Shown one piece after another: positions 1 to 64,000 of a stretch of DNA of 64,000 nt (its first letter is position 1; the number at the start of each line of letters is the position of its first letter). The notes beneath the pieces are model-generated. The model did not search any database. It was not told where the DNA came from and worked only from the letters and a program-made list of their open reading frames with translations. Source of the stretch: Salinibacter pepae (lineage in GTDB: Bacteria > Bacteroidota > Rhodothermia > Rhodothermales > Salinibacteraceae); contig NZ_CAMTTE010000001.1 in the NCBI RefSeq assembly GCF_947077775.1, positions 3,004,501 through 3,068,500 on the forward strand, written 5' to 3'. The translations under genes were made by a program, and so were the position numbers.

Positions 1-408
1 GACGCGCGCCCCAGCACGCTCGGGAAAGACGAACGCCTCCACGCCGTCGGGATTGCCAGTGGCAGCCGGGGGGCGGTGGCTCCGGGCCACGCAGCGGGCG
101 TCCGGCGCAAAATTGGCCGCCTGCTGGCAGATGGCAACGTTCGTCGTTTCATCGTCGGTCAGGGCGAGGAAGACGTCCGCTTCCCGGATGTCAACAGAAG
201 TGAGGGTCTCTGCCTCTGTCGCGTCCCCCTGCACGAACGTGACGTCCTCGCGCCGCCCCGAGTGCACCCGGGTGATGCGCGGGTCCTGTTCGATGATCGT
301 GACCCGGTGGCCGTACGCGGTCATGAGCGTGGCCGTCTCCCGCCCCACGCGCCCCCCGCCTGCGATGATCACATTGAGGGTGTGCTCCCGGTAGTGCGAT
401 ACGCCCAT
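1..408 (-). CDS. TrkA-N (RCK) NAD-binding domain protein, partial (3' end outside window)
   Basis: The visible 136 codons begin at ATG 408 and run off the left edge without a stop, so only the N-terminal part is present. The protein opens with a Rossmann dinucleotide-binding motif (VIIAGGGRVGRETA, near residue 15), then an acidic residue at the end of strand 2 (IIEQD), a GDAT motif and ALTDDETTN. This pattern is typical of TrkA-N/RCK domains that sense NAD(H) and gate potassium uptake (TrkH) or potassium channels. Such proteins are prominent in salt-in halophiles, which keep high internal potassium. A TrkA-C domain would be expected in the missing part. Which transporter it serves cannot be seen here. 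Confidence 0.85.
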   Translation of the reverse strand, partial: MGVSHYREHTLNVIIAGGGRVGRETATLMTAYGHRVTIIEQDPRITRVHSGRREDVTFVQGDATEAETLTSVDIREADVFLALTDDETTNVAICQQAANFAPDARCVARSHRPPAATGNPDGVEAFVFPERAGARV

Positions 409-1022
409 GGCAGGTCGGTATGTGGACGTGAGCGGCCAATGAGTTGTGCTTGCGCCTTCTCCATCCTCTTCATCCCCTTATATATATGGGGCCTTTGCGG
501 GGACTGCTCTCGTTGCCGTCAGGCTTGACCGGACGAGAGGGGGGACCCACGTCTAGCGCCTGGGGCGGTCGTGCGTCCGGTCCGCGCTCGTCTCGAAAAC
601 ACAAATAGACTTTGCTGAACGCAGAGAAGACGAAAAAGAATTGAGGCCGTCCGTTCCGCCCCGCCGCAGACGTAACCCGCACCGCAAGATGCGCGTCGCG
701 TGCGGCTGGATCACGGCGGCACGCCGACCGGGGCAAGAGAGGACGCACGGCCCCCCGGAGACGCATGGACCACTGAGAGGGCGCTTCCTTCGAGAGGGCG
801 CTTCCCTTCGGAAGACCACAACCAGGTGTGGTCCTGCCTGCTCGGACCGCTAATTGTGCCGTCTCCCGCGAAGTCCGCCGTGGGGTAGAGGGAAGAAGGG
901 AAGAGACACCGCAGCCGTATGCAATTCGGGAAGGGAAGCTCTGTCGATTCCAATGTCCCCGTGGGAACAGAAAAACCCGCCTCGGGAGCAACCAAGACGG
1001 GGTGCAGAAGGGACAGTACCGG
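409..1022. other. intergenic stretch, no gene recognised
   Basis: This 614-base gap lies between the TrkA-N gene and the tRNA. No reading frame here has convincing protein features. It holds a short T/A-rich patch near 480 and one small tandem duplication (775-809). I see nothing else that I can name. Confidence 0.5.
775..809. repeat. two-copy tandem duplication, 17/18 bp
   Basis: GAGAGGGCGCTTCCTTC (775-791) is followed directly by the same sequence with one extra C (792-809). It lies in non-coding DNA and is one of several short tandem duplications in gaps of this window. Confidence 0.8.
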
Positions 1023-1096
1023 TAGCGTGGGAGGGATTTGAACCCTCGACCTCCGGGTTATGAATCCGACGCTCTAACCAACTGAGCTACCACGCC
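1023..1096 (-). tRNA. tRNA-Met (CAT anticodon)
   Basis: The reverse strand folds as a cloverleaf. A 7-bp acceptor stem (GGCGTGG with CCACGCT) encloses a D arm (GCTC...GAGC), an anticodon loop TTCATAA giving anticodon CAT, and a T arm (GAGGG TTCAAAT CCCTC). The discriminator base is A and the following bases are CCG, so the terminal CCA is not fully encoded. A CAT anticodon can also belong to tRNA-Ile2, where lysidine changes the reading; elongator Met is the simpler call. The start is unlike an initiator, because position 1 forms a G-T pair with position 72. Confidence 0.93.
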
Positions 1097-1585
1097 GTCA
1101 AAACCACTAGTTTGTATGCCCGACTGCGCGTCGGGTGTTTCCGGCGTGCGGTGAAAAAGGAGTGGACGGCACCGTGTCCCTGTTCAGTTGAGGTGGTCGA
1201 CGTGGCGGAGCGTCGCCGGGTCCATGAGGCGGTTGATCTCGTGGCGCAGCACGTCGCGCAGGTGCCAGCCGCTGGGCAGCTCGCCGTCCGAGACCTCTAC
1301 GAACAGCGTGATGCGTCCCCGCGTGGCCCGGAGGGCATGCTTGTCGGTGTGGGGGGCGTTGGGCCGGTACGCGTGAAATTGGAAGCCACGATGAGAGTCC
1401 ACGGGACAGAAAGGAAGGGTGCACCATTGCGTGAACGAGGATGCCGCCTCGTTCCACGGGGGGCCATGCGGCTGTGTTCGGGGCCCTGTCCATGCGCGCT
1501 GGGCCGGTCTGGGGTTGTCCTCGTAGGCCCTGGGTCGTACGTTACAGGGTCCAGTTATCCCCCAGACAGCCGCCACACACGTCCG
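1097..1585. other. gap between tRNA and holB
   Basis: This 489-base stretch holds one weak coding candidate on the minus strand (1184-1402, listed separately). The plus strand is open upstream of the holB start, but that part has no recognisable domain and I treat it as leader. Confidence 0.5.
1184..1402 (-). CDS. possible 72-residue ORF, faintly QueD/PTPS-like
   Basis: A GTG-started frame of 72 codons ends at TGA 1184-1186. Codon third positions are mostly G or C, as in neighbouring genes. The last 45 residues (for example ITLFVEVSDGELPSG and, at the end, RHVDHLN) recall the part of 6-pyruvoyl-tetrahydropterin synthase/QueD that covers a beta strand, the following helix and the DHxxLN motif. 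The family is normally 120-150 residues and has an N-terminal zinc-binding part, so this would be a fragment that stops at the DHLN motif. No Shine-Dalgarno sequence is visible. It may equally be chance coding-like sequence. Confidence 0.25.
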   Translation of the reverse strand: MDSHRGFQFHAYRPNAPHTDKHALRATRGRITLFVEVSDGELPSGWHLRDVLRHEINRLMDPATLRHVDHLN

Positions 1586-2773
1586 ATGGGCTGGAGTTCT
1601 GTTCTTGACCAGGAACGGGTTGTTCAAACGCTGCGCCGGGCCCTCACCCAGGAGCGGGTGGCCCACGCCTATCTGTTGCACGGGCCCGACGGGGTGGGCA
1701 AGCGGGCCGTCGCCTACGAGATGGCCCGGGCCCTGCAGTGTCCCGAACAGGCCGACGAGGCCTGCGACGCGTGCCCGACCTGTCGCAAGACCCGGCGCAT
1801 GGTCCACCCGGACGTGCACGTCAACCTGCCGCACCCCTGGAGCCAGGAGAAGGACCGTGACGAAGAAGACATGGGGAAGCGGATCCGCCGGCTCGGCGAC
1901 AACCCGTACGCGGCGATTGACTACGTGCGCCGCCCCTCGCTCGCCGACCCGTCCGAGACATCGAACCAGCAGGTCTACTACCGCATCGACCAGGTGCGGC
2001 AGGACATCATCCAGCCCATGAGCCTGGCGCGGGGGGAAGGGGCGTACAAGGTCAACATCCTCATCGACGCCGAGAAAATGCGGGAGGAGGCGGCCAACAC
2101 GTTTCTGAAGCTGCTGGAGGAGCCGCCCCCGCAGACCGTCTTTTTGCTCACGACGAACCGGCCCGAGCAGCTGCTGCCCACGATTTTGTCGCGGTGCCAG
2201 CAGCTGCGGTTCGACCCGCTCCTGCCGGAGACGATCGAGCAGGCCCTCGTCGACCGTGAGGGCATGGCGCCGGACGAGGCCTCGATGCTCTCACGCATGG
2301 CGGACGGGTCCTACAGCCGGGCCCTTGAGCTGGCGGAGAACGACGCCCTGATGACCAGCCGCGAGCTGGTGCTCGACTACTTCCGGGCGGCCTATACGCA
2401 AAAGGTGGAGTCGCTCGACTCGTGCATCCAGGAGCTCAAGAGCCAGGGCCGCGAGCGTGTAAAGAGTGTGCTCCGGCTTATGCTGCGCTGGATGCGCGAT
2501 CTACTCCTGTACCGCACGATGGGGGAGGAGGCCCCGCTGGTGAATGTGGACCAGAAAGAGGCCGTAGCCCGCTTCTGCAACAACCTGCCCGACGCCGACC
2601 TGGAGGGCATGGTGACGCTCGTGGAGGAGGCGATGGAACTGGCCGAGCGCAACGTGCGCGTCGCGTTGGTCCTCACGGCCCTTGCTCAGGGACTGGCCCG
2701 GGCGATGCGCGGGCAGGAGGTTGAGTCGTTGTACGTGCCGCTCTCCGAGGCCGAACGCCTAGCACCCGCCTAG
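1586..2773 (+). CDS. holB: DNA polymerase III subunit delta'
   Basis: The 395-residue AAA+ clamp-loader subunit acts with DnaX and delta to load the sliding clamp at primed DNA. A Walker A motif (GPDGVGKR, Lys39) is followed by a Cys cluster (residues about 52-66, CxxCxxC style) that matches the zinc module of clamp-loader ATPases. A sensor/SRC motif (LLTTNRPEQLLPTILSRCQ) follows, then a C-terminal helical collar domain. An acidic insert near residues 85-130 is unusual for delta' and fits the halophilic proteome. The frame is open further upstream, but ATG 1586 starts just before the conserved N-terminus (SSVLDQERVVQTL). It lacks the long C-terminus of DnaX. Confidence 0.9.
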   Translation: MGWSSVLDQERVVQTLRRALTQERVAHAYLLHGPDGVGKRAVAYEMARALQCPEQADEACDACPTCRKTRRMVHPDVHVNLPHPWSQEKDRDEEDMGKRIRRLGDNPYAAIDYVRRPSLADPSETSNQQVYYRIDQVRQDIIQPMSLARGEGAYKVNILIDAEKMREEAANTFLKLLEEPPPQTVFLLTTNRPEQLLPTILSRCQQLRFDPLLPETIEQALVDREGMAPDEASMLSRMADGSYSRALELAENDALMTSRELVLDYFRAAYTQKVESLDSCIQELKSQGRERVKSVLRLMLRWMRDLLLYRTMGEEAPLVNVDQKEAVARFCNNLPDADLEGMVTLVEEAMELAERNVRVALVLTALAQGLARAMRGQEVESLYVPLSEAERLAPA

Positions 2774-2833
2774 AGTCCGCGTCCACCGACAGGGCGGGCC
2801 CGTTGATCCACTCGCCAATTGGCTTCTTGTGTT

Positions 2834-3655
2834 ATGGGCCGTTCGTTCCGTATCTCTGTGCCGGTGCGCTGGGGGCAGGCGTTTGCGATGGCCCTAGCGG
2901 GGCTACTGCTGGGGAGCGCACTTGCGTCGTCGGCGCGGGCCCAGTCTTCCGACGCGGCCAAGCCGGAGTTTGGGGACGCGCTCGCAGCGGTTGACAGTCT
3001 CCGTGCAGCGGGCGCCTTCCCGGCCGCGCAGGAGCGCCTGCAGTCGCTGCGCGAGCAGCACCCCGAACGGGTCCCGGTGCTGTGGCGCCTCGTCTACACC
3101 TACGCCGACCTCGGACAGTCCACCGACGAGGAGGACGTGCGGGCGCAGTACTACAACAATGCGCTCAACGTGGCGAAGGCCGGCCTGGCAGCGGACTCAA
3201 CCAGCGCCCGGGCCCACCTCGCAATGGCGGTGGCCCAGGGGCGGGCGGCCCTGGACGCCGGCACCCGCGAGCGCATCGAACGGTCCCGTGCGGTCAAGCG
3301 GCACGCGGACCGGGCCCTCGCCATCGACTCGACGCTCGACGGGGCCTACCACACGCGGGGCCGCTGGCACCGCGAGGTGGAAGACATTGGCTTCTTTCAG
3401 CGGGCCCTCGTCAAGACCGTGTACGGCGGGCTGCCCGAGTCCTCGATCGATCAGGCCGTGCGGGACTTTCGGCGCGCCCTGGAGCTCCGGGACCGGATCT
3501 TCCACCACTTGGAGCTCGGCAAGACCTACCGGCAGATGGACCGGCCGGACGCGGCGCGGCGCGAACTGCGGGCGGTCCTCGACATGCCGGCCGAGGAGCC
3601 CTTCGACCCGAAGTATAAGGACGAGGCGCGCCGGCTGCTCGACGATCTCGAATAG
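2834..3655 (+). CDS. secreted TPR-repeat protein
   Basis: The 273-residue protein has an N-terminal signal peptide (a hydrophobic stretch ending ASSARAQ, cleavage near residue 37). The rest is alpha-helical with tetratricopeptide-like repeats: about 45-80, a YYNNALNVAKAGLAADSTSARAHLAMA repeat region, and a final one near DFRRALELRD. It resembles bacterial proteins of the regulator-of-microtubule-dynamics TPR type. The likely role is a periplasmic scaffold. ATG 2834 was chosen because an upstream TTG would only add residues before the signal peptide. It sits 60 bases after holB and before the vWA/PP2C/kinase triad; a shared function with the triad is not shown. Confidence 0.75.
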   Translation: MGRSFRISVPVRWGQAFAMALAGLLLGSALASSARAQSSDAAKPEFGDALAAVDSLRAAGAFPAAQERLQSLREQHPERVPVLWRLVYTYADLGQSTDEEDVRAQYYNNALNVAKAGLAADSTSARAHLAMAVAQGRAALDAGTRERIERSRAVKRHADRALAIDSTLDGAYHTRGRWHREVEDIGFFQRALVKTVYGGLPESSIDQAVRDFRRALELRDRIFHHLELGKTYRQMDRPDAARRELRAVLDMPAEEPFDPKYKDEARRLLDDLE

Positions 3656-3659
3656 GGGC

Positions 3660-3689
3660 CATCGAGCGTTTTTACATCGAGCGTTTTTA
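3660..3689. repeat. perfect 15-bp tandem duplication
   Basis: CATCGAGCGTTTTTA occurs twice with no spacer (3660-3674, 3675-3689), starting just after the TPR gene stop codon. Each copy carries a run of five T. Confidence 0.9.
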
Positions 3690-3768
3690 ACAGTGCGCCC
3701 GGAACGTCGGCAGGGGCGGTCGATGCCACTTCTGAGCCGTTGCCTGCGTCGCCCAATCGCCCGCCTGC

Positions 3769-4635
3769 ATGCCGTATTCCGCCGAAATCAGTCGCCAGCA
3801 GCCCACCGCAATCCTGTTCTTGCTCGACCAGTCGGCGTCGATGCAGGAGCCGTTCGGCGGGGCGGAGAAGACCGGCGACGCCGCCCCCAGCCGGGCCCGC
3901 GTGCTGGCCGATACGGTGAACGACCTCCTGCAGAATCTGGTGCTGCGGTGCGCCAAGGAGGAGGGGGTGCGCGACTACTTCCACGTCGGCGTCATCGGCT
4001 ACGGGCAGCGCGTCCGGCGCCTGGTCCAGCCGACGGAGGAGTACGACCCCGGCACCGGGCTCGTCCCCATCAGTCACCTCGCCGACCGCCCCCAGCGCAT
4101 GGAGCAGCGGGTAAAGGAGGTGGACGACGGGGACGGCGGCACGACGGAGACGCGGGTCAAAACGCCGATCTGGTTCGATCCGCAGGCCAAGAACGGAACG
4201 CCGATGTGCCAGGCGCTCGACCTGGCGGCCCAGTCCGTGCGCGACTGGATCGACCAGCACCCGCATAGCTTCCCGCCCATCGTGCTGAACGTGACCGACG
4301 GGGAGGCGACCGATGGCGATCCGCTCCGCTACGCCCAGGAGCTCCGCTCGTTCGCGACCGACGACGGGGAGGTGCTGCTCTTCAACATCCACCTGTCCGC
4401 CTCGGAGGAGGCGCCGGTGGAGCTGCCCTCGGCCGCCGACGAGGTGCCAACGGACGACGAGTACGCCGAGGTGCTGTTTCAGATGTCGAGCCGCCTGCCG
4501 TTCTCCATGCGGTCCGCCGCCGAGCAGGAGGGCTACAGCGTGACGCTCGACACGCGCGGGTTCGTCTTCAACGCCGACCCGGTCTCGCTCGTCACATTCC
4601 TGGAAATCGGCACGCGGCCGAGCAACTTGCGGTAA
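3769..4635 (+). CDS. vWA-domain protein, TerY/YegL-like (first member of triad)
   Basis: The 288-residue protein is a von Willebrand factor A domain with a complete metal-ion-dependent adhesion site: DxSxS at Asp20, Ser22, Ser24, a Thr in NGTPM (Thr144) and an Asp in NVTDGE (Asp177). No signal peptide is present, so it is likely cytoplasmic. vWA domains of this kind (E. coli YegL, TerY) bind partner proteins through a metal ion. The gene is followed after 45 bases by a PP2C phosphatase gene and then a kinase gene, the same trio as yegL-yegK-yegI. The C-terminal about 60 residues carry an acidic stretch. The biochemical substrate is unknown. Confidence 0.85.
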   Translation: MPYSAEISRQQPTAILFLLDQSASMQEPFGGAEKTGDAAPSRARVLADTVNDLLQNLVLRCAKEEGVRDYFHVGVIGYGQRVRRLVQPTEEYDPGTGLVPISHLADRPQRMEQRVKEVDDGDGGTTETRVKTPIWFDPQAKNGTPMCQALDLAAQSVRDWIDQHPHSFPPIVLNVTDGEATDGDPLRYAQELRSFATDDGEVLLFNIHLSASEEAPVELPSAADEVPTDDEYAEVLFQMSSRLPFSMRSAAEQEGYSVTLDTRGFVFNADPVSLVTFLEIGTRPSNLR

Positions 4636-4680
4636 GGGAGGCACGGTTTCGTCCAGTCCATGCATTGATGAGGGGCGTCC

Positions 4681-5484
4681 ATGAGCGCGACCGCAGGGCC
4701 CGATTCGTCGGGGGGAGACGCGTCTGCGGTGGACGCCCGTGTCTGGGCCGTGTCGAAAGGCGATGCGAGCATGGACGCGTACGAGGACGCAGCGCATGTC
4801 CGGGCCGAGGCGTGGCCGGTCCGGGCCGCCGTGGCCGACGGGGCGACGGAATCGGCCTTCGCCGGGGCGTGGGCCGAGCGCCTGGCGTGCGGCGTGGTGG
4901 AGGAGGACGCAACCACCCCTGCGGCCCTGCGCCGGGCCGTCCCGGCGTGGCAGGCAGCGTGGCGGGACGCGGTCCGTGAGCGCGCCGCAGGGCGCCCCTG
5001 GTATGTCGAGGCGAAGGCGGAGGAGGGCGCCTTCGCCACGCTGCTGGGCCTGTCGCTGCGGGCCGGGGGGCAGTGGCGGGCCGTGGGCGTCGGGGACTGC
5101 TGCCTCTTTCGGGTGCGAGACGAGGCCCTCGTGCGGAGTTGGCCCCTCACCGCGGGCGAGACCTTCACGAATCGTCCCGCCCTCGTCCCCAGCCGCCCGA
5201 GTCAAACGCCGCCCACGCCCGAGGCTGCCTCGGGGGAGTGGCGCGCGGGCGATACCTTCGTGCTGGCCACCGACGCCGTCGCCGCCTGGCTCCTGAATTC
5301 GGAGTCCCCCGTCGGGCCCGCGACGGTCGGGGCGTGGAACGAGGAGCAGTTTCGGCGGGCCGTAGAGCAGGGGCGCACCGAGAACACGCTCCGCAACGAC
5401 GACGCCACGCTCCTCGTCGCACACGTGACCGAACCACCGTCTCCAGGCCGGGAGGCGGCGGCACCGCCCATGAACCAATCGTAG
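4681..5484 (+). CDS. PP2C-type Ser/Thr phosphatase (second member of triad)
   Basis: The 267-residue protein has the metal-coordinating motifs of PP2C phosphatases: VADGATES (Asp53), VGVGDCCLFRV (Asp139), LATDAVAAWLL (Asp198) and RNDDATLLV (Asp240/241). It has no transmembrane segment and probably removes phosphate groups added by the neighbouring kinase. The N-terminal aspartate that many PP2C enzymes carry in an RxxNED motif is replaced by a less canonical MDAYEDA segment, which is also seen in the compact PP2Cs of TerY-P/YegK loci. The start codon lies 45 bases after the vWA gene, and the kinase gene begins 17 bases after the stop, so the three are probably one transcript. Confidence 0.85.
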   Translation: MSATAGPDSSGGDASAVDARVWAVSKGDASMDAYEDAAHVRAEAWPVRAAVADGATESAFAGAWAERLACGVVEEDATTPAALRRAVPAWQAAWRDAVRERAAGRPWYVEAKAEEGAFATLLGLSLRAGGQWRAVGVGDCCLFRVRDEALVRSWPLTAGETFTNRPALVPSRPSQTPPTPEAASGEWRAGDTFVLATDAVAAWLLNSESPVGPATVGAWNEEQFRRAVEQGRTENTLRNDDATLLVAHVTEPPSPGREAAAPPMNQS

Positions 5485-5501
5485 GGACGAGACGCCCCGT
5501 C

Positions 5502-7325
5502 ATGTCCAGCTATCCCACCCCGAGCGAGTACCAGGAGGCCCTCCAGGCCCCCGCCGTGGCGTTTGCGGACCCTGAGCTCCAAGACAGCACGCCCCGCACC
5601 AACGCGCTCGGCCTGCCGCAGCCCATCACCGGGTCGTTCGCCGCCGTCTTCCCGGTGACGACGGACTCGGGGGGGCGGTACGCGGTCAAGTGCTTCCTAT
5701 CGGAGAGGCCCGCCCAGCACGCCCGGTACGAGGCCGTTGCCGAGGCCCTGGACGCGGTCGGCCACGACGCGTTCGTCGAGTTTGCGTACCAGCCGGAGGG
5801 CATCTCGGTGCGAGGGGACGCATATCCATTGCTCAAGATGGAGTGGACCGGGGGCACCACCCTGAACCGGTTCGTGGAGGACCACCTCGATCGGCCCGAT
5901 GTGCTCGCTCGCCTGGTGGAGGCCTGGGCCCGCCTGATGGCGGACCTCGAGGACATGGACCTGGCCCACGGCGACCTTCAGCACGGGAATGTACTGGTGG
6001 AAACGGCGGGCGAGGCGCTGCGCCTCCGCCTCGTCGACTACGATACCATGTATGTGCCGGCGCTGGAGGGGCGGGCGAGCGCGGAGGTGGGACACCGCAA
6101 TTACCAGCATCCCGACCGCACCGACGCCGACTTTGGGCCCGCCCTGGACCGGTTTTCCGGGCTCGTCGTCTACGCCGCCCTGCGGGCCTGCGCCGTCCGG
6201 CCCGAGCTGTGGGACGAGTACGACACGGGAGAGAACCTGCTCTTCCGCGACGCCGACTTCTACGCCCCCGAAGAGTCGCCCCTCTTCGACGCCCTGGCCG
6301 AGACCGAGTCCCTCCGGGCGCTGACCGGCGCGCTGCGGACGGCCTGCTACGTGGAGCCCGCCGACGTGCCGCCCCTGGCGGACGTGCGGGAGGGGCGGCT
6401 GGAGCCAAGTCAGGTCTCGGTCTCCCGGTCCCGGGCGCGGCAGGGGCGCGACGCGGCGGAGCGGAGCACGGCGGCCCGCGCCTTCCTGCCCGCGACGATC
6501 GGGGGCGGCGGGATTGCTCTTGGGCTGGCCGCGGCGGGGTGGGCCCTCACTGCCGCCGCGGTGCTGCTGGTTGGCATCGGCGTGGGGGCGGGGATCGTCG
6601 CGACGCGGTACCGGCGTCTCTCCCTCGTCCGGCGCCGCCGCCGACTGGAGCAGGAGGCCGACCGCTTCGCGTCCACGATCCGGGAGCTCGAGCGCGAGGG
6701 GGAGAGCCTCCAGGAGAAGCGCGCGGAGTTGCGCACGTCGATGGACGAGCGGCGGCAGGAGCGGCTGCGGGAGATTCAGGCGAAGGCGCTTCACGACCGC
6801 CTGAAGCACCACTTTGTCAGGGAGGTGCGGGACATCGACGGGCTCACCCACAAGCACGTCGTGCGGCTGAAGGCCGCCAACCTTCGCACCGCCTCGGAGG
6901 TCACGCCCGAGGCCGTCGAGGACGTGCGCCGCATCAGCGACCGGGCCCGCGCCCGGCTTAAGATGTGGCGGGCGGCGTTGGAGGAAAAGTACGCCGACGA
7001 GATTCCGGATGCGCTGTCCCCGGCCCAGGAGCGGCGCCTGCAACGCTACATCGAGCACCGGATCGATGATCTCGACGACCAGATCGGTCGCACCCGCGAA
7101 AAGATACAGACGCAGCGGACAGAGCGCGAGCGCATCAAGGACCGGCTCGACGAGATGCCGGACCTGAGCGTTGGGCGCTACGTGCGCTACCTGCTTCGGC
7201 TCGACACGCTGCCGGACCGGACGGAGGGCCCCCCCGTGCCCGCGCCGCGCTCCGGTCCCGAGTCGTCCACCGATCATGTGCCGGTTCCAGGGCCGGTTGA
7301 CGAGGACCGCTCGTGGTGGGAATGA
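5502..7325 (+). CDS. membrane-anchored protein kinase with coiled coil and HhH domain, YegI-like (third member of triad)
   Basis: The 607-residue protein has an N-terminal kinase domain: ATP-binding Lys63 in YAVKCF, catalytic loop HGDLQHGN (Asp158, Asn163) and a metal-binding DYD (Asp179) in place of DFG. Two hydrophobic segments follow at about 328-370, then a long charged coiled coil. A helix-hairpin-helix-like module follows (about 440-490, IDGLTHKHVVRLKAANLRTA) and then more coiled coil. The layout of kinase, membrane segments and HhH matches E. coli YegI and the kinases of TerY-P triads described by comparative genomics, which were linked to DNA or nucleic-acid processing. The upstream frame is longer, but the phosphatase gene occupies it and ATG 5502 is well placed. 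The target is unknown. Confidence 0.83.
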   Translation: MSSYPTPSEYQEALQAPAVAFADPELQDSTPRTNALGLPQPITGSFAAVFPVTTDSGGRYAVKCFLSERPAQHARYEAVAEALDAVGHDAFVEFAYQPEGISVRGDAYPLLKMEWTGGTTLNRFVEDHLDRPDVLARLVEAWARLMADLEDMDLAHGDLQHGNVLVETAGEALRLRLVDYDTMYVPALEGRASAEVGHRNYQHPDRTDADFGPALDRFSGLVVYAALRACAVRPELWDEYDTGENLLFRDADFYAPEESPLFDALAETESLRALTGALRTACYVEPADVPPLADVREGRLEPSQVSVSRSRARQGRDAAERSTAARAFLPATIGGGGIALGLAAAGWALTAAAVLLVGIGVGAGIVATRYRRLSLVRRRRRLEQEADRFASTIRELEREGESLQEKRAELRTSMDERRQERLREIQAKALHDRLKHHFVREVRDIDGLTHKHVVRLKAANLRTASEVTPEAVEDVRRISDRARARLKMWRAALEEKYADEIPDALSPAQERRLQRYIEHRIDDLDDQIGRTREKIQTQRTERERIKDRLDEMPDLSVGRYVRYLLRLDTLPDRTEGPPVPAPRSGPESSTDHVPVPGPVDEDRSWWE

Positions 7326-7363
7326 GTGCCGGGCGGCGGCCCCGTTGACGGAACGGCCCCGGA

Positions 7364-7780
7364 CTACTCGTCTTCGTCCCAGAGGTCTTCCAGGTCGTCG
7401 ATCGTCGTGTCCGACGGTTCCTCCTCGGGGGTGTCGTCGCCGCGCACGAGGGCGAGGATGGCGTTGTGTTGGACGATCATGTAGTTCGTCTCCTCGTAGC
7501 GCAGGTCGATCGCCTCATTGCCCATAAAGAAGGCGTAGTCGCCCGGGTCGGCCTGGAGCGGCAGGTACCGGACGGGCGTTTCGGACTCCTTCCAGGTTTC
7601 GCTCTCGCTGTACTCGGGATTCTGGGTCAGGTAGCCCGGCCCGGTTTTGACGACCCGCCCGCTCACCACCTCTCCCTGCTGGGATACCGACGCGGGCAGT
7701 ACAAGACCGGTGTCCGTTTTGTCTTCGCCAGTCTGTGGCTCGATGAGAACGCGATCGCCGACGACAATCAGGTCCGCCAT
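7364..7780 (-). CDS. divergent GroES-like co-chaperonin (Cpn10 fold)
   Basis: The 138-residue protein starts like GroES: IVVGDRVLIEPQTGEDKTDTGLVLPAS, in which the TGLVLP segment corresponds to the mobile loop that docks on GroEL. It ends the fold with a YMIVQHNAILALV strand. It differs from the usual 95-residue GroES in two ways: an insert of about 25 residues after VKTGPG (residues about 48-75) and an acidic tail of about 25 residues. No groEL gene lies next to it. The likely role is a second, specialised co-chaperonin, or a Cpn10-fold protein with another job. ATG 7780 was chosen because the homology begins exactly there. Confidence 0.8.
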   Translation of the reverse strand: MADLIVVGDRVLIEPQTGEDKTDTGLVLPASVSQQGEVVSGRVVKTGPGYLTQNPEYSESETWKESETPVRYLPLQADPGDYAFFMGNEAIDLRYEETNYMIVQHNAILALVRGDDTPEEEPSDTTIDDLEDLWDEDE

Positions 7781-7938
7781 AAACAGGAGCGTGAACTCGT
7801 AGAGAGAACGGGGAACGGGACAAAAAAAGACAACGGACCCAACGGTGCCGTCGACTGCAGGTTCATGCTCCCGCTCGGTTTGCACAAAAACCATACGTGT
7901 CTTTGGCGCCGGGCCCGGACGAACGCGGGTGTCCTGGA

Positions 7939-8031
7939 CTAGACGAACTGAAACACGGCGTAGACGAGAAGACTCACGACGCCCGCAGCAATGGCCATCA
8001 GCCGGATCGTGCGGTCAATCGGGTTCTCCAT
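7939..8031 (-). CDS. 30-residue single-span membrane peptide (candidate small gene)
   Basis: ATG 8031 opens a 30-codon frame ending in TAG. The peptide begins with a polar, charged segment (MENPIDRTIRL) and continues with one hydrophobic helix (MAIAAGVVSLLVYAVFQFV). Third codon positions are strongly G/C, as in real genes here. No Shine-Dalgarno sequence is visible upstream, which is common in Bacteroidota-like genomes. It lies between the GroES-like gene and pgl on the same strand. Function is unknown; single-span micropeptides often bind and tune larger membrane proteins. Confidence 0.5.
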   Translation of the reverse strand: MENPIDRTIRLMAIAAGVVSLLVYAVFQFV

Positions 8032-8241
8032 GGTGGGGGTGGAGGGACCAGAAGTGGTGAAGAAAAACACGATTGTCGGTTCCAAATGTACAAGATCGTC
8101 TCGTTTATTCAAACTGGGTGCACCGGAGGTTCATGCCTTCTTTTGAAAGCCGTTGCGGCTCGCAGGGCGACCCTGGCAGGGTGTGGAGGGCGGTGGATGA
8201 GCCTACGGGGCGTTAAAGTGGGCATGACCGCACGGTGCCCC

Positions 8242-8991
8242 TTATTCCGAGGGATGGGGGCGTGCCGCCGCGTCCACGTACCAGAGCAGCGCGGCCCGGG
8301 GGGCGACCTGGGCGGCCGGCAGCGACGAATCCTCTTGGTCGAGCACGCGGGCGAGAGCGTCTTCCTTCCCCGCGCCGGCCACGAGAAAAACGGCCCGCCG
8401 GGCGCCGTTGAGTACCGGCAGGGTGCACGTGAGACGGCGGGGGGGCTCGTGGCGGGGCGGAGCGGTCACGGGGCGGACCCACGCCTCGTCGGTGCGGCGC
8501 TGCTCGGGCGTGCCGGTTTCGGGGAAGAGGGAGGCCGTGTGCCCGTCGCCCCCGAGGCCGAGAAGGACCGTGTCGAATGTCGTGGAGCGGTCGGAGAACT
8601 GGTGCCGGAGCGTCTCCCCGTAGGCCGCGGCGGCCGCGTCGGGGGCGTCCAGGTGCGTCGGCATCGGGTGCACCTGGTCGGGTGGGATGGGGACGGCCTC
8701 AACAAGTGCATCATTCGCCATGCGGGCGTTGCTGTCCGGATGGTCGAGCGGGACGAACCGCTCGTCGCCCCAGAACAGATGGATCTGGGACCAGGGCAGG
8801 GGGCCCTCGGCCTCCGCCGCGAGCAGTTCGTAGAGGCGCCGCGGCGTGCTCCCGCCCGCCAGGGCGAGGGCGTAGTGGTCTCGTGCACGGAGGGTCTCCT
8901 GGATGTCGGCCGTCAGGTCCCGGGCCGCCGCCCGGCTTAGGGCGTCGAGGTCGGGAAACCGGCGAACGGCAGACGAGGGCGATGGGGGCAT
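8242..8991 (-). CDS. pgl: 6-phosphogluconolactonase
   Basis: The 249-residue enzyme hydrolyses 6-phosphogluconolactone to 6-phosphogluconate in the oxidative pentose phosphate pathway. The family signatures are clear: LALAGGSTPRRLYELL near the N-terminus, WGDERFVPLDHPDSNARM in the middle and LLGLGGDGHTASLFPETG, which holds the catalytic histidine. The length is normal for the DevB type. ATG 8991 is the start that puts the conserved N-terminus (FPDLDALSRAAA) at a normal distance. Glucose-6-phosphate dehydrogenase is not visible nearby. Confidence 0.93.
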   Translation of the reverse strand: MPPSPSSAVRRFPDLDALSRAAARDLTADIQETLRARDHYALALAGGSTPRRLYELLAAEAEGPLPWSQIHLFWGDERFVPLDHPDSNARMANDALVEAVPIPPDQVHPMPTHLDAPDAAAAAYGETLRHQFSDRSTTFDTVLLGLGGDGHTASLFPETGTPEQRRTDEAWVRPVTAPPRHEPPRRLTCTLPVLNGARRAVFLVAGAGKEDALARVLDQEDSSLPAAQVAPRAALLWYVDAAARPHPSE

Positions 8992-9087
8992 GTGGGGACG
9001 TGGATGTGGAACAAGGGCCGGATCCGTGCGGTGGCGTGGCGGCGGCAGGCTGCCATCGGCCCGGACGAGCATGGCAGTGGGACCGGC

Positions 9088-10146
9088 CTACGCCGGCTGC
9101 AGGCTGGGCTGGGGCGAGGTCGGCAGGGTGAAATAAAACGTGGAGCCCTCCTCCGGCGCGCTCTCAACGTGAAGTTCGCGGTCGTGGGCGGCGAGGATGT
9201 GCTTTACGATGGCGAGCCCCAGTCCGGTGCCCCCCTGGTTGCGAGACCGGCTCTTGTCCACGCGGTAGAAGCGCTCGGTGAGGCGGGGAAGGTGGTCCGG
9301 CGGAATGCCGATGCCGTCGTCCACGACCCGGATCACGACCTCGTCGTTTTGGCTCTCGGCCTCCAGCTGGACGGTACCGCCGTCCTGGTTGTACTTGATG
9401 GCGTTGTCCACCAGGTTCACGAGGACCCGACGGAGACGGTCGAAGTCGCCGTAGATCTGGGGAAGGTCCGGCGCGACTCGTTGCCGGGGCATAATGCCCT
9501 TCTCCTCCGCCCGAATCTCGACCGACTCGATCGCGGCGTCGAACAGCTCCGCCACGTTGAACGCTTCGTTCGACATGTCCAGCTCGTCCGTCTCGATCTT
9601 GGTAATGGTCGAGAGGTCGCGGGCAAGGCTGTCGAGGCGATTGGCGTGGTGGAGGATTTTTTTGAGGAACGTGCGGTTCACCGACTCGTCGTCCAGGGCG
9701 CCGTCCAGCAATGTCTCGGCGAAGCCCTGGACGGAAAAGATCGGTGTTTTGAGCTCGTGGGACACGTTTCCGATAAACTCGCGCCGGTAGCTTTCCATCG
9801 CCTTGAGCTCCTGGATTTCGGTTTCCAGGCTCTGGCCGGTGCGGTAGACCTCCCAGAGAAGCGTGCTCAGCTCGTCGCCGTGGGGGCCGGAGGGGGGCGT
9901 CTCGGCGGCAAACTCATGGGTGCGGATTTCGTGCAGGACCCCCTGGAGGTGGCGGAGGCGACGGTGGAGCCAGACGTGACTCGCGGCGTAGACGAGGACG
10001 GCGGTGCCCAGTCCGAGCAGGGCAGCGCCTCCGCCGGAAGCGCTCGACGCGGCCACTGCTCCCAGCCCGGCGATGAGGCCCGCCGTGGCCCCAAGCTTCA
10101 GGCCCAGGCGGCTCACGAACGGGGGGAGCCGGGGAACAAATGACAC
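9088..10146 (-). CDS. PhoR-like sensor histidine kinase
   Basis: The 352-residue membrane kinase has two N-terminal hydrophobic segments with almost no periplasmic loop (residues about 12-60), a short linker, a HisKA domain with the phosphorylated His in NVSHELKTPI, and a HATPase domain with N (LVNLVDNAIKYN), G1 (VDDGIGIP) and G2 (GGTGLGLAIV) boxes. It most resembles PhoR-type kinases of two-component systems. The small sensor loop suggests it senses within the membrane or through partners. No response regulator gene lies next to it, so its partner is encoded elsewhere. The start is GTG; a second GTG ten codons on is also possible. Confidence 0.9.
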   Translation of the reverse strand: MSFVPRLPPFVSRLGLKLGATAGLIAGLGAVAASSASGGGAALLGLGTAVLVYAASHVWLHRRLRHLQGVLHEIRTHEFAAETPPSGPHGDELSTLLWEVYRTGQSLETEIQELKAMESYRREFIGNVSHELKTPIFSVQGFAETLLDGALDDESVNRTFLKKILHHANRLDSLARDLSTITKIETDELDMSNEAFNVAELFDAAIESVEIRAEEKGIMPRQRVAPDLPQIYGDFDRLRRVLVNLVDNAIKYNQDGGTVQLEAESQNDEVVIRVVDDGIGIPPDHLPRLTERFYRVDKSRSRNQGGTGLGLAIVKHILAAHDRELHVESAPEEGSTFYFTLPTSPQPSLQPA

Positions 10147-10274
10147 GGGCTCTGCGGGGTTATCAGAAACTCAACATGCGGTTGGATCGGATCATACTTT
10201 CTTGCCCCAGCTGCGCGTTCCACTGTCCAGGGGGCGGAGGCGTTAACAAACCGAAAACCGTCTCCGGCGAGACG

Positions 10275-11021
10275 CTACGGGGCGCTGGGGAGGCCCGCCT
10301 CGTCGTCGAGGGCGGGCAGGCGGTCGAGGAGCGAGGAGAGGGGCGGATCGTGCGTCTCTGCAAATAGCTCGAACGACACGCGATCGCCGATGGTGTCGAG
10401 GGGCCGATGCTCCTCGATGACGGGGCGGTAGGTCTCGTAGCAGTGGAGGGCCTCGCGCCCCGTTTCCAGGTCCTCGTCCCGAATGGGGACCTGGCAGTCA
10501 ATGAGCGCTGGGGGGGAGTGCGAGAGGTGGGGCGGTCGGTCTGCGTCGTCGGCCGGAGGGAGCGTGTAGAACGCGAGGCGACGGGGAGAGGCCGCCCCGT
10601 CTCGACGAAGGGCGCACACCGCGCGCTTCACGACGGCGTGGGCCACGAGGTGGTCGGGGTGTCCACTAATCCCGTGGACGGGGTACGTGACGACCACGTC
10701 CGGCTCGTGAGCGTGGATGTGAGAGGTCACCTCGTCCTCCAGCACCAGTGGATTGAGCTCGGCGAGCCCTCCGTCCGGGTACTCCAGGACAGTCAGGGAG
10801 CTAAGGTCCAGGGTGGCCGCCACCCCCTGCATCTCCTCGTAGCGGGCCGCCGCCATGTCCGCCTTCGAGTACCCGAGGCGCTCCCGTTGCGACGTGGCCT
10901 CGCCCCGCGTGAGGGTGAGCAGGTGCACCTCGTGCCCTGTGCGGCGCTGCCGGGCGAGGGCGGGCACCGGGCCGAAGCATTCGTCGTCGGGGTGGGGAAA
11001 AACGTACAGCAGAGAGGCCAT
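10275..11021 (-). CDS. PIG-L/LmbE family zinc deacetylase
   Basis: The 248-residue protein has the zinc-binding motif PHPDDE (residues about 9-14) and the second motif HGISGHPDHLVAH that supplies the other ligand histidine and a catalytic residue. The family removes N-acetyl groups from sugars, for example GlcNAc-malate in bacillithiol synthesis or N-acetyl groups of glycolipids. BshB-type enzymes in Bacteroidota are close in size and motif, so bacillithiol synthesis is a reasonable guess but not shown. The gene follows the ferredoxin-like gene after 88 bases. Confidence 0.85.
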   Translation of the reverse strand: MASLLYVFPHPDDECFGPVPALARQRRTGHEVHLLTLTRGEATSQRERLGYSKADMAAARYEEMQGVAATLDLSSLTVLEYPDGGLAELNPLVLEDEVTSHIHAHEPDVVVTYPVHGISGHPDHLVAHAVVKRAVCALRRDGAASPRRLAFYTLPPADDADRPPHLSHSPPALIDCQVPIRDEDLETGREALHCYETYRPVIEEHRPLDTIGDRVSFELFAETHDPPLSSLLDRLPALDDEAGLPSAP

Positions 11022-11109
11022 CGGGGGGCGGAGGCGTTTCGAAAAACAGCACACGTCCTCCTATGCACGAGCCGCCCGCGTGGTCGCCGCGAGGGCCGCG
11101 CGGGGGGCA

Positions 11110-11340
11110 TCAGGACGAGGCCGGTCCCGCGTCGGACTCCTCGTCCGCCTCGAGGACCTCGTGGAAGACGGTCTGCCCGGTTTCCAGCATCCGGTCCACG
11201 TAGGGGTGGCAGAGCTGGCAGTTTTCGCCGAAGGTGACGTGGGCCTGGAGCTCCTCGATCGAGTCCGCCCCCGTGTCTTCCGCCACGGCCTTCAGGGCCG
11301 CGAACGTTTGCTCGTAGCAGTAGCAGCGGTCGATGGTCAT
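11110..11340 (-). CDS. BFD-like [2Fe-2S] ferredoxin, small
   Basis: The 76-residue protein has four cysteines in the BFD pattern: Cys6 and Cys8 (CYC), then Cys41 and Cys44 (CQLC) after a 32-residue helical spacer. In Bfd this arrangement binds a [2Fe-2S] cluster and reduces ferric iron in bacterioferritin; related domains occur in other redox proteins. The gene begins 28 bases after the btuF-like gene and may be in the same transcript. It could deliver electrons for cobalamin or iron reduction, which is an inference from position only. The C-terminus is acidic. Confidence 0.8.
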   Translation of the reverse strand: MTIDRCYCYEQTFAALKAVAEDTGADSIEELQAHVTFGENCQLCHPYVDRMLETGQTVFHEVLEADEESDAGPASS

Positions 11341-11368
11341 TGTGGAGGGGACGCGGATGGGAAAAGAA

Positions 11369-12313
11369 CTACTGGGACGGCGAGGGATCCGGGGCCGGCT
11401 CGCGCCGCCAGGCCGTGTCTCGATGAGAGCGATCAACCGCGGCGTGGAAGCGGTCCGGGTGGAGGATCTCGGCCAGAATGTCGAGGGAGGCCGCCAGTCG
11501 GGGCCCGGGCCGGTTGAAAAAGTGATTGCCATCGGCCCGGTACACGTGGCCGGTCTGCACGGCCCGGAGGGCGGTCCACTGGGGGTTGGTCCGGAGAACG
11601 TCCAGCTCCGCATCGGTCCGGGACAGGCCGAACCCACACGCCATCACGACGATGCGGTCCGGATCGGCCTCGTGCAGGGCGTCGAGGTCGCCGCGGCGAC
11701 GGGCAAAGACCGGCGTCCCGCCCGCCGCCTCCAGGAGCGTCGGGACCCAGCCCCCGGCCCCCATCAGCGGATCGATCCACTCCAGGGCCGCAACCGTGGG
11801 GCGGTCGGTTGCGTCAGCGGGCGCCACCGCGTTCGAGGTCGCCTGCATCCGGTCGCGCATCCGGCGCACGAGCCGGTCGCCGCGGTCCGGGCAGCCGAGG
11901 GCCGCGGCCACGCGCCGGATGTCGTCGCGCACGTCCGCCAGGGACCGCGGCTCCAGGGCCACGACCGTCGGGGCGCCCTCGATGCGATCGGCCACCGCCT
12001 GCTCGACCGTCGGTAGGGACACGGCGCACACCTCGCACTGCGACTGGGTGAGGATGACGTCCGGCTGCAGGGCGTTCAGCCGCTCCACGTCCACGTCGTA
12101 GACCGACATCGCCTCGTCGAGCAGGGCGCGCACCCGATCGTCAATCTCGCGGCTCGATCCCTCGAGCGGGACCTTCGGGGCGGTCAGGGCGGGCAGCGCC
12201 TCCACGCCGGGCGGGTGGTCGCATTCGTGCGAGCGGCCCACCAGGTCGTCCCCGTGGCCGAGGGCGGCCACGATCTCGGTGGCGCTGGGAATGAGCGACA
12301 CAATCCGGGGCAT
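11369..12313 (-). CDS. BtuF-like cobalamin/metal-chelate binding protein
   Basis: The 314-residue protein has the class III periplasmic binding fold: it begins RIVSLIPSATEIVAALG, then SHECDHPP, then PDVILTQSQCEVCAVS, and the C-lobe motif WALDPLMGAGGWVP-like (WIDPLMGAGGWVPTLLEAAGG). This sequence pattern is typical of B12 binding proteins (BtuF and the cobalamin-binding proteins of Bacteroidota and archaea). No clear signal peptide is present at ATG 12313, as in several relatives annotated as cytosolic or with a misplaced start. It is the fourth gene after the B12 riboswitch, 15 bases after the DUF6580 gene. BtuC and BtuD are not in the window. Confidence 0.85.
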   Translation of the reverse strand: MPRIVSLIPSATEIVAALGHGDDLVGRSHECDHPPGVEALPALTAPKVPLEGSSREIDDRVRALLDEAMSVYDVDVERLNALQPDVILTQSQCEVCAVSLPTVEQAVADRIEGAPTVVALEPRSLADVRDDIRRVAAALGCPDRGDRLVRRMRDRMQATSNAVAPADATDRPTVAALEWIDPLMGAGGWVPTLLEAAGGTPVFARRRGDLDALHEADPDRIVVMACGFGLSRTDAELDVLRTNPQWTALRAVQTGHVYRADGNHFFNRPGPRLAASLDILAEILHPDRFHAAVDRSHRDTAWRREPAPDPSPSQ

Positions 12314-12328
12314 AGGGCTGAGGGAGGG

Positions 12329-12871
12329 TTACGCTGAGGCAGTAGTCGTGTCCAACCGGAGCGCCGGCACCCCCCGCTTCAGCAGGGCGACCCCGCCGAA
12401 CAGTGCGGTCACGTACACGGCGTTCCCCGCGAGGCTGTTGGCGAGGTACGGCAGGCCGGCGACGTAGCAGGCCCAGAGGCCGGCGGCCGTCGGCGGGTAG
12501 GTGTCGAACAGCCACCACATCCCGAAATTGGTGACCAGGAAGAAGAGTAGCGACCCGGCCACGGTGGCCCCGGCGATGCGCCCCACGCTCCGTTCCGACC
12601 GAAGCCCGAAGCCGAGCACGCCGATGGCCGCGAAGCCGCCGTAGACGAACGGCACGAGCGCGTGGAACCCAATCACGAGGTCGCCCAGCAGCAGGGCCAC
12701 GAGGGCCACGCCGAGGCCGACCCACCGGTTCGCAAAGTGCGCCCCGCCAAAGAGCGCCAGCGCGGCGATGGGCGTGACGTTGTGCGGGTGCGGGGCGATG
12801 CGGGCCGCCGCGGCGAGCAGCACGATGCCAGTGAGGACGGCGAAGCGAATGAGGCGATCACGAGATCCCAT
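12329..12871 (-). CDS. DUF6580-type membrane protein, putative cobalamin-locus transporter component
   Basis: The 180-residue protein has about five to six hydrophobic segments and the conserved start RIAPHPHNVTPIAALALFGG followed by ANRW. This matches the DUF6580 family, whose members resemble the substrate-binding S components of ECF transporters. Its place between the BtuG-like and BtuF-like genes, under a cobalamin riboswitch, suggests a role in cobalamin or precursor passage through the inner membrane. The energising ECF module is not encoded here. The role is an inference from family and position. Confidence 0.75.
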   Translation of the reverse strand: MGSRDRLIRFAVLTGIVLLAAAARIAPHPHNVTPIAALALFGGAHFANRWVGLGVALVALLLGDLVIGFHALVPFVYGGFAAIGVLGFGLRSERSVGRIAGATVAGSLLFFLVTNFGMWWLFDTYPPTAAGLWACYVAGLPYLANSLAGNAVYVTALFGGVALLKRGVPALRLDTTTASA

Positions 12872-12926
12872 GGGACCAATTCGGGGTGTTTTCGCAGGGA
12901 AGGAGCGGTAGGGCCATGCTGAGTGT

Positions 12927-14117
12927 CTACTGGCTATCGCGCAAGAAGGCGATGTGGCCCGGGGTGTTGCCGGTTTTGAAGCGTGTGACTTCGTCTCCAC
13001 TTCGGTCAAGGATGAGCGCGGTCCCGTCCGCCGAAAAGAGCGGTCCGCCAGCGTCGCCAACGGGAAGGCGTGTCACGTATAGGTCTTGCGTAACGGCGTC
13101 GTAGCCGACTGCAGTGAGATTGACAAGTTCATCGTCCTGTGGAACCTCTAAAGTCGCGTCGAGCACGTTGGTGTCGGTATCTACCCGAAAGATCTCACCA
13201 GTTCCCCCCAACGGGGGGCCTCCGAACGTCTCGACCCCACTGATGGCATACAGTTCCTCAGCCCCCTCCGAGTAATACGCCGACTGGGTCGCGTTCGCCG
13301 AGCCAATGGGGGCACCAAGCTCTACCCGGTCTTTGATCGTCTCCTCGATCGGGCTTAGGAACAGCACCTCGGAAGCCTGTTCGCCCCCGCCCTGGCAGAC
13401 CACCGTCACCTCGTTCTCGCCGTCCACGAACACGCTCTTGGGGTTATCACAGCCGGAGAGGGACAGCGTCGTGTTTACGGTGTCGGCGTCCGCGTCGAGA
13501 ACCGAGAGGGTGCCGTCCGCGGAATTCGCGACGAACGCCTTCCCGCCGGCAACGCCGATGCCCCGAGGCTCACGCCCAACATCAACCCGTTTCGTGACCG
13601 AGTTGTCATCCAGGTCGACCACCGACACAGTGCTCGGCTCGGGGCTAAAGTTCTCGTCGAAACGGCTCAGGTTGGAAACGTACCCCTTGTCCGCGGTCGG
13701 AAAGGCGATGTACCGTGGGGGACGCGGGTTCGAAACTTGGTCAATCGGCCCGAGCTGATCGGTGTCGAAGGTCGTGATCCGGCCGGCATTGTCAGCCTGT
13801 GTGTTGTCGACGACGAAGAGGCGGTCGTTGTGCAGGGCCAGGCTGTTGATGAACGCCACGTCGATGTCCTCGAGGGTGGCCGTAGAGTCGGTGGGGTCGT
13901 AAAGCGTAAGGGAGCCGTCCTGAGCACTGAAGTTGCCCGAATTGGCGATCACCACGTCCGTCGTCACGCGGCGGCCATCGTCGTCATTCGAGCCAAAGAG
14001 GTCGCAGCCCGTGAGCGACAGGGCGGCGACGGCCAGGAATGCGATCCAGACGGCAGGGCGGCGCAGCCGCACGGTCGGAAGAGACGCGAGAACGGAAGAC
14101 GAGAAAGAAGAACGCAT
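12927..14117 (-). CDS. BtuG-like surface lipoprotein (beta-propeller)
   Basis: The 396-residue protein has a lipoprotein signal with lipobox LTGC (Cys at about residue 38) followed by an acidic DLFGSNDDD stretch, a pattern seen in surface-exposed lipoproteins. The rest repeats a beta-propeller motif of YncE/DUF5074 type (for example VSVVDLDDNSVTKRVDVG and LSVLDADADTVNTTLSLSG). In Bacteroides, BtuG is a propeller lipoprotein that sits on the BtuB receptor and binds B12 very tightly. Here the gene starts 12 bases after the btuB-like gene under a B12 riboswitch, so the same role is likely. The sequence distance from BtuG is unknown to me. Confidence 0.78.
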   Translation of the reverse strand: MRSSFSSSVLASLPTVRLRRPAVWIAFLAVAALSLTGCDLFGSNDDDGRRVTTDVVIANSGNFSAQDGSLTLYDPTDSTATLEDIDVAFINSLALHNDRLFVVDNTQADNAGRITTFDTDQLGPIDQVSNPRPPRYIAFPTADKGYVSNLSRFDENFSPEPSTVSVVDLDDNSVTKRVDVGREPRGIGVAGGKAFVANSADGTLSVLDADADTVNTTLSLSGCDNPKSVFVDGENEVTVVCQGGGEQASEVLFLSPIEETIKDRVELGAPIGSANATQSAYYSEGAEELYAISGVETFGGPPLGGTGEIFRVDTDTNVLDATLEVPQDDELVNLTAVGYDAVTQDLYVTRLPVGDAGGPLFSADGTALILDRSGDEVTRFKTGNTPGHIAFLRDSQ

Positions 14118-14129
14118 CGTCGATAGAGG

Positions 14130-16106
14130 TCAGGAAGAGGGAAAGGAAAAACGAAGTCGAAGGGTGGCGTGGCGGGGGGGCATGGGGTAGAGCCGCACGA
14201 TTTCGTAGCGGCGGTCGAGCACGTTTTTGACCTGCGCCTCCAGGGCGAGCCGGCCCGCATCGAAGGCCCATTCGTAAGCGGCCCGGACGTCAACCGTCTG
14301 GTACGGCGCGAGGGATCTCGATTCGTCGGCGGAGTAGAAGCGAGGGCCCACGAGCCGGCCCGTCGCGGAGACGGACAGTCCTTGCCATTCCGCGCGCCCC
14401 CACAATTTCCACGTCTGTCGGGGGACGTAGGGCAGTTGCGCCCCGTAGGCCGGCGAGTTGGCGTTCGCCCGGTTTTCGGCCCGGGTATGTGTGAAGTGGC
14501 TGCCGCCGGACAGAGACAGCTTCGAACGCAGTTGTTGCCTGCCCCGCACGCTCAGCTCCAGGCCCCGGCTGCAGACGCGGGACACGTTGGACGGGCTCCA
14601 CACCTGCACGCCGTTCGCCACGTAGCTGGGCCGCCACACGATCTTGTCGGTCAGGCGTGTGGCAAAGGCGGTGGCCTCCACCGTGAGGAGGGCGTCGGGG
14701 CGCGCGAGGCGGAAGGACACGCCGCCTTCCGTGGTCCAGCCGTCTTCGGGCTGGAGCCCCGGGGTGCCCCCCGGCTCGTAGTAGCGTTCGTTGAAGGTGG
14801 GGTAGCGGAAGGCCCGCCCCACGAGGCCGCGGAGCGTGAGGCCGACATCGTCGAACGGACGCCAGCGGACGCCCAGGCGAGGGCTCGGCACGATGGTGGG
14901 CTCGCCGTTCGCCCCGATGGCGTCGAGTCGCACCGCCGGCTGGAGCTCAAACGGAGCGAGGGAGAGGGTCGCGTCCACGAACGTGGCTCCGGACACCCGG
15001 TCAACCCCTCCGTCCAGCGAGGCGTGATCGTAGCCGACCGTGGTGCCCGCCGTGATCGACCCGAGGGACGAGAGGGGATAGCGGAGTTCGGCGTCCGCGT
15101 CCGTGGCCGTCGTGACGGTCGTGCGGTCGGTCTGGGTCGGGGGGTTTCGGTAGCGCAGGCGGGAGCGCTGTCCCTGCGCCGAGAGCTCGAGGGTGCCTGC
15201 CCCGAGGGGCAGGGTGCCCTCCGTCCACACCCGCCCCAGCTCGTCCCACTGACGGGCCCCGCCGCTGCGTGCGCTGGCCGGCCCCGGAAGGCCGCGTCGC
15301 GCCTTCGTCCACCACCCCGACAGGCGCCACCGCTGCGTGTCCCCCCGCCATGTCCCCCGCCCGAAGAAGGTCATCGTGCGGGCGCCGGCCCCGTTCCGCC
15401 GCAGCGTCTGCGTGGGCACCAGAAACGAGTTGCGGTACTGAAAGTCGCCGTCCGTGCGGTAGTAGCGCCCCGCCACCAGCCCGGACCAGGAACCCTGCCC
15501 GCCCGACGCGAGGGCCGACACGTGGCGCTCGTCGTACGCGCCGCCGCCGCCCGCCACGCGGAGGAGCGGATCGGTCTGTGGGCGCAGCGTGCGGAGGTGG
15601 ACGGTGCCGCCCAGGCTCCCGGAGCCGTGCCGGGCCGACCCGGCCCCGTGCTGCACCTCGACCGACTCGATCAGCAGGGTGGGAAGCAGCGACAGATCCA
15701 CCTGGCCCGTCTGTGGGTTCGCCACGCGCAGGCCGTCGAGCAGCACCTGCGTCTGCGTGCCGCCCATGCCCCGCATCGAGAGGGTGGCGAGGCCCGTGCT
15801 CCCGTACTGCTTGACGAACGCCCCGGAGCGCATCGACAGGAGGTCGGCCACCGACTGCGCGCCGCTCGCGGCCACGGCGTCCGCGTCGAGGGTCGTGACG
15901 TGGGCGGCCGCCGGGATGGAGGCGGCGCGGTCCAGAACCCCTTCCACCGTCACCTCGGGGAGGGTTACGGACATTGCGATGGACGAGTCCGGCGGTTCCG
16001 AGACGACCGGGGGGCGCCGCGTCGTGTCGGCGGGGGCGGGCGCCTGGGCCCACCCGGGGACGGGCAGCAGGAACGCCGAAGCGATAAGCAAGACGAGTGC
16101 AGCCAT
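14130..16106 (-). CDS. btuB: TonB-dependent outer membrane receptor, BtuB-like
   Basis: The 658-residue protein has a signal peptide (AALVLLIASAFLLPVPGWAQ), a plug domain that begins with a TonB-box-like LPEVTVEG and carries the motifs ADLLSMRSG and LSMRGMGGTQTQVLLDGLRV, and a 22-strand barrel ending in an aromatic-rich C-terminus (RLRFSFPSS). The cobalamin riboswitch lies about 230 bases upstream, so the substrate is almost certainly cobalamin or a precursor. A GAGGTGAG sequence lies about 12 bases before ATG 16106. The frame is open further upstream, but that part has no signal-peptide character. Confidence 0.9.
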   Translation of the reverse strand: MAALVLLIASAFLLPVPGWAQAPAPADTTRRPPVVSEPPDSSIAMSVTLPEVTVEGVLDRAASIPAAAHVTTLDADAVAASGAQSVADLLSMRSGAFVKQYGSTGLATLSMRGMGGTQTQVLLDGLRVANPQTGQVDLSLLPTLLIESVEVQHGAGSARHGSGSLGGTVHLRTLRPQTDPLLRVAGGGGAYDERHVSALASGGQGSWSGLVAGRYYRTDGDFQYRNSFLVPTQTLRRNGAGARTMTFFGRGTWRGDTQRWRLSGWWTKARRGLPGPASARSGGARQWDELGRVWTEGTLPLGAGTLELSAQGQRSRLRYRNPPTQTDRTTVTTATDADAELRYPLSSLGSITAGTTVGYDHASLDGGVDRVSGATFVDATLSLAPFELQPAVRLDAIGANGEPTIVPSPRLGVRWRPFDDVGLTLRGLVGRAFRYPTFNERYYEPGGTPGLQPEDGWTTEGGVSFRLARPDALLTVEATAFATRLTDKIVWRPSYVANGVQVWSPSNVSRVCSRGLELSVRGRQQLRSKLSLSGGSHFTHTRAENRANANSPAYGAQLPYVPRQTWKLWGRAEWQGLSVSATGRLVGPRFYSADESRSLAPYQTVDVRAAYEWAFDAGRLALEAQVKNVLDRRYEIVRLYPMPPRHATLRLRFSFPSS

Positions 16107-16137
16107 AGAAAAAGCCCTCACCTCAGTACAGAGGCTC

Positions 16138-16169
16138 GGGCGGCTGCACGGGGCCCACAAAGGCCGCCC
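16138..16169 (-). promoter_or_regulatory. possible riboswitch expression-platform hairpin before btuB
   Basis: A perfect 7-bp stem (GGGCGGC with GCCGCCC, 16138-16144 and 16163-16169) lies about 30 bases before the btuB start codon on the transcript. It could control access to the ribosome binding site or act with the upstream riboswitch. No T-run follows, which favours translational control. Confidence 0.35.
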
Positions 16170-16172
16170 CCA

Positions 16173-16229
16173 CGTCCGCTACAGGAGGGACGGATGGGGC
16201 AGGATCGGCGTCCGCTACAGACGGGACGC
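16173..16229. repeat. direct repeat in btuB leader, 12-bp core, 36-bp spacing
   Basis: CGTCCGCTACAG occurs at 16173-16184 and 16209-16220, each followed by a similar RGGGACG tail. The pair lies between the riboswitch and the btuB start. Confidence 0.7.
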
Positions 16230-16335
16230 ACGGAAGAACGGGGCCATAATCGGGGCAGGCACGCCACAAGCCTCTGGTCCCGGAGGTTGTTGGCGGTGAG
16301 AGAATCCGCGATGGCGGTCGGGATCCTCGTCACGC

Positions 16336-16540
16336 ACACAGGCAGGTCTCCTGGCTCGTCGAACCCACGGGCCGCGGCGAACGCGGCGGCCCCGTGGTCA
16401 ACGGACACGCTCGGCGGCTCCCCTTCCCGCCACGACGAGCCGTCCCAACGGTGGGTGTTGGGGTCACTCGGTCGGGCAGTGGCGAACCGCCTCCAGCGCG
16501 CGTCCGTCGTTCGATTCACAGTTGCGGGTACAGCCCCAGA
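16336..16540 (-). promoter_or_regulatory. cobalamin riboswitch
   Basis: The reverse strand carries the B12 box AGCCAGGAGACCTGCCT (16340-16356), the most conserved element of cobalamin riboswitches. Upstream in the transcript lie a GCCACTG element, a GGGAAGGGGAGCC core segment and several GC-rich arms, which fit the multi-stem aptamer. The 5' border is approximate. The element precedes the BtuB, BtuG, DUF6580 and BtuF genes. In such operons, adenosylcobalamin binding lowers expression of uptake genes. Confidence 0.87.
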
Positions 16541-16772
16541 CTGGCCGTGGCGGAGGACTGAAGCGCAGTCGACAAGACGAGCTGAGCGCTTCGGCGTGCG
16601 CCAGGGCGGCACTGGTGTTCCCTTTTCATCCCGCCCGGCGGGCGCCGGGCGAGAACCTGTGACGTGTGTGAAAGAACGGGGTTCAAATACAGTCTCAATG
16701 TAGACGCTCGGCGCGGCAAAGCACAATCCCTTCACGGGATCTTTCGTGTACGCGCTCGGGGGGCGAAAGGCG

Positions 16773-17168
16773 TCACTGACCGCGGAGGCGCCGGGCCAGT
16801 TTCGCGGTGCGCGCTGTGTCGTGCGGGAGGGGGGCTTCGTCGCGGGGGAGCTCAAGGGAACTGAGGTCCGTCTCGTCTAGGGAGGAGAGCCCGCCGGACT
16901 CGTCGTGATCCGCGATCCAGGCCTCGCTGGTGACAATCGTTTCCAGGTTCTGCACGCGCTCCTGCAGGGCATCCCGTTCTGCTTCCAGGCGGGCGAGGCG
17001 GTCCTGTAGTCCGTCGATCCGGTCCTCAACCTCGCGCGTGGAGCTGCCCAGTTCCCGATGCTTGGTCTTGAATTTGAGCCACTCCTTGTACCCGGCGAGA
17101 GCGATGCCCAGGATGGGGATGGCGAAGACCATGACGACCGCAACCAGGGGAATGAGAGACATGGGCAT
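16773..17168 (-). CDS. PspB-like membrane protein
   Basis: The 131-residue protein starts with one hydrophobic helix (LIPLVAVVMVFAIPILGIALAGY), then a charged coiled coil with heptads (REVEDRIDGLQDRLARLEAE) and the segment RVQNLETIVTSEAW, which matches the RIQALESIL part of PspB. PspB works with PspC to relieve inhibition of the phage-shock response when the membrane is stressed. Enterobacterial PspB is about 74 residues; this one has an extra acidic C-terminus of about 50. No pspA or pspC lies beside it. ATG 17168 was chosen because it leaves a short cytoplasmic or periplasmic N-terminus; ATG 17162 is also possible. Confidence 0.65.
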   Translation of the reverse strand: MPMSLIPLVAVVMVFAIPILGIALAGYKEWLKFKTKHRELGSSTREVEDRIDGLQDRLARLEAERDALQERVQNLETIVTSEAWIADHDESGGLSSLDETDLSSLELPRDEAPLPHDTARTAKLARRLRGQ

Positions 17169-17380
17169 GGCGCCGGGTTTGAATCGTTGAAGTAACACAA
17201 TCATACGCCGCCGCCTTCATTCCTGTTGCACAGAGTGCAGTGGGCGAGGAGGGGCGCCGAACGAACGGCCCTGGGGGCCGAGGGGGCGGACACTTGATTT
17301 CGAGGAGTGCCCGCTTCACTTTTAGGAATGGAAAACAAAACGGGCACGTCCGCCCACCCCCACCAACTGCGCTCCTCGTT

Positions 17381-19336
17381 GTGTCTCGAGCCATTGCCTG
17401 GCACCTTTCGTTTATCGGAGCGGGACTTCTATGGATTGCCGGTCCGGCGTGGGGCGCCGCCCGTCCGACCCCCGACGACAGCCTTCGGCTTGGACCGGCG
17501 GCGCCCATTGCCGAGGTCCGGGTCGACGCGAACGCGGACGACGTGCCGGACCGGAGGGGAGAGACCGTGACGGTGGCGGGACGGGTCACGGCGGGGCGTG
17601 GGCGCCTGGCCGTGTCCCGGCCCCAACTGGTTGCGGTTCAGGACCGTACGGCCGGAATCCACGTGCGTCTGCCCGATGGCCTGGTCGTGGAGCGGGGCGA
17701 CAGCCTTCGCGTCCGCGGCTCCCTGGAGCACGCTTACGGCCTGACGCGACTGCGGGGCGCCGAGGGGCGGGTCGTGGAGGCCGGGGCCCGCACGCCGGCC
17801 CCGCTTCCACTCACCGTGAACACAGCGGCGGGGGAGCAGCACGAGGGCCGGCTCGCCCGCGTGCGAGGGCGCATCGCCGGAAAGGGAACCAACCGGGGGG
17901 GCGACTACCTGCGCCTTCAGGCCCAGGGGGCCGCGTCGCCGGCGCAGGTTGAAGTGTTCGTGGCGGAGCGGCACGGAGATCGGTTTGGGCTGGATCGCTT
18001 CGCCGAGGGCGACGCGGTCGAGGTGACAGGGGTGGTGGGCCAATACGACCTCGAGGCGCCGTACGACGAATACCACCAAATCGAGCCCCGAGGCCGGGAC
18101 GACCTTGCCCAGGTCGGATGGCCCTCAACCTATCTCCGAGCGGCACTTCTGATTCTTGCGGGCGGAGGGCTCGTGGGCGGGATTGTCGTGATTGGGCTTC
18201 GGGCGGCCGTCCGGCGCCGCACGAAGGAGCTGGAGGAACGCCGGGCCCGCTTTCGTCGGCTGGCGGAGGCCACGCTTGAGGGCATCGCCCTCCACGAGGC
18301 CGACGGAACGATCGTCGACGCGAATGCATCCCTGGCCCAGATGATGGAAACGGACCGGGAGGCCCTGATCGGGAAGGACATCACCGCCCTGCTCGCGTCG
18401 GCCCCGTCGGTTCATTTGGACCGGGCCGAGGGGAGGACCGACGCCCCGGTCGAGACCGAACTGGTCCATGCGGACGGCACGACGACCCCGGTCGAGGTCG
18501 AAACGCGGACCGTCACGACCGGCGACGAGCCTGTTCACGTGTGCGCCGTGCGGGACCTCTCCAAACGGAAGGAGTGGGAGGACGAGATGCTCCGTGCGAA
18601 ACAGGAGGCCGAGCAGGCGGCTCGGCTCAAGTCAACCCTGATCCACAACATGAGCCACGAACTCCGCACGCCCATTACCACCATCACGGGCTACGCGGAA
18701 GTGATCATGGAGGAGGCCGAGGAGCCGCACCGGTCGTTTGCCCTTCAGATTCGGGAGAGCGGACGGCGCCTCTCGGACACGCTCCAGTCGGTGCTGGACA
18801 TGGCGCAGATTGAGTCCGGCACCCTCGAGGTGACGGTGCAGGAAGTGGCGGTCCCGAGCGTGGTCCGTGACGTCGTCGACCGGCACGCGCAGGCGGTCGA
18901 GGAGAAGGCCCTTGCCGTCGATCTTGACGTGCCGGAGGACTGCACCGTGGCGACGGATCGCACGCTCCTCTACCGCATCCTCAACAACCTCGTCCAGAAC
19001 GCCGTCAAATTTACAGATGACGGGACCGTTCGCATACGAGCCGAACCGGTCGAATTTGGGGTCCGGATCGGTGTGCGGGACACGGGCGTCGGAATTGCCC
19101 CTGCGTTTCGGCCGGACCTGTTTGAGCCGTTCAAGCAGGAGTCCGAGGGGGTGGCGCGGGAGTACGACGGGGCGGGATTGGGCCTCGCCCTCACGAAGCG
19201 CCTGGTGGACCTGCTCGGGGGCGCCATCGAGGTGGACAGCGCCAAGGGGGAGGGCAGTGCGTTCACGGTCGAACTGCCGTCGTTGACGGAGGCGGAGGCG
19301 TCCGCCCCGGCCGTCGCCGAGGGGCCGATGAACTGA
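17381..19336 (+). CDS. OB-fold/PAS hybrid membrane histidine kinase
   Basis: The product has about 651 residues. It begins with a signal-like segment (AIAWHLSFIGAGLLWIAG), then two OB-fold-like modules in the periplasm (GETVTVAGRVTAG..., EGDAVEVTGVVGQYD), one transmembrane helix (LRAALLILAGGGLVGGIVVIG), a coiled-coil linker, a PAS domain (RRLAEATLEGIALHEADGTI), HisKA (NMSHELRTPITTITGYAEVI) and HATPase (NNLVQNAVKFTDDG, DTGVGIA, GAGLGLAL). It is a sensor kinase; the ligand of the OB-fold sensor is unknown. No response regulator or receiver domain is present nearby. No ATG start exists: GTG 17381 best fits the signal sequence, and GTG 17240 would add 47 residues. Confidence 0.85.
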   Translation: MSRAIAWHLSFIGAGLLWIAGPAWGAARPTPDDSLRLGPAAPIAEVRVDANADDVPDRRGETVTVAGRVTAGRGRLAVSRPQLVAVQDRTAGIHVRLPDGLVVERGDSLRVRGSLEHAYGLTRLRGAEGRVVEAGARTPAPLPLTVNTAAGEQHEGRLARVRGRIAGKGTNRGGDYLRLQAQGAASPAQVEVFVAERHGDRFGLDRFAEGDAVEVTGVVGQYDLEAPYDEYHQIEPRGRDDLAQVGWPSTYLRAALLILAGGGLVGGIVVIGLRAAVRRRTKELEERRARFRRLAEATLEGIALHEADGTIVDANASLAQMMETDREALIGKDITALLASAPSVHLDRAEGRTDAPVETELVHADGTTTPVEVETRTVTTGDEPVHVCAVRDLSKRKEWEDEMLRAKQEAEQAARLKSTLIHNMSHELRTPITTITGYAEVIMEEAEEPHRSFALQIRESGRRLSDTLQSVLDMAQIESGTLEVTVQEVAVPSVVRDVVDRHAQAVEEKALAVDLDVPEDCTVATDRTLLYRILNNLVQNAVKFTDDGTVRIRAEPVEFGVRIGVRDTGVGIAPAFRPDLFEPFKQESEGVAREYDGAGLGLALTKRLVDLLGGAIEVDSAKGEGSAFTVELPSLTEAEASAPAVAEGPMN

Positions 19337-19363
19337 CTGCGGCGTCGATCCGGCGCGAAAGAG

Positions 19364-20212
19364 CTAGGGGGCGAGAAACCGCCGCACAGGGTCGACGAGC
19401 GCCGGCCCCAACTCCTCCGGCACGTAGTGGCCGATCGAGGGGTAGCGGCGCACGGTGGCCCCCGACACGACGTTCTGCCAGCGCCGCAGGCACGCCTCAG
19501 TGCCGAACGCCGGGTCGGCCATGCCCCAGCACAGGAGGGCCGGGCAGTCGCGAAGCCGGTGTCGCCGCGTCCACAGCGCCCGCAGCCAGTCGGCCTCGGC
19601 CCGGAGCGCCCGCGCAAACGCCCAGCAGGCGTGCCGGCGCGGCCGGGAGTCCAGGGCGGCGGCGTACGTGGCGATCCAGTCGCTCTGACGGCCGGCGCCG
19701 GTGGTCATCGGCATGACGATGCGCGCGAACGCATTGCCGTGCTCGACGGCGAGGCGGCCCGTCGGAGTGGCGAGCAGCCGACTCACGGCCCGAAGCACGG
19801 GCCGGTGCGTGAGCGGCCACGCCCAGGTGTTCATCAGCACGAGGCGCCGCACGGTGTCGGGGTGGCGGAGGGCGTAGGCCAGGCCGATCGGCCCGCCCCA
19901 GTCGTGCAGCACGAGGGTGAGATTTGAGAGCCCCAGCGAGCGGAGGAGCTGCTCGATCCGTGTTGCGTGCGCCGGAGGACGGTACGAGACGCCTGATGGC
20001 GCGGCCGAGCGGCCAAAGCCAAGGTAGTCGGGGGCGATGCACCGGTGATCCCGCGCCAGGTCGCGGAGGAGGTGGCGGTAGAGGCGGGCGCTCGTGGGGT
20101 TGCCGTGCAGGAAAACGACGGGCGGTCCACTGCCCACGTCGGTGTACGCGAGCGGGCCGGCCGGGGTGTGAACGGTCCGCGTGGCGTCCGGGGCGGTCGG
20201 GGCCGAGGGCAT
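19364..20212 (-). CDS. alpha/beta hydrolase, haloalkane dehalogenase-like
   Basis: The 282-residue protein has the active-site layout of haloalkane dehalogenases: HGNPTSARLYR with halide-binding Asn38, nucleophile Asp104 in LVLHDWGGPIGL followed by Trp105 (second halide contact), and a C-terminal catalytic His in IGHYVPEELGP. Most esterases of this fold have Ser at the nucleophile position, so Asp plus Asn and Trp points to C-halogen cleavage or to a related epoxide/ether hydrolase. The WYL regulator gene lies 30 bases upstream on the same strand. The substrate is not known. The size is normal for the family. Confidence 0.78.
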   Translation of the reverse strand: MPSAPTAPDATRTVHTPAGPLAYTDVGSGPPVVFLHGNPTSARLYRHLLRDLARDHRCIAPDYLGFGRSAAPSGVSYRPPAHATRIEQLLRSLGLSNLTLVLHDWGGPIGLAYALRHPDTVRRLVLMNTWAWPLTHRPVLRAVSRLLATPTGRLAVEHGNAFARIVMPMTTGAGRQSDWIATYAAALDSRPRRHACWAFARALRAEADWLRALWTRRHRLRDCPALLCWGMADPAFGTEACLRRWQNVVSGATVRRYPSIGHYVPEELGPALVDPVRRFLAP

Positions 20213-20242
20213 GGGACGAAGGAGATTGGGCCGGCGGCGGGC

Positions 20243-21202
20243 TTAGTCGAGCAGCGTGGGGGCCGACTCGTACTGGTCGGCCACGGCGCGGGCCTCTGTG
20301 GCCATCCGTTCCCGGAGCGCGCGCGGCTCCAGCACCTGGGCGTGGCGCCCCCAGCTTAGGAGCCACGGCATCACCTCGAGCACGTGATCGACGTTTAGGG
20401 TCAGCAGCAGCCGGTCGTCGGACAGATGCTCGCGAGACTCTACAGCGATGGACGACGGGACCTGCACGGTCGCAGCCGCCTCGTCGGCGAAGACGACCCG
20501 GACGCGCCGTCGGGACGGGGCCGCCGGGCCCTGCGAGCGCGCCCCGTAGCCGGCCGGGCGCTCGAACGTGGCGTCCGTCATGTTGAGGCCGCGGATGCGC
20601 TCCAGGCGCAGGTGAACCACATGCTCGCGGTCGTGACCGTACCCCACGAGGTGCCACGCGCTGCCCTGCCGCACCAGGCCGTACGGGTCGATGCGCCGCG
20701 TACTGGGGCCATCGTCGGACGCGCCCGCCAGCGTGGCCAGCAGGGTCCGCTCCTCCACGAGGGCGTGGCGCGCCTGTCGCAGCAGGCCGTCCGTGGCCGA
20801 GTCGCCAAAGACGTTGGACGGGACCAGGGACACGCTGCCGCGCAGGGAGAGCACACGTTCCCGGTCGTCGGCCGGGAGCACGTCTTCGATCTTGTGGCGG
20901 GCCGCCCGGGCCGCGGCCTGGTAGCGCCCGCTGAAGTTGCGGGCGGCGTAGGCACTGCCCAGAACGAGCATGACCGCCTCGTCGCGCGTGAGCCGGATGG
21001 GGGCGAGCAGGTAGTCGTCGGGCAGCCGGTAGCCCTTGCCCGGCACCCCCTGCAGCGGCACCCCGGCCTCCGCCATCGCCTGCACGTCGCGGTACACGGT
21101 GCGCTCGCTGACGCCGAGGGCGCGGGCCAGGTCGGTCGCGCGCGTCCAGGCGTCGGGCTCCAGCTGCAGCAGAATGGCGGGCCAGCGTTCGGAGGGCGTC
21201 AT
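20243..21202 (-). CDS. HTH-WYL domain transcriptional regulator
   Basis: The 319-residue protein has an N-terminal helix-turn-helix of HTH_11 type (about 5-60, ARALGVSERTVYRDVQAM) and a C-terminal WYL domain (YGLVRQGSAWHLVGYGHDRE...HLRLERIRGLNMTDATF), followed by the WCX segment. WYL proteins bind small ligands or nucleic acids and act as repressors or activators, and in some defence loci regulate phage response genes. Here it probably controls the adjoining hydrolase gene, which starts 30 bases downstream of its stop. ATG 21202 starts at the conserved HTH. Confidence 0.88.
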   Translation of the reverse strand: MTPSERWPAILLQLEPDAWTRATDLARALGVSERTVYRDVQAMAEAGVPLQGVPGKGYRLPDDYLLAPIRLTRDEAVMLVLGSAYAARNFSGRYQAAARAARHKIEDVLPADDRERVLSLRGSVSLVPSNVFGDSATDGLLRQARHALVEERTLLATLAGASDDGPSTRRIDPYGLVRQGSAWHLVGYGHDREHVVHLRLERIRGLNMTDATFERPAGYGARSQGPAAPSRRRVRVVFADEAAATVQVPSSIAVESREHLSDDRLLLTLNVDHVLEVMPWLLSWGRHAQVLEPRALRERMATEARAVADQYESAPTLLD

Positions 21203-21279
21203 GGGCGAGGGGGCGGCGTCGCAACGGCTATGCGGACCCGCCAAGATAACCAAATTGACGCCGGACTTTCATCCTCCGG

Positions 21280-21960
21280 CTATCGGCGCTCTTCGGGCAG
21301 CCGGACGCCCGCCGCCACGTACGGGCGCGAGAGGTGCGACGGGGAAAAGGCCTTCTCCGCAAGGGCCTCGATCCGGCCTTCGGTCTCTTCGGTAAGCGCG
21401 TCCAGCCCCAGCCGCGTCCGGGCCGTGCGAAGGAATTGGGCGCGAGACTCGTGCAGGGCCGATACGCACGCCCCCATCGCCTCCGACGACGCCTCCCCAT
21501 TGGTCTCTTGGGCCTCCAGCGTCGCCCGGGTGTTCACCAGTGCGTCGACCAGCTCCTCTGCACCACGGATCGTATCCTCCTCTAGCACAGCGGTCGCCCG
21601 GGTGAGGGCACTCGTGCATTCTCGGATGTGGTTGTCGGTCGCCTGCTTGATGTCGAGGAGTGTCTTCCCATCGAGCGGTTCGCGCAGCGGCGACCGCCCG
21701 AGGCCCATGCCGAGGTCGTCCGTCCCCGAGCCGATCGAGCACGGCTTGGTCGACGCCGAGCCGTTTTCCGAAAGCTGTGCTCCTATCCGAAGGCGCTCTT
21801 CGTAGGCGTGGAGAGAGGCCAGGGCCGACGAAATGCGTTGGTCGATCGTACAGACGTGTTCGATTCGTTGCTGAAGGGCCGTCGGGGCGGGCGCGTGATC
21901 GGCGTGCCTGTGCAACATCCATCCAATCAGGATCCCCACGAGAGGCCCCGACACTGCCAT
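21280..21960 (-). CDS. membrane-anchored helical protein, unrecognised
   Basis: The 226-residue protein has one N-terminal hydrophobic helix (MAVSGPLVGILIGWML) and a long helical rest with several Cys residues (VCTIDQR, KPCSIGSG, RECTSAL, GACVSAL). I do not recognise a family. The anchor suggests that the rest lies outside the membrane, in the periplasm or, if reversed, in the cytoplasm. GTG 21972 would add four residues. It lies 77 bases before the WYL regulator gene, on the same strand. Confidence 0.6.
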   Translation of the reverse strand: MAVSGPLVGILIGWMLHRHADHAPAPTALQQRIEHVCTIDQRISSALASLHAYEERLRIGAQLSENGSASTKPCSIGSGTDDLGMGLGRSPLREPLDGKTLLDIKQATDNHIRECTSALTRATAVLEEDTIRGAEELVDALVNTRATLEAQETNGEASSEAMGACVSALHESRAQFLRTARTRLGLDALTEETEGRIEALAEKAFSPSHLSRPYVAAGVRLPEERR

Positions 21961-22197
21961 CAATGCCGTCACGGAGCTGTCGGTGCTATTATGACTGTGA
22001 CACGAGAAATGTGCTCAAAATGGCCTGCATCCCCAAATTTATGCCGCCAGACTGATCAAACGTACAAAAAGTTTTTCGAAGGGTGTCAAGTGGATGCTGT
22101 GAAGGATCTGTGCAGGGAGGCGCTTCGGGTTGACGATGCACGGCCGGGCGTCCACGAGGGCATTGGGGGCCGAACGACGTCGAGCCTGGCGGGCGAC

Positions 22198-22899
22198 CTA
22201 AGACGACGGCTCTCCCGCCCAGACAAACTCAAGGAGCGGCCGAACATCCCGGGCCATGCGGGCGACCTCTCCCGCAAAGTCCGGGGACTGAAGGGCGTCG
22301 TCCGGGTAGTCCCGCTTGACCACATAGTTTTTCCACTTCAGGTACGGGGCAATCGAGGTGTCCCGGTGGTCGCTAAATTCCTTCGGCATGCCCGTGAGGG
22401 TGTCCTCCATGCTGTGGACAGGGAGGCCGCGGGCTTCCATCTCGTCGAGCAGCTCGACGAACCGCTCCGGTTCCGCCGCGATGCGCTCCCGAACGGGGCG
22501 GAGGTACGGGACGCTCGGCTGGTAAAAGCCCGCCCCCAGGAAGCAGTCGTCCGGCTCCACGTGCACGTAGACGACGCCACTCTCGTCGCGCTGCCCCGAG
22601 CGGTCGAACACGCCGCTGACGTGCGTCTTGTACGGCGTCTTGTCGTCGGTGAAGCGCATGTCCCGGTGGATCCGGAACCGAGACTTCTTGGGATGGGCGG
22701 TGAGCGGAAGATCCGTCTCGGCAATGCGCCGCGCGCCGTCGGTCAGCAAAAGCTCCAGCGGGTCCTTCAGCTCCGCCTCGTAGGTGTCCTTGCGCGCCTT
22801 GAACCAGTCGCGGTCGTTGTTCTCGGCCAGGGCGCGGAGAAACGCGAATGCCTCAGGGCGGAAGCCCGGGAATGGGGGACGCGATAGGAGCTCAGCCAT
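22198..22899 (-). CDS. DUF2461 family protein
   Basis: The 233-residue protein carries the family core: FLRALAENNDRDWFKARKDTYE near the N-terminus, KSRFRIHRDMRFTDDKTPYKTH in the middle and GAGFYQPSVPYLRPVRERI. The family (TIGR02453) is widespread and has no known enzymatic role. It is likely cytoplasmic. ATG 22899 starts right before the conserved part. It lies downstream of the glycosylase gene on the same strand, with a 162-base gap. The 237 bases after its end up to the next gene (21961-22197) are A/T-richer than average and hold no recognisable gene. Confidence 0.88.
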   Translation of the reverse strand: MAELLSRPPFPGFRPEAFAFLRALAENNDRDWFKARKDTYEAELKDPLELLLTDGARRIAETDLPLTAHPKKSRFRIHRDMRFTDDKTPYKTHVSGVFDRSGQRDESGVVYVHVEPDDCFLGAGFYQPSVPYLRPVRERIAAEPERFVELLDEMEARGLPVHSMEDTLTGMPKEFSDHRDTSIAPYLKWKNYVVKRDYPDDALQSPDFAGEVARMARDVRPLLEFVWAGEPSS

Positions 22900-23061
22900 C
22901 GGGGGAGCCGCCGGGAAATGTGGGAACGAAACGGAGAATGGTCCACAAATCACCAACGAGTCGGGCGGGACCGGTCTCCAGTCCCTTCTCCCCGTGGAAG
23001 CGAAGGCGTGGGACCTCGCGGCGCGCGCGTCCTTCGAGATCGTCGCTCCCCCCTGAAGGAA

Positions 23062-23709
23062 TTACGTCCCAAGGTCCATCTCCGCCACGATGGACTTCAT
23101 TCCCGCCTCGAATTTGTTGGCGCCGCCCTGCGAGGGATGGCGCACGTAGGTGGGATCGGCGCCGACCTCGTCGAGGGCCCGTTCGCCCTTGCGCCCAACG
23201 CCCACGACGCGCTCGGGGGCGAGCGCATCCAGCACCCCGCGCAGCAGGTCGTGCCAGTCGCGCACCTCCGAGCGGCGGGGCGTGCGGATCGAGAGCAGAT
23301 CGTCCGGGTCGTGGGGGTGGAGGGGGAGGCTGTTCCAGACGAAGAAGTGGGGGAAGTGCGGCTGCAGGACGCGCCAGAAGATGGACGCGCTATACTCAGT
23401 GATCGGCACGTCCTTCTGGCTCGTAGCCGCCCCGTCAATGGGGAAGTCGGGGTCGGTGAGCTGGGCTTCGCTCGTGACGGGCACGCCGGAGAAGCGGCAG
23501 CCCCAGGGGCCCGGGGCTTCAAGCAGGAGAAAAAGGGGCGGGGCGGTGTCGAAGCACGACAGGTACGCCCGCAGGTTGTCGCGGCGGTGGGTGGGGGCGT
23601 CGGGAACGTCGAGATCGTCCCGGCGGTCGCGGTAGGGATTGAAGCACTCCTCGGTGGAGGGGGCCGGAAAGACGTGTGTCTCGAAGAGGTCCCAGACGGC
23701 GGGGAGCAT
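23062..23709 (-). CDS. uracil-DNA glycosylase superfamily protein
   Basis: The 215-residue protein has the fold markers of the uracil-DNA glycosylase superfamily: LLLEAPGPWGCRFSGVPVTSE (motif that usually holds the water-activating segment), FVWNSLPLHP (motif that contacts the base), and VRHPSQGGANKFEAGM (a HPS-type C-terminal loop). It may remove uracil or another damaged base from DNA. The exact substrate cannot be read from sequence alone. It lies between the TRAP binding protein gene and the DUF2461 gene. Confidence 0.82.
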   Translation of the reverse strand: MLPAVWDLFETHVFPAPSTEECFNPYRDRRDDLDVPDAPTHRRDNLRAYLSCFDTAPPLFLLLEAPGPWGCRFSGVPVTSEAQLTDPDFPIDGAATSQKDVPITEYSASIFWRVLQPHFPHFFVWNSLPLHPHDPDDLLSIRTPRRSEVRDWHDLLRGVLDALAPERVVGVGRKGERALDEVGADPTYVRHPSQGGANKFEAGMKSIVAEMDLGT

Positions 23710-23777
23710 GCGGGGGGCGGGAGGGGAGCAAGAGGGAAGAGGGTCGTGGGGATTTTCCTACAAGAGTCTGCTGGCGA

Positions 23778-24917
23778 TCAGGCAGACGTGGTGGGTTCCG
23801 ACCCGACGCGGGGGAAGGCAAAGTCGGCGTAGCCCATTTCGGCGGTGCCGAACCACCGGTAGGCCTCCTCGCGGGCGTCCTTGTAGGCCTCGTAGATCTT
23901 GCGGTACTGCGGATTGCCGGCGGCGTTGTCCTCCAGAAGTTGGGTTGTTACCTCCTGGGCGCGCTCCATGACGCCATCGGGAAAGCGGCGGAGCGTGGTG
24001 CCTTCGTCGAGCAGGCGGTCCAGGGCCGCGGGGTTTCGGTGGTCGTATTCGGCCATCATGCGGACGTTCGCCTCGGCGGCGGCCGTTTTGAGCGCCTCCT
24101 GGTACTGCGTTGGAAGGCCGTCGTAGGCGTCCCGGTTCACGTAGAACGTGAGGGCCGGCCCGGGCTCCCACCAGCCGGGGTAGTAGTAGTACTGGGCCAC
24201 CTCGTGGAAGCCGAGCTTCTCGTCGTCGTAGGGCCCGACCCACTCGGCCGCGTCGATTGCGCCCCGCTCCAGCGACGGATAGATCTCGCCGCTCGGCAGC
24301 ACCTGCGCGTTGACGCCCATCTCGCTCATCACGCTGCCGCCCATCCCGGGAATGCGCATCTTGAGGCCGTTCATGTCGGCGAGGGCGTTCACCTCCACGT
24401 TAAACCAGCCGCCCATCTGCGTGCCGGTGTTGCCGCCGGGCAGGTTCAGGATGTTGAAGTCGGCGAAGAGGTCGCGCAGCAGGTCCATGCCGCCGCCGGA
24501 GTAGACCCAGGCGTTGTACTGGCGGGCCGTCAGGCCGAACGGGACGGTGCAGTCGAACGCCAGCGCGGGGTTTTTCCCAATGAAGTAGTAGCTGGCCGAG
24601 TGCCCCATCTCCACAGTGCGGTTCTGGACGCTGCCCAGCACCTCGAGCGGCGGCACCAGCTCGCCCCCGGGATAGGGAAGAATCTCGAAGTTCCCGCCGG
24701 TGAGCGCCTTCAGGCGCTCGGAGAGCACCTCGGCCGCGCCGTAGATGGTGTCGAGGGAGCGGCTGAAGCTGGAGGCGAGCCGCCACCGGACTTGTTTGTC
24801 GGTCTGCACGTTGGGGGCGCCGTCACTCGCCGACGATTCGCCGTCGCCGCAGCCGGTCAGGAGGCCGGCCCCGGCGGCGCCGAGCAGGGCTTTTCGGGTA
24901 AAGTCGCGCCGTTCCAT
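23778..24917 (-). CDS. TRAP transporter solute-binding protein, DctP family
   Basis: The 379-residue protein begins with a twin-arginine-like signal (ERRDFTRKALLGAAGAGLLTGC) that also has a lipobox, so it may be a lipid-anchored Tat substrate. The body carries DctP/TakP-type features: LKALTGGNFEILPYPGGELVPP, LKMRIPGMGGSVMSEMG and the ligand-contact region near GAIDAAEWVGPYDD. The family feeds carboxylates, often 2-oxo or hydroxy acids, to a TRAP permease. No dctQ/dctM membrane genes lie nearby, so it is an orphan binding protein in this window. It is preceded by a gap of about 320 bases to the SDR gene. Confidence 0.88.
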   Translation of the reverse strand: MERRDFTRKALLGAAGAGLLTGCGDGESSASDGAPNVQTDKQVRWRLASSFSRSLDTIYGAAEVLSERLKALTGGNFEILPYPGGELVPPLEVLGSVQNRTVEMGHSASYYFIGKNPALAFDCTVPFGLTARQYNAWVYSGGGMDLLRDLFADFNILNLPGGNTGTQMGGWFNVEVNALADMNGLKMRIPGMGGSVMSEMGVNAQVLPSGEIYPSLERGAIDAAEWVGPYDDEKLGFHEVAQYYYYPGWWEPGPALTFYVNRDAYDGLPTQYQEALKTAAAEANVRMMAEYDHRNPAALDRLLDEGTTLRRFPDGVMERAQEVTTQLLEDNAAGNPQYRKIYEAYKDAREEAYRWFGTAEMGYADFAFPRVGSEPTTSA

Positions 24918-25190
24918 GAGGGGGCAGGGTCGATGCGCAGGGCGTGTGAACGGGGCCGTTTAGTATAGGAGCCAATTCACCCCCTCGCAACCGCATGTTT
25001 GCGTCAGGCCTCCCAGAGGGGCTGGGGGGAGTGTCGCCCTGTTCAACGACCCCCCTCATCAAGCAGGGGAGAAGGGCCGCCCCGACGGCCCCTATGCCTC
25101 CCGCGACACGCCCTCCGCCGAGCCGATGAGTGAGCCGGAGCTCTAGCAGAAAAGCGTGATCTGTGAGGACATGATGCGTAATTCGTGTCC

Positions 25191-25246
25191 CTCACACTTC
25201 ACGCCTCACACTTCACGCCTCACGCTTCATGCCTCACATCTCATGC
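25191..25246. repeat. four tandem copies of a 14-bp unit
   Basis: CTCACACTTCACGC occurs twice exactly (25191-25204, 25205-25218), then as CTCACGCTTCATGC (25219-25232) and CTCACATCTCATGC (25233-25246). The last copy overlaps the stop codon and last codon of the SDR gene (stop at 25241-25243). The rest of the 24918-25240 gap holds no recognisable gene. The unit reads CTCACNCTTCAYGC on the plus strand. Confidence 0.85.
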
Positions 25247-25966
25247 TTCACGGTGCGGGCGGAGCGGGCGCATCACGACCTCCGAGATGAGGTGATTCGC
25301 CGGGGCCTCCAGCACGTGCTGGACCGTTGCGGCGACGTCGTCGGGGTCGAGGGGGTTTTCGGTCATGTCGACCCCCGCCACGTCAAAGAAATTGGTTTCG
25401 ACGGAGCCGGGGTAGAGGCACGTCACGCGGATGCCGTCTTCGCGCACCTCCTTCATGACCGCCTCGCTGAAGCCGCGCACGGCAAACTTGCTGGCGTTGT
25501 AGGCGCTGATGTTGGGGTTGCCGAGGAGGCCGGCGATGGAGGCGATGTTGACGATGTGGCCGCCGAAGCCGGTCGCCTCGTTCTGCTCCCGCATGCGGGG
25601 GACCGCCTCGCGGGTGCAGAGGTAGACGCCCCGCACGTTGGTGTCCATCTGCACGTCGAAGGCGTCGGTGTCGAGGTCGTCGACCGGGCCAAATTGCCCG
25701 AGCCCGGCGTTGTTGACGAGCACGTCCAGCCGCCCGGCCTCGTCGTCGACGGTTTCGAAGGCCGCCTCGATCGCGTCTTCGTTCCGGACGTCGCACGAGA
25801 CGGGGACGAAGGCGGCCCCAAGGTCATCGTGCAGCGCCTGGAGCGAATCGGTGCTTCGGGCGAGGCCGCAGACGGTGGCGCCCTGGTGTACGAGGGTGCG
25901 GGCGATGCGGGCACCGAGGCCCTTGCTGGCGCCGGTAACGACGGCGACGGCGTCGGTCAGATCCAT
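25241..25966 (-). CDS. short-chain dehydrogenase/reductase
   Basis: The 241-residue protein is a classical SDR: cofactor motif TGASKGLG (GxxxGxG, residues about 11-18), VLVNNAGLG, catalytic Ser in IVNIASIAG, and the YNASK motif with catalytic Tyr and Lys. Arg37 in the LARS segment suggests NADP(H) rather than NAD(H). It reduces or oxidises a small carbonyl or alcohol; the substrate is not known. The C-terminus overlaps a 14-bp tandem repeat. ATG 25966 begins the Rossmann fold at the usual distance. Confidence 0.92.
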   Translation of the reverse strand: MDLTDAVAVVTGASKGLGARIARTLVHQGATVCGLARSTDSLQALHDDLGAAFVPVSCDVRNEDAIEAAFETVDDEAGRLDVLVNNAGLGQFGPVDDLDTDAFDVQMDTNVRGVYLCTREAVPRMREQNEATGFGGHIVNIASIAGLLGNPNISAYNASKFAVRGFSEAVMKEVREDGIRVTCLYPGSVETNFFDVAGVDMTENPLDPDDVAATVQHVLEAPANHLISEVVMRPLRPHREA

Positions 25967-26113
25967 GGGGGACGAAGGATTGGGACACAGTTGACGATAC
26001 GGTCCCTTTCTATCGGTCGCCTCCGGGCGGGGTTGCCGTTCGGCGAGTGATTACTTCGGGAATGGAGGGGCTGTGTGCCGCGCACCTGTGCCCTGGTTTG
26101 CGTCCCCGCGTCG

Positions 26114-26908
26114 CTAAAACACGCCGTCCGGCAGATCCACGTTCACCTGCACGCTCTGCACCTCGATGGCAATCGGGTTGCCGGACATCATTTGCTTCAT
26201 CATCTCCATCTGGCCGCCCATCATCTTTTCCATCTGCTTGCGCTGCTGCTCCGGCAGCTGCTTCATCTTCTCCATTGCCTGGCGCATCTGCTGGCGCTGC
26301 TCGGCGGAGAGGTTCGCGTCAAGTTGGATCTCCATCCGGTGCGGCAGGGTGAGGCCGTCGGTCGTCTGGTAGTTCTTGAAGCGAATGGCGACGGACGACG
26401 GATTGGGGCCCTGCTGCCCGGACGCGGCGGTCTCCATGACCATCCGGGCGGGCACGTGCCGCTCGGCGTCGACGTAGTAGGTCATGCGCGTCGCGTTCCC
26501 GCTCATGTCAGGGTCGACCGCCGAGGGGGTGTCCACCCGCAGGACGTGGCAGCGCAGGCCGTCGATCGTTTCGGTGCCCGCGTAGGTCGCGTGCTGCCGG
26601 AGTCGGTCGAACTGCATGCCGTAGGCCGCCGACGGCGTGGTGTTGGCGGCGAACGAGGAGGTCCCGCTGCCTTTCATCTGCGTCTGGGTCCGGTAGGTCG
26701 GGCGGCCGTCCTGGGGGACCTTCTGGTTGTAGGCGGTGTAGAGGTTGGTCTCCACGATGTACGTGTCGACCGTCTCGAGCTGCCGGTCGTAGGCGGCCTG
26801 CATGTCGTCGACGACCGACGTGACGGACTGGGCCGGCGCCGGCCCGGCACCGAGGAGGAGAGAAAAAACGAGCGAAAGGGCGATGGGGAACGAACGGCGG
26901 CGCAACAT
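26114..26908 (-). CDS. secreted LolA-like/outer membrane lipoprotein-sorting-type protein
   Basis: The 264-residue protein has a signal peptide (ALSLVFSLLLGAGPAPAQ) and repeats of a beta-rich fold of LolA/LolB or sigma-E anti-factor RseB type: YVDAERHVPARMVMETA, RFKNYQTTDGLTLPHRMEIQ. The region at about 195-240 is unusually rich in Met, Gln and Lys (RQQMRQAMEKMKQLPEQQ) and is probably a helical insert. The general role would be binding a lipid or sensing envelope state in the periplasm. The precise role is not known. It is divergent from the TrmH gene that follows. Confidence 0.7.
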   Translation of the reverse strand: MLRRRSFPIALSLVFSLLLGAGPAPAQSVTSVVDDMQAAYDRQLETVDTYIVETNLYTAYNQKVPQDGRPTYRTQTQMKGSGTSSFAANTTPSAAYGMQFDRLRQHATYAGTETIDGLRCHVLRVDTPSAVDPDMSGNATRMTYYVDAERHVPARMVMETAASGQQGPNPSSVAIRFKNYQTTDGLTLPHRMEIQLDANLSAEQRQQMRQAMEKMKQLPEQQRKQMEKMMGGQMEMMKQMMSGNPIAIEVQSVQVNVDLPDGVF

Positions 26909-26992
26909 GGCGGCGTGGAAGTGAGTCAGGGGATGTGTGTCGCAGGGTGGCCTGCCCGAAGAACGTTGGCGGGCAGGGTGGAGGGAGAACCC

Positions 26993-27024
26993 GTCAACAC
27001 GATCTCAAGTCAACACGATCTCAA
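26993..27024. repeat. perfect 16-bp tandem duplication
   Basis: GTCAACACGATCTCAA occurs twice with no gap (26993-27008 and 27009-27024) in the divergent gap just before the trmH start at 27050. Confidence 0.9.
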
Positions 27025-27049
27025 TACGCCCGGTTGCATTCCAGGATTC

Positions 27050-27826
27050 ATGAGTCACCACGACGTGGACGCGGAGAAAGAGATGAATCGGCTGCTGGCG
27101 GCAGGGGGGACGCCGCCGGTCCAGACCGATCCCTTTACGATTGGCGACGTGCGCCTGTCGCCGGAACGCATCGTCGGGCTGCTCCGACCCCACATGCGGG
27201 AGCGGCGGCTGGACCGCATCCAGACCGTCGTGGCCAACCGGACGCGCAGCGTGGTGCCGGTGGTGGAGGGCCTCGTGAACACCGGCAATGTGAGTGCCGT
27301 CATGCGCTCGGCGGAGGCGCTGGGGCATCAGGACATGCACGTGGTGAGCGGCGAGCACGACCGGTACAAGCACTCCCAACGCACGGCCCAGGGGGCGCAG
27401 CACTGGCTCGACGTGTGGCACTGGGACGGGCCGGCCGCCTGCGCGGCGCACCTCCAGGACGCCGGCTACCGCGTCGTGGCCATGCACCTGCACGCGGACA
27501 CGGTGCCGATTCGGGATCTCGACTTTACGCAGCCCACGGCGCTCGTCTTCGGCAACGAGGATGCGGGGGTGACCGACACGATGCTCGAGGCCTCGGACGC
27601 GGCGTGCGAGGTGCCGCTCCCGGGCTTCACCGAGAGTTTCAACGTGTCCGTGGCGGCGGCGGTGGCCCTCTACCACGCCCAGCAGGATCGCCTCGACCGC
27701 CAGGGGCACCACGCCGACCTCGGCGACGAGGCGCGGGCCCGCCTCGAGGCCCGCTTCTGCCTCCGCAGCGTCAACAACGCCGAGCAGATCATCGAGCGGA
27801 AGCTCGGGGACGAAGGGCGGCCGTAG
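27050..27826 (+). CDS. trmH: TrmH-like tRNA/rRNA 2'-O-methyltransferase (SpoU family)
   Basis: The 258-residue SPOUT methyltransferase has the three family motifs: VVEGLVNTGNVSAVMRSAEALG (motif 1), TALVFGNEDAGVTD (motif 2) and VPLPGFTESFNVSVAAAVALY (motif 3, part of the SAM knot). This set fits TrmH, which methylates guanosine-18 of tRNA. A short N-terminal extension (about 50 residues, RLSPERIVGLLRPHMRERRLDRIQTVV) is also as in TrmH. ATG 27050 was chosen; longer readings from upstream have no domain. The last helix (NAEQIIERKLG) is typical of TrmH. Confidence 0.9.
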   Translation: MSHHDVDAEKEMNRLLAAGGTPPVQTDPFTIGDVRLSPERIVGLLRPHMRERRLDRIQTVVANRTRSVVPVVEGLVNTGNVSAVMRSAEALGHQDMHVVSGEHDRYKHSQRTAQGAQHWLDVWHWDGPAACAAHLQDAGYRVVAMHLHADTVPIRDLDFTQPTALVFGNEDAGVTDTMLEASDAACEVPLPGFTESFNVSVAAAVALYHAQQDRLDRQGHHADLGDEARARLEARFCLRSVNNAEQIIERKLGDEGRP

Positions 27827-27859
27827 GCGGTGGGGCCCCGCCCCGGACGGGCAACGCGG

Positions 27860-29482
27860 CTACCTGGACTGCGCCGTCTCTGCCTCGGCCGAGCCGGTCA
27901 GCGACTGGAGCTGGCGCCGGACGGAGGCGTCGGCGCCCTGCCACTGCGAGGCGAGGGCCGACCGGGCTGCCCGAGCCGCCTCCGGCCGATCGGCCTGGGC
28001 GGCCGCACGGGCCGTGCCCCAGAGCGAGCGGGCCCGGTCCGGATACCGCTCCAGCGTCGTCTCGAACTGCGCGAGGGCGTCGGCCGGTCGGTCGAGCGCA
28101 AGGAGCGCCTCGCCGTACAGCTCGGGGGCGGGCTTCGCAGGAAAGGGCGGCCCGAAGTTCAGCGGCCGGTCCGTTTCGAGGGCCGTGGCCTCCTTGAGGA
28201 GCGAGAGGGCCTGTTCGTCGTCGCCGGCCTTCAGCGCGATCAGCCCTTCCAATTCGAGCACCTGAATCCGAAGTGCCTCCGACGGGTCCTCGCCCAGGGC
28301 CGCCCGGGCCTTCTCCAACGCCGAGCGGGCGGCCGACAGGGGGCCCTGCTGCGCGGCGGCGAGGCCCCGGCCCGCGTGCACGGTAACGGCGCCCCGCGCG
28401 TCGAGGGCAGCGGCGTCCACGGCCATCGCTTCGGCGAGGGCGTCGTACCGGTCCCAGTGCTCCGTCTCCACGACGTAGGCGACCGGCATGTACCAACGCA
28501 TGTAGTCCGCGTAGCCGGTCTGCACCCGCGAGTCGGTGGCGTGCGTCCGGGTCGTGTCGAGGACGGATCGGGCGTCCGCGTGGCGGCCCTGCTGGAGGCG
28601 CGCGTAGTGGAGCCAGTGCAGGGCGTGAAAGCCGCCGCCACTCAGCCCCTCGCCTGCCGCCTCGCTCTTCTGCCGGGCCGCCCGGTACGAGTCGACGTTC
28701 GACGCGGCGCCGCGGGCCCACTGCCCGAGGGCGAAGAAGATGTGGGACGGCATGTGCAGGGCGTGGGGGGCCGCCGGGGCGATGTCGGCGTACACGCGAG
28801 CAGGGCGCAGGCCGAGCGGGGCGTGCACCGGGTCGTCGTAGGCGTGGATCAGGTAGTGGGCCGCCCCGGGGTGCTGCGGGTTCGCGTCGAACACCTCCTC
28901 CACGATCGACGCGGCGCGCATGTACGTAGCAACGTCGCGCCCCTCGTGGGCGGTGCCCAGGATGGACAGGGCGTGGAAGGCCTGCGCGTCGAGGTCGTCG
29001 GGGTACCGTGCGGCGAGGTCCGCCATTGCGTCCTCGTAGGCGTCGTCGCGGGCCTCTTTGTCCGCCGGCTCGTCGGCCCCGGCGCCGTAGAGCACTTGCA
29101 GCGTGCGGAGGTAGGCCGCCTCGCGGTCGGTGGCGGCCGCGTCCAGTTGCGCGTCGGGCGTGGGGGCCAGGCCGTGGAGGGCCTGGAGCGCCGCCTTGCG
29201 GTCCTGCTCCATCCAGATCGGATGGTTGTGCGTCATCGCCTCGCCCCAGTGCGCCATGGCAAAGTCGGGATCGATCGCCTGCGCCTCCTGGAAGGCCGCC
29301 CGGGCGTCGTCGTACTCGAAGCTGTGGAGCATCAGGAGGCCGCGCAGGAACGGCTCCTGCGCCGCCTCGGCGCCCGAGTTGGCAAACTCAGTGGTGCCGT
29401 ACTCGGCCGGCTGCGCAAGGGCCGGGCCGGCGAGGAGGCCGAATGCGAGGAGGAGGGCGGCACGGCGGGCGAGACGGCGCAT
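27860..29482 (-). CDS. secreted tetratricopeptide-repeat protein
   Basis: The 540-residue protein has a signal peptide (LARRAALLLAFGLLAGPALAQ), then a series of TPR-like helix pairs across its length, such as DDARAAFQEAQAIDPDFAMAHW and DALAQFETTLERYPDRARSLWGTARAA at the end. A middle region contains HYLIHAYDDP and HMPSHIFFALG, conserved histidine-rich segments that I associate with this TPR family. It is likely a periplasmic or outer-membrane-linked scaffold. Function is unknown. Its stop lies 33 bases from the convergent trmH stop. Confidence 0.8.
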   Translation of the reverse strand: MRRLARRAALLLAFGLLAGPALAQPAEYGTTEFANSGAEAAQEPFLRGLLMLHSFEYDDARAAFQEAQAIDPDFAMAHWGEAMTHNHPIWMEQDRKAALQALHGLAPTPDAQLDAAATDREAAYLRTLQVLYGAGADEPADKEARDDAYEDAMADLAARYPDDLDAQAFHALSILGTAHEGRDVATYMRAASIVEEVFDANPQHPGAAHYLIHAYDDPVHAPLGLRPARVYADIAPAAPHALHMPSHIFFALGQWARGAASNVDSYRAARQKSEAAGEGLSGGGFHALHWLHYARLQQGRHADARSVLDTTRTHATDSRVQTGYADYMRWYMPVAYVVETEHWDRYDALAEAMAVDAAALDARGAVTVHAGRGLAAAQQGPLSAARSALEKARAALGEDPSEALRIQVLELEGLIALKAGDDEQALSLLKEATALETDRPLNFGPPFPAKPAPELYGEALLALDRPADALAQFETTLERYPDRARSLWGTARAAAQADRPEAARAARSALASQWQGADASVRRQLQSLTGSAEAETAQSR

Positions 29483-29587
29483 GACAGGGACGGAGGAGGT
29501 GAAAGATGGGAATGTGTAGGTAACCTACATCCGCCCTTCGCAGAGGTTCGAAGGGGAAAGGGAGCCGCCGGGCGATGGGGGCACCCT

Positions 29588-30079
29588 CTATCCGTCGGCG
29601 GGGCCCACCCGGACCCATGTCAGGTCGTCGCGCGAGAGGGCAATCCGGCCCTTTGCGTCTACGAACCGCTCGGCGCCGTCCGGGGGAACCCGGAAGAGGT
29701 CGATCGGGGCCGTGCGGTCGGTCGTGCGGACGGCGCGCTCGACAGGGTCCCGCACTGCGTCCAGGGACCGGTTCCACTTGCTGAAGGCGAGGTGCGTGTC
29801 GGGATAGGCGGTCACGAGGTGCTCGGTCTTGTCCGGGCCCACGGCCCCGGCCTCACCCCAAAACTGCGGCCGGCCCCGCCGCCGGTCCATCGCCACCACG
29901 TCCGGCTTGTACTTGTCGTCGACCGCGACCTCGACGTCCAGGTCCGGATGGTGAGGCAGGTGCAGCGCCCACAGAAACGCCTTCATCCAGACGTGCTCGA
30001 TGCGTTCCTGCTTGCGCTTCACGAGCACGATCTGCTCGTCGTGGGCGCGCAGCGTCAATTTGCGGCGGAGGTGACGCAT
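29588..30079 (-). CDS. YaeQ-like PD-(D/E)XK nuclease-fold protein
   Basis: The 163-residue protein shares the order of motifs of the YaeQ family: an N-terminal EQIVLVKRKQERIEHVWMKA helix, then DDKYKPDVVAMD (the acidic D of a PD-(D/E)XK site) and PQFWGEAGAVGPDKTEHLV (E...K). This is the restriction-endonuclease-like fold. YaeQ itself has no proven nuclease role. It starts 12 bases of leader after a non-coding gap and is divergent from rsmB. ATG 30079 begins the conserved core; earlier starts only add a short tail. Confidence 0.65.
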   Translation of the reverse strand: MRHLRRKLTLRAHDEQIVLVKRKQERIEHVWMKAFLWALHLPHHPDLDVEVAVDDKYKPDVVAMDRRRGRPQFWGEAGAVGPDKTEHLVTAYPDTHLAFSKWNRSLDAVRDPVERAVRTTDRTAPIDLFRVPPDGAERFVDAKGRIALSRDDLTWVRVGPADG

Positions 30080-30585
30080 CGGCAGAGGCGCAGGAGACAA
30101 GGAGCATCGGGCGCCCGCAGGGCCGGCCCCAATCGCCGCTGTGCCGGCCGGTGCCCGGAGGCCGTCGATGGGTGCAAAGTCCGTCCGGAGCGGGGTCCCG
30201 AGACGTTTAGCGGTACCGCTGCGATCGGTCGGGGTTCAGCACGCGGGGGGCGTCTCGTTCCGTTTTCCAGGCGTGTGACGTTTGCGCCGGGCCGGACGGC
30301 TTGCGGGGATGGACGCCGGCTTTTGCACGCCTCGAGCATTTTGTCGTGGGGCTCCGTCCAGTCGCACATCGGAAAGGAGGGAGGGGGGACGTGCGGCTGT
30401 TTCTGATGTTCATGGACCCCGGTGGCACTGCGCGGCAGCAGCGCCATCCACGACGCGTCCCTGGACGCGGGTACGGAGCGTGCCGCGAACCTGCGGGGCG
30501 ACGGCTGGCGCCCCGGAAAACGGCCGACGAGGTCGTGCGTTAGAGCCCTTCCCTTCTTCACTCGCCTTCAGACCCCCGACTGTCT
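30080..30585. other. divergent gap between YaeQ-like gene and rsmB
   Basis: About 500 bases with several open frames but none with a recognisable domain or signal. It probably holds two outward promoters; I cannot place them. Confidence 0.4.
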
Positions 30586-31932
30586 ATGGACGTCACGATC
30601 GATACCGTCTCGCCCGCCCGCGTTCACGCCCTCGACCACCTCGAGCGGGTGCGCAAGGACGACGCCTTCGTCGACAAGCTGACGATTGAGGACGCCGACG
30701 CCCGCACCCGCCGGCAGGCCCGCGAACTGGTGGCGGGGGTCACGCGGCAGCGCCGGTGGCTCGACTTTGTGCTGGGCGAGGCGTACCACGGGGACTACGA
30801 CTCGATGGAGCACCGGCTCCAGGAGATCCTGCGGCTCGGCCTCTACGAGCTGCTGTTCCAGTCCACCCCGACCCACGCGGCCGTCGACGAGTACGTGGAG
30901 CTCGCCAAGCAGGCGCTCCGGCCCGGCGCGGGCAACCTCGTCAACGGCGTGCTCCGCACCATCGACCGCGACCGCGAGCACATCCCCACGCCCGACACGG
31001 GCGACGACGCGAACGACCTCGCCCTTCGCTACTCCCACCCCACCTGGATGGTGCAGCGCTGGCTGGGCCGCTTCGGGCTCGACGAGACGACCGAGCTCCT
31101 CCGCGCCAACAACCGGCGGCCCATGTACAGCGTGCGCATCAACCCGCTGCGCACGAGCGAGGCCGACGTGGCGGCGTGGCTCGACGAGCACGACGTGGTA
31201 CACGTCGACTCGCCGTACCTCGACCGGTACCTGCGCCTGAAGCGCCTTCAGGCCCTCATCGCGGGCGACCTGCTCGACGACGGGCACGTGGCGGTGCAGG
31301 ACGAGAGCGCCGGCCTCGTGGTGCGGCTGCTCGACCCGCAGCCCGGGGAGACCCTGATCGACGGCTGCGCGGCGCCGGGCGGCAAGGCGATGCACGCGGC
31401 GGCCCGCATGGAGGGGACCGGGACGATCTACGCGGTCGACCGCGACGAACAGCGCCTGGAGCGGGTCGCGACGGCGGCGGAGGCACAGGCCGCGTCCGAG
31501 ATGGTGGAGGTGGAGACGGCCGACCTGCGCGCCTGGGCCGCCGGGCCGAAGCCCCCGCAGGGCGACCGGGTGCTGCTGGACGTGCCGTGCACGGGAATGG
31601 GCGTGCTTGCGAAGCGGGCCGGCCTGCGGTGGCGGCGGTCGATGGAGGACCTGGAGGAGATGGCGGAGCTGCAGGACGAGCTCCTCGACGCGGCGGCCCA
31701 GCTCGTGCGGCCGGGCGGGCTCCTGGTCTATAGCACCTGCACCACCGAGCCCGAAGAAAACGAGCGGCGCGTCGAGGCCTTCCTGGCCCGCCACGACGGG
31801 TTCACGGTCGAGTCCGCCGACGGCCACGTGCCGGACGAGATGGTTTCGGATGCGGGCTTCCTCGCGACCCTTCCGCACCGCCACCGGATGGACGGGGCGT
31901 TTGCGGCCCGGCTGCGACGGGACGAGGCCTAG
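30586..31932 (+). CDS. rsmB: 16S rRNA (cytosine-967-C5)-methyltransferase
   Basis: The 448-residue enzyme methylates C967 of 16S rRNA using SAM. It has an N-terminal NusB-like RNA-binding domain (about 1-140, ARELVAGVTRQRRWLDFVLGE) and a C-terminal Rossmann methyltransferase (motif I DGCAAPGGKAMHAAARM; IYAVDRDEQRLERV). The two catalytic-type cysteines are in LLDVPCTGMGVLAKR and YSTCTTEPEEN. The length and domain order are typical. ATG 30586 precedes the NusB domain. The PorV/PorQ-like gene follows after 44 bases on the same strand. Confidence 0.93.
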   Translation: MDVTIDTVSPARVHALDHLERVRKDDAFVDKLTIEDADARTRRQARELVAGVTRQRRWLDFVLGEAYHGDYDSMEHRLQEILRLGLYELLFQSTPTHAAVDEYVELAKQALRPGAGNLVNGVLRTIDRDREHIPTPDTGDDANDLALRYSHPTWMVQRWLGRFGLDETTELLRANNRRPMYSVRINPLRTSEADVAAWLDEHDVVHVDSPYLDRYLRLKRLQALIAGDLLDDGHVAVQDESAGLVVRLLDPQPGETLIDGCAAPGGKAMHAAARMEGTGTIYAVDRDEQRLERVATAAEAQAASEMVEVETADLRAWAAGPKPPQGDRVLLDVPCTGMGVLAKRAGLRWRRSMEDLEEMAELQDELLDAAAQLVRPGGLLVYSTCTTEPEENERRVEAFLARHDGFTVESADGHVPDEMVSDAGFLATLPHRHRMDGAFAARLRRDEA

Positions 31933-31976
31933 TCGCGGCGTTTCGTCTGCTCTCCCGCACACCCACGCGCTTCGTC

Positions 31977-33170
31977 ATGCCTGTTCGGCGCCTCGGGCGA
32001 TTGGTGCTGGGCCTGTTGCTGCTCGCGGCCCTCGGGGCGGGGCCCGCCCACGGGCAGCGCCTCGCCAAGTACGGGGCCGAGTTTCTGGCCGGGGGGGTGG
32101 ACGCGCGGGCCCTTGGGATGGGGGGCGCGTACGTGGGCCTGGCGGACGAGGTGAGCGCGGGCTACTGGAACCCGGCGGGCCTGCACGGCCTGTCCTACCC
32201 GGAGATCGGGTACATGCACGTGGAGCGCTTCGCGGGGGCCGTGTCGTTCGACTACGGCGGCGTCGCGATGCCGGTGACGGCGCGCTCCACCGTCGGCGTG
32301 TCGGTCTTCCGGAGCGGGGTGAACGACATCGTGAATACGCTCGCGGCCTGGAACCCGGACCGCGGCCAGCCGCTGCCCGACTACGAGAGCCGCATCACGC
32401 GCTTCTCCGCGGCCGACTGGGCCCTCTTTGTGAGCTACAGCCGGGCGGTGGGCGAGCGCCTCTCCGTCGGCGTCAACTTCAAGGGCATCCACCGCTCGAT
32501 CGGCGACTTCGCGAACGCCTGGGGCTACAGCATGGACGTGGCGGCGCGTTACCGGGCGGGGCCGTACCGGCTCGGGGTCGTGGTCCGCGACGTGACGACC
32601 ATGCTGCAGAGCTGGAGCGTCAACCCCTCGGCTTTCGAGGTCAACTGCATCAACCCGATCGACGAACAGCCCTTCGACGCCTGCCTAAACGAGGACGGCA
32701 CCCTCATTGAGAACAACGCGGCGCGCTACCAGGCCGTCTTCGACCAGCGCATCCCGCAGGGGGGCACGGCGCTCGTGCTGCCGGTGGCGCGCCTCGGCTC
32801 CGGGGCCGTGTGGCCGGTGGGCGACGGGCACACGCTCACCGTGGGGCTCGACGTGGACGTGGCGGTGGACGGGCGGCGGGCCTTCGTGCCCAACGTCGGC
32901 GACGTGTCGTTCCGGCCGCGGCTGGGGATGGCCTTCCGCTACGCCGGCGTGGTGGAGCTGCGGGGCGGTGTGCAGCGCCTCCAGGTGGGCACCCCCGTCG
33001 GGGTGGACCTCACGCCGTCCGTGGGGGCGGGGCTCGACCTGGAGCAGGTGTCGGTCGACTTCAGCTTTGGCGACTTTGCGGGGCTTGTGGCGGACGACCT
33101 GGGCTACTCGTACCGCCTCTCGGCCCAGCTCCGCCTCGAACAGCCCGGCCTGGAGCGACCGGCGGAGTGA
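31977..33170 (+). CDS. PorV/PorQ-type outer membrane barrel protein
   Basis: The 397-residue protein has a signal peptide (LVLGLLLLAALGAGPAHGQ), then the family start GAEFLAGGVDARALGMGGAYVGLADEVSAGYWNPAGL and many amphipathic strands, finishing with a barrel-like C-terminus (YSYRLSAQLRLEQ). In Bacteroidota, PorV is part of the type IX secretion shuttle, while PorQ and relatives are FadL-like barrels. This gene stands alone, so either a PorV/PorQ function or a FadL-like transport role is possible. The barrel and family are clear; the role is not. Confidence 0.8.
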   Translation: MPVRRLGRLVLGLLLLAALGAGPAHGQRLAKYGAEFLAGGVDARALGMGGAYVGLADEVSAGYWNPAGLHGLSYPEIGYMHVERFAGAVSFDYGGVAMPVTARSTVGVSVFRSGVNDIVNTLAAWNPDRGQPLPDYESRITRFSAADWALFVSYSRAVGERLSVGVNFKGIHRSIGDFANAWGYSMDVAARYRAGPYRLGVVVRDVTTMLQSWSVNPSAFEVNCINPIDEQPFDACLNEDGTLIENNAARYQAVFDQRIPQGGTALVLPVARLGSGAVWPVGDGHTLTVGLDVDVAVDGRRAFVPNVGDVSFRPRLGMAFRYAGVVELRGGVQRLQVGTPVGVDLTPSVGAGLDLEQVSVDFSFGDFAGLVADDLGYSYRLSAQLRLEQPGLERPAE

Positions 33171-33268
33171 CGCTGCCCCGATCGCCGCTTTCCGACGGGG
33201 AGCCGTCCGGGGACGGAAGCGGTCCTGAGGGACGAAGAAGGGACGTCAGCCCGTCGGCGCCGCATCGA

Positions 33269-33698
33269 TCAAAGGGGGGGCAGGCGCTCGGCCCCCCGAA
33301 CGTCCTCGAAGGCCCATGCGGACCGGGGGAGGACGGAGACATCGCCCGTTGTCTCGAGCACCACGGCCAGCACCTGTACCGGGTGGGCGATGCCGTGCTG
33401 GCGCAGCTTCGACCGGAGCGGCGGCCCGGCGGAGGGGCGAGACGATCCACTGCATGCCGTAGAGCACGGCGAGGCCGGCGGCCCCGACCAACAGCGACGG
33501 CCGCTCCGCGAGCAGCGTGGCGGCCACGACGGAGCCGATGGCCACGGTGATCGCGAAGTCGAAGCTCGACATCTTCGAGAAGCTCCGTAGCCCCGTCAGG
33601 CGCGTCAGGACGAGCAACGCCGCGTAGATGCCGATCCCTGTGAGCAGGATCATCGGGAGGGAGGAATCACTGCCGGTCATCCACGTCCAGCCAATCAT
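33269..33698 (-). pseudogene. DUF421 (YetF-like) membrane protein, broken by internal deletion and frameshift
   Basis: From ATG 33698 the frame encodes the N-terminal three-helix part of a DUF421 protein (MILLTGIGIYAALLVLTRL, SSFDFAITVAIGSVVAATLL, LLVGAAGLAVLYGMQW). After VSPLRRAA the frame is lost. A second frame then continues with the family's C-terminal signature LRQHGIAHPVQVLAVVLE (from about 33435) and ends in ERLPPL and a TGA at 33269. Comparison of the two pieces suggests that about 60 residues between them are missing, with a change of frame at the join near 33440-33460. Intact relatives have about 150-230 residues. It is the first of several broken genes that follow to about 36.4 kb. 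Confidence 0.7.
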
Positions 33699-34144
33699 TG
33701 TACGGGTGCACTCAAGGAATGGGGAAGGGGCGGAGGGGGGCGGCCGCAGTCCCAACCGCGGCGACGTAGAGCCCCGTCCCGCGCCTGCAGGGACCCGCCG
33801 TCGGGGCCGTTCCGGAGCTGCTATTCGTTGGCGGCCGCACCGATCCCGACGATGGAAGGAAAACCACAGCGGGCATGAGGAATCCGAACGCGCATCGCGG
33901 GCTTTGAGCCGGTGGGCGTTCGGTCGCTGTAACAACCAACCTCACCTGACCCGGGCACGGGAAAAGGCTTGCCCCAATTTCCAATTTATGCCGGTTGGAC
34001 CACTTCGTTCGGCAATAATTCCATCCGATTGCGTCGTGACTTCCACTCGGCAAAGGCAAACCCCACTCCCGACAACGCACGGAAACGGCAACAGCCCGGG
34101 TGCAGGTGTAGCAACCGGGGTATGAGGCGAAAAGCAGTTGCTGA
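33699..34144. other. non-coding stretch inside decayed region
   Basis: 446 bases without a recognisable gene on either strand. It connects the DUF421 remnant with the DUF433/toxin-remnant pair and may contain deleted gene remains too short to identify. Confidence 0.4.
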
Positions 34145-34249
34145 CTACAAAAACTCGACGTGACCTTGCATGTCTGCCGCCTCCATCTCCTCCGCGATTG
34201 ACGTGAGGCCCCGAATCATTTCTCCGATCGATCGACCTTGCGGTGCAAA
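34145..34249 (-). pseudogene. short orphan C-terminal tail after DUF433 gene, possible remnant of PIN-like toxin
   Basis: Directly after the DUF433 stop codon, and in the same frame, 34 sense codons read through to TAG 34145-34147. The tail (RSIGEMIRGLTSIAEE, then DMQGHVEFL) looks coding and may resemble the C-terminal end of DUF5615/Mut7-C-like PIN toxins, which usually pair with DUF433 antitoxins. The N-terminal acidic active-site part is missing. An ATG at 34219 gives 24 residues. I name the family from memory of its C-terminal pattern, so this is a suggestion rather than proof. Confidence 0.35.
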
Positions 34250-34558
34250 TTACGTCTTCCCCTGAAGCTTCTCCTCAAGCTTCGACGGTGTCTTGCGCCG
34301 CATCTCTTCGACGAAAGCTTTGCCCTCACGAATCGACTGGTCAATCTCTTCGCGGTGGGCGAAGTAGTAGGCAAGGGCCGCGTAGATATCCGCCAGTTCC
34401 AGGTCGCACTCGGACGCGATTTCGTCGGCGTCCCAGCCGAGCCGATCGTGCCAAATGGTGATGTTCTGAACCGTAATCCGATGGCCCGCAATCCGCGGCT
34501 TCCCGCCACAGATGTCAGGCGTTCGGACGATCCGTTGGTCGAGAGACTTGTCGGCCAT
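34250..34558 (-). CDS. DUF433 antitoxin-like protein
   Basis: The 102-residue protein contains the DUF433 core: IVRTPDICGGKPRIAGHRITV, IWHDRLGWDADEIASECD and LELADIYAALAYYFAHREEID. DUF433 proteins are small DNA-binding antitoxins (VapB-like, HTH) usually followed by a PIN-like DUF5615 toxin gene. Here only a short tail remains in the expected toxin position. ATG 34558 begins the conserved part. The base composition is nearer average than that of the neighbouring 34.6-35.4 kb region. It reads in the opposite direction to the broken integrase. Confidence 0.85.
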   Translation of the reverse strand: MADKSLDQRIVRTPDICGGKPRIAGHRITVQNITIWHDRLGWDADEIASECDLELADIYAALAYYFAHREEIDQSIREGKAFVEEMRRKTPSKLEEKLQGKT

Positions 34559-34764
34559 GTGAGTGTACTGGTTCTGCTCGGGACGGATGTTATATGAGCT
34601 GAGACGAACAAAAACAGTTGCACAACGCCGCATGACGGTAGAATTCAACTGCGACGGGCTGGGTTAACTTACGAATGAAGCGAGAGAGGCACTACAGGTT
34701 GCGTTTGGCACTTGCCCGTCGTCAGTTGCAATGACGGGTTATGCGTAGCAGTGGTAAGGAACAG

Positions 34765-35220
34765 CTAAACCTCATCCTTCCTGAGTTCATCCTTACAGAC
34801 TTGGACTAAATTTTCGTACCGGTCTTCAAGTTCTTCTACGGATTCCTCCTTTTGCTACACCGATAAATACTCTTTTCCCTCATGAAGTCTAAAGCCCGCT
34901 GTATTCCGAAAGTCGCGGATTGCTTGAAGGATTCTAGGATACTTTCTCAAGCGGTATTTCAAGTCACGAATCTCCTCAAGAGCCTCCCAGAGATTTTTAG
35001 AGTCAGCGTCGACTGACTGATACCCTGCAAGATATTCCGTCAAATAACCGGCGTTGTACTCCAGATCTCGAATATCTTCTTGCTTCTGTCGCCATAATTG
35101 CTGTTTCCTCTCACGCTTGCGAGATAGGCGATTTTCTAGAAGTCGAGATGCCAGATTGAAAAGGCCCGAGACTGCAGCAGCTACTACACTGGATGTAACA
35201 ACTATGGACCACCAATTCAC
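34765..35220 (-). pseudogene. membrane-anchored coiled-coil protein interrupted by amber codon
   Basis: GTG 35220 begins a frame with an N-terminal membrane helix (WWSIVVTSSVVAAAVSGLFNL), then a charged helical region (NRLSRKRERKQQLWRQKQED, YPRILQAIRDFRN). At 34855-34857 a TAG stops it after 121 residues. In the same frame, 29 further codons continue as strongly coding-like, charged coiled coil (QKEESVEELEDRYENL) and end at a second TAG (34765-34767). The simplest reading is a nonsense mutation in a gene of about 151 codons; a second reading is that the 121-residue protein is real and the tail is chance. The region is clearly lower in GC than the rest of the window, which suggests recent transfer. 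No family is recognised. Confidence 0.55.
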
Positions 35221-35324
35221 TGGCTCATGCTAGCTATGCAAATGGACTCCCGCATCGCAAGCTCGGGGACACCAACCGCTTGCCCAAGACGCGCTGTGCA
35301 TATGCCAACCCGGTGAGGCGCGCG

Positions 35325-35350
35325 GAATATATCAAACCCTTGATATATTC
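35325..35350. repeat. perfect 11-bp inverted repeat with ACCC spacer, upstream of broken integrase
   Basis: GAATATATCAA (35325-35335) and its exact reverse complement TTGATATATTC (35340-35350) are separated by four bases. The element sits about 60 bases before the integrase start, between it and the divergent small gene. It could be an operator or the site of a divergent promoter. The A/T-rich arms stand out from the surrounding GC. Confidence 0.75.
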
Positions 35351-35408
35351 AATACTGGCGACCTTATTTTCAAGCCACAGGCTCCGCGTCCCCCTCCCTC
35401 TTCGTGCC

Positions 35409-36447
35409 ATGCCCGGCTCCAAGGACCAATCCCCCAAGCTCCTCGATCAGGTGCGGCGGGTCTGCCAGCGCCGCCAGTACAGCGACCACACCGAGAAGGT
35501 GTACGTGCGGTGGGTGACCCGCTGCGTCCGGGTCCACGACACCACCCACCCCGGCGCCTCGACGAGGACGACATTCGCGCGTTCCTGAACCACCTGGCGT
35601 CGGACCGCAACGTGGCCGCGTCTACCCAGAACCAGGCCCTCAACGCCCTGCCCGAACGGACGTGAGGGAGGAAGTGGTTGTAGACCGCGCCCTCGTCTTC
35701 CTCTACGAACAGGTGCTGGGCGAGGACCTTGACGACATCGGCCCGCTCGACCGCGCCGACCGCCCCAAACGCCTCCCCACGGTCCTTTCTCGCGGCGAGG
35801 TGCAGCGGCTCTTTGCGGCCCTCTCCGCCGGCCCGAATCGCCTGGTTGCCCCTCTGCTGTACGGAAGCGGACTCCGCCTCTCGGAGGCCCTGCGCCTCCG
35901 GGTCAAAGAGCTCGACTTCCACCACGGGCGCCCACACGTGCGGGACGGCAAGGGCGGCACGGACCGAACGACCGTGCTCCCCGATCGCCTTCACGATCCC
36001 CTCCGGCGCCACCTGAAACCGGTGAAGGCCCAGCACGAGACGGACTGTGCCGACGGGGTGGGCGGCGTCTACCTGCCGGACGCCCTCGCGGAAAAATCCC
36101 CGAACGCCGCTACCGAGTGGCGGTGGCAGTACGTGTTTCCCTCTACGACGCTCTCGGAAGACCCACGCAGCGGGGCCGTCCGCCGCCACCACCGTTCGGA
36201 CTCCGCCGTGCAGCGGGCCGTCAAGAAGGCCGCCGACGCGACCGAGATCGAGACGCGCGCCACCTGTCACACGCTACGCCATTCATTTGCAACCCATTTG
36301 TTGCAGGACGGCACCGACGTGCGCACCATTCAGAAGCTGCTGGGCCACGAGCAACTGCGCACCACCATGCAGTACGTCCACGTTCTGGAGCAGAGCGGCG
36401 CGGCCGTGACGAGCCCGCTCGACACCCTGCCCGTGGACCCGGGATAG
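35409..36447 (+). pseudogene. integron-type integrase (IntI-like tyrosine recombinase), broken twice
   Basis: The first piece (from ATG 35409) matches the N-terminus of integron integrases (LLDQVRRVCQRRQYSDHTEK, then [17 protein letters not shown]). After that a C is missing near 35549-35552 and the reading continues one frame over ([20 protein letters not shown]). A 44-base insert (35648-35691) then breaks it again; the insert lies between direct copies of CGCCCT, and its removal restores the family reading [11 protein letters not shown]. The last piece contains the recombinase box residues: Arg in [22 protein letters not shown] (His-x-x-Arg), [11 protein letters not shown] (His) and YVHV (Tyr), plus the IntI-specific insert ([16 protein letters not shown]...[13 protein letters not shown]). 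It is therefore an integron integrase, not a phage or Xer type, and looks inactive. Confidence 0.82.
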
Positions 36448-36549
36448 CGCTCTCCCGCCGTCCCGACGCGGGCTCACCCCCCTGCGTCCGGGGCATCTGC
36501 ACGGACGTCGGCCGGGGACATGCCTTCGATGCGGCGGGGGGCGGCATGC

Positions 36550-36572
36550 CGGGCCCGGGAGGGGCGGGCCCG
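36550..36572. terminator. strong hairpin between convergent integrase remnant and ligA
   Basis: CGGGCCCG is repeated as itself (self-complementary) at 36550-36557 and 36565-36572 around a GGAGGGG spacer. The fold would be stable and lies between two genes that converge. No T-run follows, so factor-independent termination is uncertain. Confidence 0.4.
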
Positions 36573-36679
36573 AGTCGTTCGGGGCCTCCTCGTGTGCGGG
36601 GCCTTCCGACCGATCCCGTAGGGGGGTGCCCGGAGCATTCCCTCCAGTGCGGGGCGGGACCCCCCGGTTTGGGGGACGG

Positions 36680-39209
<2,530 letters not shown>

Positions 39210-39851
39210 ATGCGTTTTGTTGTGTGCGCGTTGGTTCTCATGGGGCTGCTCGGGGGGGCCACTGCGGGTCAGGCCCAGGACACCCGTCAGTACGGGTTCA
39301 CGATCGGTGTCAACCGTGTGACGCTGCAGTCCCCAGTCTCCGACCTGGGCAGCTACTTCGCCGCGGTCGGCGGGGGCGTGGTGCGCCAGCCCGTGTACGG
39401 CCCCGTCTCGGCACAGGCCGAACTTCTGATTAGCCAGAAGGGCACCCGGGTCGATCGTGAGGAGGGCGGGGCCATCGACTACGGCGCCGGGTACCTCAAA
39501 CTGCCCCTTCTCCTGCACCTGGAGGCGCCGTCCGTCCAGTCGGTCGTGGTGCATGGGGAGGCCGGTGGGTTCGGGGCCGTCAAGCTCTTTGAGCGGCAGA
39601 CGCCGGGGGGCGACGTGAACCTGCCCTTCGACACGGGCCGGTCGTTCTACCGCCGCCTCGACGCCGGGGCCGTGGCGGGCGTGGGGGCGGCTTTCCCGAT
39701 TGGGGGGCAGCGGCTCAACCTGACCGTACGCCGGGTGTGGGGGCTGCGGGACGCGGCGCGCGACGTGACGGACCAGCCGTTTCCCGACGCGTCCTTTCCC
39801 GCGGAGGGGAAGACGCGGGCGTGGTCGCTGATGCTGCGCCTCGGCCTCTAG
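39210..39851 (+). CDS. small outer membrane barrel protein (PorT-like)
   Basis: The 213-residue protein has a signal peptide (FVVCALVLMGLLGGATAGQAQ) followed by alternating beta-strand segments typical of an 8- or 10-strand barrel (YGFTIGVNRVTLQS, VSAQAELLISQKG, YLKLPLLLHLEA, RAWSLMLRLGL). The strand ending YLKLPLLL is common in the PorT/outer membrane protein beta-barrel family of Bacteroidota. No periplasmic domain is present. Function is unknown. The ATG at 39210 fits the signal peptide; the longer frame upstream does not. Confidence 0.75.
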   Translation: MRFVVCALVLMGLLGGATAGQAQDTRQYGFTIGVNRVTLQSPVSDLGSYFAAVGGGVVRQPVYGPVSAQAELLISQKGTRVDREEGGAIDYGAGYLKLPLLLHLEAPSVQSVVVHGEAGGFGAVKLFERQTPGGDVNLPFDTGRSFYRRLDAGAVAGVGAAFPIGGQRLNLTVRRVWGLRDAARDVTDQPFPDASFPAEGKTRAWSLMLRLGL

Positions 39852-40122
39852 TGCAGGTGGGGCCTCGCAGAGACGCGCCGCTGGGGGAGCGCTTCGAGCG
39901 GCCTCAATAACAGAAGTGTTGGCCGGTTCGGGCCCCAATCGGGCCTCAACCGCTGCTAGGAGTGGCGTTTCGGGCGAGCGGGTCGTTTGCAAAACGGCAG
40001 TTGGCCTCTTTTCTTGAATCAGTCTCCCCACAGCTCCCCGTTGTCCCGCGGTGGCATGCGCCGAAGGCGTTGCCCCGCCGTGCGGTTGATGTTTGTTTTT
40101 TTGACGACGACCTCCCGGGCAC

Positions 40123-43100
40123 ATGTACCTCAGCAAACTCGAACTGCAGGGCTTCAAAAGCTTTGCGGATGAGACCACGCTTACGTTCGACCCCGGCGTG
40201 ACCACCATCGTCGGGCCGAACGGGTGCGGCAAGTCGAACATCGTCGACGCCATCCGCTGGGTCATCGGCGAGCAGCGCCCCACCGTGCTCCGGTCGGAGA
40301 AGATGGAAAACCTCATCTTTAACGGCACGGCCGACCGGCGCCCGCTCGGCATGGCGGAGGTGGAGCTGACGATCGAAAACACCGACGGGGTGCTGCCCAC
40401 GGAGTACGCCGAGGTCACGATCGGCCGCCGTCTCTTCCGCGACGGCACGTCCGAGTACCTGATGAACGGGACCACGTGCCGCCTCAAGGACATCACCGAC
40501 CTGTTCATGGACACCGGAATGGCGGCGGACGCCTACTCGGTGATCGAGCTGAAGATGGTCGACGAACTGGTGTCCGGCTCCACCGAGGACCGCCGGCGCA
40601 TGTTCGAGGAGGCGGCCGGCATCACACGCTACAAGATGCGCCGGCGCCAGGCCCTCCGCAAGCTCGAGGGCACGCAGTCGGACCTGGAGCGCATCCGCGA
40701 CCTGACCGACGAGGTGAGCACACAGGTGGAGCGCCTGGAGCGGCAGGCCGAGACGGCGCAGCGGCACCAGGAGGCGGAGGCGGAGCTGCGGCGCCTGGAG
40801 CTGCTGCTCGCGCAGGTGGAGTTCAACCGGCTCACGGAGCGCCGGGACGCGCTCCAGCGGAAGGAGACGGAGCACGCCGAGCGGGCCGCGGCGCGGGCCG
40901 AGGACGAGGAGGCGACCGAGGCCCGCCTTCAGGAGCTGCGGGAGACGCTCGCGACTCGGGAGGCCACCCTCCAGGAGCGTCGGGAGGCGCTCCAGGAGCA
41001 CCGGGCGCGCGTCCGCGAGGTGGAGGCGGAGCAGCGGCTGCAGCGGGAGCGTCTCACCCGGGCCCGCAGCGACCGCGACGAGGCGCAACAGGCCCAGGAG
41101 GAGGCCCGCGAGCGGCGTAGGGCTCTGACCGACGAGGTGGAGCGCCTGGAGAGCGCCCTGGAGCAGGCCCGTCCCGCCCTCGACGACGCCGAGGCCGCCC
41201 TGGGCGATGCCCGCGAGGAGCGGGACGCGGCGAAGGCGGCCGCAACCGACCGCCGTGAAGACGTTCGGGAGCGCCGCGAGGCCGCCGAGGCGGCGGAGGC
41301 CGAGCACGCCGAGCAGCGCCGGGCGCTCGACCAGCGCACAAACCGGCAGGAGCTTCTGGAGGACGAGCGAACGCGTGCCCGCACCCAGTACGACGACCTG
41401 GCGGAGACCATCGACGGGCTTGACGCGCGCCTCGAGGAGGCGGAGGCGAACCGCGCCGCCGCCCAGGAGGCGCTCGACGAGGCCCGCTCGGCCCGAGCGG
41501 AGGCCGCCACGGAGCGGGACGAGCGGCGGGCCGCCCTGGAAGCGGCGCAGGACGAGCTTCGGGAGCTGAAACGCCGCCGGGACGCCGCCGAGGCGGAGGT
41601 CGAACTCCTCGAGGGCCTCGTCGGCAGCTACGACGAGGTTTCGGACGCCGTGCAGTTCCTGGCCGCCGAGGCGCTGTTCGACGACCTCTACACCGTGGCC
41701 GACGTGCTCGGGTGCGACGACGACGTCCGCGTGGCGCTCGACGCGGCCCTGGGCGCCCTCGCGTCCTGCGTGGTTGTGCCCACCGTGGAGGAGGCGCGGG
41801 CCGCCGTGGCCCGGCTGCGGGAGGCCGAGAAGGGGCAGACCTCGTTCCTCGTGCTCGACCGCCTTCCCGACGCGCCGCCGTCCCCGTCGGCGCCCGAGGG
41901 CGCGGTGCCCCTCCGAGATGCCGTGCGCACGACGGGCCCGGCGTACGCGCCGTTGGCCGACATGCTGCTGCGTGATTGCTTCCTCGTCGACACCCTCGAC
42001 GAGGCGGAGGCCCTCGCCGAACAGACGCAGGACGCGGCCCGGTCGGTGCGGGTGTTTGCCCGCACGGGCGAGTGGGTCGACTCGACCGGTGTCCTTCGCG
42101 GGGGGAGCCGGCAGGAGGACGTGTCGCCGGCCGCGAGTCGCCTTGGGCGCCGCGAGCAGTTGGCCCGCGCCCGCGAGCAACTGGGCGACCTGCAAGCGGC
42201 CTGCGAGGAGCAGGACGAAGACGTGGCGGAGGCGGAGGCCGCCCTCAACGAGATCGACCTCGCGGGCCACGAGTCTGCGGTGCAGGAGGCCGAGGCGACC
42301 CTCGCCGACGCCGAGCAGCGCCTGGAGCGGCTCCGCTACGAGCGAACGTCGACCGAGGAGCGGCGCGCCGAGCTGCAGGAGCGCCTCGACGAGATTGAAG
42401 AGGAGCTCACCGAGCACGAGGACCGCGTCCACGAGCTGCGGGAGGCGGTGGAGGCTGCCGAGGAAGAGATGCAGCGCCGGCGCCAGGAGCGCGCGGAGGG
42501 GGAGGAGGCCCTCGCCGAGGCGGAGGAGCGCGAGCGGGCGGCCGTCGACGCCTTCAGCGAGGCACAGGTGGCGGCCGTGGAGGCCCGGAACCGGGTGGAC
42601 AACCTGGAGCAGGACCTGGAACGGACCCGCGACCAGATCGACGAGATCGACCGACAGACCGGCGAGCGCACGGCCGCCCTTGAGGATCTAGAGGCCACCA
42701 TCGAGGCGGCCCTCGACGAGCAGGCGGCCCTGGACGAACAGATCGAGGCCCTCCGCGAGGAGCGCGAGGACCGGGACGAGTCCGTGGAGGCGGCCGAAGC
42801 GGCCCTCCAGGAGACGAAGGCAGAGATCGAGGACGTGGAGTCTCGCCTTCGGTCGATCCGGCAGGAGCGCGAGACGGCCCTGGAGCAGAAAAACGAGGCG
42901 GCCGTGGCCCTGACGAAGGTGGAGACCCGCACCCAGGACCTGCTCGACAGCATGGCGGCGGACTTCGACCGGGACCTGGCGGACGACCCGGTGTCGGTGC
43001 CCGAGACGTTCGACGAGAGCGAGGCGCAGTCCGAGGTCAAGAGCCTGCGCGGCACGATCAACGCCCTGGGCGACGTGAATCCCCTCGCGCTTGAGGAGTA

Positions 43101-43683
43101 CGAGGAAGAAAAGGAGCGCCTCGACTTTCTGCGGGAGCAGAAGACGGACCTGGAGGAGGCGGAGGACACGCTCCTCGACACCATCCAGGAGATCAACACG
43201 AAGGCCTCGGAGCGCTTCATGGAGACCTTTGACGAGATCAAGGAGAGCTTCGGCACCATCTTTACCGAGCTGTTCGGGGAGGGGGCTTCCGCGGAGTTGC
43301 AGCTTGAGGACCCGGACGACCCCATCGACTCGGCGATCGAGATCGTGGCCAAGCCGCGGGGCAAGCGGCCCGTTACGCTCGACCAGCTGTCCAGCGGCGA
43401 GAAGGCCCTCACGGCCACCGCGCTGCTCTTCTCCATCTACCTGGTAAAGCCGAGTCCCTTCTGCGTCCTCGACGAGGTGGACGCGCCGCTCGACGACGCC
43501 AACGTGGAGCGGTTCATGAACCTCGTCCGTCGCTTCGAGGACGACACCCAGTTCGTGCTCGTGACCCACAACCAGCGCACGATGGACCTCTCGGACCGCA
43601 TGTACGGGGTGACGATGGAGGAGCAGGGCGTGTCGACGCTCGTGGGGGTGGAGTTCGACGAGGCCGCGGAGCTGACCGGGTAG
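40123..43683 (+). CDS. smc: chromosome segregation protein SMC
   Basis: The 1186-residue ATPase organises and condenses the chromosome with ScpA and ScpB. The N-terminus carries LELQGFKSFADETTLTF and Walker A GPNGCGKSN. Two long coiled coils (about 170-510 and 680-1000) flank the hinge (about 520-660). The C-terminal ABC signature motif (LSSGEKALTATALLF) and Walker B (FCVLDEVDAPLDD) lie close to the end. The coiled-coil part is rich in Ala, Glu and Arg. The length is typical of bacterial SMC. The start at 40123 is the first codon of the conserved core. Confidence 0.97.
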   Translation: MYLSKLELQGFKSFADETTLTFDPGVTTIVGPNGCGKSNIVDAIRWVIGEQRPTVLRSEKMENLIFNGTADRRPLGMAEVELTIENTDGVLPTEYAEVTIGRRLFRDGTSEYLMNGTTCRLKDITDLFMDTGMAADAYSVIELKMVDELVSGSTEDRRRMFEEAAGITRYKMRRRQALRKLEGTQSDLERIRDLTDEVSTQVERLERQAETAQRHQEAEAELRRLELLLAQVEFNRLTERRDALQRKETEHAERAAARAEDEEATEARLQELRETLATREATLQERREALQEHRARVREVEAEQRLQRERLTRARSDRDEAQQAQEEARERRRALTDEVERLESALEQARPALDDAEAALGDAREERDAAKAAATDRREDVRERREAAEAAEAEHAEQRRALDQRTNRQELLEDERTRARTQYDDLAETIDGLDARLEEAEANRAAAQEALDEARSARAEAATERDERRAALEAAQDELRELKRRRDAAEAEVELLEGLVGSYDEVSDAVQFLAAEALFDDLYTVADVLGCDDDVRVALDAALGALASCVVVPTVEEARAAVARLREAEKGQTSFLVLDRLPDAPPSPSAPEGAVPLRDAVRTTGPAYAPLADMLLRDCFLVDTLDEAEALAEQTQDAARSVRVFARTGEWVDSTGVLRGGSRQEDVSPAASRLGRREQLARAREQLGDLQAACEEQDEDVAEAEAALNEIDLAGHESAVQEAEATLADAEQRLERLRYERTSTEERRAELQERLDEIEEELTEHEDRVHELREAVEAAEEEMQRRRQERAEGEEALAEAEERERAAVDAFSEAQVAAVEARNRVDNLEQDLERTRDQIDEIDRQTGERTAALEDLEATIEAALDEQAALDEQIEALREEREDRDESVEAAEAALQETKAEIEDVESRLRSIRQERETALEQKNEAAVALTKVETRTQDLLDSMAADFDRDLADDPVSVPETFDESEAQSEVKSLRGTINALGDVNPLALEEYEEEKERLDFLREQKTDLEEAEDTLLDTIQEINTKASERFMETFDEIKESFGTIFTELFGEGASAELQLEDPDDPIDSAIEIVAKPRGKRPVTLDQLSSGEKALTATALLFSIYLVKPSPFCVLDEVDAPLDDANVERFMNLVRRFEDDTQFVLVTHNQRTMDLSDRMYGVTMEEQGVSTLVGVEFDEAAELTG

Positions 43684-43737
43684 GGCGGGGACACTGGGGC
43701 GCGTCGTGCACGCTGGAATGCCACAGGCCCGAGTCGA

Positions 43738-44853
43738 ATGGATGCGTTGCTTACGGAGGCGCTGAATGTGTTGCGCCGCACCGGTCTCGACGCCCTGCTG
43801 ATCCTTGCGGGGGCCGCCGTGCTGGGGCTGCTCGTCTACGGCGCGGTGCACCGCGGCCTCCGGGCCCTCACGCGGGGGCTGGAGGGGGCGCTTCCCCTGC
43901 GCGGGGCGCTCCTCCGACGGACCCGCGGGCCGCTTCGCATGCTGGCGCCCGTGGCGTGCGTCTACCTGGCGCTTCCTGCCGTCCGCGCGTCCTTCTCCGA
44001 CACGGCCCAGGCGGTGCTCGACAACGGGCTGCAGGGCCTGTTCGTCGTGGGGGTGGCCTGGGCGTTAATCGCAGTGCTGTACGCCGTGGAGGAGGCGGTC
44101 TCGGAGCGGTACACAACGGACGTGCCGGACAACCTGGAGGCCCGCAAGATCATCACGCAGACGCGCATCCTCCGCCGGATCGCCGCGACGGCCATCGTGG
44201 CCATTGCGGGCGGCATCGTGCTCATGCAGTACGATCCCCTCCGGGAACTGGGCACTGGCATCCTGGCGTCGGCGGGCATCGTGGGCATCGTCGTCGGCGT
44301 TGCGGCCCAGCGCACGCTCGGCGACCTCATTGCCGGCATCCAGATTGCCCTCACCCAGCCCATCCGGGTCGAGGACGTGGTCATCGTGGAGGGCGAGTTT
44401 GGGTGGATCGAAGAAATCACGCTGACCTACGTCGTGGTGCGTGTGTGGGACCGGCGGCGCATTGTGCTGCCCATCACGCACTTTTTGGAGCAGCCCTTTC
44501 AGAATTGGACTCGCACCTCGGCGGACCTCATCGGGACGGTTTTTTTGTACCTCGACTACACGGTGCCGGTCGAGGAGCTGCGCGAGGAGCTCCAGCGCAT
44601 CGTGGAGGCGTCGACGCACTGGGACGGGGACGTGGTGGGGCTGCAGATGACCGACGCCTCCGAGCGCACCGTCACGCTGCGGGCCACCGCAAGCGCCAAG
44701 GACGCGTCCACGCTGTGGAGCCTGCGCTGCGAGATCCGCGAGCGGCTCGTGGCCTACATCCGCGAGCACCATCCCGACGCCCTGCCGGCGCTGCGCACGC
44801 GGCTCGATGGGCCGGGGGAGGGCGAACGCCCGGCCAGGGGCGGAGATGCATAG
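43738..44853 (+). CDS. MscS-type mechanosensitive channel
   Basis: The 371-residue protein has four to five transmembrane helices and the MscS pore helix (GILASAGIVGIVVGVAAQRTLGDLIAGIQIALTQPIRVEDVVIVEG) followed by a beta domain (WIEEITLTYVVVRVWDRRRIVLPITHFLEQPFQNWTR) and an alpha-beta C-terminus. Channels of this family open when the membrane is stretched and release solutes on sudden dilution, a useful function in a halophile. It lies 54 bases after smc on the same strand, probably by chance. Confidence 0.93.
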   Translation: MDALLTEALNVLRRTGLDALLILAGAAVLGLLVYGAVHRGLRALTRGLEGALPLRGALLRRTRGPLRMLAPVACVYLALPAVRASFSDTAQAVLDNGLQGLFVVGVAWALIAVLYAVEEAVSERYTTDVPDNLEARKIITQTRILRRIAATAIVAIAGGIVLMQYDPLRELGTGILASAGIVGIVVGVAAQRTLGDLIAGIQIALTQPIRVEDVVIVEGEFGWIEEITLTYVVVRVWDRRRIVLPITHFLEQPFQNWTRTSADLIGTVFLYLDYTVPVEELREELQRIVEASTHWDGDVVGLQMTDASERTVTLRATASAKDASTLWSLRCEIRERLVAYIREHHPDALPALRTRLDGPGEGERPARGGDA

Positions 44854-44862
44854 GTTGGCCTC

Positions 44863-44890
44863 ATCAAAACGGGCCGATCAAAACGGGCCG
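44863..44890. repeat. perfect 14-bp tandem duplication
   Basis: ATCAAAACGGGCCG occurs twice without gap (44863-44876, 44877-44890) just after the mscS-type gene, in the gap before the convergent chemoreceptor gene. Confidence 0.9.
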
Positions 44891-44997
44891 ACGATTCGGG
44901 GGCGTGCTCCACTTCGTCGCCCGAAGCCTGATTTGCTCCGCTGGCGCCGCACGGGGATGCCCTTGCCCGCGGCCCGATTGGGCCCGCTGATCCCCCC

Positions 44998-46902
44998 TCA
45001 CGCTGAGGAGGAGCCGGACGGCGAGCCGTCCCCAAAGCTGTGCTCGTCCAGTGCCGACCCGTCCCCACTAACGTCAGTGGCAGAGGGCGGCTGCCCGGCC
45101 GGCTGCGTCGTCGGGGTCCGCCCCTCGCCGTCCGGACGCTCGATGTTGAACTGTTGGACCGTCTCCTCCAGCTCGGTACTGAGCCGCTCCAGCCGGCCGG
45201 CGGTGTCGGACACCTGGGTGACCCCTGCGGCCGACTCCTGCGCCGCCGTCGAGATCGACTGGACGCTTCGGGCGATCTCCTCGCTGGTGGTGGACTGCTG
45301 CTCGGAGGCCGCCGCAATCTCCTCGGCCCGCTCCTCGACCTCCGAAATGGCCGTCACAATCTCTTCGATGGCCGCTCCGGCCTCCCCGGCCAACTCAAGC
45401 CCCTTCTCCGCCCGCTGGCTGCTCTGGCGCGCGGTGCCGACCGCGCCGTCGATCTCCTCACGCACCTCGTCCATCATGCCTGCGATCTCGTCGGTCGCCG
45501 CGTCGGCCTCCTCCGCCAGCTCCCGCACCTCCTCGGCGACGACGGCAAAGCCCTTGCCTTCTTCCCCGGCCCGGGCGGCCTCGATCGCCGCGTTGAGGGC
45601 CAAGAGGTTGGTCTGATCGGCAATCTCGTCGATGCGATCGACCACCTGGCCAATCTCGTCCCCGTAGGTGCCGAGCCGCTCGATGGTCTCGGTTGTGTTC
45701 TCGATGGCGGACGCGATGCCTTCCATCTGGCTGGTGGCCTCGCGGACCGTCTCTCCCCCCTGACGGGCGGTCTCGCCACCGGCCTGGGCAACCTCCGCGG
45801 TCTTCTGCACGCTACGGGCGTTTCCGTTGATCGTCTGGTTCAGCTGCTCGACGGCGGCGGCCACCTCCTCGGCCTGGGCGGACTGCTCCTCGGCGCTGGC
45901 GGCCATCTGCTCGGAGGAGGCACTGATCTGCTCGGTCGCCGAGGCGGTCGAGCCGGCCGCCTCCCGGACCCGCTCGACGATGGAGCGAAGGCCGGCGACC
46001 GCCTCGTTGAAGCCCTCAAAGAGGCGCCCGATCGCCCCGTCCCGGCCGGTCGGGAGGCGAACCGTCAGGTCCCCGTCGGCAAAGCGGCCGATCGCCTCCA
46101 GCATCGTGTCGACGCTCTCCTGCAGGCGCTCCTTCTGCTGTTCGGACTCCCGGACGGCCTCCTCCACGCGGCGCTCGACGGAGGCCTTCTCGTCTTCGAG
46201 CGCCTCCTGGGTGGTGCGGATGTCGCGGATCATCTCGTTGAATCCGCCGGCCAGCTCCCCAATCTCGTCGTCGGCCCGGACCGGGACCTCCACGTCCAGG
46301 TTTCCGTCGCTGACGGCCTGGGCCCCGTCCCGGACGCGCCGAATGCGGCCGGCGATGCGACCGGACAGCCAGAGGACGGCCCCGATGCCCATGCCCAGAA
46401 TCAGGAGATTGATGAAGACCGTCAGCATCGTCTCCGACCAGATCTCCGACATGGCCTCCTCCAGGGAGTACGCCAGCACCACGTTCCCGTACCGCTCCCC
46501 GTCGTACTCGATCGGGTGGGAGGTGCGCAGCAGCCCCCCCTGACGGACCGTCGAGCCGGCCTGAAGCAGCGCCCCCGTATCGACCTGGAGCTCGTCGGGG
46601 TTGTGGTCGAACAGGATCGCGTCGTCCTTGTCGAGAATCGCGACGTACCGCACCTTCGAGTCGTTGGTGGCCCAGTCGAAGGTCTTCTTGACCAGGTCGT
46701 AGTTCGAGTCGGCCAGGCCGGTGCCGACCGACAGGGCGATCATCTCGCTGAGCTCGTTGACCTGATTGCGGGCCGCATCCAGACTATCCGACCGCTGATT
46801 GAGCGGATAGTAGATCGATACGAACAACACCAGAACGACGAACGGAACGGCAAACCCAACAATTAACTTGGCCCGAAGGGATTCGCTCAATCGGTCGATC
46901 AT
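44998..46902 (-). CDS. methyl-accepting chemotaxis protein
   Basis: The 634-residue receptor has a first membrane helix ([21 protein letters not shown]), a periplasmic single-Cache-like sensor (about 35-170, [21 protein letters not shown]), a second helix ([21 protein letters not shown]), two HAMP-like segments, and a long signalling coiled coil. The tip sequence is canonical: [23 protein letters not shown]. The genes for a periplasmic phosphate-type binding protein and a porin lie directly upstream on the same strand, which suggests a shared stimulus. It sends signals to CheA through CheW, which are not in this window. Confidence 0.93.
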
Positions 46903-46952
46903 AACCTGAAAGACTCTGCTGCGTCAAAAAAGCGTATGGGCGGGCGGAGGGG

Positions 46953-47372
46953 CTACTCAATGGTGGCGATGACCTTGACGGCATCCGTCACCGCGTCCGC
47001 CGGTACGTACCCGATTGCCGCCGAGGTGCTGCTGACCTTATCGATCATCTGATCGGACGAAACCTTCTCGGGGGGTTGGGCCTCCCCCGACAGCTTCTTC
47101 CGCAGCCACACCTTCTTGACGTCGCTTACCGACTGGCCGATGTGGTCGTAAAAGGCTGTTTTGGTGCTGCCCTCGGAGTTGAGGTCGAAGCGCACAATCT
47201 CCGACCCGTCGTCCCATTTGCTCTGCTCAAGGAGATAAATGGCTTTGAGGGTCTCGGCGTTGGCCTCGTCGACCGAGGCGTCCTGGTGGGCGATGACGGC
47301 GACCTGGGCGTGGCTGACGCCGGCCGTGCTCAAGAACAGCAGGGCGGCGAGTAGGAACAGTAGTCGTCTCAT
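46953..47372 (-). CDS. PstS-like periplasmic binding protein, small
   Basis: The 139-residue protein has a signal peptide (LLFLLAALLFLSTAGVSHAQ) and one domain of the phosphate-binding-protein type (AVIAHQDASVDEANAETLKAIYLLEQSKW, SEGSTKTAFYDHIG, IGYVPADAV). The family usually binds phosphate or another oxyanion. It is only half the size of a two-lobe PstS. It lies 50 bases upstream of the chemoreceptor gene and 131 bases downstream of the porin gene, in one direction, so the three are likely one unit. Confidence 0.78.
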   Translation of the reverse strand: MRRLLFLLAALLFLSTAGVSHAQVAVIAHQDASVDEANAETLKAIYLLEQSKWDDGSEIVRFDLNSEGSTKTAFYDHIGQSVSDVKKVWLRKKLSGEAQPPEKVSSDQMIDKVSSTSAAIGYVPADAVTDAVKVIATIE

Positions 47373-47503
47373 AAATTCCTCGGTTGGATGTGGGGGAAGG
47401 GAAATGGTGGACGGTGGAGGCGAGACACGCGTCTCGACGCATCCTCGAATTGGCAACGGACGCACTGCCGGATCGGGACTGTGCGCCGCCGAGCAACGTC
47501 TGC

Positions 47504-48676
47504 CTAGAAGGTAACGCTGGCGGCGAGGCTGAAGAAGTTGCCGGTGTAATCGCCGTCCCGAATTGTGGAGCGTCGATAGCCCGCCTTCAAGCGCACGGGG
47601 AAAACGGGGCGGTACGAGACGCCTCCCCCGAAGGAAGCCAGATCGACGTTTGATCGGTTCTCTTCGACGGCGTTGTAGAGGACGTGGACGTCAAAGTTAT
47701 TGGTGACCTGGTACCCGACCACGCCGTAGTAGAAGAGCTGGTCGAGGTTCTCCCCGAGGACGCCGCTGAGGGCGGGCTGCTGTCGGAGCCCGTCCCACTG
47801 GGCCTCTTGCTCGTCGCTCAAGCTATACATGACCGAGATGATTTCGCTTTCGACGAAAAAGTCGTTGACGTCGAAGGACAGGTCGGCCCCAATGCGGTAC
47901 CGGTCCACATCTCCCAGGCCCGCGGGCACGGTGGTCTGTGCGATGGACAGGTTCACCTCGCGCATGTTGGCCTCGTCAATGGTGCCCGAGACCCCGGCCT
48001 TTACGCCCTGGTACTGAACACCGACCCGTCCCCCGAAGAGCTTCGAATAGGTCGTGTCGGTCCCGGATACGGGATAGCTTGCATCCCCGGAGGTCATGAA
48101 TCCGGGGTCGCTGTTTCCCACGTAGGCGGCGTAGTCGAACTCGACCTCCCCAACGGGCAGCGTGCCGTAGACCTGGCCGTAGGCCCGCTGGGGCACATAA
48201 TCCCCATTTCCAATCAGGTTTTTGTAGGACTGCTCGTAGACGTACGGCCGGGTAATGTACGGAAGCAGGGGCGTCCGATTCTTGATCTCATTTAAGTTGT
48301 TGAACTTCGGGATAAGAAGCCCTCCTTTTATCTTCAGCGATTGGCCGTATTCGTACCGGACCCATCCCTCCCCGAGACGGGCGATGCCGAAGTCCTCGCC
48401 GGAGTTGTAACTGTTGAGAAACTCGGCGCTGACGAACGCCCCGAAGTCGTCCCCAAAATCTCTCGCGAAGAACAGGTTGAGCTGGGGAAGGCGGAATGAG
48501 CTGTACCCGCTATCGCCACTGGCGTCTTCTTCCGCGACGTATCTACCTTGAGCCTGAAAGAACCCGTAGATGTTGAGGTCGTCGGACTGCCCGTGTGCCG
48601 GATTTGGGGCAAAGGCGAACGTCAGTGCGAATGCGACGAGGCCCACGTACAGAAGAGAAATCCTACCGCTTGACAT
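47504..48676 (-). CDS. outer membrane porin, phosphate-selective/OprP-like type
   Basis: The 390-residue protein has a signal peptide (LLYVGLVAFALTFAFAPNPAHGQ) and then a beta barrel of alternating strands that end in SLAASVTF (Phe at the C-terminus). Segments such as DLNIYGFFQAQGRYVAEE, LNLFFARDFGDDFGAFVSAEFL, GYQVTNNFDVHVLYNAVEENR and PVRLKAGYRRSTI are typical of trimeric porins of the phosphate/polyphosphate or related class. Together with the small phosphate-type binding protein this suggests oxyanion uptake and sensing. The codon use and GC are somewhat lower than average at the promoter side. Confidence 0.78.
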   Translation of the reverse strand: MSSGRISLLYVGLVAFALTFAFAPNPAHGQSDDLNIYGFFQAQGRYVAEEDASGDSGYSSFRLPQLNLFFARDFGDDFGAFVSAEFLNSYNSGEDFGIARLGEGWVRYEYGQSLKIKGGLLIPKFNNLNEIKNRTPLLPYITRPYVYEQSYKNLIGNGDYVPQRAYGQVYGTLPVGEVEFDYAAYVGNSDPGFMTSGDASYPVSGTDTTYSKLFGGRVGVQYQGVKAGVSGTIDEANMREVNLSIAQTTVPAGLGDVDRYRIGADLSFDVNDFFVESEIISVMYSLSDEQEAQWDGLRQQPALSGVLGENLDQLFYYGVVGYQVTNNFDVHVLYNAVEENRSNVDLASFGGGVSYRPVFPVRLKAGYRRSTIRDGDYTGNFFSLAASVTF

Positions 48677-49467
48677 GATACCTTCCTGATCTTGCTGGGA
48701 AAAATAAGAGACGAATATGCCAGAGTACTATCTCACTTATCGGCAGGCGGCTGCCGTCTTTAATTCGGAACTCTCGTGTTACAAAAAGTTCATGTAAAAA
48801 ATACGACCAAGTTTAATATATCAAAACAAAAGAAAGTTCCTGTCTTTTTGGTACGTCCATATAAAGGTGAGTGGGGATCGGCCCGAGGCTCCGCTCCCTC
48901 CATCTTTTTTGCTACGAATGGCTTTCCCGTGCTTCGCCACTCGTGGTGCGGAGGACGGGAGGAGGCCTGCCGTCGACTGCCGATGGTGGCGGACACGAGG
49001 GCCAGCGTCCACCCTGGGTGCAATCTGTTGGCAAATCCGTTTTCCGTGGGGCCTGTCCGTGAGAAGTGACTGGGGGCTGTCCCGGACGGAGAACCGCCGG
49101 CCCCTCTCGGGGCCCGACGAGTCGGACTGCCTCCGACGAGCATCGGGGCGGGCCGCTTGCCAGACGGATCCCCGTGAGGCATGCCCGGGCAGCCTGAGCG
49201 TACGCTTCCGTGGCGGGGTGGGGGGCGACGCCGGCACGCTACGTCGGATGCGCCTTTCGGAGGAGAATGAGGAAGTCCGACGGGCGGCGGGGCCGTAGGA
49301 GATGAAGACGTCCACGCCACGCGCCCATTCGCTGGGGGCAATGGAATCCGGAAACCACCGGGCGACCAGGCCGATGGATCGGACGCCTCGATCGTAGGTT
49401 TCACAGAATGTCTGTACAGTTCTGGCACTTCCCTTCCGTCTCCGTCCAACGCTCTGTCTCGGTCGCC
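48677..49467. other. long gap upstream of porin and AsmA-like genes
   Basis: The first 180 bases are clearly A/T-rich (for example TTTAATATATCAAAAC near 48810) and are likely to contain the porin promoter. A small hairpin (CGGCAG GCGG CTGCCG, 48741-48756) lies in the porin leader on the minus strand. The rest holds open frames on both strands with no domain. I see no gene. Confidence 0.45.
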
Positions 49468-52400
49468 ATGCCCGACGAAGCCCCTGCCGAAGCCTCCCGT
49501 TCCAACCCGGGCCGCTCGCGTCGTCTGCTGAAGTGGGGTGGGGGACTCCTCGGCGGACTCCTCGTTCTGGTTCTCGGCGCGGCCCTTCTCTTGCCCCGTC
49601 TCTTTCCCTCCGAGCAGCTGAAGGGCTACGTCGTGCCGCCCCTGGAGGCGGCGACGGGGCGACAGGTACACATCGACGCGATCGGGCTGCGCGTGCTGCC
49701 GGCCCCTGCCGTGCGTGTCTCGGGCTTTCGCCTCGCCAACGCCGAGGGCTACGGGCCGGCGCCCGCCGTGGAAGCCCGGGCGTTGACCGTGGACGTGGCC
49801 CTCTGGCCCCTGCTTTTGCTGGACATTCGGCCGACGGCCGTGGCCCTGGAGGCACCGGTGGTGCGCTACGAGGTGGGCAAGGACGGGGCGACCAACTTTG
49901 ATGATCTGGGGGCGACCGACACGACTGCGGCGGCGGGCGACGAGTCGCCGCTCGCCGGCATCCCCGTGTCGAGTTTTCGCGTGTCTGAGGCACAGATGCA
50001 CTACACGGACCGGTCTAGCGGTCAGGCCCTCCGGCTGGACCTCGATGCGCAACTGAGCGCGCGCGCAGACGGGGCGGCCATCAGGAGCGAAGGGACCGTC
50101 GACCTGCGGTCCGTGCGGGCGCTGCTGCCCAGCGTGGGGCCCGACACCCTTGCGGTGCAAGATGCCCGGGCGACCTATGACGTCCGTGTGGCCCCAGCCG
50201 ACGGGCAGGTCCACCTCCGCTCCTTACAGCTCGATACGGCTCCGCTCACGCTCTCCGCCGAAGGCGCCCTGTCCGGACTTGGCGGGCGGCCCGCCGTCGA
50301 CCTCACGTTCGAAACGGGGCGCACCAACCTCGCCGAGATCGCGGCGTTTGCGCCGGCCGCGGCGGTGGCGGGCGTCAATCCGCAGGGCACGCTCGCCCTC
50401 GAGGGCACGCTGACGGGGCCGCTGGCCGACACGACGGAGGGCCTCGCCCTGTCGGCCACGGGGCAGCTGGCCGAGGCGGGCGTGGACTACGAGGGCGCGG
50501 CCCTGCTCCGCGACCTGAGCGCCGACCTGTCGCTCACGCTCGACTCGGTGGCCGCGCGGTCCGTGGACGGGCGTCTGCTGGGCGCCTCGCTTGCCGGCGA
50601 CCTGTCGGTCCGCGACCTGGGAAGGGACCCGCGCATCGCGCTCCAACTGACGACGGGCGCGATGAACCTTGCGGACCTCGCCGCCTTCGCCCCGCCGGAA
50701 GAGGTCGGTGCGTACAATCCGCAGGGGACGCTTCGACTCGACGTGACGGCTCGGGGCCCGGTGCCGTCGGACGCCGCGTCGATGCGGCAACTTGCCATTG
50801 ACGGGTCCGGGCGGCTTGCGGGCGGTGGCGTGGACTACGAAGGGGAGGCGCTCCTCCGCGACCTGCGGGCGGGGCTCGGGTTTTCGGGCACGGCGGCCTC
50901 GGTGCAGGACCTGAACGGACAGCTTCTGGGCCGCCCGGTCTCGGGGAGAATCCGTGTGCGCGATCTGTTTGGTCGGCCGCAGATAAAAGGGCAGCTCGCC
51001 GGAACGGCGGACCTGCCCCGCCTCGCATCCCTCGCGGGGGCCGATGCCCCGGCGGGGTCGATTGCGGGGCAGGCCGACTACGACGTGCAGTTTGAGGGCC
51101 CGACGGGCGCCCCCGACGCGATCCGCCCCCGAGGGACGGTGCGCCTGTCCAATGTCCGGGTGCCCTACGCGTCGTTCCGGAATCCGGTCGAGATACCCGA
51201 CGCCACCGTGCAGCTGACCGGCACGGGCCTCTCGATGGACCGGTTTGCGGTCCGGTCGGGCGAGCAGGCCGCGTCGCTACGGGCCACCGTGCAGGACCTG
51301 TTTCCCCTTTCGGAGGGGCTGGCGGAGGCCGACCCCACGCTGTCCGCAACCTTTGCGCTCACCGCCGACCGTCTCGACCTCGTGGCCCTCTATCCGGAGC
51401 CCGACACGTCGGACGTGGCCTACTCGCAGCTCTTCGCCGCGCACCTGTCGGGCGGGACGCTGGATGGGCAGTCGCCCGAGGCCGTGGCCGACGAGATGTA
51501 CGGGGGCGTTCAGCTGCCGGCGTACGCCGTAGAGGGGCGCGTTGAGGTGGGCACGTTGCGGAACGACCCCCAACGCTTCGACGACCTGTCGTTCGACGTG
51601 CAGATGGACGACCGGCGGCTGCGGGTGCAGAACCTGACGGGGACCACCTACGAGGGCACCCTGGCCGGCTCGCTCACGCTCGATCAGCGGGGGGCGACGT
51701 CCGCCTCGGTGAGGCCGGCGCCCCACTCGGTCTGGCTCGCCGCGGCCGCCCCGGGACGGGTTCCCCCTGCGACGACCCCTGCGCCGGCATCGGCACTCAC
51801 GTACGATTTCGAGCTGCGGGACGCACAGGCCGGGGCCGTCCTTGAAGACTGGACGACACTGGGGCGCCTCGTAACCGGCACGTTGACCCTTGACGCCGAC
51901 GGGGAGACCGCCCTCACGGATGGCTTCTTGCCCCGGACGGAGGCCTTCACCGCCGTTGGGCAGTCGCTCGTCGCCAATGGCGGCCTGTCGCTCGACGTGG
52001 GGCCGGCCCAGGCCCTCGTCGACGCGCTGAACCTGCCGGTGGCCTCCGTGAAAGAGGTCAACCGCCTTGGCGGCCCGTTCGCCATCGAGGACGGCCAGTT
52101 CCGGCTGAACACGTGGGATTTCGGGGGCCCGCGGGTGAACGGGCAGTTGAACGGCGCGCTGGGCCTGGGCGGCGGCGTGGATCTCGAAATGACGCTGCAG
52201 GTGCCCCTCTCGACCCTCAGTAAGTCGGGCCTGCCCGGGCGCTTGGGCGGGGGGGACGGCCAGCTCGGGGCCCTCCTCAGCACGCTCGTGGAGGGAGACG
52301 CCGACGCCGAGGCTGTGCCGGTGACGATCCGCCTGGGGGGCACGATGCGCGACCCGTCCGTGGAGGTCCTAAACAAGGACGCCATCGTGTCGACCATCCG

Positions 52401-52548
52401 CTCGCTGGCAAAGGAGGAGGGCCTCAACCGCCTCCGAGACCTGTTTGGGGGGATGGGGGCGAGTAGGGCCCCGCCCGAGCGCGCTTTCCGCAGGGGCTAC
52501 CACCCGAACACAGGCCGGGGGAGCGGGGGCCACCCGGGGGATCCGTAA
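49468..52548 (+). CDS. AsmA family outer-membrane assembly/lipid-transfer-like protein
   Basis: The 1026-residue protein has one N-terminal membrane helix (WGGGLLGGLLVLVLGAALLLP) and a very long beta-rich periplasmic part with repeated segments such as VDYEGAALLRDLSADLSLTLDSVAAR and VDYEGEALLRDLRAGLGFSGT. AsmA-like proteins form long beta grooves that move lipids between membranes. The start at 49468 gives a sensible short cytoplasmic N-terminus; ATG 49408 would add 20 residues. The last 17 codons (52497-52548) overlap the convergent serine-hydrolase gene and look unlike the rest (RAPPERAFRRGYHPNTGR), so the original stop may have been lost. Confidence 0.8.
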   Translation: MPDEAPAEASRSNPGRSRRLLKWGGGLLGGLLVLVLGAALLLPRLFPSEQLKGYVVPPLEAATGRQVHIDAIGLRVLPAPAVRVSGFRLANAEGYGPAPAVEARALTVDVALWPLLLLDIRPTAVALEAPVVRYEVGKDGATNFDDLGATDTTAAAGDESPLAGIPVSSFRVSEAQMHYTDRSSGQALRLDLDAQLSARADGAAIRSEGTVDLRSVRALLPSVGPDTLAVQDARATYDVRVAPADGQVHLRSLQLDTAPLTLSAEGALSGLGGRPAVDLTFETGRTNLAEIAAFAPAAAVAGVNPQGTLALEGTLTGPLADTTEGLALSATGQLAEAGVDYEGAALLRDLSADLSLTLDSVAARSVDGRLLGASLAGDLSVRDLGRDPRIALQLTTGAMNLADLAAFAPPEEVGAYNPQGTLRLDVTARGPVPSDAASMRQLAIDGSGRLAGGGVDYEGEALLRDLRAGLGFSGTAASVQDLNGQLLGRPVSGRIRVRDLFGRPQIKGQLAGTADLPRLASLAGADAPAGSIAGQADYDVQFEGPTGAPDAIRPRGTVRLSNVRVPYASFRNPVEIPDATVQLTGTGLSMDRFAVRSGEQAASLRATVQDLFPLSEGLAEADPTLSATFALTADRLDLVALYPEPDTSDVAYSQLFAAHLSGGTLDGQSPEAVADEMYGGVQLPAYAVEGRVEVGTLRNDPQRFDDLSFDVQMDDRRLRVQNLTGTTYEGTLAGSLTLDQRGATSASVRPAPHSVWLAAAAPGRVPPATTPAPASALTYDFELRDAQAGAVLEDWTTLGRLVTGTLTLDADGETALTDGFLPRTEAFTAVGQSLVANGGLSLDVGPAQALVDALNLPVASVKEVNRLGGPFAIEDGQFRLNTWDFGGPRVNGQLNGALGLGGGVDLEMTLQVPLSTLSKSGLPGRLGGGDGQLGALLSTLVEGDADAEAVPVTIRLGGTMRDPSVEVLNKDAIVSTIRSLAKEEGLNRLRDLFGGMGASRAPPERAFRRGYHPNTGRGSGGHPGDP

Positions 52549-53645
52549 CGCCCCTGCGCGGCCGGGATGATGTGCTCTGCCAGCAGGCGTAGGATCTGCT
52601 CGTTGTGGTCGTCGCTGCCGCGGGGGCGATCCCGGAGCGATGAGGTGCAGGCCACGACGAGGTCGAGCCGGGGGACCACGAAGACGTACTGCCCGCCGTA
52701 GCCCCAGGCGAACGCCACACGCTCGCCCCCAAGCTCGTGCGTGAACCAGAGGTATCCGTACTGGTGGCCGCGGTAGGTGGAGCGCACGTAGGTCCGCCAG
52801 GACAGGTCAACCCAGTCCGACGGCAGCACCTGCCGGCCCCGGTAGCGCCCGCCGTTCAGGTACAACTGGCCGAACCGCAGCATCGCTCGGGGCGTGAGGG
52901 CCATGTTGTTGCCGCCGAAGTAGCGGCCCGTGGGGGATTGCTGCCAGCTGCGGATGCGCACCCCGAGCGGGTTGAAGAGGCGGTCCTGCGCAAAGGCCCG
53001 GAGCGACCGGCCGCTCGCCTCGGCGAGGACGGCCCCTAGGATGTGCGTGGTGCCGGTGCTGTAAATCATGTCGCCCCCCGGCCGGTCGACCAGGGGGCGC
53101 CGCAATGCATCCGCCACCCAGTCGGGACTCGAGACCCACGCGCCGTAGTTTCCGAAGCTCGTCGATTGTAGGCCCGTCTGCTGCGTGAGCAGGTGATCGA
53201 CCGTAATGCGCTGCTTGCGCGGGGCGTCGGCGAGGAGGGGTGGGAAAAACGGGCCGATGGGCTCGTCGACGCCGTCGAGGATGCCGTCCGCGAGGGCAAT
53301 CCCGGCGAGGGCACTGAGCACGCTCTTGCTGGCAGACTTGAGGTTGGCTCCCTGATCAGGATTGTGTCCGTTGAAGTAGACCTCGGCCACCGTCGTCGTG
53401 TTGCGGGCCACGAGCAGGCTGGTGAGCGGAGGGGCAAGGTCGGCGGCCCGGTCTACGGCCGCGGCGAGCGCAAAACTGTCGAACCCGTACGACCCGGGCG
53501 GGTGGGCCCGCCACGTTTCCGTCGTGGGGCCGGGCTGCGCGTGCGCGGGGGCCGTCAGCAGGGACAAGAGGAGCAGGCTGCCCAGGACCGAGAGCGCAAG
53601 GGGCCAGCAGGGCGCGCTCCGAGGCGCCGCACGACGGATGGACAT
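52497..53645 (-). CDS. secreted serine beta-lactamase-like hydrolase (class C/DD-peptidase type)
   Basis: The 382-residue protein has a signal peptide (LALSVLGSLLLLSLLTAPAHAQ) and a transpeptidase fold: SxxK motif SASK (Ser104, Lys107), a possible YxN-type motif at YSTGTTH, and a third region GYGGQYVFVVP. Relatives include esterases, DD-peptidases and EstB-type beta-lactamases, so the substrate is open. A few residues (YST instead of YAN) differ from classical beta-lactamases. ATG 53645 was chosen because it begins a signal peptide; the frame is open to 53720. Its 3' end overlaps the AsmA gene by 52 bases. Confidence 0.85.
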   Translation of the reverse strand: MSIRRAAPRSAPCWPLALSVLGSLLLLSLLTAPAHAQPGPTTETWRAHPPGSYGFDSFALAAAVDRAADLAPPLTSLLVARNTTTVAEVYFNGHNPDQGANLKSASKSVLSALAGIALADGILDGVDEPIGPFFPPLLADAPRKQRITVDHLLTQQTGLQSTSFGNYGAWVSSPDWVADALRRPLVDRPGGDMIYSTGTTHILGAVLAEASGRSLRAFAQDRLFNPLGVRIRSWQQSPTGRYFGGNNMALTPRAMLRFGQLYLNGGRYRGRQVLPSDWVDLSWRTYVRSTYRGHQYGYLWFTHELGGERVAFAWGYGGQYVFVVPRLDLVVACTSSLRDRPRGSDDHNEQILRLLAEHIIPAAQGRYGSPGWPPLPRPVFGW

Positions 53646-53976
53646 GGAGCCGAGCGAGTTGAGAACGTGGCAAACTGCCCGTGCGTACTTTAACGCCCAA
53701 ATTGTGTTCGGATTTGCCACAGTCGCCCCATCCGATGGGCGTCCACTCTGAACGTCCCGAACGCGTCTCTGCCAAGTGCGGGCCGGTGAACAGCGAGACC
53801 CTGGGGCACGTCGTCACTCGGGCGGTCGCCGCCATCACGCAGGCCATCCGCCCCCTCCGTGGTGATCGTAAGTGAAAGCGCCATCGTTCGCCTCATGGAG
53901 AGGGGGAGGGTTGCCATTCGAGGAGGGAACCCCTACTTTCGAAATGCCCGGTTTTCCTCGTCCATCCCCTTGTGCC
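53646..53976. other. divergent gap, promoters expected
   Basis: About 330 bases between the divergent serine hydrolase and gamma-glutamyltransferase genes. It has an A/T-richer patch near 53690-53715 that may be promoter DNA. No gene is recognisable. Confidence 0.4.
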
Positions 53977-55770
53977 ATGTCCATGCGTCCGACGGCTCGC
54001 ATTCTCGGCTGCGCGCTTCTATTCGTCGTTGGCGTCTTTGCCCTCCCGGCCTGGACGTCCGCCCCGAACGCGTCGCGCCCCGGCTCGTCGTCCGGAACGG
54101 CCGGCCCCGCACCGGTCCCCGAGTACGCCGAGAACGGAATGGTCGTCTCCGCGAAGAAGCGGGCCTCCCAAGCGGGGGTGTCGATGCTCAAGAAGGGCGG
54201 CAACGCCGTCGACGCGGCCGTGGCCACGGGCTTCGCCCTGGCCGTCGTGCACCCCTACGCGGGCAACCTGGGCGGCGGCGGGTTTATGGTCGTTCGCATG
54301 CCTGACGGGTCGGTGACGACCATCGATCACCGCGAGGACGCGCCCAGCGGGGCCACGCAGGACGTGTACCTCGACGACGACGGCAACGCCGTCCGCCAGC
54401 GCAGCCGGCGGGGCTACCTGGCCTCGGGGGTGCCCGGCACCGTGGCGGGCCTGCTGACGGCCCTCGACGAGCACGGCACGCTCGACCGCGCGACGGTCAT
54501 GGCCCCGGCCATTCGGCTCGCCGAGGAGGGCTTTCCGCTGCCGCACACAATGGCGGAGGACCTGAACGACCGCTACGAGGCGTTCGCCGAGTTTCCGGCG
54601 ACCAAGACGTACTTCACGAAGGGCCGTGCATCGGCGGAGTATCGGGCGGGCGAGCGGTTCGTGCAGTCGGACCTGGCCCGCACCTTGAAGCGCATTCGGG
54701 ACAAGGGCAGGGCTGAGTTCTACGACGGGCGAACGGCCTCGCTCATCGCCGAGCAGTTTCAGGCCAACGGGGGGCTGATTGACGCGGAGGACCTGGCCGA
54801 GTACGAGGCGGTGGAGCGGGATCCGGTGACGGCAACCTACCGGGGGTACGAGGTGCACTCGATGGGGCCGCCGTCCTCCGGGGGCGTCGCCATTGCCCAG
54901 CTCCTCAACGCGGCCGAGATGCGAGACATCGGCCAGATGGGCTTCAACTCTAGCGCGACCGCCCACTACATCGGGGAGGCGATGCGCCGCGTCTTTGCCG
55001 ACCGGGCGAAGTGGCTCGGGGATCCCGACCACGTGGAAGTGCCCACGGAGGGACTCATCCAGGAGGACTACATGCGCGAGCGGATGGCGTCCTTCGACTC
55101 CAGCCGCATCACGCCCACCGACTCGGTGCGGGCCGGGGAGCCCATGCTGGCGGGCGAGTCGATGGAGACGAGCCACTACTCGGTCGCCGACAGCAGCGGC
55201 ATGGCCGTGAGCGTCACGACCACGCTCAACAGCGGCTACGGCTCGAAGGTGATGATCGACGGGGCCGGCTTCTTCATGAACAACGAGATGAACGACTTCG
55301 TGCTGAAGCCGGGCGTTCCCAACCAGTTTGGCCTCTCGGGGACGAAGCGCAACCTCGTGGCGCCGGACCGTCGCATGGTGTCCTCCATGTCGCCCACGAT
55401 CGTCGAAACCCCGGAGGGCGAGCTTTCCCTGGTGATCGGGGCGCCGGGCGGGTCGACCATCATCACGACCACGTTCCAGGTCATCATGAACGTGATCGAC
55501 CACGGGATGGACATCGAGCAGGCCGTCACGGCCGGGCGCATCCACCACCAGTGGAAGCCGCGTCACCTCAGCCACGAGGAGTTCGCGCTTTCGCGGGATG
55601 CGGTCCGAAACCTCCGGGCACGCGGGTGGGAGGTAACGGAGGGCGTCTTCGGGGGCATCCCGCGATGGGGGCGCGCGCAGGGCCTCCGCGTCACACAGTC
55701 GGGCGATGAGGGGCGGGTGTTCTACGGCGGATCGGACCCGCGGGCCGACGGGGCGGCGGTGGGATTCTGA
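53977..55770 (+). CDS. ggt: gamma-glutamyltransferase
   Basis: The 597-residue N-terminal-nucleophile enzyme cleaves gamma-glutamyl bonds of glutathione and related peptides in the periplasm. It has a signal-like N-terminus (ARILGCALLFVVGVFALPAW), the large-subunit motifs GGNAVDAAVATGFALAVVHPYAGNLGGGGFM and ASGVPGTVAGL, and the autoprocessing site where Thr398 in ETSHYSV becomes the catalytic N-terminal residue. The small subunit carries GSGYGSKVMIDGAGFFMNNEM-like and IGAPGGSTIITTTFQVIMN. The length is typical. Two ATG codons (53977 and 53983) are close; both fit. Confidence 0.93.
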   Translation: MSMRPTARILGCALLFVVGVFALPAWTSAPNASRPGSSSGTAGPAPVPEYAENGMVVSAKKRASQAGVSMLKKGGNAVDAAVATGFALAVVHPYAGNLGGGGFMVVRMPDGSVTTIDHREDAPSGATQDVYLDDDGNAVRQRSRRGYLASGVPGTVAGLLTALDEHGTLDRATVMAPAIRLAEEGFPLPHTMAEDLNDRYEAFAEFPATKTYFTKGRASAEYRAGERFVQSDLARTLKRIRDKGRAEFYDGRTASLIAEQFQANGGLIDAEDLAEYEAVERDPVTATYRGYEVHSMGPPSSGGVAIAQLLNAAEMRDIGQMGFNSSATAHYIGEAMRRVFADRAKWLGDPDHVEVPTEGLIQEDYMRERMASFDSSRITPTDSVRAGEPMLAGESMETSHYSVADSSGMAVSVTTTLNSGYGSKVMIDGAGFFMNNEMNDFVLKPGVPNQFGLSGTKRNLVAPDRRMVSSMSPTIVETPEGELSLVIGAPGGSTIITTTFQVIMNVIDHGMDIEQAVTAGRIHHQWKPRHLSHEEFALSRDAVRNLRARGWEVTEGVFGGIPRWGRAQGLRVTQSGDEGRVFYGGSDPRADGAAVGF

Positions 55771-55859
55771 TGCTCAGTGCAGAACGCCGCGGAATGGCAG
55801 GCGTTTTTTTGCCGTCGTTCGGCTACGAAAAGCCGAGCGGGGACGGCGTATGATGATGA

Positions 55860-56300
55860 ATGGACCGCAGCGTCAATGTGGCGTATACGTATGATCTTTA
55901 TCCCGAAATTGGCATTCTTCTTATCCGAAACGATGGGGGGACCTGGACCGGGGAGGACATTCTCGCCAGCGCGGAGGCGGTCGTGTCGGACGAGCGGATG
56001 GAGCCCGGCCTTGATTGGGTCTACGACCTGCGAACGGTCCGGGAAGTGGTGATCGGGGTGGAAGACATGGAGTGTGTCCTCGAACGGTTCTCGACCTATC
56101 GGACAGAGGGACGGGTAGCGAGCAGCAGTGCGTCCGTCATTGTCCGGACGGAAGATGTGAATCTGCACCTCACGCCCACGCTCTATAAACACCGCGCCGG
56201 CCGCCCCGAAGAACTATTCGAGGTGGTACAGACATTGGAGGCGGCGCGGCAGTACCTGGGGATACGGAAAGCGAACTGGGACGCCGCATTGACGGGATGA
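55860..56300 (+). CDS. hypothetical protein, STAS/SpoIIAA-like size
   Basis: The 146-residue protein has an alternating beta/alpha pattern (VNVAYTYDLYPEIGILLIR, LDWVYDLRTVREVVIG, SSASVIVRTEDVNLHLTPTLY) and a C-terminal helix. This is the shape of SpoIIAA-like/STAS proteins, which bind small molecules or partner proteins, but no clear signature is visible. It has no signal peptide. It lies 89 bases after the ggt gene and converges on the purF gene. Confidence 0.6.
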   Translation: MDRSVNVAYTYDLYPEIGILLIRNDGGTWTGEDILASAEAVVSDERMEPGLDWVYDLRTVREVVIGVEDMECVLERFSTYRTEGRVASSSASVIVRTEDVNLHLTPTLYKHRAGRPEELFEVVQTLEAARQYLGIRKANWDAALTG

Positions 56301-56305
56301 AGCCC

Positions 56306-56353
56306 GACGCCCGATCGTCGTGGCCCTGGGTACAAGGTCGACGATTGGGACGT
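56306..56353. terminator. bidirectional hairpin between convergent genes
   Basis: The arms CCCGATCGTCG (56310-56320) and CGACGATTGGG (56339-56349) pair with only one G-T pair, and outer GACG/CGTC bases extend the stem with a bulge. The position between two convergent genes fits a shared terminator. No long T-run follows. Confidence 0.5.
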
Positions 56354-56367
56354 CGCCGGCTGGGGCC

Positions 56368-57900
56368 CTACTGCGTCCGAGGCGCCGGCGCTTGCCGATC
56401 GAACTCCTCCTTGCTCATGTCCTTGTCGACGGGCACCGGGTAGTCGCCGGTAAAGCAGGCGTTGCAGTAGCTGAGGCCGCTGTGGTTGGCCCGCTTCACG
56501 GCCTTCATGAGCCCCCCCACCGACAGGTACGCCAGGGAGTCGACGCCGAGATAGTCGCGCATCTCCTCGATGCTGTCAAATTTGTTGGCCAGTAGCTCGT
56601 CGGCATCCGGGAAGTCCATGCCGTAGAAGCACGGGCTGATGACCGGTGGGGACGACACCCGGAAGTGAACGCTCTTGGCGCCGGAGTCGCGCAGCATCTT
56701 CACGAGGTAGCGCGCCGTGGTCCCCCGCACGATCGAGTCGTCGAGCACCACGACGGTCCGGTCCTCCAACAGGCCCTGCACCGTGTTGAACTTGCAGCGC
56801 ACCTTCATCTCGCGGCGGTCCTGGCCGGGGGCGATAAAGGTGCGGCCCACGTAGTGGTTGCGGATGAGGCCGAGGTCGAACCGGCAGCGCCGTCCCATGT
56901 CCTGACACTCCTCCGCAAACCCGAGTGTGGAGGTGTTGGCCGAGTCCGGCACCGGCACCACGATCGGGGTCTTCTCGTCGTCCTCCGCCTCCTCGGGAAT
57001 GGGCGCCTCCTGGGCCAGCTGGATGCCGAGCTGGCGCCGCACCTTGTCCACCATCTCCCCAAAGATCTGCGAGTCGGGGCGCGAGAAGTAGACGTACTCG
57101 AAGACGCACTGGCTGACCCCGTACTTCGTCGGGATCTCGTGGCTCTCGAAGTCACCGTCGCTCACGCACCCCTCGCGGTCGATCACCAGGATCTCGCCCG
57201 GCTCAATGTCGCGCACGTACTCCGCGTCGATCATGTCGAAGGCGCACGTCTCGCTGGCGACGCAGTAGGCCGGCCCCTCGTGGCGCTCCGGCGTCTCCAG
57301 GCGGCCCAGGGCAAGCGGCCGGAACCCGTTCGGGTCGCGGACGGCAATCATGTGCTCGTCCGTCATCAGGAGCAGCGAGTAGGCGCCCTCGACTTGCATA
57401 AGGGCATCGACAATCTGGTCGAGGTGGTTCTGCCGGCGGCTCTGTGCCGTCAGGTGTAGGATGAGCTCGCTGTCGCTGGTGGTCTGGAAGAGGGTGCCTT
57501 GCTCGCGGAAGCTATCGCGGAGCTCCTTGGCGTTCGACAGGTTGCCGTTGTGCGACAGGGCGAGGTTTCCCTTCCGGTGGTGCACCACCAGGGGCTGGAT
57601 GTTGTCCCGGTTCGAGGACGCCCCACTCGTGGAGTATCGGTTGTGCCCGATGCTCACGTCCCCCAGCAGCTGCTCGTTGAAGAGGGCCGGGTCGTCGAAC
57701 ACGTCCAGCACGAGGCCGAAGTCCTTGTAGGCCGGCATCGTGGGCTGCTCCTGCTGCTCGTCGTAGGTGGAGGTGACGATGCCGGCGGCCTCCTGGCCCC
57801 GATGCTGCAGGGCGTGCAGCCCGTAGTAGGTGTGCCGGGCGGCCTCGGGGTGATTGAAGATGCCAAAGATGCCGCAGTGCTCTTGAACGGCGTCGCTCAT
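56368..57900 (-). CDS. purF: amidophosphoribosyltransferase (iron-sulfur type)
   Basis: The 510-residue enzyme performs the first step of purine synthesis: glutamine plus PRPP gives phosphoribosylamine. The N-terminal glutaminase has the nucleophile Cys9 (EHCGIFGIF), which must be exposed by removal of eight residues; this matches the class that has a short propeptide. The C-terminal part has a PRPP-binding motif (VVVLDDSIVRGTT). Cys residues in SQCVFEY, SPCFYG and SYCNACF sit where the [4Fe-4S] ligands of the B. subtilis enzyme lie. ATG 57900 was chosen because it precedes the catalytic Cys by eight residues; upstream in-frame sequence has no homology. Confidence 0.95.
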   Translation of the reverse strand: MSDAVQEHCGIFGIFNHPEAARHTYYGLHALQHRGQEAAGIVTSTYDEQQEQPTMPAYKDFGLVLDVFDDPALFNEQLLGDVSIGHNRYSTSGASSNRDNIQPLVVHHRKGNLALSHNGNLSNAKELRDSFREQGTLFQTTSDSELILHLTAQSRRQNHLDQIVDALMQVEGAYSLLLMTDEHMIAVRDPNGFRPLALGRLETPERHEGPAYCVASETCAFDMIDAEYVRDIEPGEILVIDREGCVSDGDFESHEIPTKYGVSQCVFEYVYFSRPDSQIFGEMVDKVRRQLGIQLAQEAPIPEEAEDDEKTPIVVPVPDSANTSTLGFAEECQDMGRRCRFDLGLIRNHYVGRTFIAPGQDRREMKVRCKFNTVQGLLEDRTVVVLDDSIVRGTTARYLVKMLRDSGAKSVHFRVSSPPVISPCFYGMDFPDADELLANKFDSIEEMRDYLGVDSLAYLSVGGLMKAVKRANHSGLSYCNACFTGDYPVPVDKDMSKEEFDRQAPAPRTQ

Positions 57901-58179
57901 GGGGCAGCGGCGAGGGCGGGCCGCAGACTGGTGGGACGGGCGCTGAGCAGAAGTTTTTCGGCGACCAAGGCAGGAGCAGCGGTCACGCGATCCAAAACTA
58001 GGGACGCGGCCGGATGATCCCAACCCGTTCGGGCCTGCGGCCGCCGTCCGCGGAAAATTCTTGCGCACGGGTCGGCGCGCCGGGCGGTCCGTTCTCGGGG
58101 GCGTGGAGAACGGCGACCTGCTGGTGCCGGTGGGGGGAGGGCAACGCCGGAGGGCCGATGTGTCGAGGGCGACGCAGGG

Positions 58180-58452
58180 CTAGAGGACAATGAGGCCCCC
58201 GGCGAGCCCGATCCCCACCGCGTTGGGCACGAGGTCCTTTGCGCTGGTCTGCCCGTCCGCCCGGGAGGCCTCGTATCCCCCCTTCCCGAGCCCCACGGCG
58301 GCACGAGAAGCTCGACCCGAAGCCCGGTGAGGGGGGCGGCAGGGGGGCAGGCGCGGAGGCGACAGAATCTGCGGCGGGCGGGGGGCAGCCCAGGCATTGG
58401 CGCCGGCCGCTGGCAGGCCGACCAGCAGCGCCCCCCCCATGCCCAGCCCCAC
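58180..58452 (-). pseudogene. degenerate YfiM/DUF2279-like gene
   Basis: The 90-residue frame from GTG 58452 begins with a signal-like stretch (GGALLVGLPAAGANAWA). The middle is a proline-rich segment with no protein character, and the end (VGLGKGGYEASRADGQTSAKD, then LVPNAVGIGLAGGLI) matches the C-terminal GKExYD...SxKDL...GIGLG pattern of YfiM-like small lipoproteins. The middle lacks the expected histidine-containing helix, which suggests a frameshift or decay. It could also be a diverged small protein. It lies in the gap between purF and the transporter pair. Confidence 0.35.
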
Positions 58453-58501
58453 AGCCGACCCGGAATGATGGGCATTGGTTGCATCCGTCGAACGGGCGTG
58501 C

Positions 58502-59872
58502 TTACAGCGTGCCGGTCAGGTAGCCCATCACGATGCCGAAGACGACGACCGGAATGATGTACCGCATGCCGAAGATCCAGACGCCCAGCAAGCCGTCCGC
58601 CAGGGTCGAGCTGCCCTGACGGAGCTCGTCGGCCGCCCGGTCGGCGCCCCATACCCACCCGATGAAGACGCTCAGAAAGAACGCCCCGACCGCCAGCCCG
58701 GCGCTTCCAATGAGATAATCGAGGACGCCGAGCACGTTGTTCTGGCCGAACAGGCCGCCCTCGCCGAAGAGATAGCTCAGGTCACTGAACGCCCCGACCG
58801 CGCCGAAGGAGAGGGCGGAGGGAAGGGCCATAAGGAACGTGATGACCCCGATAATGAGCACCGACTTGCGGCGGGACCAGTTCTTCTCGTCGACGAAGTA
58901 GGACACCACGACCTCCAGCAGAGAGATGCTGGAGGTGAGCGCCGCAATCGACAGGAGGAGGAAGAACAGGAACTCGACGATGCCCCCGAGGGGCATCTGG
59001 GCAAACACCTCGGGCAGGACCACGAACACGAGCGCGGGCCCGGTGGCCGGATCGGCGCCCATCGCGAACAGGGCCGGGAAGATCATGAACCCGGCCATGA
59101 GGGCAATCATCGTGTTGAACAGGACCACATAGCCGCCCGACATGGCGATGTCTTCGCGCTTGGGCAGGTACGAGCCGTAGGTGATCATGGCCCCCATGCC
59201 GAGGCTGAGGGTAAAGAAGGCCTGCCCGAGGGCGGCGATGACGAGGTCGAAGGTGATCTCCGAGAAGTCGGGCACGAGGTAGAAGCGCAGTCCCTCCGCG
59301 GCCCCTTCGAGCGTGACGGCCCGGACGATGACGAGGAGAATCAGCACGAACAGAACGGGGAGCAGGATCTTGGCCCACCGTTCGATGCCCTTCTCCACCC
59401 CGCCCGCCACCACCAGAAGGGTGAGCAGCAGAAAGAAGGCCACCAGCCCCACGTTCAGCCACGGGGACGCCGCAAAGGCCTCAAAGCCCATGGTGGGGGC
59501 GAGGATGTCCTTTACCGCGTACCCCACGGCCCAGCCGGCCACCACGCTGTAGTAGCTCAGAATCACGAACCCGGCGAGCACGCAGAAGCCCCCCACCACG
59601 ATCCAGGCGGAGCCGCCGCCGGTGATGGACTTGATGGCGCCGACCGGGTTCTTTTGGCTGTTGCGCCCCAGCGACAGTTCGCCGAACAGGTAGGGCATCC
59701 CGATGAAGAGGATGCACAGCAAATAGATGAGGACAAAGGCCCCGCCCCCGCCCTCTCCGGCGAGGTAGGGAAAGCGCCAGATGTTGCCCAGCCCGATGGC
59801 GGACCCGGCGGCGGCGAGAACAAAGCCGATCCGGGACGACCACTGCTCTCGGTCGGTCGAGGTCGTGCTCAT
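58502..59872 (-). CDS. sodium-dependent neurotransmitter-symporter family (SNF/LeuT-like) transporter, copy 1
   Basis: The 456-residue membrane protein has the LeuT start WSSRIGFVLAAAGSAIGLGNIWRFPYLAGEGGGGAF, in which the GSAIGLGN segment supplies sodium and substrate contacts, followed by about eleven to twelve hydrophobic helices. Family members couple sodium entry with amino acid or amine uptake. Motifs FFTLSLGMGAMITYGSYLP and LTSSISLLEVVVSYFVDE are conserved. A closely related gene (60031-61413) lies upstream. Substrate is not predictable. ATG 59872 starts the conserved region. Confidence 0.93.
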   Translation of the reverse strand: MSTTSTDREQWSSRIGFVLAAAGSAIGLGNIWRFPYLAGEGGGGAFVLIYLLCILFIGMPYLFGELSLGRNSQKNPVGAIKSITGGGSAWIVVGGFCVLAGFVILSYYSVVAGWAVGYAVKDILAPTMGFEAFAASPWLNVGLVAFFLLLTLLVVAGGVEKGIERWAKILLPVLFVLILLVIVRAVTLEGAAEGLRFYLVPDFSEITFDLVIAALGQAFFTLSLGMGAMITYGSYLPKREDIAMSGGYVVLFNTMIALMAGFMIFPALFAMGADPATGPALVFVVLPEVFAQMPLGGIVEFLFFLLLSIAALTSSISLLEVVVSYFVDEKNWSRRKSVLIIGVITFLMALPSALSFGAVGAFSDLSYLFGEGGLFGQNNVLGVLDYLIGSAGLAVGAFFLSVFIGWVWGADRAADELRQGSSTLADGLLGVWIFGMRYIIPVVVFGIVMGYLTGTL

Positions 59873-60030
59873 GGGGAGTCGTCGGGTTGGCTCGTAGAAG
59901 AGGGAAGGGAAACAGCCCGTGAGAACGGACTCGGCGCACTCGTCACCGCCCGAAGTTAAAAGGTGACGAACGTGATCGCAATCGGGAGCCGGAGGAGGGC
60001 CGAGAAGCGGGGGAGGCCCCGCAGTGCACG

Positions 60031-61413
60031 TCACAGCACGCCGTAGAGCAGGTCGACGACCAGCACGGTCAGGATCGTAACGGGGAAGGCGTATTTGATT
60101 GCCGCCCGCCAGACAGGGCCGACCCATCGCCCCATCGCGGGTCCGTCGCCGGTCCGCAATTCGTCCAGGGCGTCGTCGGCGTCCCACACCCACCCTACGA
60201 ACACACTCAGGAGGGCGGCGCTGAGGACGAGCGCCACGCTTCCCCACAGAAAGTCCACGACGTCCAGGACCCCAGGGGCGGGCCCGAGGAGGCGGTCCCC
60301 GACGAGCCACGACAGGTCGCTGAGGGCGGGCACGGCCCCCTGTGACAGGGCCGACGGCAGGCCGATCACAAACGCGACGCCCCCGGCGCCCCAGGCCGCC
60401 GTGCGGCGGGACCAGGCCGTTTCGTCAACGAGGTACGAGACGAACACCTCCAGCAGCGAAATGCCCGACGTAAAGGCGGCGATGGCGAGAAAGAGGAAAA
60501 ACAGCGTCCCGACGAACGACCCGAGCGGCATTGCCCCGAACACGTCGGGCAGGACCACGAACACGAGCGAGGGGCCCTCCGCCGGGTTCTGGCCCATCGC
60601 GAACACGGCGGGGAAGATCATCAGGCCCGCCATGAGGGCAATGAGGGTGTCGAAGCCCGCAACGTAGCCGCCGGCGACGACCAGGTTCTCGTCGTCGGGC
60701 AGGTACGAGCCGTACGTGATCATCGTCCCCATGCCGAGGCTCAGGGAAAAGAAGGCCTGGCCGAGCGCCTCGACGACCATCAGGACCGACACCTGCGAAA
60801 AATCGGGCGTCAGGTAAAATTCCAGCCCGGCACCCGCACCGGGCAGGGTGACGGCCCGAAAGGCGATGAGGCAGAGGAGGACGAACAGCACCGGCATCAA
60901 AATTTTTGCCCACCGCTCGATGCCCCGACGCACCCCCCGGGCAACCACCCCGGCCGTGGCGACAAGAAAGCCGCCAAACAGCGGAACGACCCACAGCGGA
61001 TCGGCAATGAATTGGGCAAAGGCGGCGCCCGACGCCCCCGCGGCGGTGAGGTCCCGAAATACGTACCCCACGGCCCAGCCGGCCACCACCGCGTAGTAGC
61101 TGAAAATCGCGAGCCCCGTCCCCACGCAGAGCCCCCCGACGAGCGACCAGAGCGAATGCCCTCGAATGGCCCGGATGGCCCCGACCGGATTCCGTTTGCT
61201 GTTGCGCCCGAGGGCCAGCTCCGCAAAGAGATACGGAACGCAGAGAAACAGGAGGCAGGCGAGGTAGATCAGCACGAAGGCGCCGCCCCCGTTGTCGCCG
61301 GCCTTGAAGGGAAACCGCCAGATGTTGCCCAGGCCGATGGCCGACCCCGCCGCGGCGAGGACGAAGCCGAGCCGAGAGCTCCACTGCTCCCGTTCCGGAG
61401 AAGGAAATGCCAT
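60031..61413 (-). CDS. sodium-dependent (SNF/LeuT-like) transporter, copy 2
   Basis: The 460-residue protein is a paralogue of the 58502-59872 product. Its start is REQWSSRLGFVLAAAGSAIGLGNIWRFPFKAGDNGGGAF and it shares the SLGMGTMITYGSYLP and SGISLLEVFVSYLVDE motifs. The two differ in periplasmic loops, so they may have different substrates. The gap between the two genes is 158 bases. ATG 61413 begins the homology; the frame is open to 61614 but that part has no domain. A duplication followed by divergence is the simplest origin. Confidence 0.92.
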   Translation of the reverse strand: MAFPSPEREQWSSRLGFVLAAAGSAIGLGNIWRFPFKAGDNGGGAFVLIYLACLLFLCVPYLFAELALGRNSKRNPVGAIRAIRGHSLWSLVGGLCVGTGLAIFSYYAVVAGWAVGYVFRDLTAAGASGAAFAQFIADPLWVVPLFGGFLVATAGVVARGVRRGIERWAKILMPVLFVLLCLIAFRAVTLPGAGAGLEFYLTPDFSQVSVLMVVEALGQAFFSLSLGMGTMITYGSYLPDDENLVVAGGYVAGFDTLIALMAGLMIFPAVFAMGQNPAEGPSLVFVVLPDVFGAMPLGSFVGTLFFLFLAIAAFTSGISLLEVFVSYLVDETAWSRRTAAWGAGGVAFVIGLPSALSQGAVPALSDLSWLVGDRLLGPAPGVLDVVDFLWGSVALVLSAALLSVFVGWVWDADDALDELRTGDGPAMGRWVGPVWRAAIKYAFPVTILTVLVVDLLYGVL

Positions 61414-61601
61414 TTCGGGACAGGCGGTTGAGCAAAGGGACTCGCCGCGCCAAGCGCGACCGTCCGGGTCGGAAAGACCGGGGGGACAAGGACGATCAGA
61501 CCGCGAAGATAACGGGTACTTCCCCTGAACACAACGACGAACGACGGGGGGAGGCGCCTGCCCACGGAAAATCATGGAAAACAGAAACCCGCCGGAGGGG
61601 G

Positions 61602-61850
61602 CTACGCGGTCCATGTGTCCTCGTCCGGATACCGATCCTGCTCACAGTACGTCCGGAGTCGAGGAACGCCCTGCGCGAGGTAGAAGGGCGGGCCGGCCGG
61701 CACGCCCTCGCCCGAGAGGCGCACCACCTCCACGTCGCCGGAGGCCTTGTATAGCTTCACGCGGCCGGCCACCGTGTCCTCGCCACCGAGGTCGTAGAGG
61801 CAGTAGCGCGGCGTTTCGTCCACCTTCCGGAGGGTGACGGGAAGGGCCAT
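61602..61850 (-). CDS. small protein of unknown function downstream of alanine dehydrogenase
   Basis: The 82-residue protein starts at ATG 61850 and has the pattern LRKVDETPRYCLYDLGGEDT, then GRVKLYKASGDVEVVRL, and an acidic end. It reads as a small beta-rich protein. I do not recognise the family. It begins 11 bases after the alanine dehydrogenase stop, so the pair is likely co-transcribed. Confidence 0.65.
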   Translation of the reverse strand: MALPVTLRKVDETPRYCLYDLGGEDTVAGRVKLYKASGDVEVVRLSGEGVPAGPPFYLAQGVPRLRTYCEQDRYPDEDTWTA

Positions 61851-61861
61851 GGGGGGCTGGA

Positions 61862-63085
61862 CTAGATGCCCGAGGCGATGAGCAGCTCGATGTCGCGGTG
61901 GCTCATGCCGAACATCGAGGCCAGGTTCTGCTTCGTGAGGTGCTGCCGGTAGACGTACGTGCCGTTGCGCAGCCCCTCGTCGCGCCACAGGGCCTCGTTG
62001 ATGGACCCGGCCTCGCCGATGCGGAGGAGGTAGGGGACGAGCACATGCGTGAGGGCGTACGAGGCGGTCCGGGCCGCATTCGAGGGCATGTTGGGCACAC
62101 AGTAGTGGACGATGTCGTGCCGCCGGTAGGTGGGATCGGAGTGGGTGGTGGGGCGGCTCGTCTCGATGCAGCCGCCCTGGTCCATGACCGCGTCCACGAT
62201 GACGCCGCCCGGGGCCATCGACTGCACCATGTCCTCCGTGACGAGAAGGGGCGAGCGCTCGCCGCCCGTGACCATGGCCCCCACCACCACGTCGGCCGAG
62301 CGGACGGCCCGACGGAGGTAGTGCTCGCTGGCGACGGCCGTGGTGACGCTGCGGTCCAGCGTGTTTTCCAGGGTGCGCAGGGAGCCGAGTTCCGTATCGA
62401 GCACGATGACGTGCGCCCCGTAGCCGAGGGCGGTGCGGGCGGCCCACTGGCCAATCACGTCGGCCCCCAGGATGACCACCGTGGCGGGCGGGACCCCCGA
62501 GATGCCCCCGAGCATGACCCCCTTCCCCCCCTCGTTGCTTTCCAGGTAGCGCCCGGCAATCTGGATCGACACGGACCCGGTGATCTCGTGCATCATCCGC
62601 ACGAGGGGGAACGTCCCGTCCGGGTCGCGAATGAATTCGAACCCGATGCCGGTAATCTGCAGCCGCATCAAATGGTGCAGAAACTCGGCGGTCGTGCCCC
62701 CAAGATTGAGCGCCGAGAGGAGAATCTGGCCCTTCTGGAGAAGCTCCATTTCGTCCTCTACCGGCGGCCCCACCTTCACGATCAGGTCGCTTCGTTCGTA
62801 GAGGTCGTCGGGGGCGGATACGAGTTCGGCCCCGGCGTCGACGTACTCGTCGTTCTGGAAATGGGCCTCGTGCCCGGCGCCCTCCTCCACGTACACCTCG
62901 TGTCCGTTGGCGACGAGGGCCCCCGTCCCGCTCGGGGCCAGGGCCACGCGCTGCTCCTCGTTGCCCACCTCGCGGGGCACGCCGATGCGGAGAGACTCTT
63001 GCTCGTCGTCCTGCTTGAGGGGCTTCTCCTGCGTCATGAGGCCACGCTCACGCTCAAAGCCCTGCTGTAAAGAGGGAATCTCCAT
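61862..63085 (-). CDS. ald: alanine dehydrogenase
   Basis: The 407-residue enzyme interconverts alanine with pyruvate and ammonia using NAD. The N-terminal part has RIGVPREVGNEEQRVALAP and the substrate-binding KVGPP segment; the NAD-binding fold carries VVILGADVIGQWAARTALGYGAHVIVLD, with GADVIG in place of the usual GAGVVG. The C-terminus carries YCVPNMPSNAARTASYALTH, a family signature. It has a longer N-terminus than most bacterial enzymes. ATG 63085 gives 407 residues; ATG 63037 is an alternative that removes 16. It probably works in nitrogen assimilation or alanine use. Confidence 0.93.
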   Translation of the reverse strand: MEIPSLQQGFERERGLMTQEKPLKQDDEQESLRIGVPREVGNEEQRVALAPSGTGALVANGHEVYVEEGAGHEAHFQNDEYVDAGAELVSAPDDLYERSDLIVKVGPPVEDEMELLQKGQILLSALNLGGTTAEFLHHLMRLQITGIGFEFIRDPDGTFPLVRMMHEITGSVSIQIAGRYLESNEGGKGVMLGGISGVPPATVVILGADVIGQWAARTALGYGAHVIVLDTELGSLRTLENTLDRSVTTAVASEHYLRRAVRSADVVVGAMVTGGERSPLLVTEDMVQSMAPGGVIVDAVMDQGGCIETSRPTTHSDPTYRRHDIVHYCVPNMPSNAARTASYALTHVLVPYLLRIGEAGSINEALWRDEGLRNGTYVYRQHLTKQNLASMFGMSHRDIELLIASGI

Positions 63086-63344
63086 ATGGATCGGTGGGCC
63101 GCGAGGTACAGTGCATTCGGGGGACAAACGCCCGGCAATTTGGGCATTGGGTCCGCAAACGATCTAAACTATAAAAGCAACATCGCTTTTGCACACTCAG
63201 GCCCGTAGGGAAGGCACGAACGGGGCGCTTCCCTTCGTGCCCTCAGCAAGCGCCCGCCGGGCGGGCGATACGGTAGACCTTTTCCGGCCCGGCCCCTATG
63301 TTCGACGTTCCACCGAGTCCCCGCATCGAGCCGACTGTCCAGAG

Positions 63345-64000
63345 ATGTCCCGTAGCGCCCCCATCGGTCCGATTGCCATCGTAGGGGCCGGAGCTCTGGG
63401 CACGGCTCTCGCGCGAGGCCTCTCCGCAAACGGACACCAGGTTGAGGCGGTGGTGAGCCGGAACGAAGAAGACGCTCGGGCGCTGGCCAATCGGGTCGGG
63501 GCCTCCGTGGCGGGGACGACGGGAACGGCGCTGCCGGCCCCCGTCCGGCTCGTGCTGATCTGCGTGCCGGACGATGCAATTGAGGACGTGGCGGAGGACC
63601 TGGGGCACTGCGGCCATCCGTGGGGGGACACCGTCGTGGCCCACACGTCCGGGGCGAAGAGGGCGGCGGTCCTCGACCCCCTCGCCCGGCAGGGCGCCGC
63701 CCCCATGAGCTTCCACCCGGTGCAGACGTTTACGGAGGAGACGCCCCCCGAGGCGTTCGAAGGGATCGCCGTGGGGCTCGAAGGCGACGACCGGGCCCTT
63801 GCCGTGGGGGAGGCCCTGGCCGGCGTGCTCGGGGCGCAGCCCCTCCGGCTGACGCCCGACGAGAAGGCGCGGTACCACTGTGCCGCCGCCCTCGCCTCCA
63901 ACGGCCTCGTCGCGCTTCTGGGCGTCGTGGAGGAGGTGCTCGGGGGCTTGAAAGAGGAGGACACCGTGGCGTCGGGCGCCGCCCTCGTTGCGCCCCTCGT
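63345..64000 (+). CDS. Rossmann-fold/DUF2520 domain protein, partial (3' end outside window)
   Basis: From ATG 63345 the frame runs off the right edge after 218 codons. The N-terminus has a dinucleotide-binding motif IVGAGALGTALARGL, then VVSRNEEDARALANRVG and LVLICVPDDAIEDVAEDL, and later HTSGAKRAAVL and MSFHPVQTF. This combination (Rossmann NADP-binding part followed by DUF2520, 6-phosphogluconate-dehydrogenase-like helical domain) is typical of a conserved family in Bacteroidota, often annotated as F420-dependent NADP oxidoreductase-like. The reaction is unknown. It is divergent from the alanine dehydrogenase gene, with 259 bases between. Confidence 0.85.
   Translation, partial: MSRSAPIGPIAIVGAGALGTALARGLSANGHQVEAVVSRNEEDARALANRVGASVAGTTGTALPAPVRLVLICVPDDAIEDVAEDLGHCGHPWGDTVVAHTSGAKRAAVLDPLARQGAAPMSFHPVQTFTEETPPEAFEGIAVGLEGDDRALAVGEALAGVLGAQPLRLTPDEKARYHCAAALASNGLVALLGVVEEVLGGLKEEDTVASGAALVAPL

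What the first reader, a model, noticed from the sequence alone, without database searches (positions are those of the whole stretch)
3769..7325. vWA / PP2C / membrane-kinase-HhH triad, a YegL-YegK-YegI-like signalling system
Three adjacent genes encode a cytoplasmic MIDAS-intact vWA protein, a PP2C phosphatase and a kinase with membrane helices, long coiled coils and an HhH module. Seen directly: motifs and tight spacing (45 and 17 bases). Known: E. coli yegI/yegK/yegL and TerY-P triads have the same parts and were linked by comparative genomics to stress or nucleic-acid processing, but the output is unknown. A kinase that joins the membrane to a probable DNA-binding HhH is unusual. The upstream secreted TPR gene may or may not belong.
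Basis: partly seen in the sequence, partly recalled or inferred. Interest (0 to 1): 0.6.

Follow-up and report, generated by a model that had tools for sequence, protein, structure and literature searches.

The report
TerY-P-type kinase–phosphatase–vWA switch
Three neighbouring genes of this salt-loving bacterium form a membrane-tethered protein-phosphorylation switch; its parts are known from the TerY-P anti-phage triads and from E. coli YegI, but here it is a stable, inherited chromosomal module, and the supposed DNA-binding tip of the kinase has lost most of its DNA-gripping signature.

Summary
The triad is real. vWA (3769-4635), PP2C (4681-5484) and kinase (5502-7325) lie 45 and 17 bases apart. 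MIDAS, PP2C metal residues and kinase catalytic residues are conserved in about 90 relatives from many phyla. In the host's order all three genes occur together in 38 of 114 genomes, and none scores strongly without the others apart from one kinase fragment. Three genomes keep all three although the vWA gene lies apart, so the linkage is functional. By sequence the vWA, PP2C and kinase domain are TerY-P type (PADLOC TerY E=4e-96, STK_OB 7e-84), not YegL/YegK/YegI; only the kinase's coiled-coil–(HhH)2 tail matches E. coli YegI (hhalign 98.7%). It replaces the OB fold or zinc ribbon of described TerY-P kinases. The same hybrid occurs in many other phyla. In Rhodothermales the two HhH hairpins have lost the GhG signature (1/22 and 0/22 keep it, versus 13/17 and 16/17 elsewhere) but the region stays basic, so DNA binding is uncertain. 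The GroES-like gene is near-universal and not a partner; the TPR gene is a loose neighbour. Flanks are housekeeping genes, not a defence island. Most likely: a core, membrane-tethered Ser/Thr switch reading a cytoplasmic cue; a variant of a known kind.

The parts
3769..4635 (+). TerY-type vWA protein (288 aa), cytoplasmic, MIDAS intact (D20xS22xS24 at 3826-3840, T144 at 4198-4200, D177 at 4297-4299)
   Evidence: PADLOC TerY PDLC02224 E=3.8e-96 full length; MIDAS at least 95% conserved in 86 sequences; 74-93% identity to six representatives across the order
4681..5484 (+). PP2C-type Ser/Thr phosphatase (267 aa), metal-binding Asp/Glu conserved
   Evidence: Pfam PP2C_2 8.5e-10; PADLOC PP2C PDLC02222 5.4e-26; catalytic residues conserved in 92 sequences
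5502..7325 (+). Membrane Ser/Thr kinase (607 aa) with TerY-P-type catalytic domain and YegI-type tail
   Evidence: Pfam Pkinase 8e-8; PADLOC STK_OB 7e-84 over the kinase domain only, profile 2-308 of 562; AF2 model pLDDT 85
5502..6395 (+). Kinase catalytic domain, aa 1-298 (HGDLQHGN, DYD)
6468..6617 (+). Two adjoining membrane helices (aa 323-372) flanked on both sides by basic stretches; probable hairpin with no outside domain
   Evidence: helices 323-344 and 348-372; net charge +3 before and +4 after
6621..6803 (+). Coiled-coil helix 1 (aa 374-434), one arm of the predicted stalk
6804..6992 (+). Degenerate tandem helix-hairpin-helix unit (aa 435-497) between the coiled-coil arms; net charge +5 in an otherwise acidic protein
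   Evidence: HMM of this region hits YegI (4e-5) and other phyla (to 8e-14); hhalign 98.7%, 1.8e-16; GhG tally; charge
7020..7154 (+). Coiled-coil helix 2 (aa 507-551), return arm
7314..7322 (+). Conserved C-terminal Trp-Trp-Glu tail at the end of a disordered Pro-rich linker (aa 574-607)
   Evidence: WW near the C-terminus in nearly all full-length Rhodothermales kinases; linker pLDDT under 50
2819..3655 (+). Upstream TPR gene: neighbour, not a core part
   Evidence: Pfam RMD1-3 3.8e-14; next to the vWA in families f1 and f2, elsewhere in G260 and G030
7364..7894 (-). Downstream convergent GroES-like (Cpn10) gene: synteny marker, not a partner
   Evidence: match in 107 of 114 genomes of the order, most of them without the triad

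Best explanation
The locus encodes a membrane-tethered Ser/Thr phospho-switch of the TerY-P class. SHOWN by sequence: an active-looking kinase, an active-looking PP2C and a MIDAS-intact TerY-type vWA protein that are inherited together. INFERRED: the kinase sits on the inner membrane by a two-helix hairpin and has no outside domain, so it reads a cytoplasmic cue. Its antiparallel coiled-coil stalk carries a basic (HhH)2 unit, the likely input and dimerisation site, where a nucleic acid or protein ligand would favour trans-autophosphorylation. The PP2C resets the kinase, as PphC does to YegI. The vWA protein, the most conserved part, is the Mg-dependent adaptor or effector that is phosphorylated or docks the pair, perhaps through the kinase's conserved C-terminal WW tail. 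In Rhodothermales this is an inherited housekeeping/stress module, not a mobile defence cassette. The HhH has drifted from the DNA-gripping form, so a protein partner is somewhat more likely than plain DNA.
For: Co-inheritance: vWA, PP2C and kinase in the same 38 of 114 genomes. In G253, G257 and G260 PP2C-kinase lie apart from the vWA, yet all three persist. The order vWA-PP2C-kinase holds in most of 59 loci from outside Rhodothermota. Catalytic residues conserved in about 90 sequences. TerY-P identity. Tail homologous to YegI. Membrane/stalk/HhH layout predicted with good confidence; basic flanks on both sides of the membrane helices and a basic HhH. YegI is membrane bound, autophosphorylates and is dephosphorylated by PphC (cited in PMC13232886). 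YabT is a precedent for a membrane kinase without outside domain that is activated from the cytosol (PMC3708118). Flanking genes are housekeeping: DNA polymerase III delta-prime, 6-phosphogluconolactonase family, histidine kinase, PIG-L deacetylase. No TerD in the genome.
Against: No experiment on any Rhodothermales member. The beta-3 lysine is arginine in some orthologues ('AVRCF', Rhodothermus group), which would harm a standard Hanks kinase. The vWA role and the WW-tail docking are guesses. No expression data. Presence is patchy between families of the order, so the module has been gained or lost several times.
Confidence: 0.55

Rival explanations
1. It is an anti-phage TerY-P defence system: phage infection triggers the kinase and the vWA/PP2C set the response.
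For: All three proteins match PADLOC TerY-P models. TerY-P triads protect against T7-like phages (Gao 2020 as summarised in PMC7699616), with an OB-fold kinase (PMC11090510), and TerY-P protects P. aeruginosa against Autographiviridae (PMC10889362).
Against: The kinase tail is not the OB fold (match ends at profile 308 of 562). Neighbours are housekeeping genes with no credible defence hit. Same locus, conserved flanks and 74-100% identical vWA across the group, unlike a mobile cassette.
Confidence: 0.2
2. DNA-activated membrane kinase in the manner of B. subtilis YabT: the HhH tip binds DNA and switches the kinase on, linking chromosome state to the membrane.
For: Tandem HhH homologous to canonical forms. 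A profile of the canonical relatives hits HhH regions of RAD51, DNA polymerase IV and FEN1 (weak, E 0.005-0.08). The tail model resembles the RAD51/RadA N-domain and NusA AR2. HhH net charge +5 on average in otherwise acidic proteins. YabT needs a DNA-binding region for activation.
Against: GhG lost in hairpin 1 (1/22 kept) and hairpin 2 (0/22 kept) of Rhodothermales. No Foldseek match better than E 0.2. The NusA AR2 match is to a domain bound to a protein, SuhB.
Confidence: 0.2
3. The kinase domain is an atypical phosphotransferase or pseudokinase, and the output is not Ser/Thr phosphorylation.
For: Similar weak scores to ABC1, Kdo/WaaP, RIO and APH families; beta-3 Lys to Arg in one subgroup.
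Against: Catalytic Asp, Asn and the DYD Asp conserved; constant pairing with a PP2C; YegI, described as lacking conserved motifs, autophosphorylates on serine.
Confidence: 0.05

Closest known systems
TerY-P triad (TerY vWA, PP2C, STK with C-terminal OB fold or zinc ribbon; PADLOC TerY/PP2C/STK_OB)
   Same: Same three families by sequence, same gene set, MIDAS and catalytic residues intact
   Different: Kinase tail is TM hairpin plus coiled coil plus (HhH)2 plus WW tail instead of OB or zinc ribbon; chromosomal, housekeeping neighbourhood, inherited within the family
E. coli YegI-PphC(YegK)-YegL
   Same: Same three kinds of protein; kinase tail homologous over coiled coil and HhH (hhalign 98.7%); membrane kinase dephosphorylated by the neighbouring PP2C
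   Different: Kinase domain, PP2C and vWA not close (BLASTP E 0.20, 0.091, 0.001; no TerY-P model match for the E. coli proteins); YegI keeps canonical GhG in both hairpins; yegJ interrupts in K-12
B. subtilis YabT
   Same: Membrane-anchored Hanks-type kinase with no outside domain and a cytosolic activating region; its structure (6g4j) is among the PDB matches of the kinase model
   Different: DNA-binding region is a basic juxtamembrane stretch, no coiled-coil stalk or HhH, single TM helix, no vWA/PP2C triad

Membership tests
TerY-P triad | TerY-type vWA with intact MIDAS | tested here: met
   PADLOC TerY 3.8e-96 over full length; MIDAS conserved
TerY-P triad | Adjacent PP2C phosphatase of the TerY-P type | tested here: met
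   PADLOC PP2C 5.4e-26; catalytic residues conserved
TerY-P triad | Ser/Thr kinase domain of the TerY-P (STK_OB) type | tested here: met
   STK_OB 7e-84 over the kinase domain; relatives of many phyla match likewise
TerY-P triad | C-terminal OB fold (defence type) or zinc ribbon on the kinase | tested here: not met
   STK_OB match ends at profile 308 of 562; tail is helical TM/coiled-coil/HhH in the model
TerY-P triad | Anti-phage protection | not testable with these tools
   needs phage assays; the neighbourhood gives no support
YegI-PphC-YegL system | Kinase tail with coiled coil and tandem HhH after membrane helices | tested here: met
   HMM hit to YegI 4e-5, hhalign 98.7%, BLASTP 2e-6 over aa 364-508
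YegI-PphC-YegL system | Catalytic kinase domain, PP2C and vWA orthologous to YegI, PphC, YegL | tested here: not met
   Rhodothermales kinase-domain, PP2C and vWA HMMs do not hit the E. coli proteins at 1e-3; BLASTP marginal or absent; E. coli proteins miss the TerY-P models
Helix-hairpin-helix DNA-binding domain | GhG in the hairpins that contact the DNA backbone | tested here: not met
   1 of 22 and 0 of 22 Rhodothermales sequences keep GhG, against 13 of 17 and 16 of 17 elsewhere
Helix-hairpin-helix DNA-binding domain | Homology to tandem HhH units | tested here: met
   relatives hit Pfam HHH_5 in 11 of 14
Helix-hairpin-helix DNA-binding domain | Same fold as solved HhH domains | tested here: inconclusive
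   Foldseek matches include the RAD51/RadA N-domain and NusA AR2, E 0.2 or worse; VIA-align list filled by coiled coils

The most novel reading that the evidence does not exclude
TerY-P triads are not one kind of mobile defence system but a broad, ancient phospho-switch in which one catalytic core (vWA-PP2C-kinase) is plugged into interchangeable kinase tails: OB, zinc ribbon, WD40-like or TPR repeats, or a YegI membrane/(HhH)2 stalk. The Rhodothermales form is a core, non-defence version in which the HhH has turned from DNA to a protein ligand and the C-terminal WW(E) tail docks the vWA MIDAS.
Probability: 0.2. Interest if true: 0.55.

Novelty: new variant of a known kind. Interest (0 to 1): 0.36.

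Why it matters
It ties two poorly understood systems, the TerY-P anti-phage triad and the E. coli YegI pathway, to one shared toolkit. It warns that defence-finding software may call this module 'TerY-P defence' in genomes where it looks like an inherited core gene set. Salinibacter, where the three genes are single-copy and linked, gives a clean place to ask what the vWA partner does.

Tried and rejected
Fourth partner: GroES-like gene rejected (match in 107 of 114 genomes); TPR gene rejected as core (absent or remote in several triad genomes). Apparent loss of the kinase next to the vWA in G253, G257 and G260 was first read as a lone vWA; rejected because PP2C-kinase was found elsewhere in each genome. 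Pfam search for HhH in the window protein: nothing. PDB sequence search with the Rhodothermales tail: nothing credible. The 50 best rows of the whole-model fold search were all kinases; the tail-only VIA-align list was dominated by coiled coils and does not identify the HhH. TerD in the genome: none. The 2012 comparative-genomics paper on TerY-P and the YegI/PphC primary papers are not held, so claims on them come through citing papers or memory. G258, which lacks all of these genes, is probably an assembly gap or one deletion: TPR and the close GroES-like gene are missing with them.
Full report
WHAT IS THERE. Pfam recognises PP2C_2 (8.5e-10), Pkinase (8e-8) and VWA_2 (7e-6). PADLOC gives a sharper answer: vWA = TerY (3.8e-96, full length), PP2C (5.4e-26), kinase = STK_OB (7e-84), the last only over the catalytic domain, profile positions 2-308 of 562. 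The window is in a 3.63 Mb genome of three contigs; the nearest named relatives are Salinibacter and other Rhodothermales.

IS IT A UNIT? Within the host's order (114 genomes) the vWA is found in 38, the PP2C strongly in 38 and the kinase strongly in 39; 38 genomes hold all three and the one extra kinase is a fragment in a broken assembly. In 32 of 37 genomes checked vWA and kinase lie within 6 kb. In G253 and G260 they are more than 1 Mb apart on one contig, and in G257 the vWA is followed by unrelated genes while PP2C-kinase is on another contig; yet all three are kept. The other two exceptions look like contig breaks. In Rhodothermus an isocitrate lyase gene and an HTH-M78 gene lie between PP2C and kinase, and the kinase still persists. 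Outside Rhodothermota, the order vWA-PP2C-kinase is seen in most of 59 loci, from Chloroflexota, Planctomycetota, Actinomycetota, Paenibacillus, Cyanobacteria, Verrucomicrobiota, Acidobacteriota and Archaeoglobales. Catalytic residues of all three proteins are conserved at 95% or more in 86-93 sequences.

THE KINASE. The AlphaFold2 model (22 sequences, pLDDT 85) has a kinase domain, two adjoining helices 323-344 and 348-372, long helices 374-434 and 507-551, short helices between them, and a disordered tail. Basic residues flank the membrane helices on both sides (+3 and +4 in the window protein, means +5.8 and +5.2), which fits a hairpin with both ends inside and no outside sensor; this topology is inferred, not shown. 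The HhH: Pfam sees nothing in the window protein and at best E=0.14 in 2 of 22 orthologues. But an HMM of this region from Rhodothermales finds E. coli YegI (4e-5) and TerY-P-type kinases of other phyla (to 8e-14) among 16,626 reading frames; the alignment is in register through the motif I-x-G-h-G...GIxTAxDV...GIG...W; hhalign gives 98.7%, E 1.8e-16, though coiled-coil flanks help that score; 11 of 14 relatives hit Pfam HHH_5. So the unit is homologous to tandem HhH. Its signature is eroded: hairpin 1 keeps GhG in 1 of 22 and hairpin 2 in 0 of 22 Rhodothermales sequences, against 13 of 17 and 16 of 17 elsewhere. It is still a markedly positive segment of an otherwise acidic protein (+5, mean +5.4). 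The tail model (pLDDT 97) resembles the RAD51/RadA N-domain and NusA AR2 only at E 0.2 or worse; NusA AR2 in that list is bound to a protein. Whether the stalk tip meets nucleic acid or protein is open.

TERY-P OR YEGI? The HMMs for Rhodothermales kinase domain, PP2C and vWA find no E. coli yeg protein at 1e-3; only the tail HMM does. BLASTP: kinase versus YegI aligns aa 364-508 (2e-6) but the kinase domain only at 0.20; vWA versus YegL 0.001; PP2C versus PphC 0.091. YegI, PphC and YegL miss the TerY-P models, whereas kinases of other phyla, with and without a canonical HhH tail, hit STK_OB at 1e-73 to 1e-83. The module is thus a TerY-P-type core with a YegI-type kinase tail, and this hybrid is widespread. 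Published TerY-P kinases carry a zinc ribbon or an OB fold (PMC11090510), so the tail breaks the membership test for the described defence form.

FUNCTION. TerY-P protects against T7-like phages (PMC7699616) and in P. aeruginosa against Autographiviridae with most cells surviving (PMC10889362). Here the flanks are DNA polymerase III delta-prime, a 6-phosphogluconolactonase-family gene, a histidine kinase, a PIG-L deacetylase and a binding protein, without credible defence hits. The vWA protein is 74-100% identical across most of the group, against roughly 42-52% for PP2C and kinase over the same longer distances. That pattern fits an inherited core function with the vWA as the constrained element. 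YegI is membrane bound, autophosphorylates on serine and is dephosphorylated by PphC (cited in PMC13232886); YabT shows that a membrane kinase without outside domain can be switched on from the cytosol by DNA (PMC3708118). The favoured model is a membrane-tethered phospho-switch with a cytoplasmic cue, kinase and PP2C in opposition, and the vWA protein as Mg-dependent adaptor or effector. Steps beyond co-inheritance, catalytic residues and layout are inference.

A NEW DETAIL. Nearly all full-length Rhodothermales kinases end, after a disordered Pro-rich linker, in a WW pair followed mostly by E, Q, T or D close to the C-terminus; one Anaerolineae kinase does too (L108, 'SPWWKQNSI'). MIDAS domains commonly bind an acidic side chain of a ligand (established knowledge), so docking of this tail on the vWA protein is a testable guess.

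NEIGHBOURS.

Noticed in passing
window 7314-7322 and C-termini of relatives: Conserved Trp-Trp pair (mostly WWE/WWQ/WWT) at the extreme C-terminus of nearly all Rhodothermales kinases after a disordered Pro-rich linker; also in one Anaerolineae kinase (L108). Function unknown.
   Followed up: partly
kinase aa 61-65 'AVKCF' (window 5682-5696); L007, L010, L011, L012, L081, L058: The beta-3 lysine of the kinase is arginine (AVRCF) in the Rhodothermus group and one other, while the other catalytic residues are invariant.
   Followed up: no
L053, L054, L061 (Rhodothermus group): An isocitrate lyase gene and an HTH plus M78-peptidase regulator gene are inserted between PP2C and kinase.
   Followed up: partly
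L152, L116, L121, L133, L145, L154, L157: Relatives of the kinase end in TPR repeats (Archaeoglobales L152) or in WD40-like repeats by eye, so the tail is an interchangeable module.
   Followed up: no
G214 and G215 (loci L059, L060, L079, L086): Family f40 genomes carry a more divergent vWA-PP2C-kinase set (about 38-50% identity) or extra kinase copies.
   Followed up: no
window 3769-4635: The vWA protein evolves far more slowly than its two partners (for example 96% against 70% and 82% in G195; 74% against 49% and 51% in G030).
   Followed up: partly
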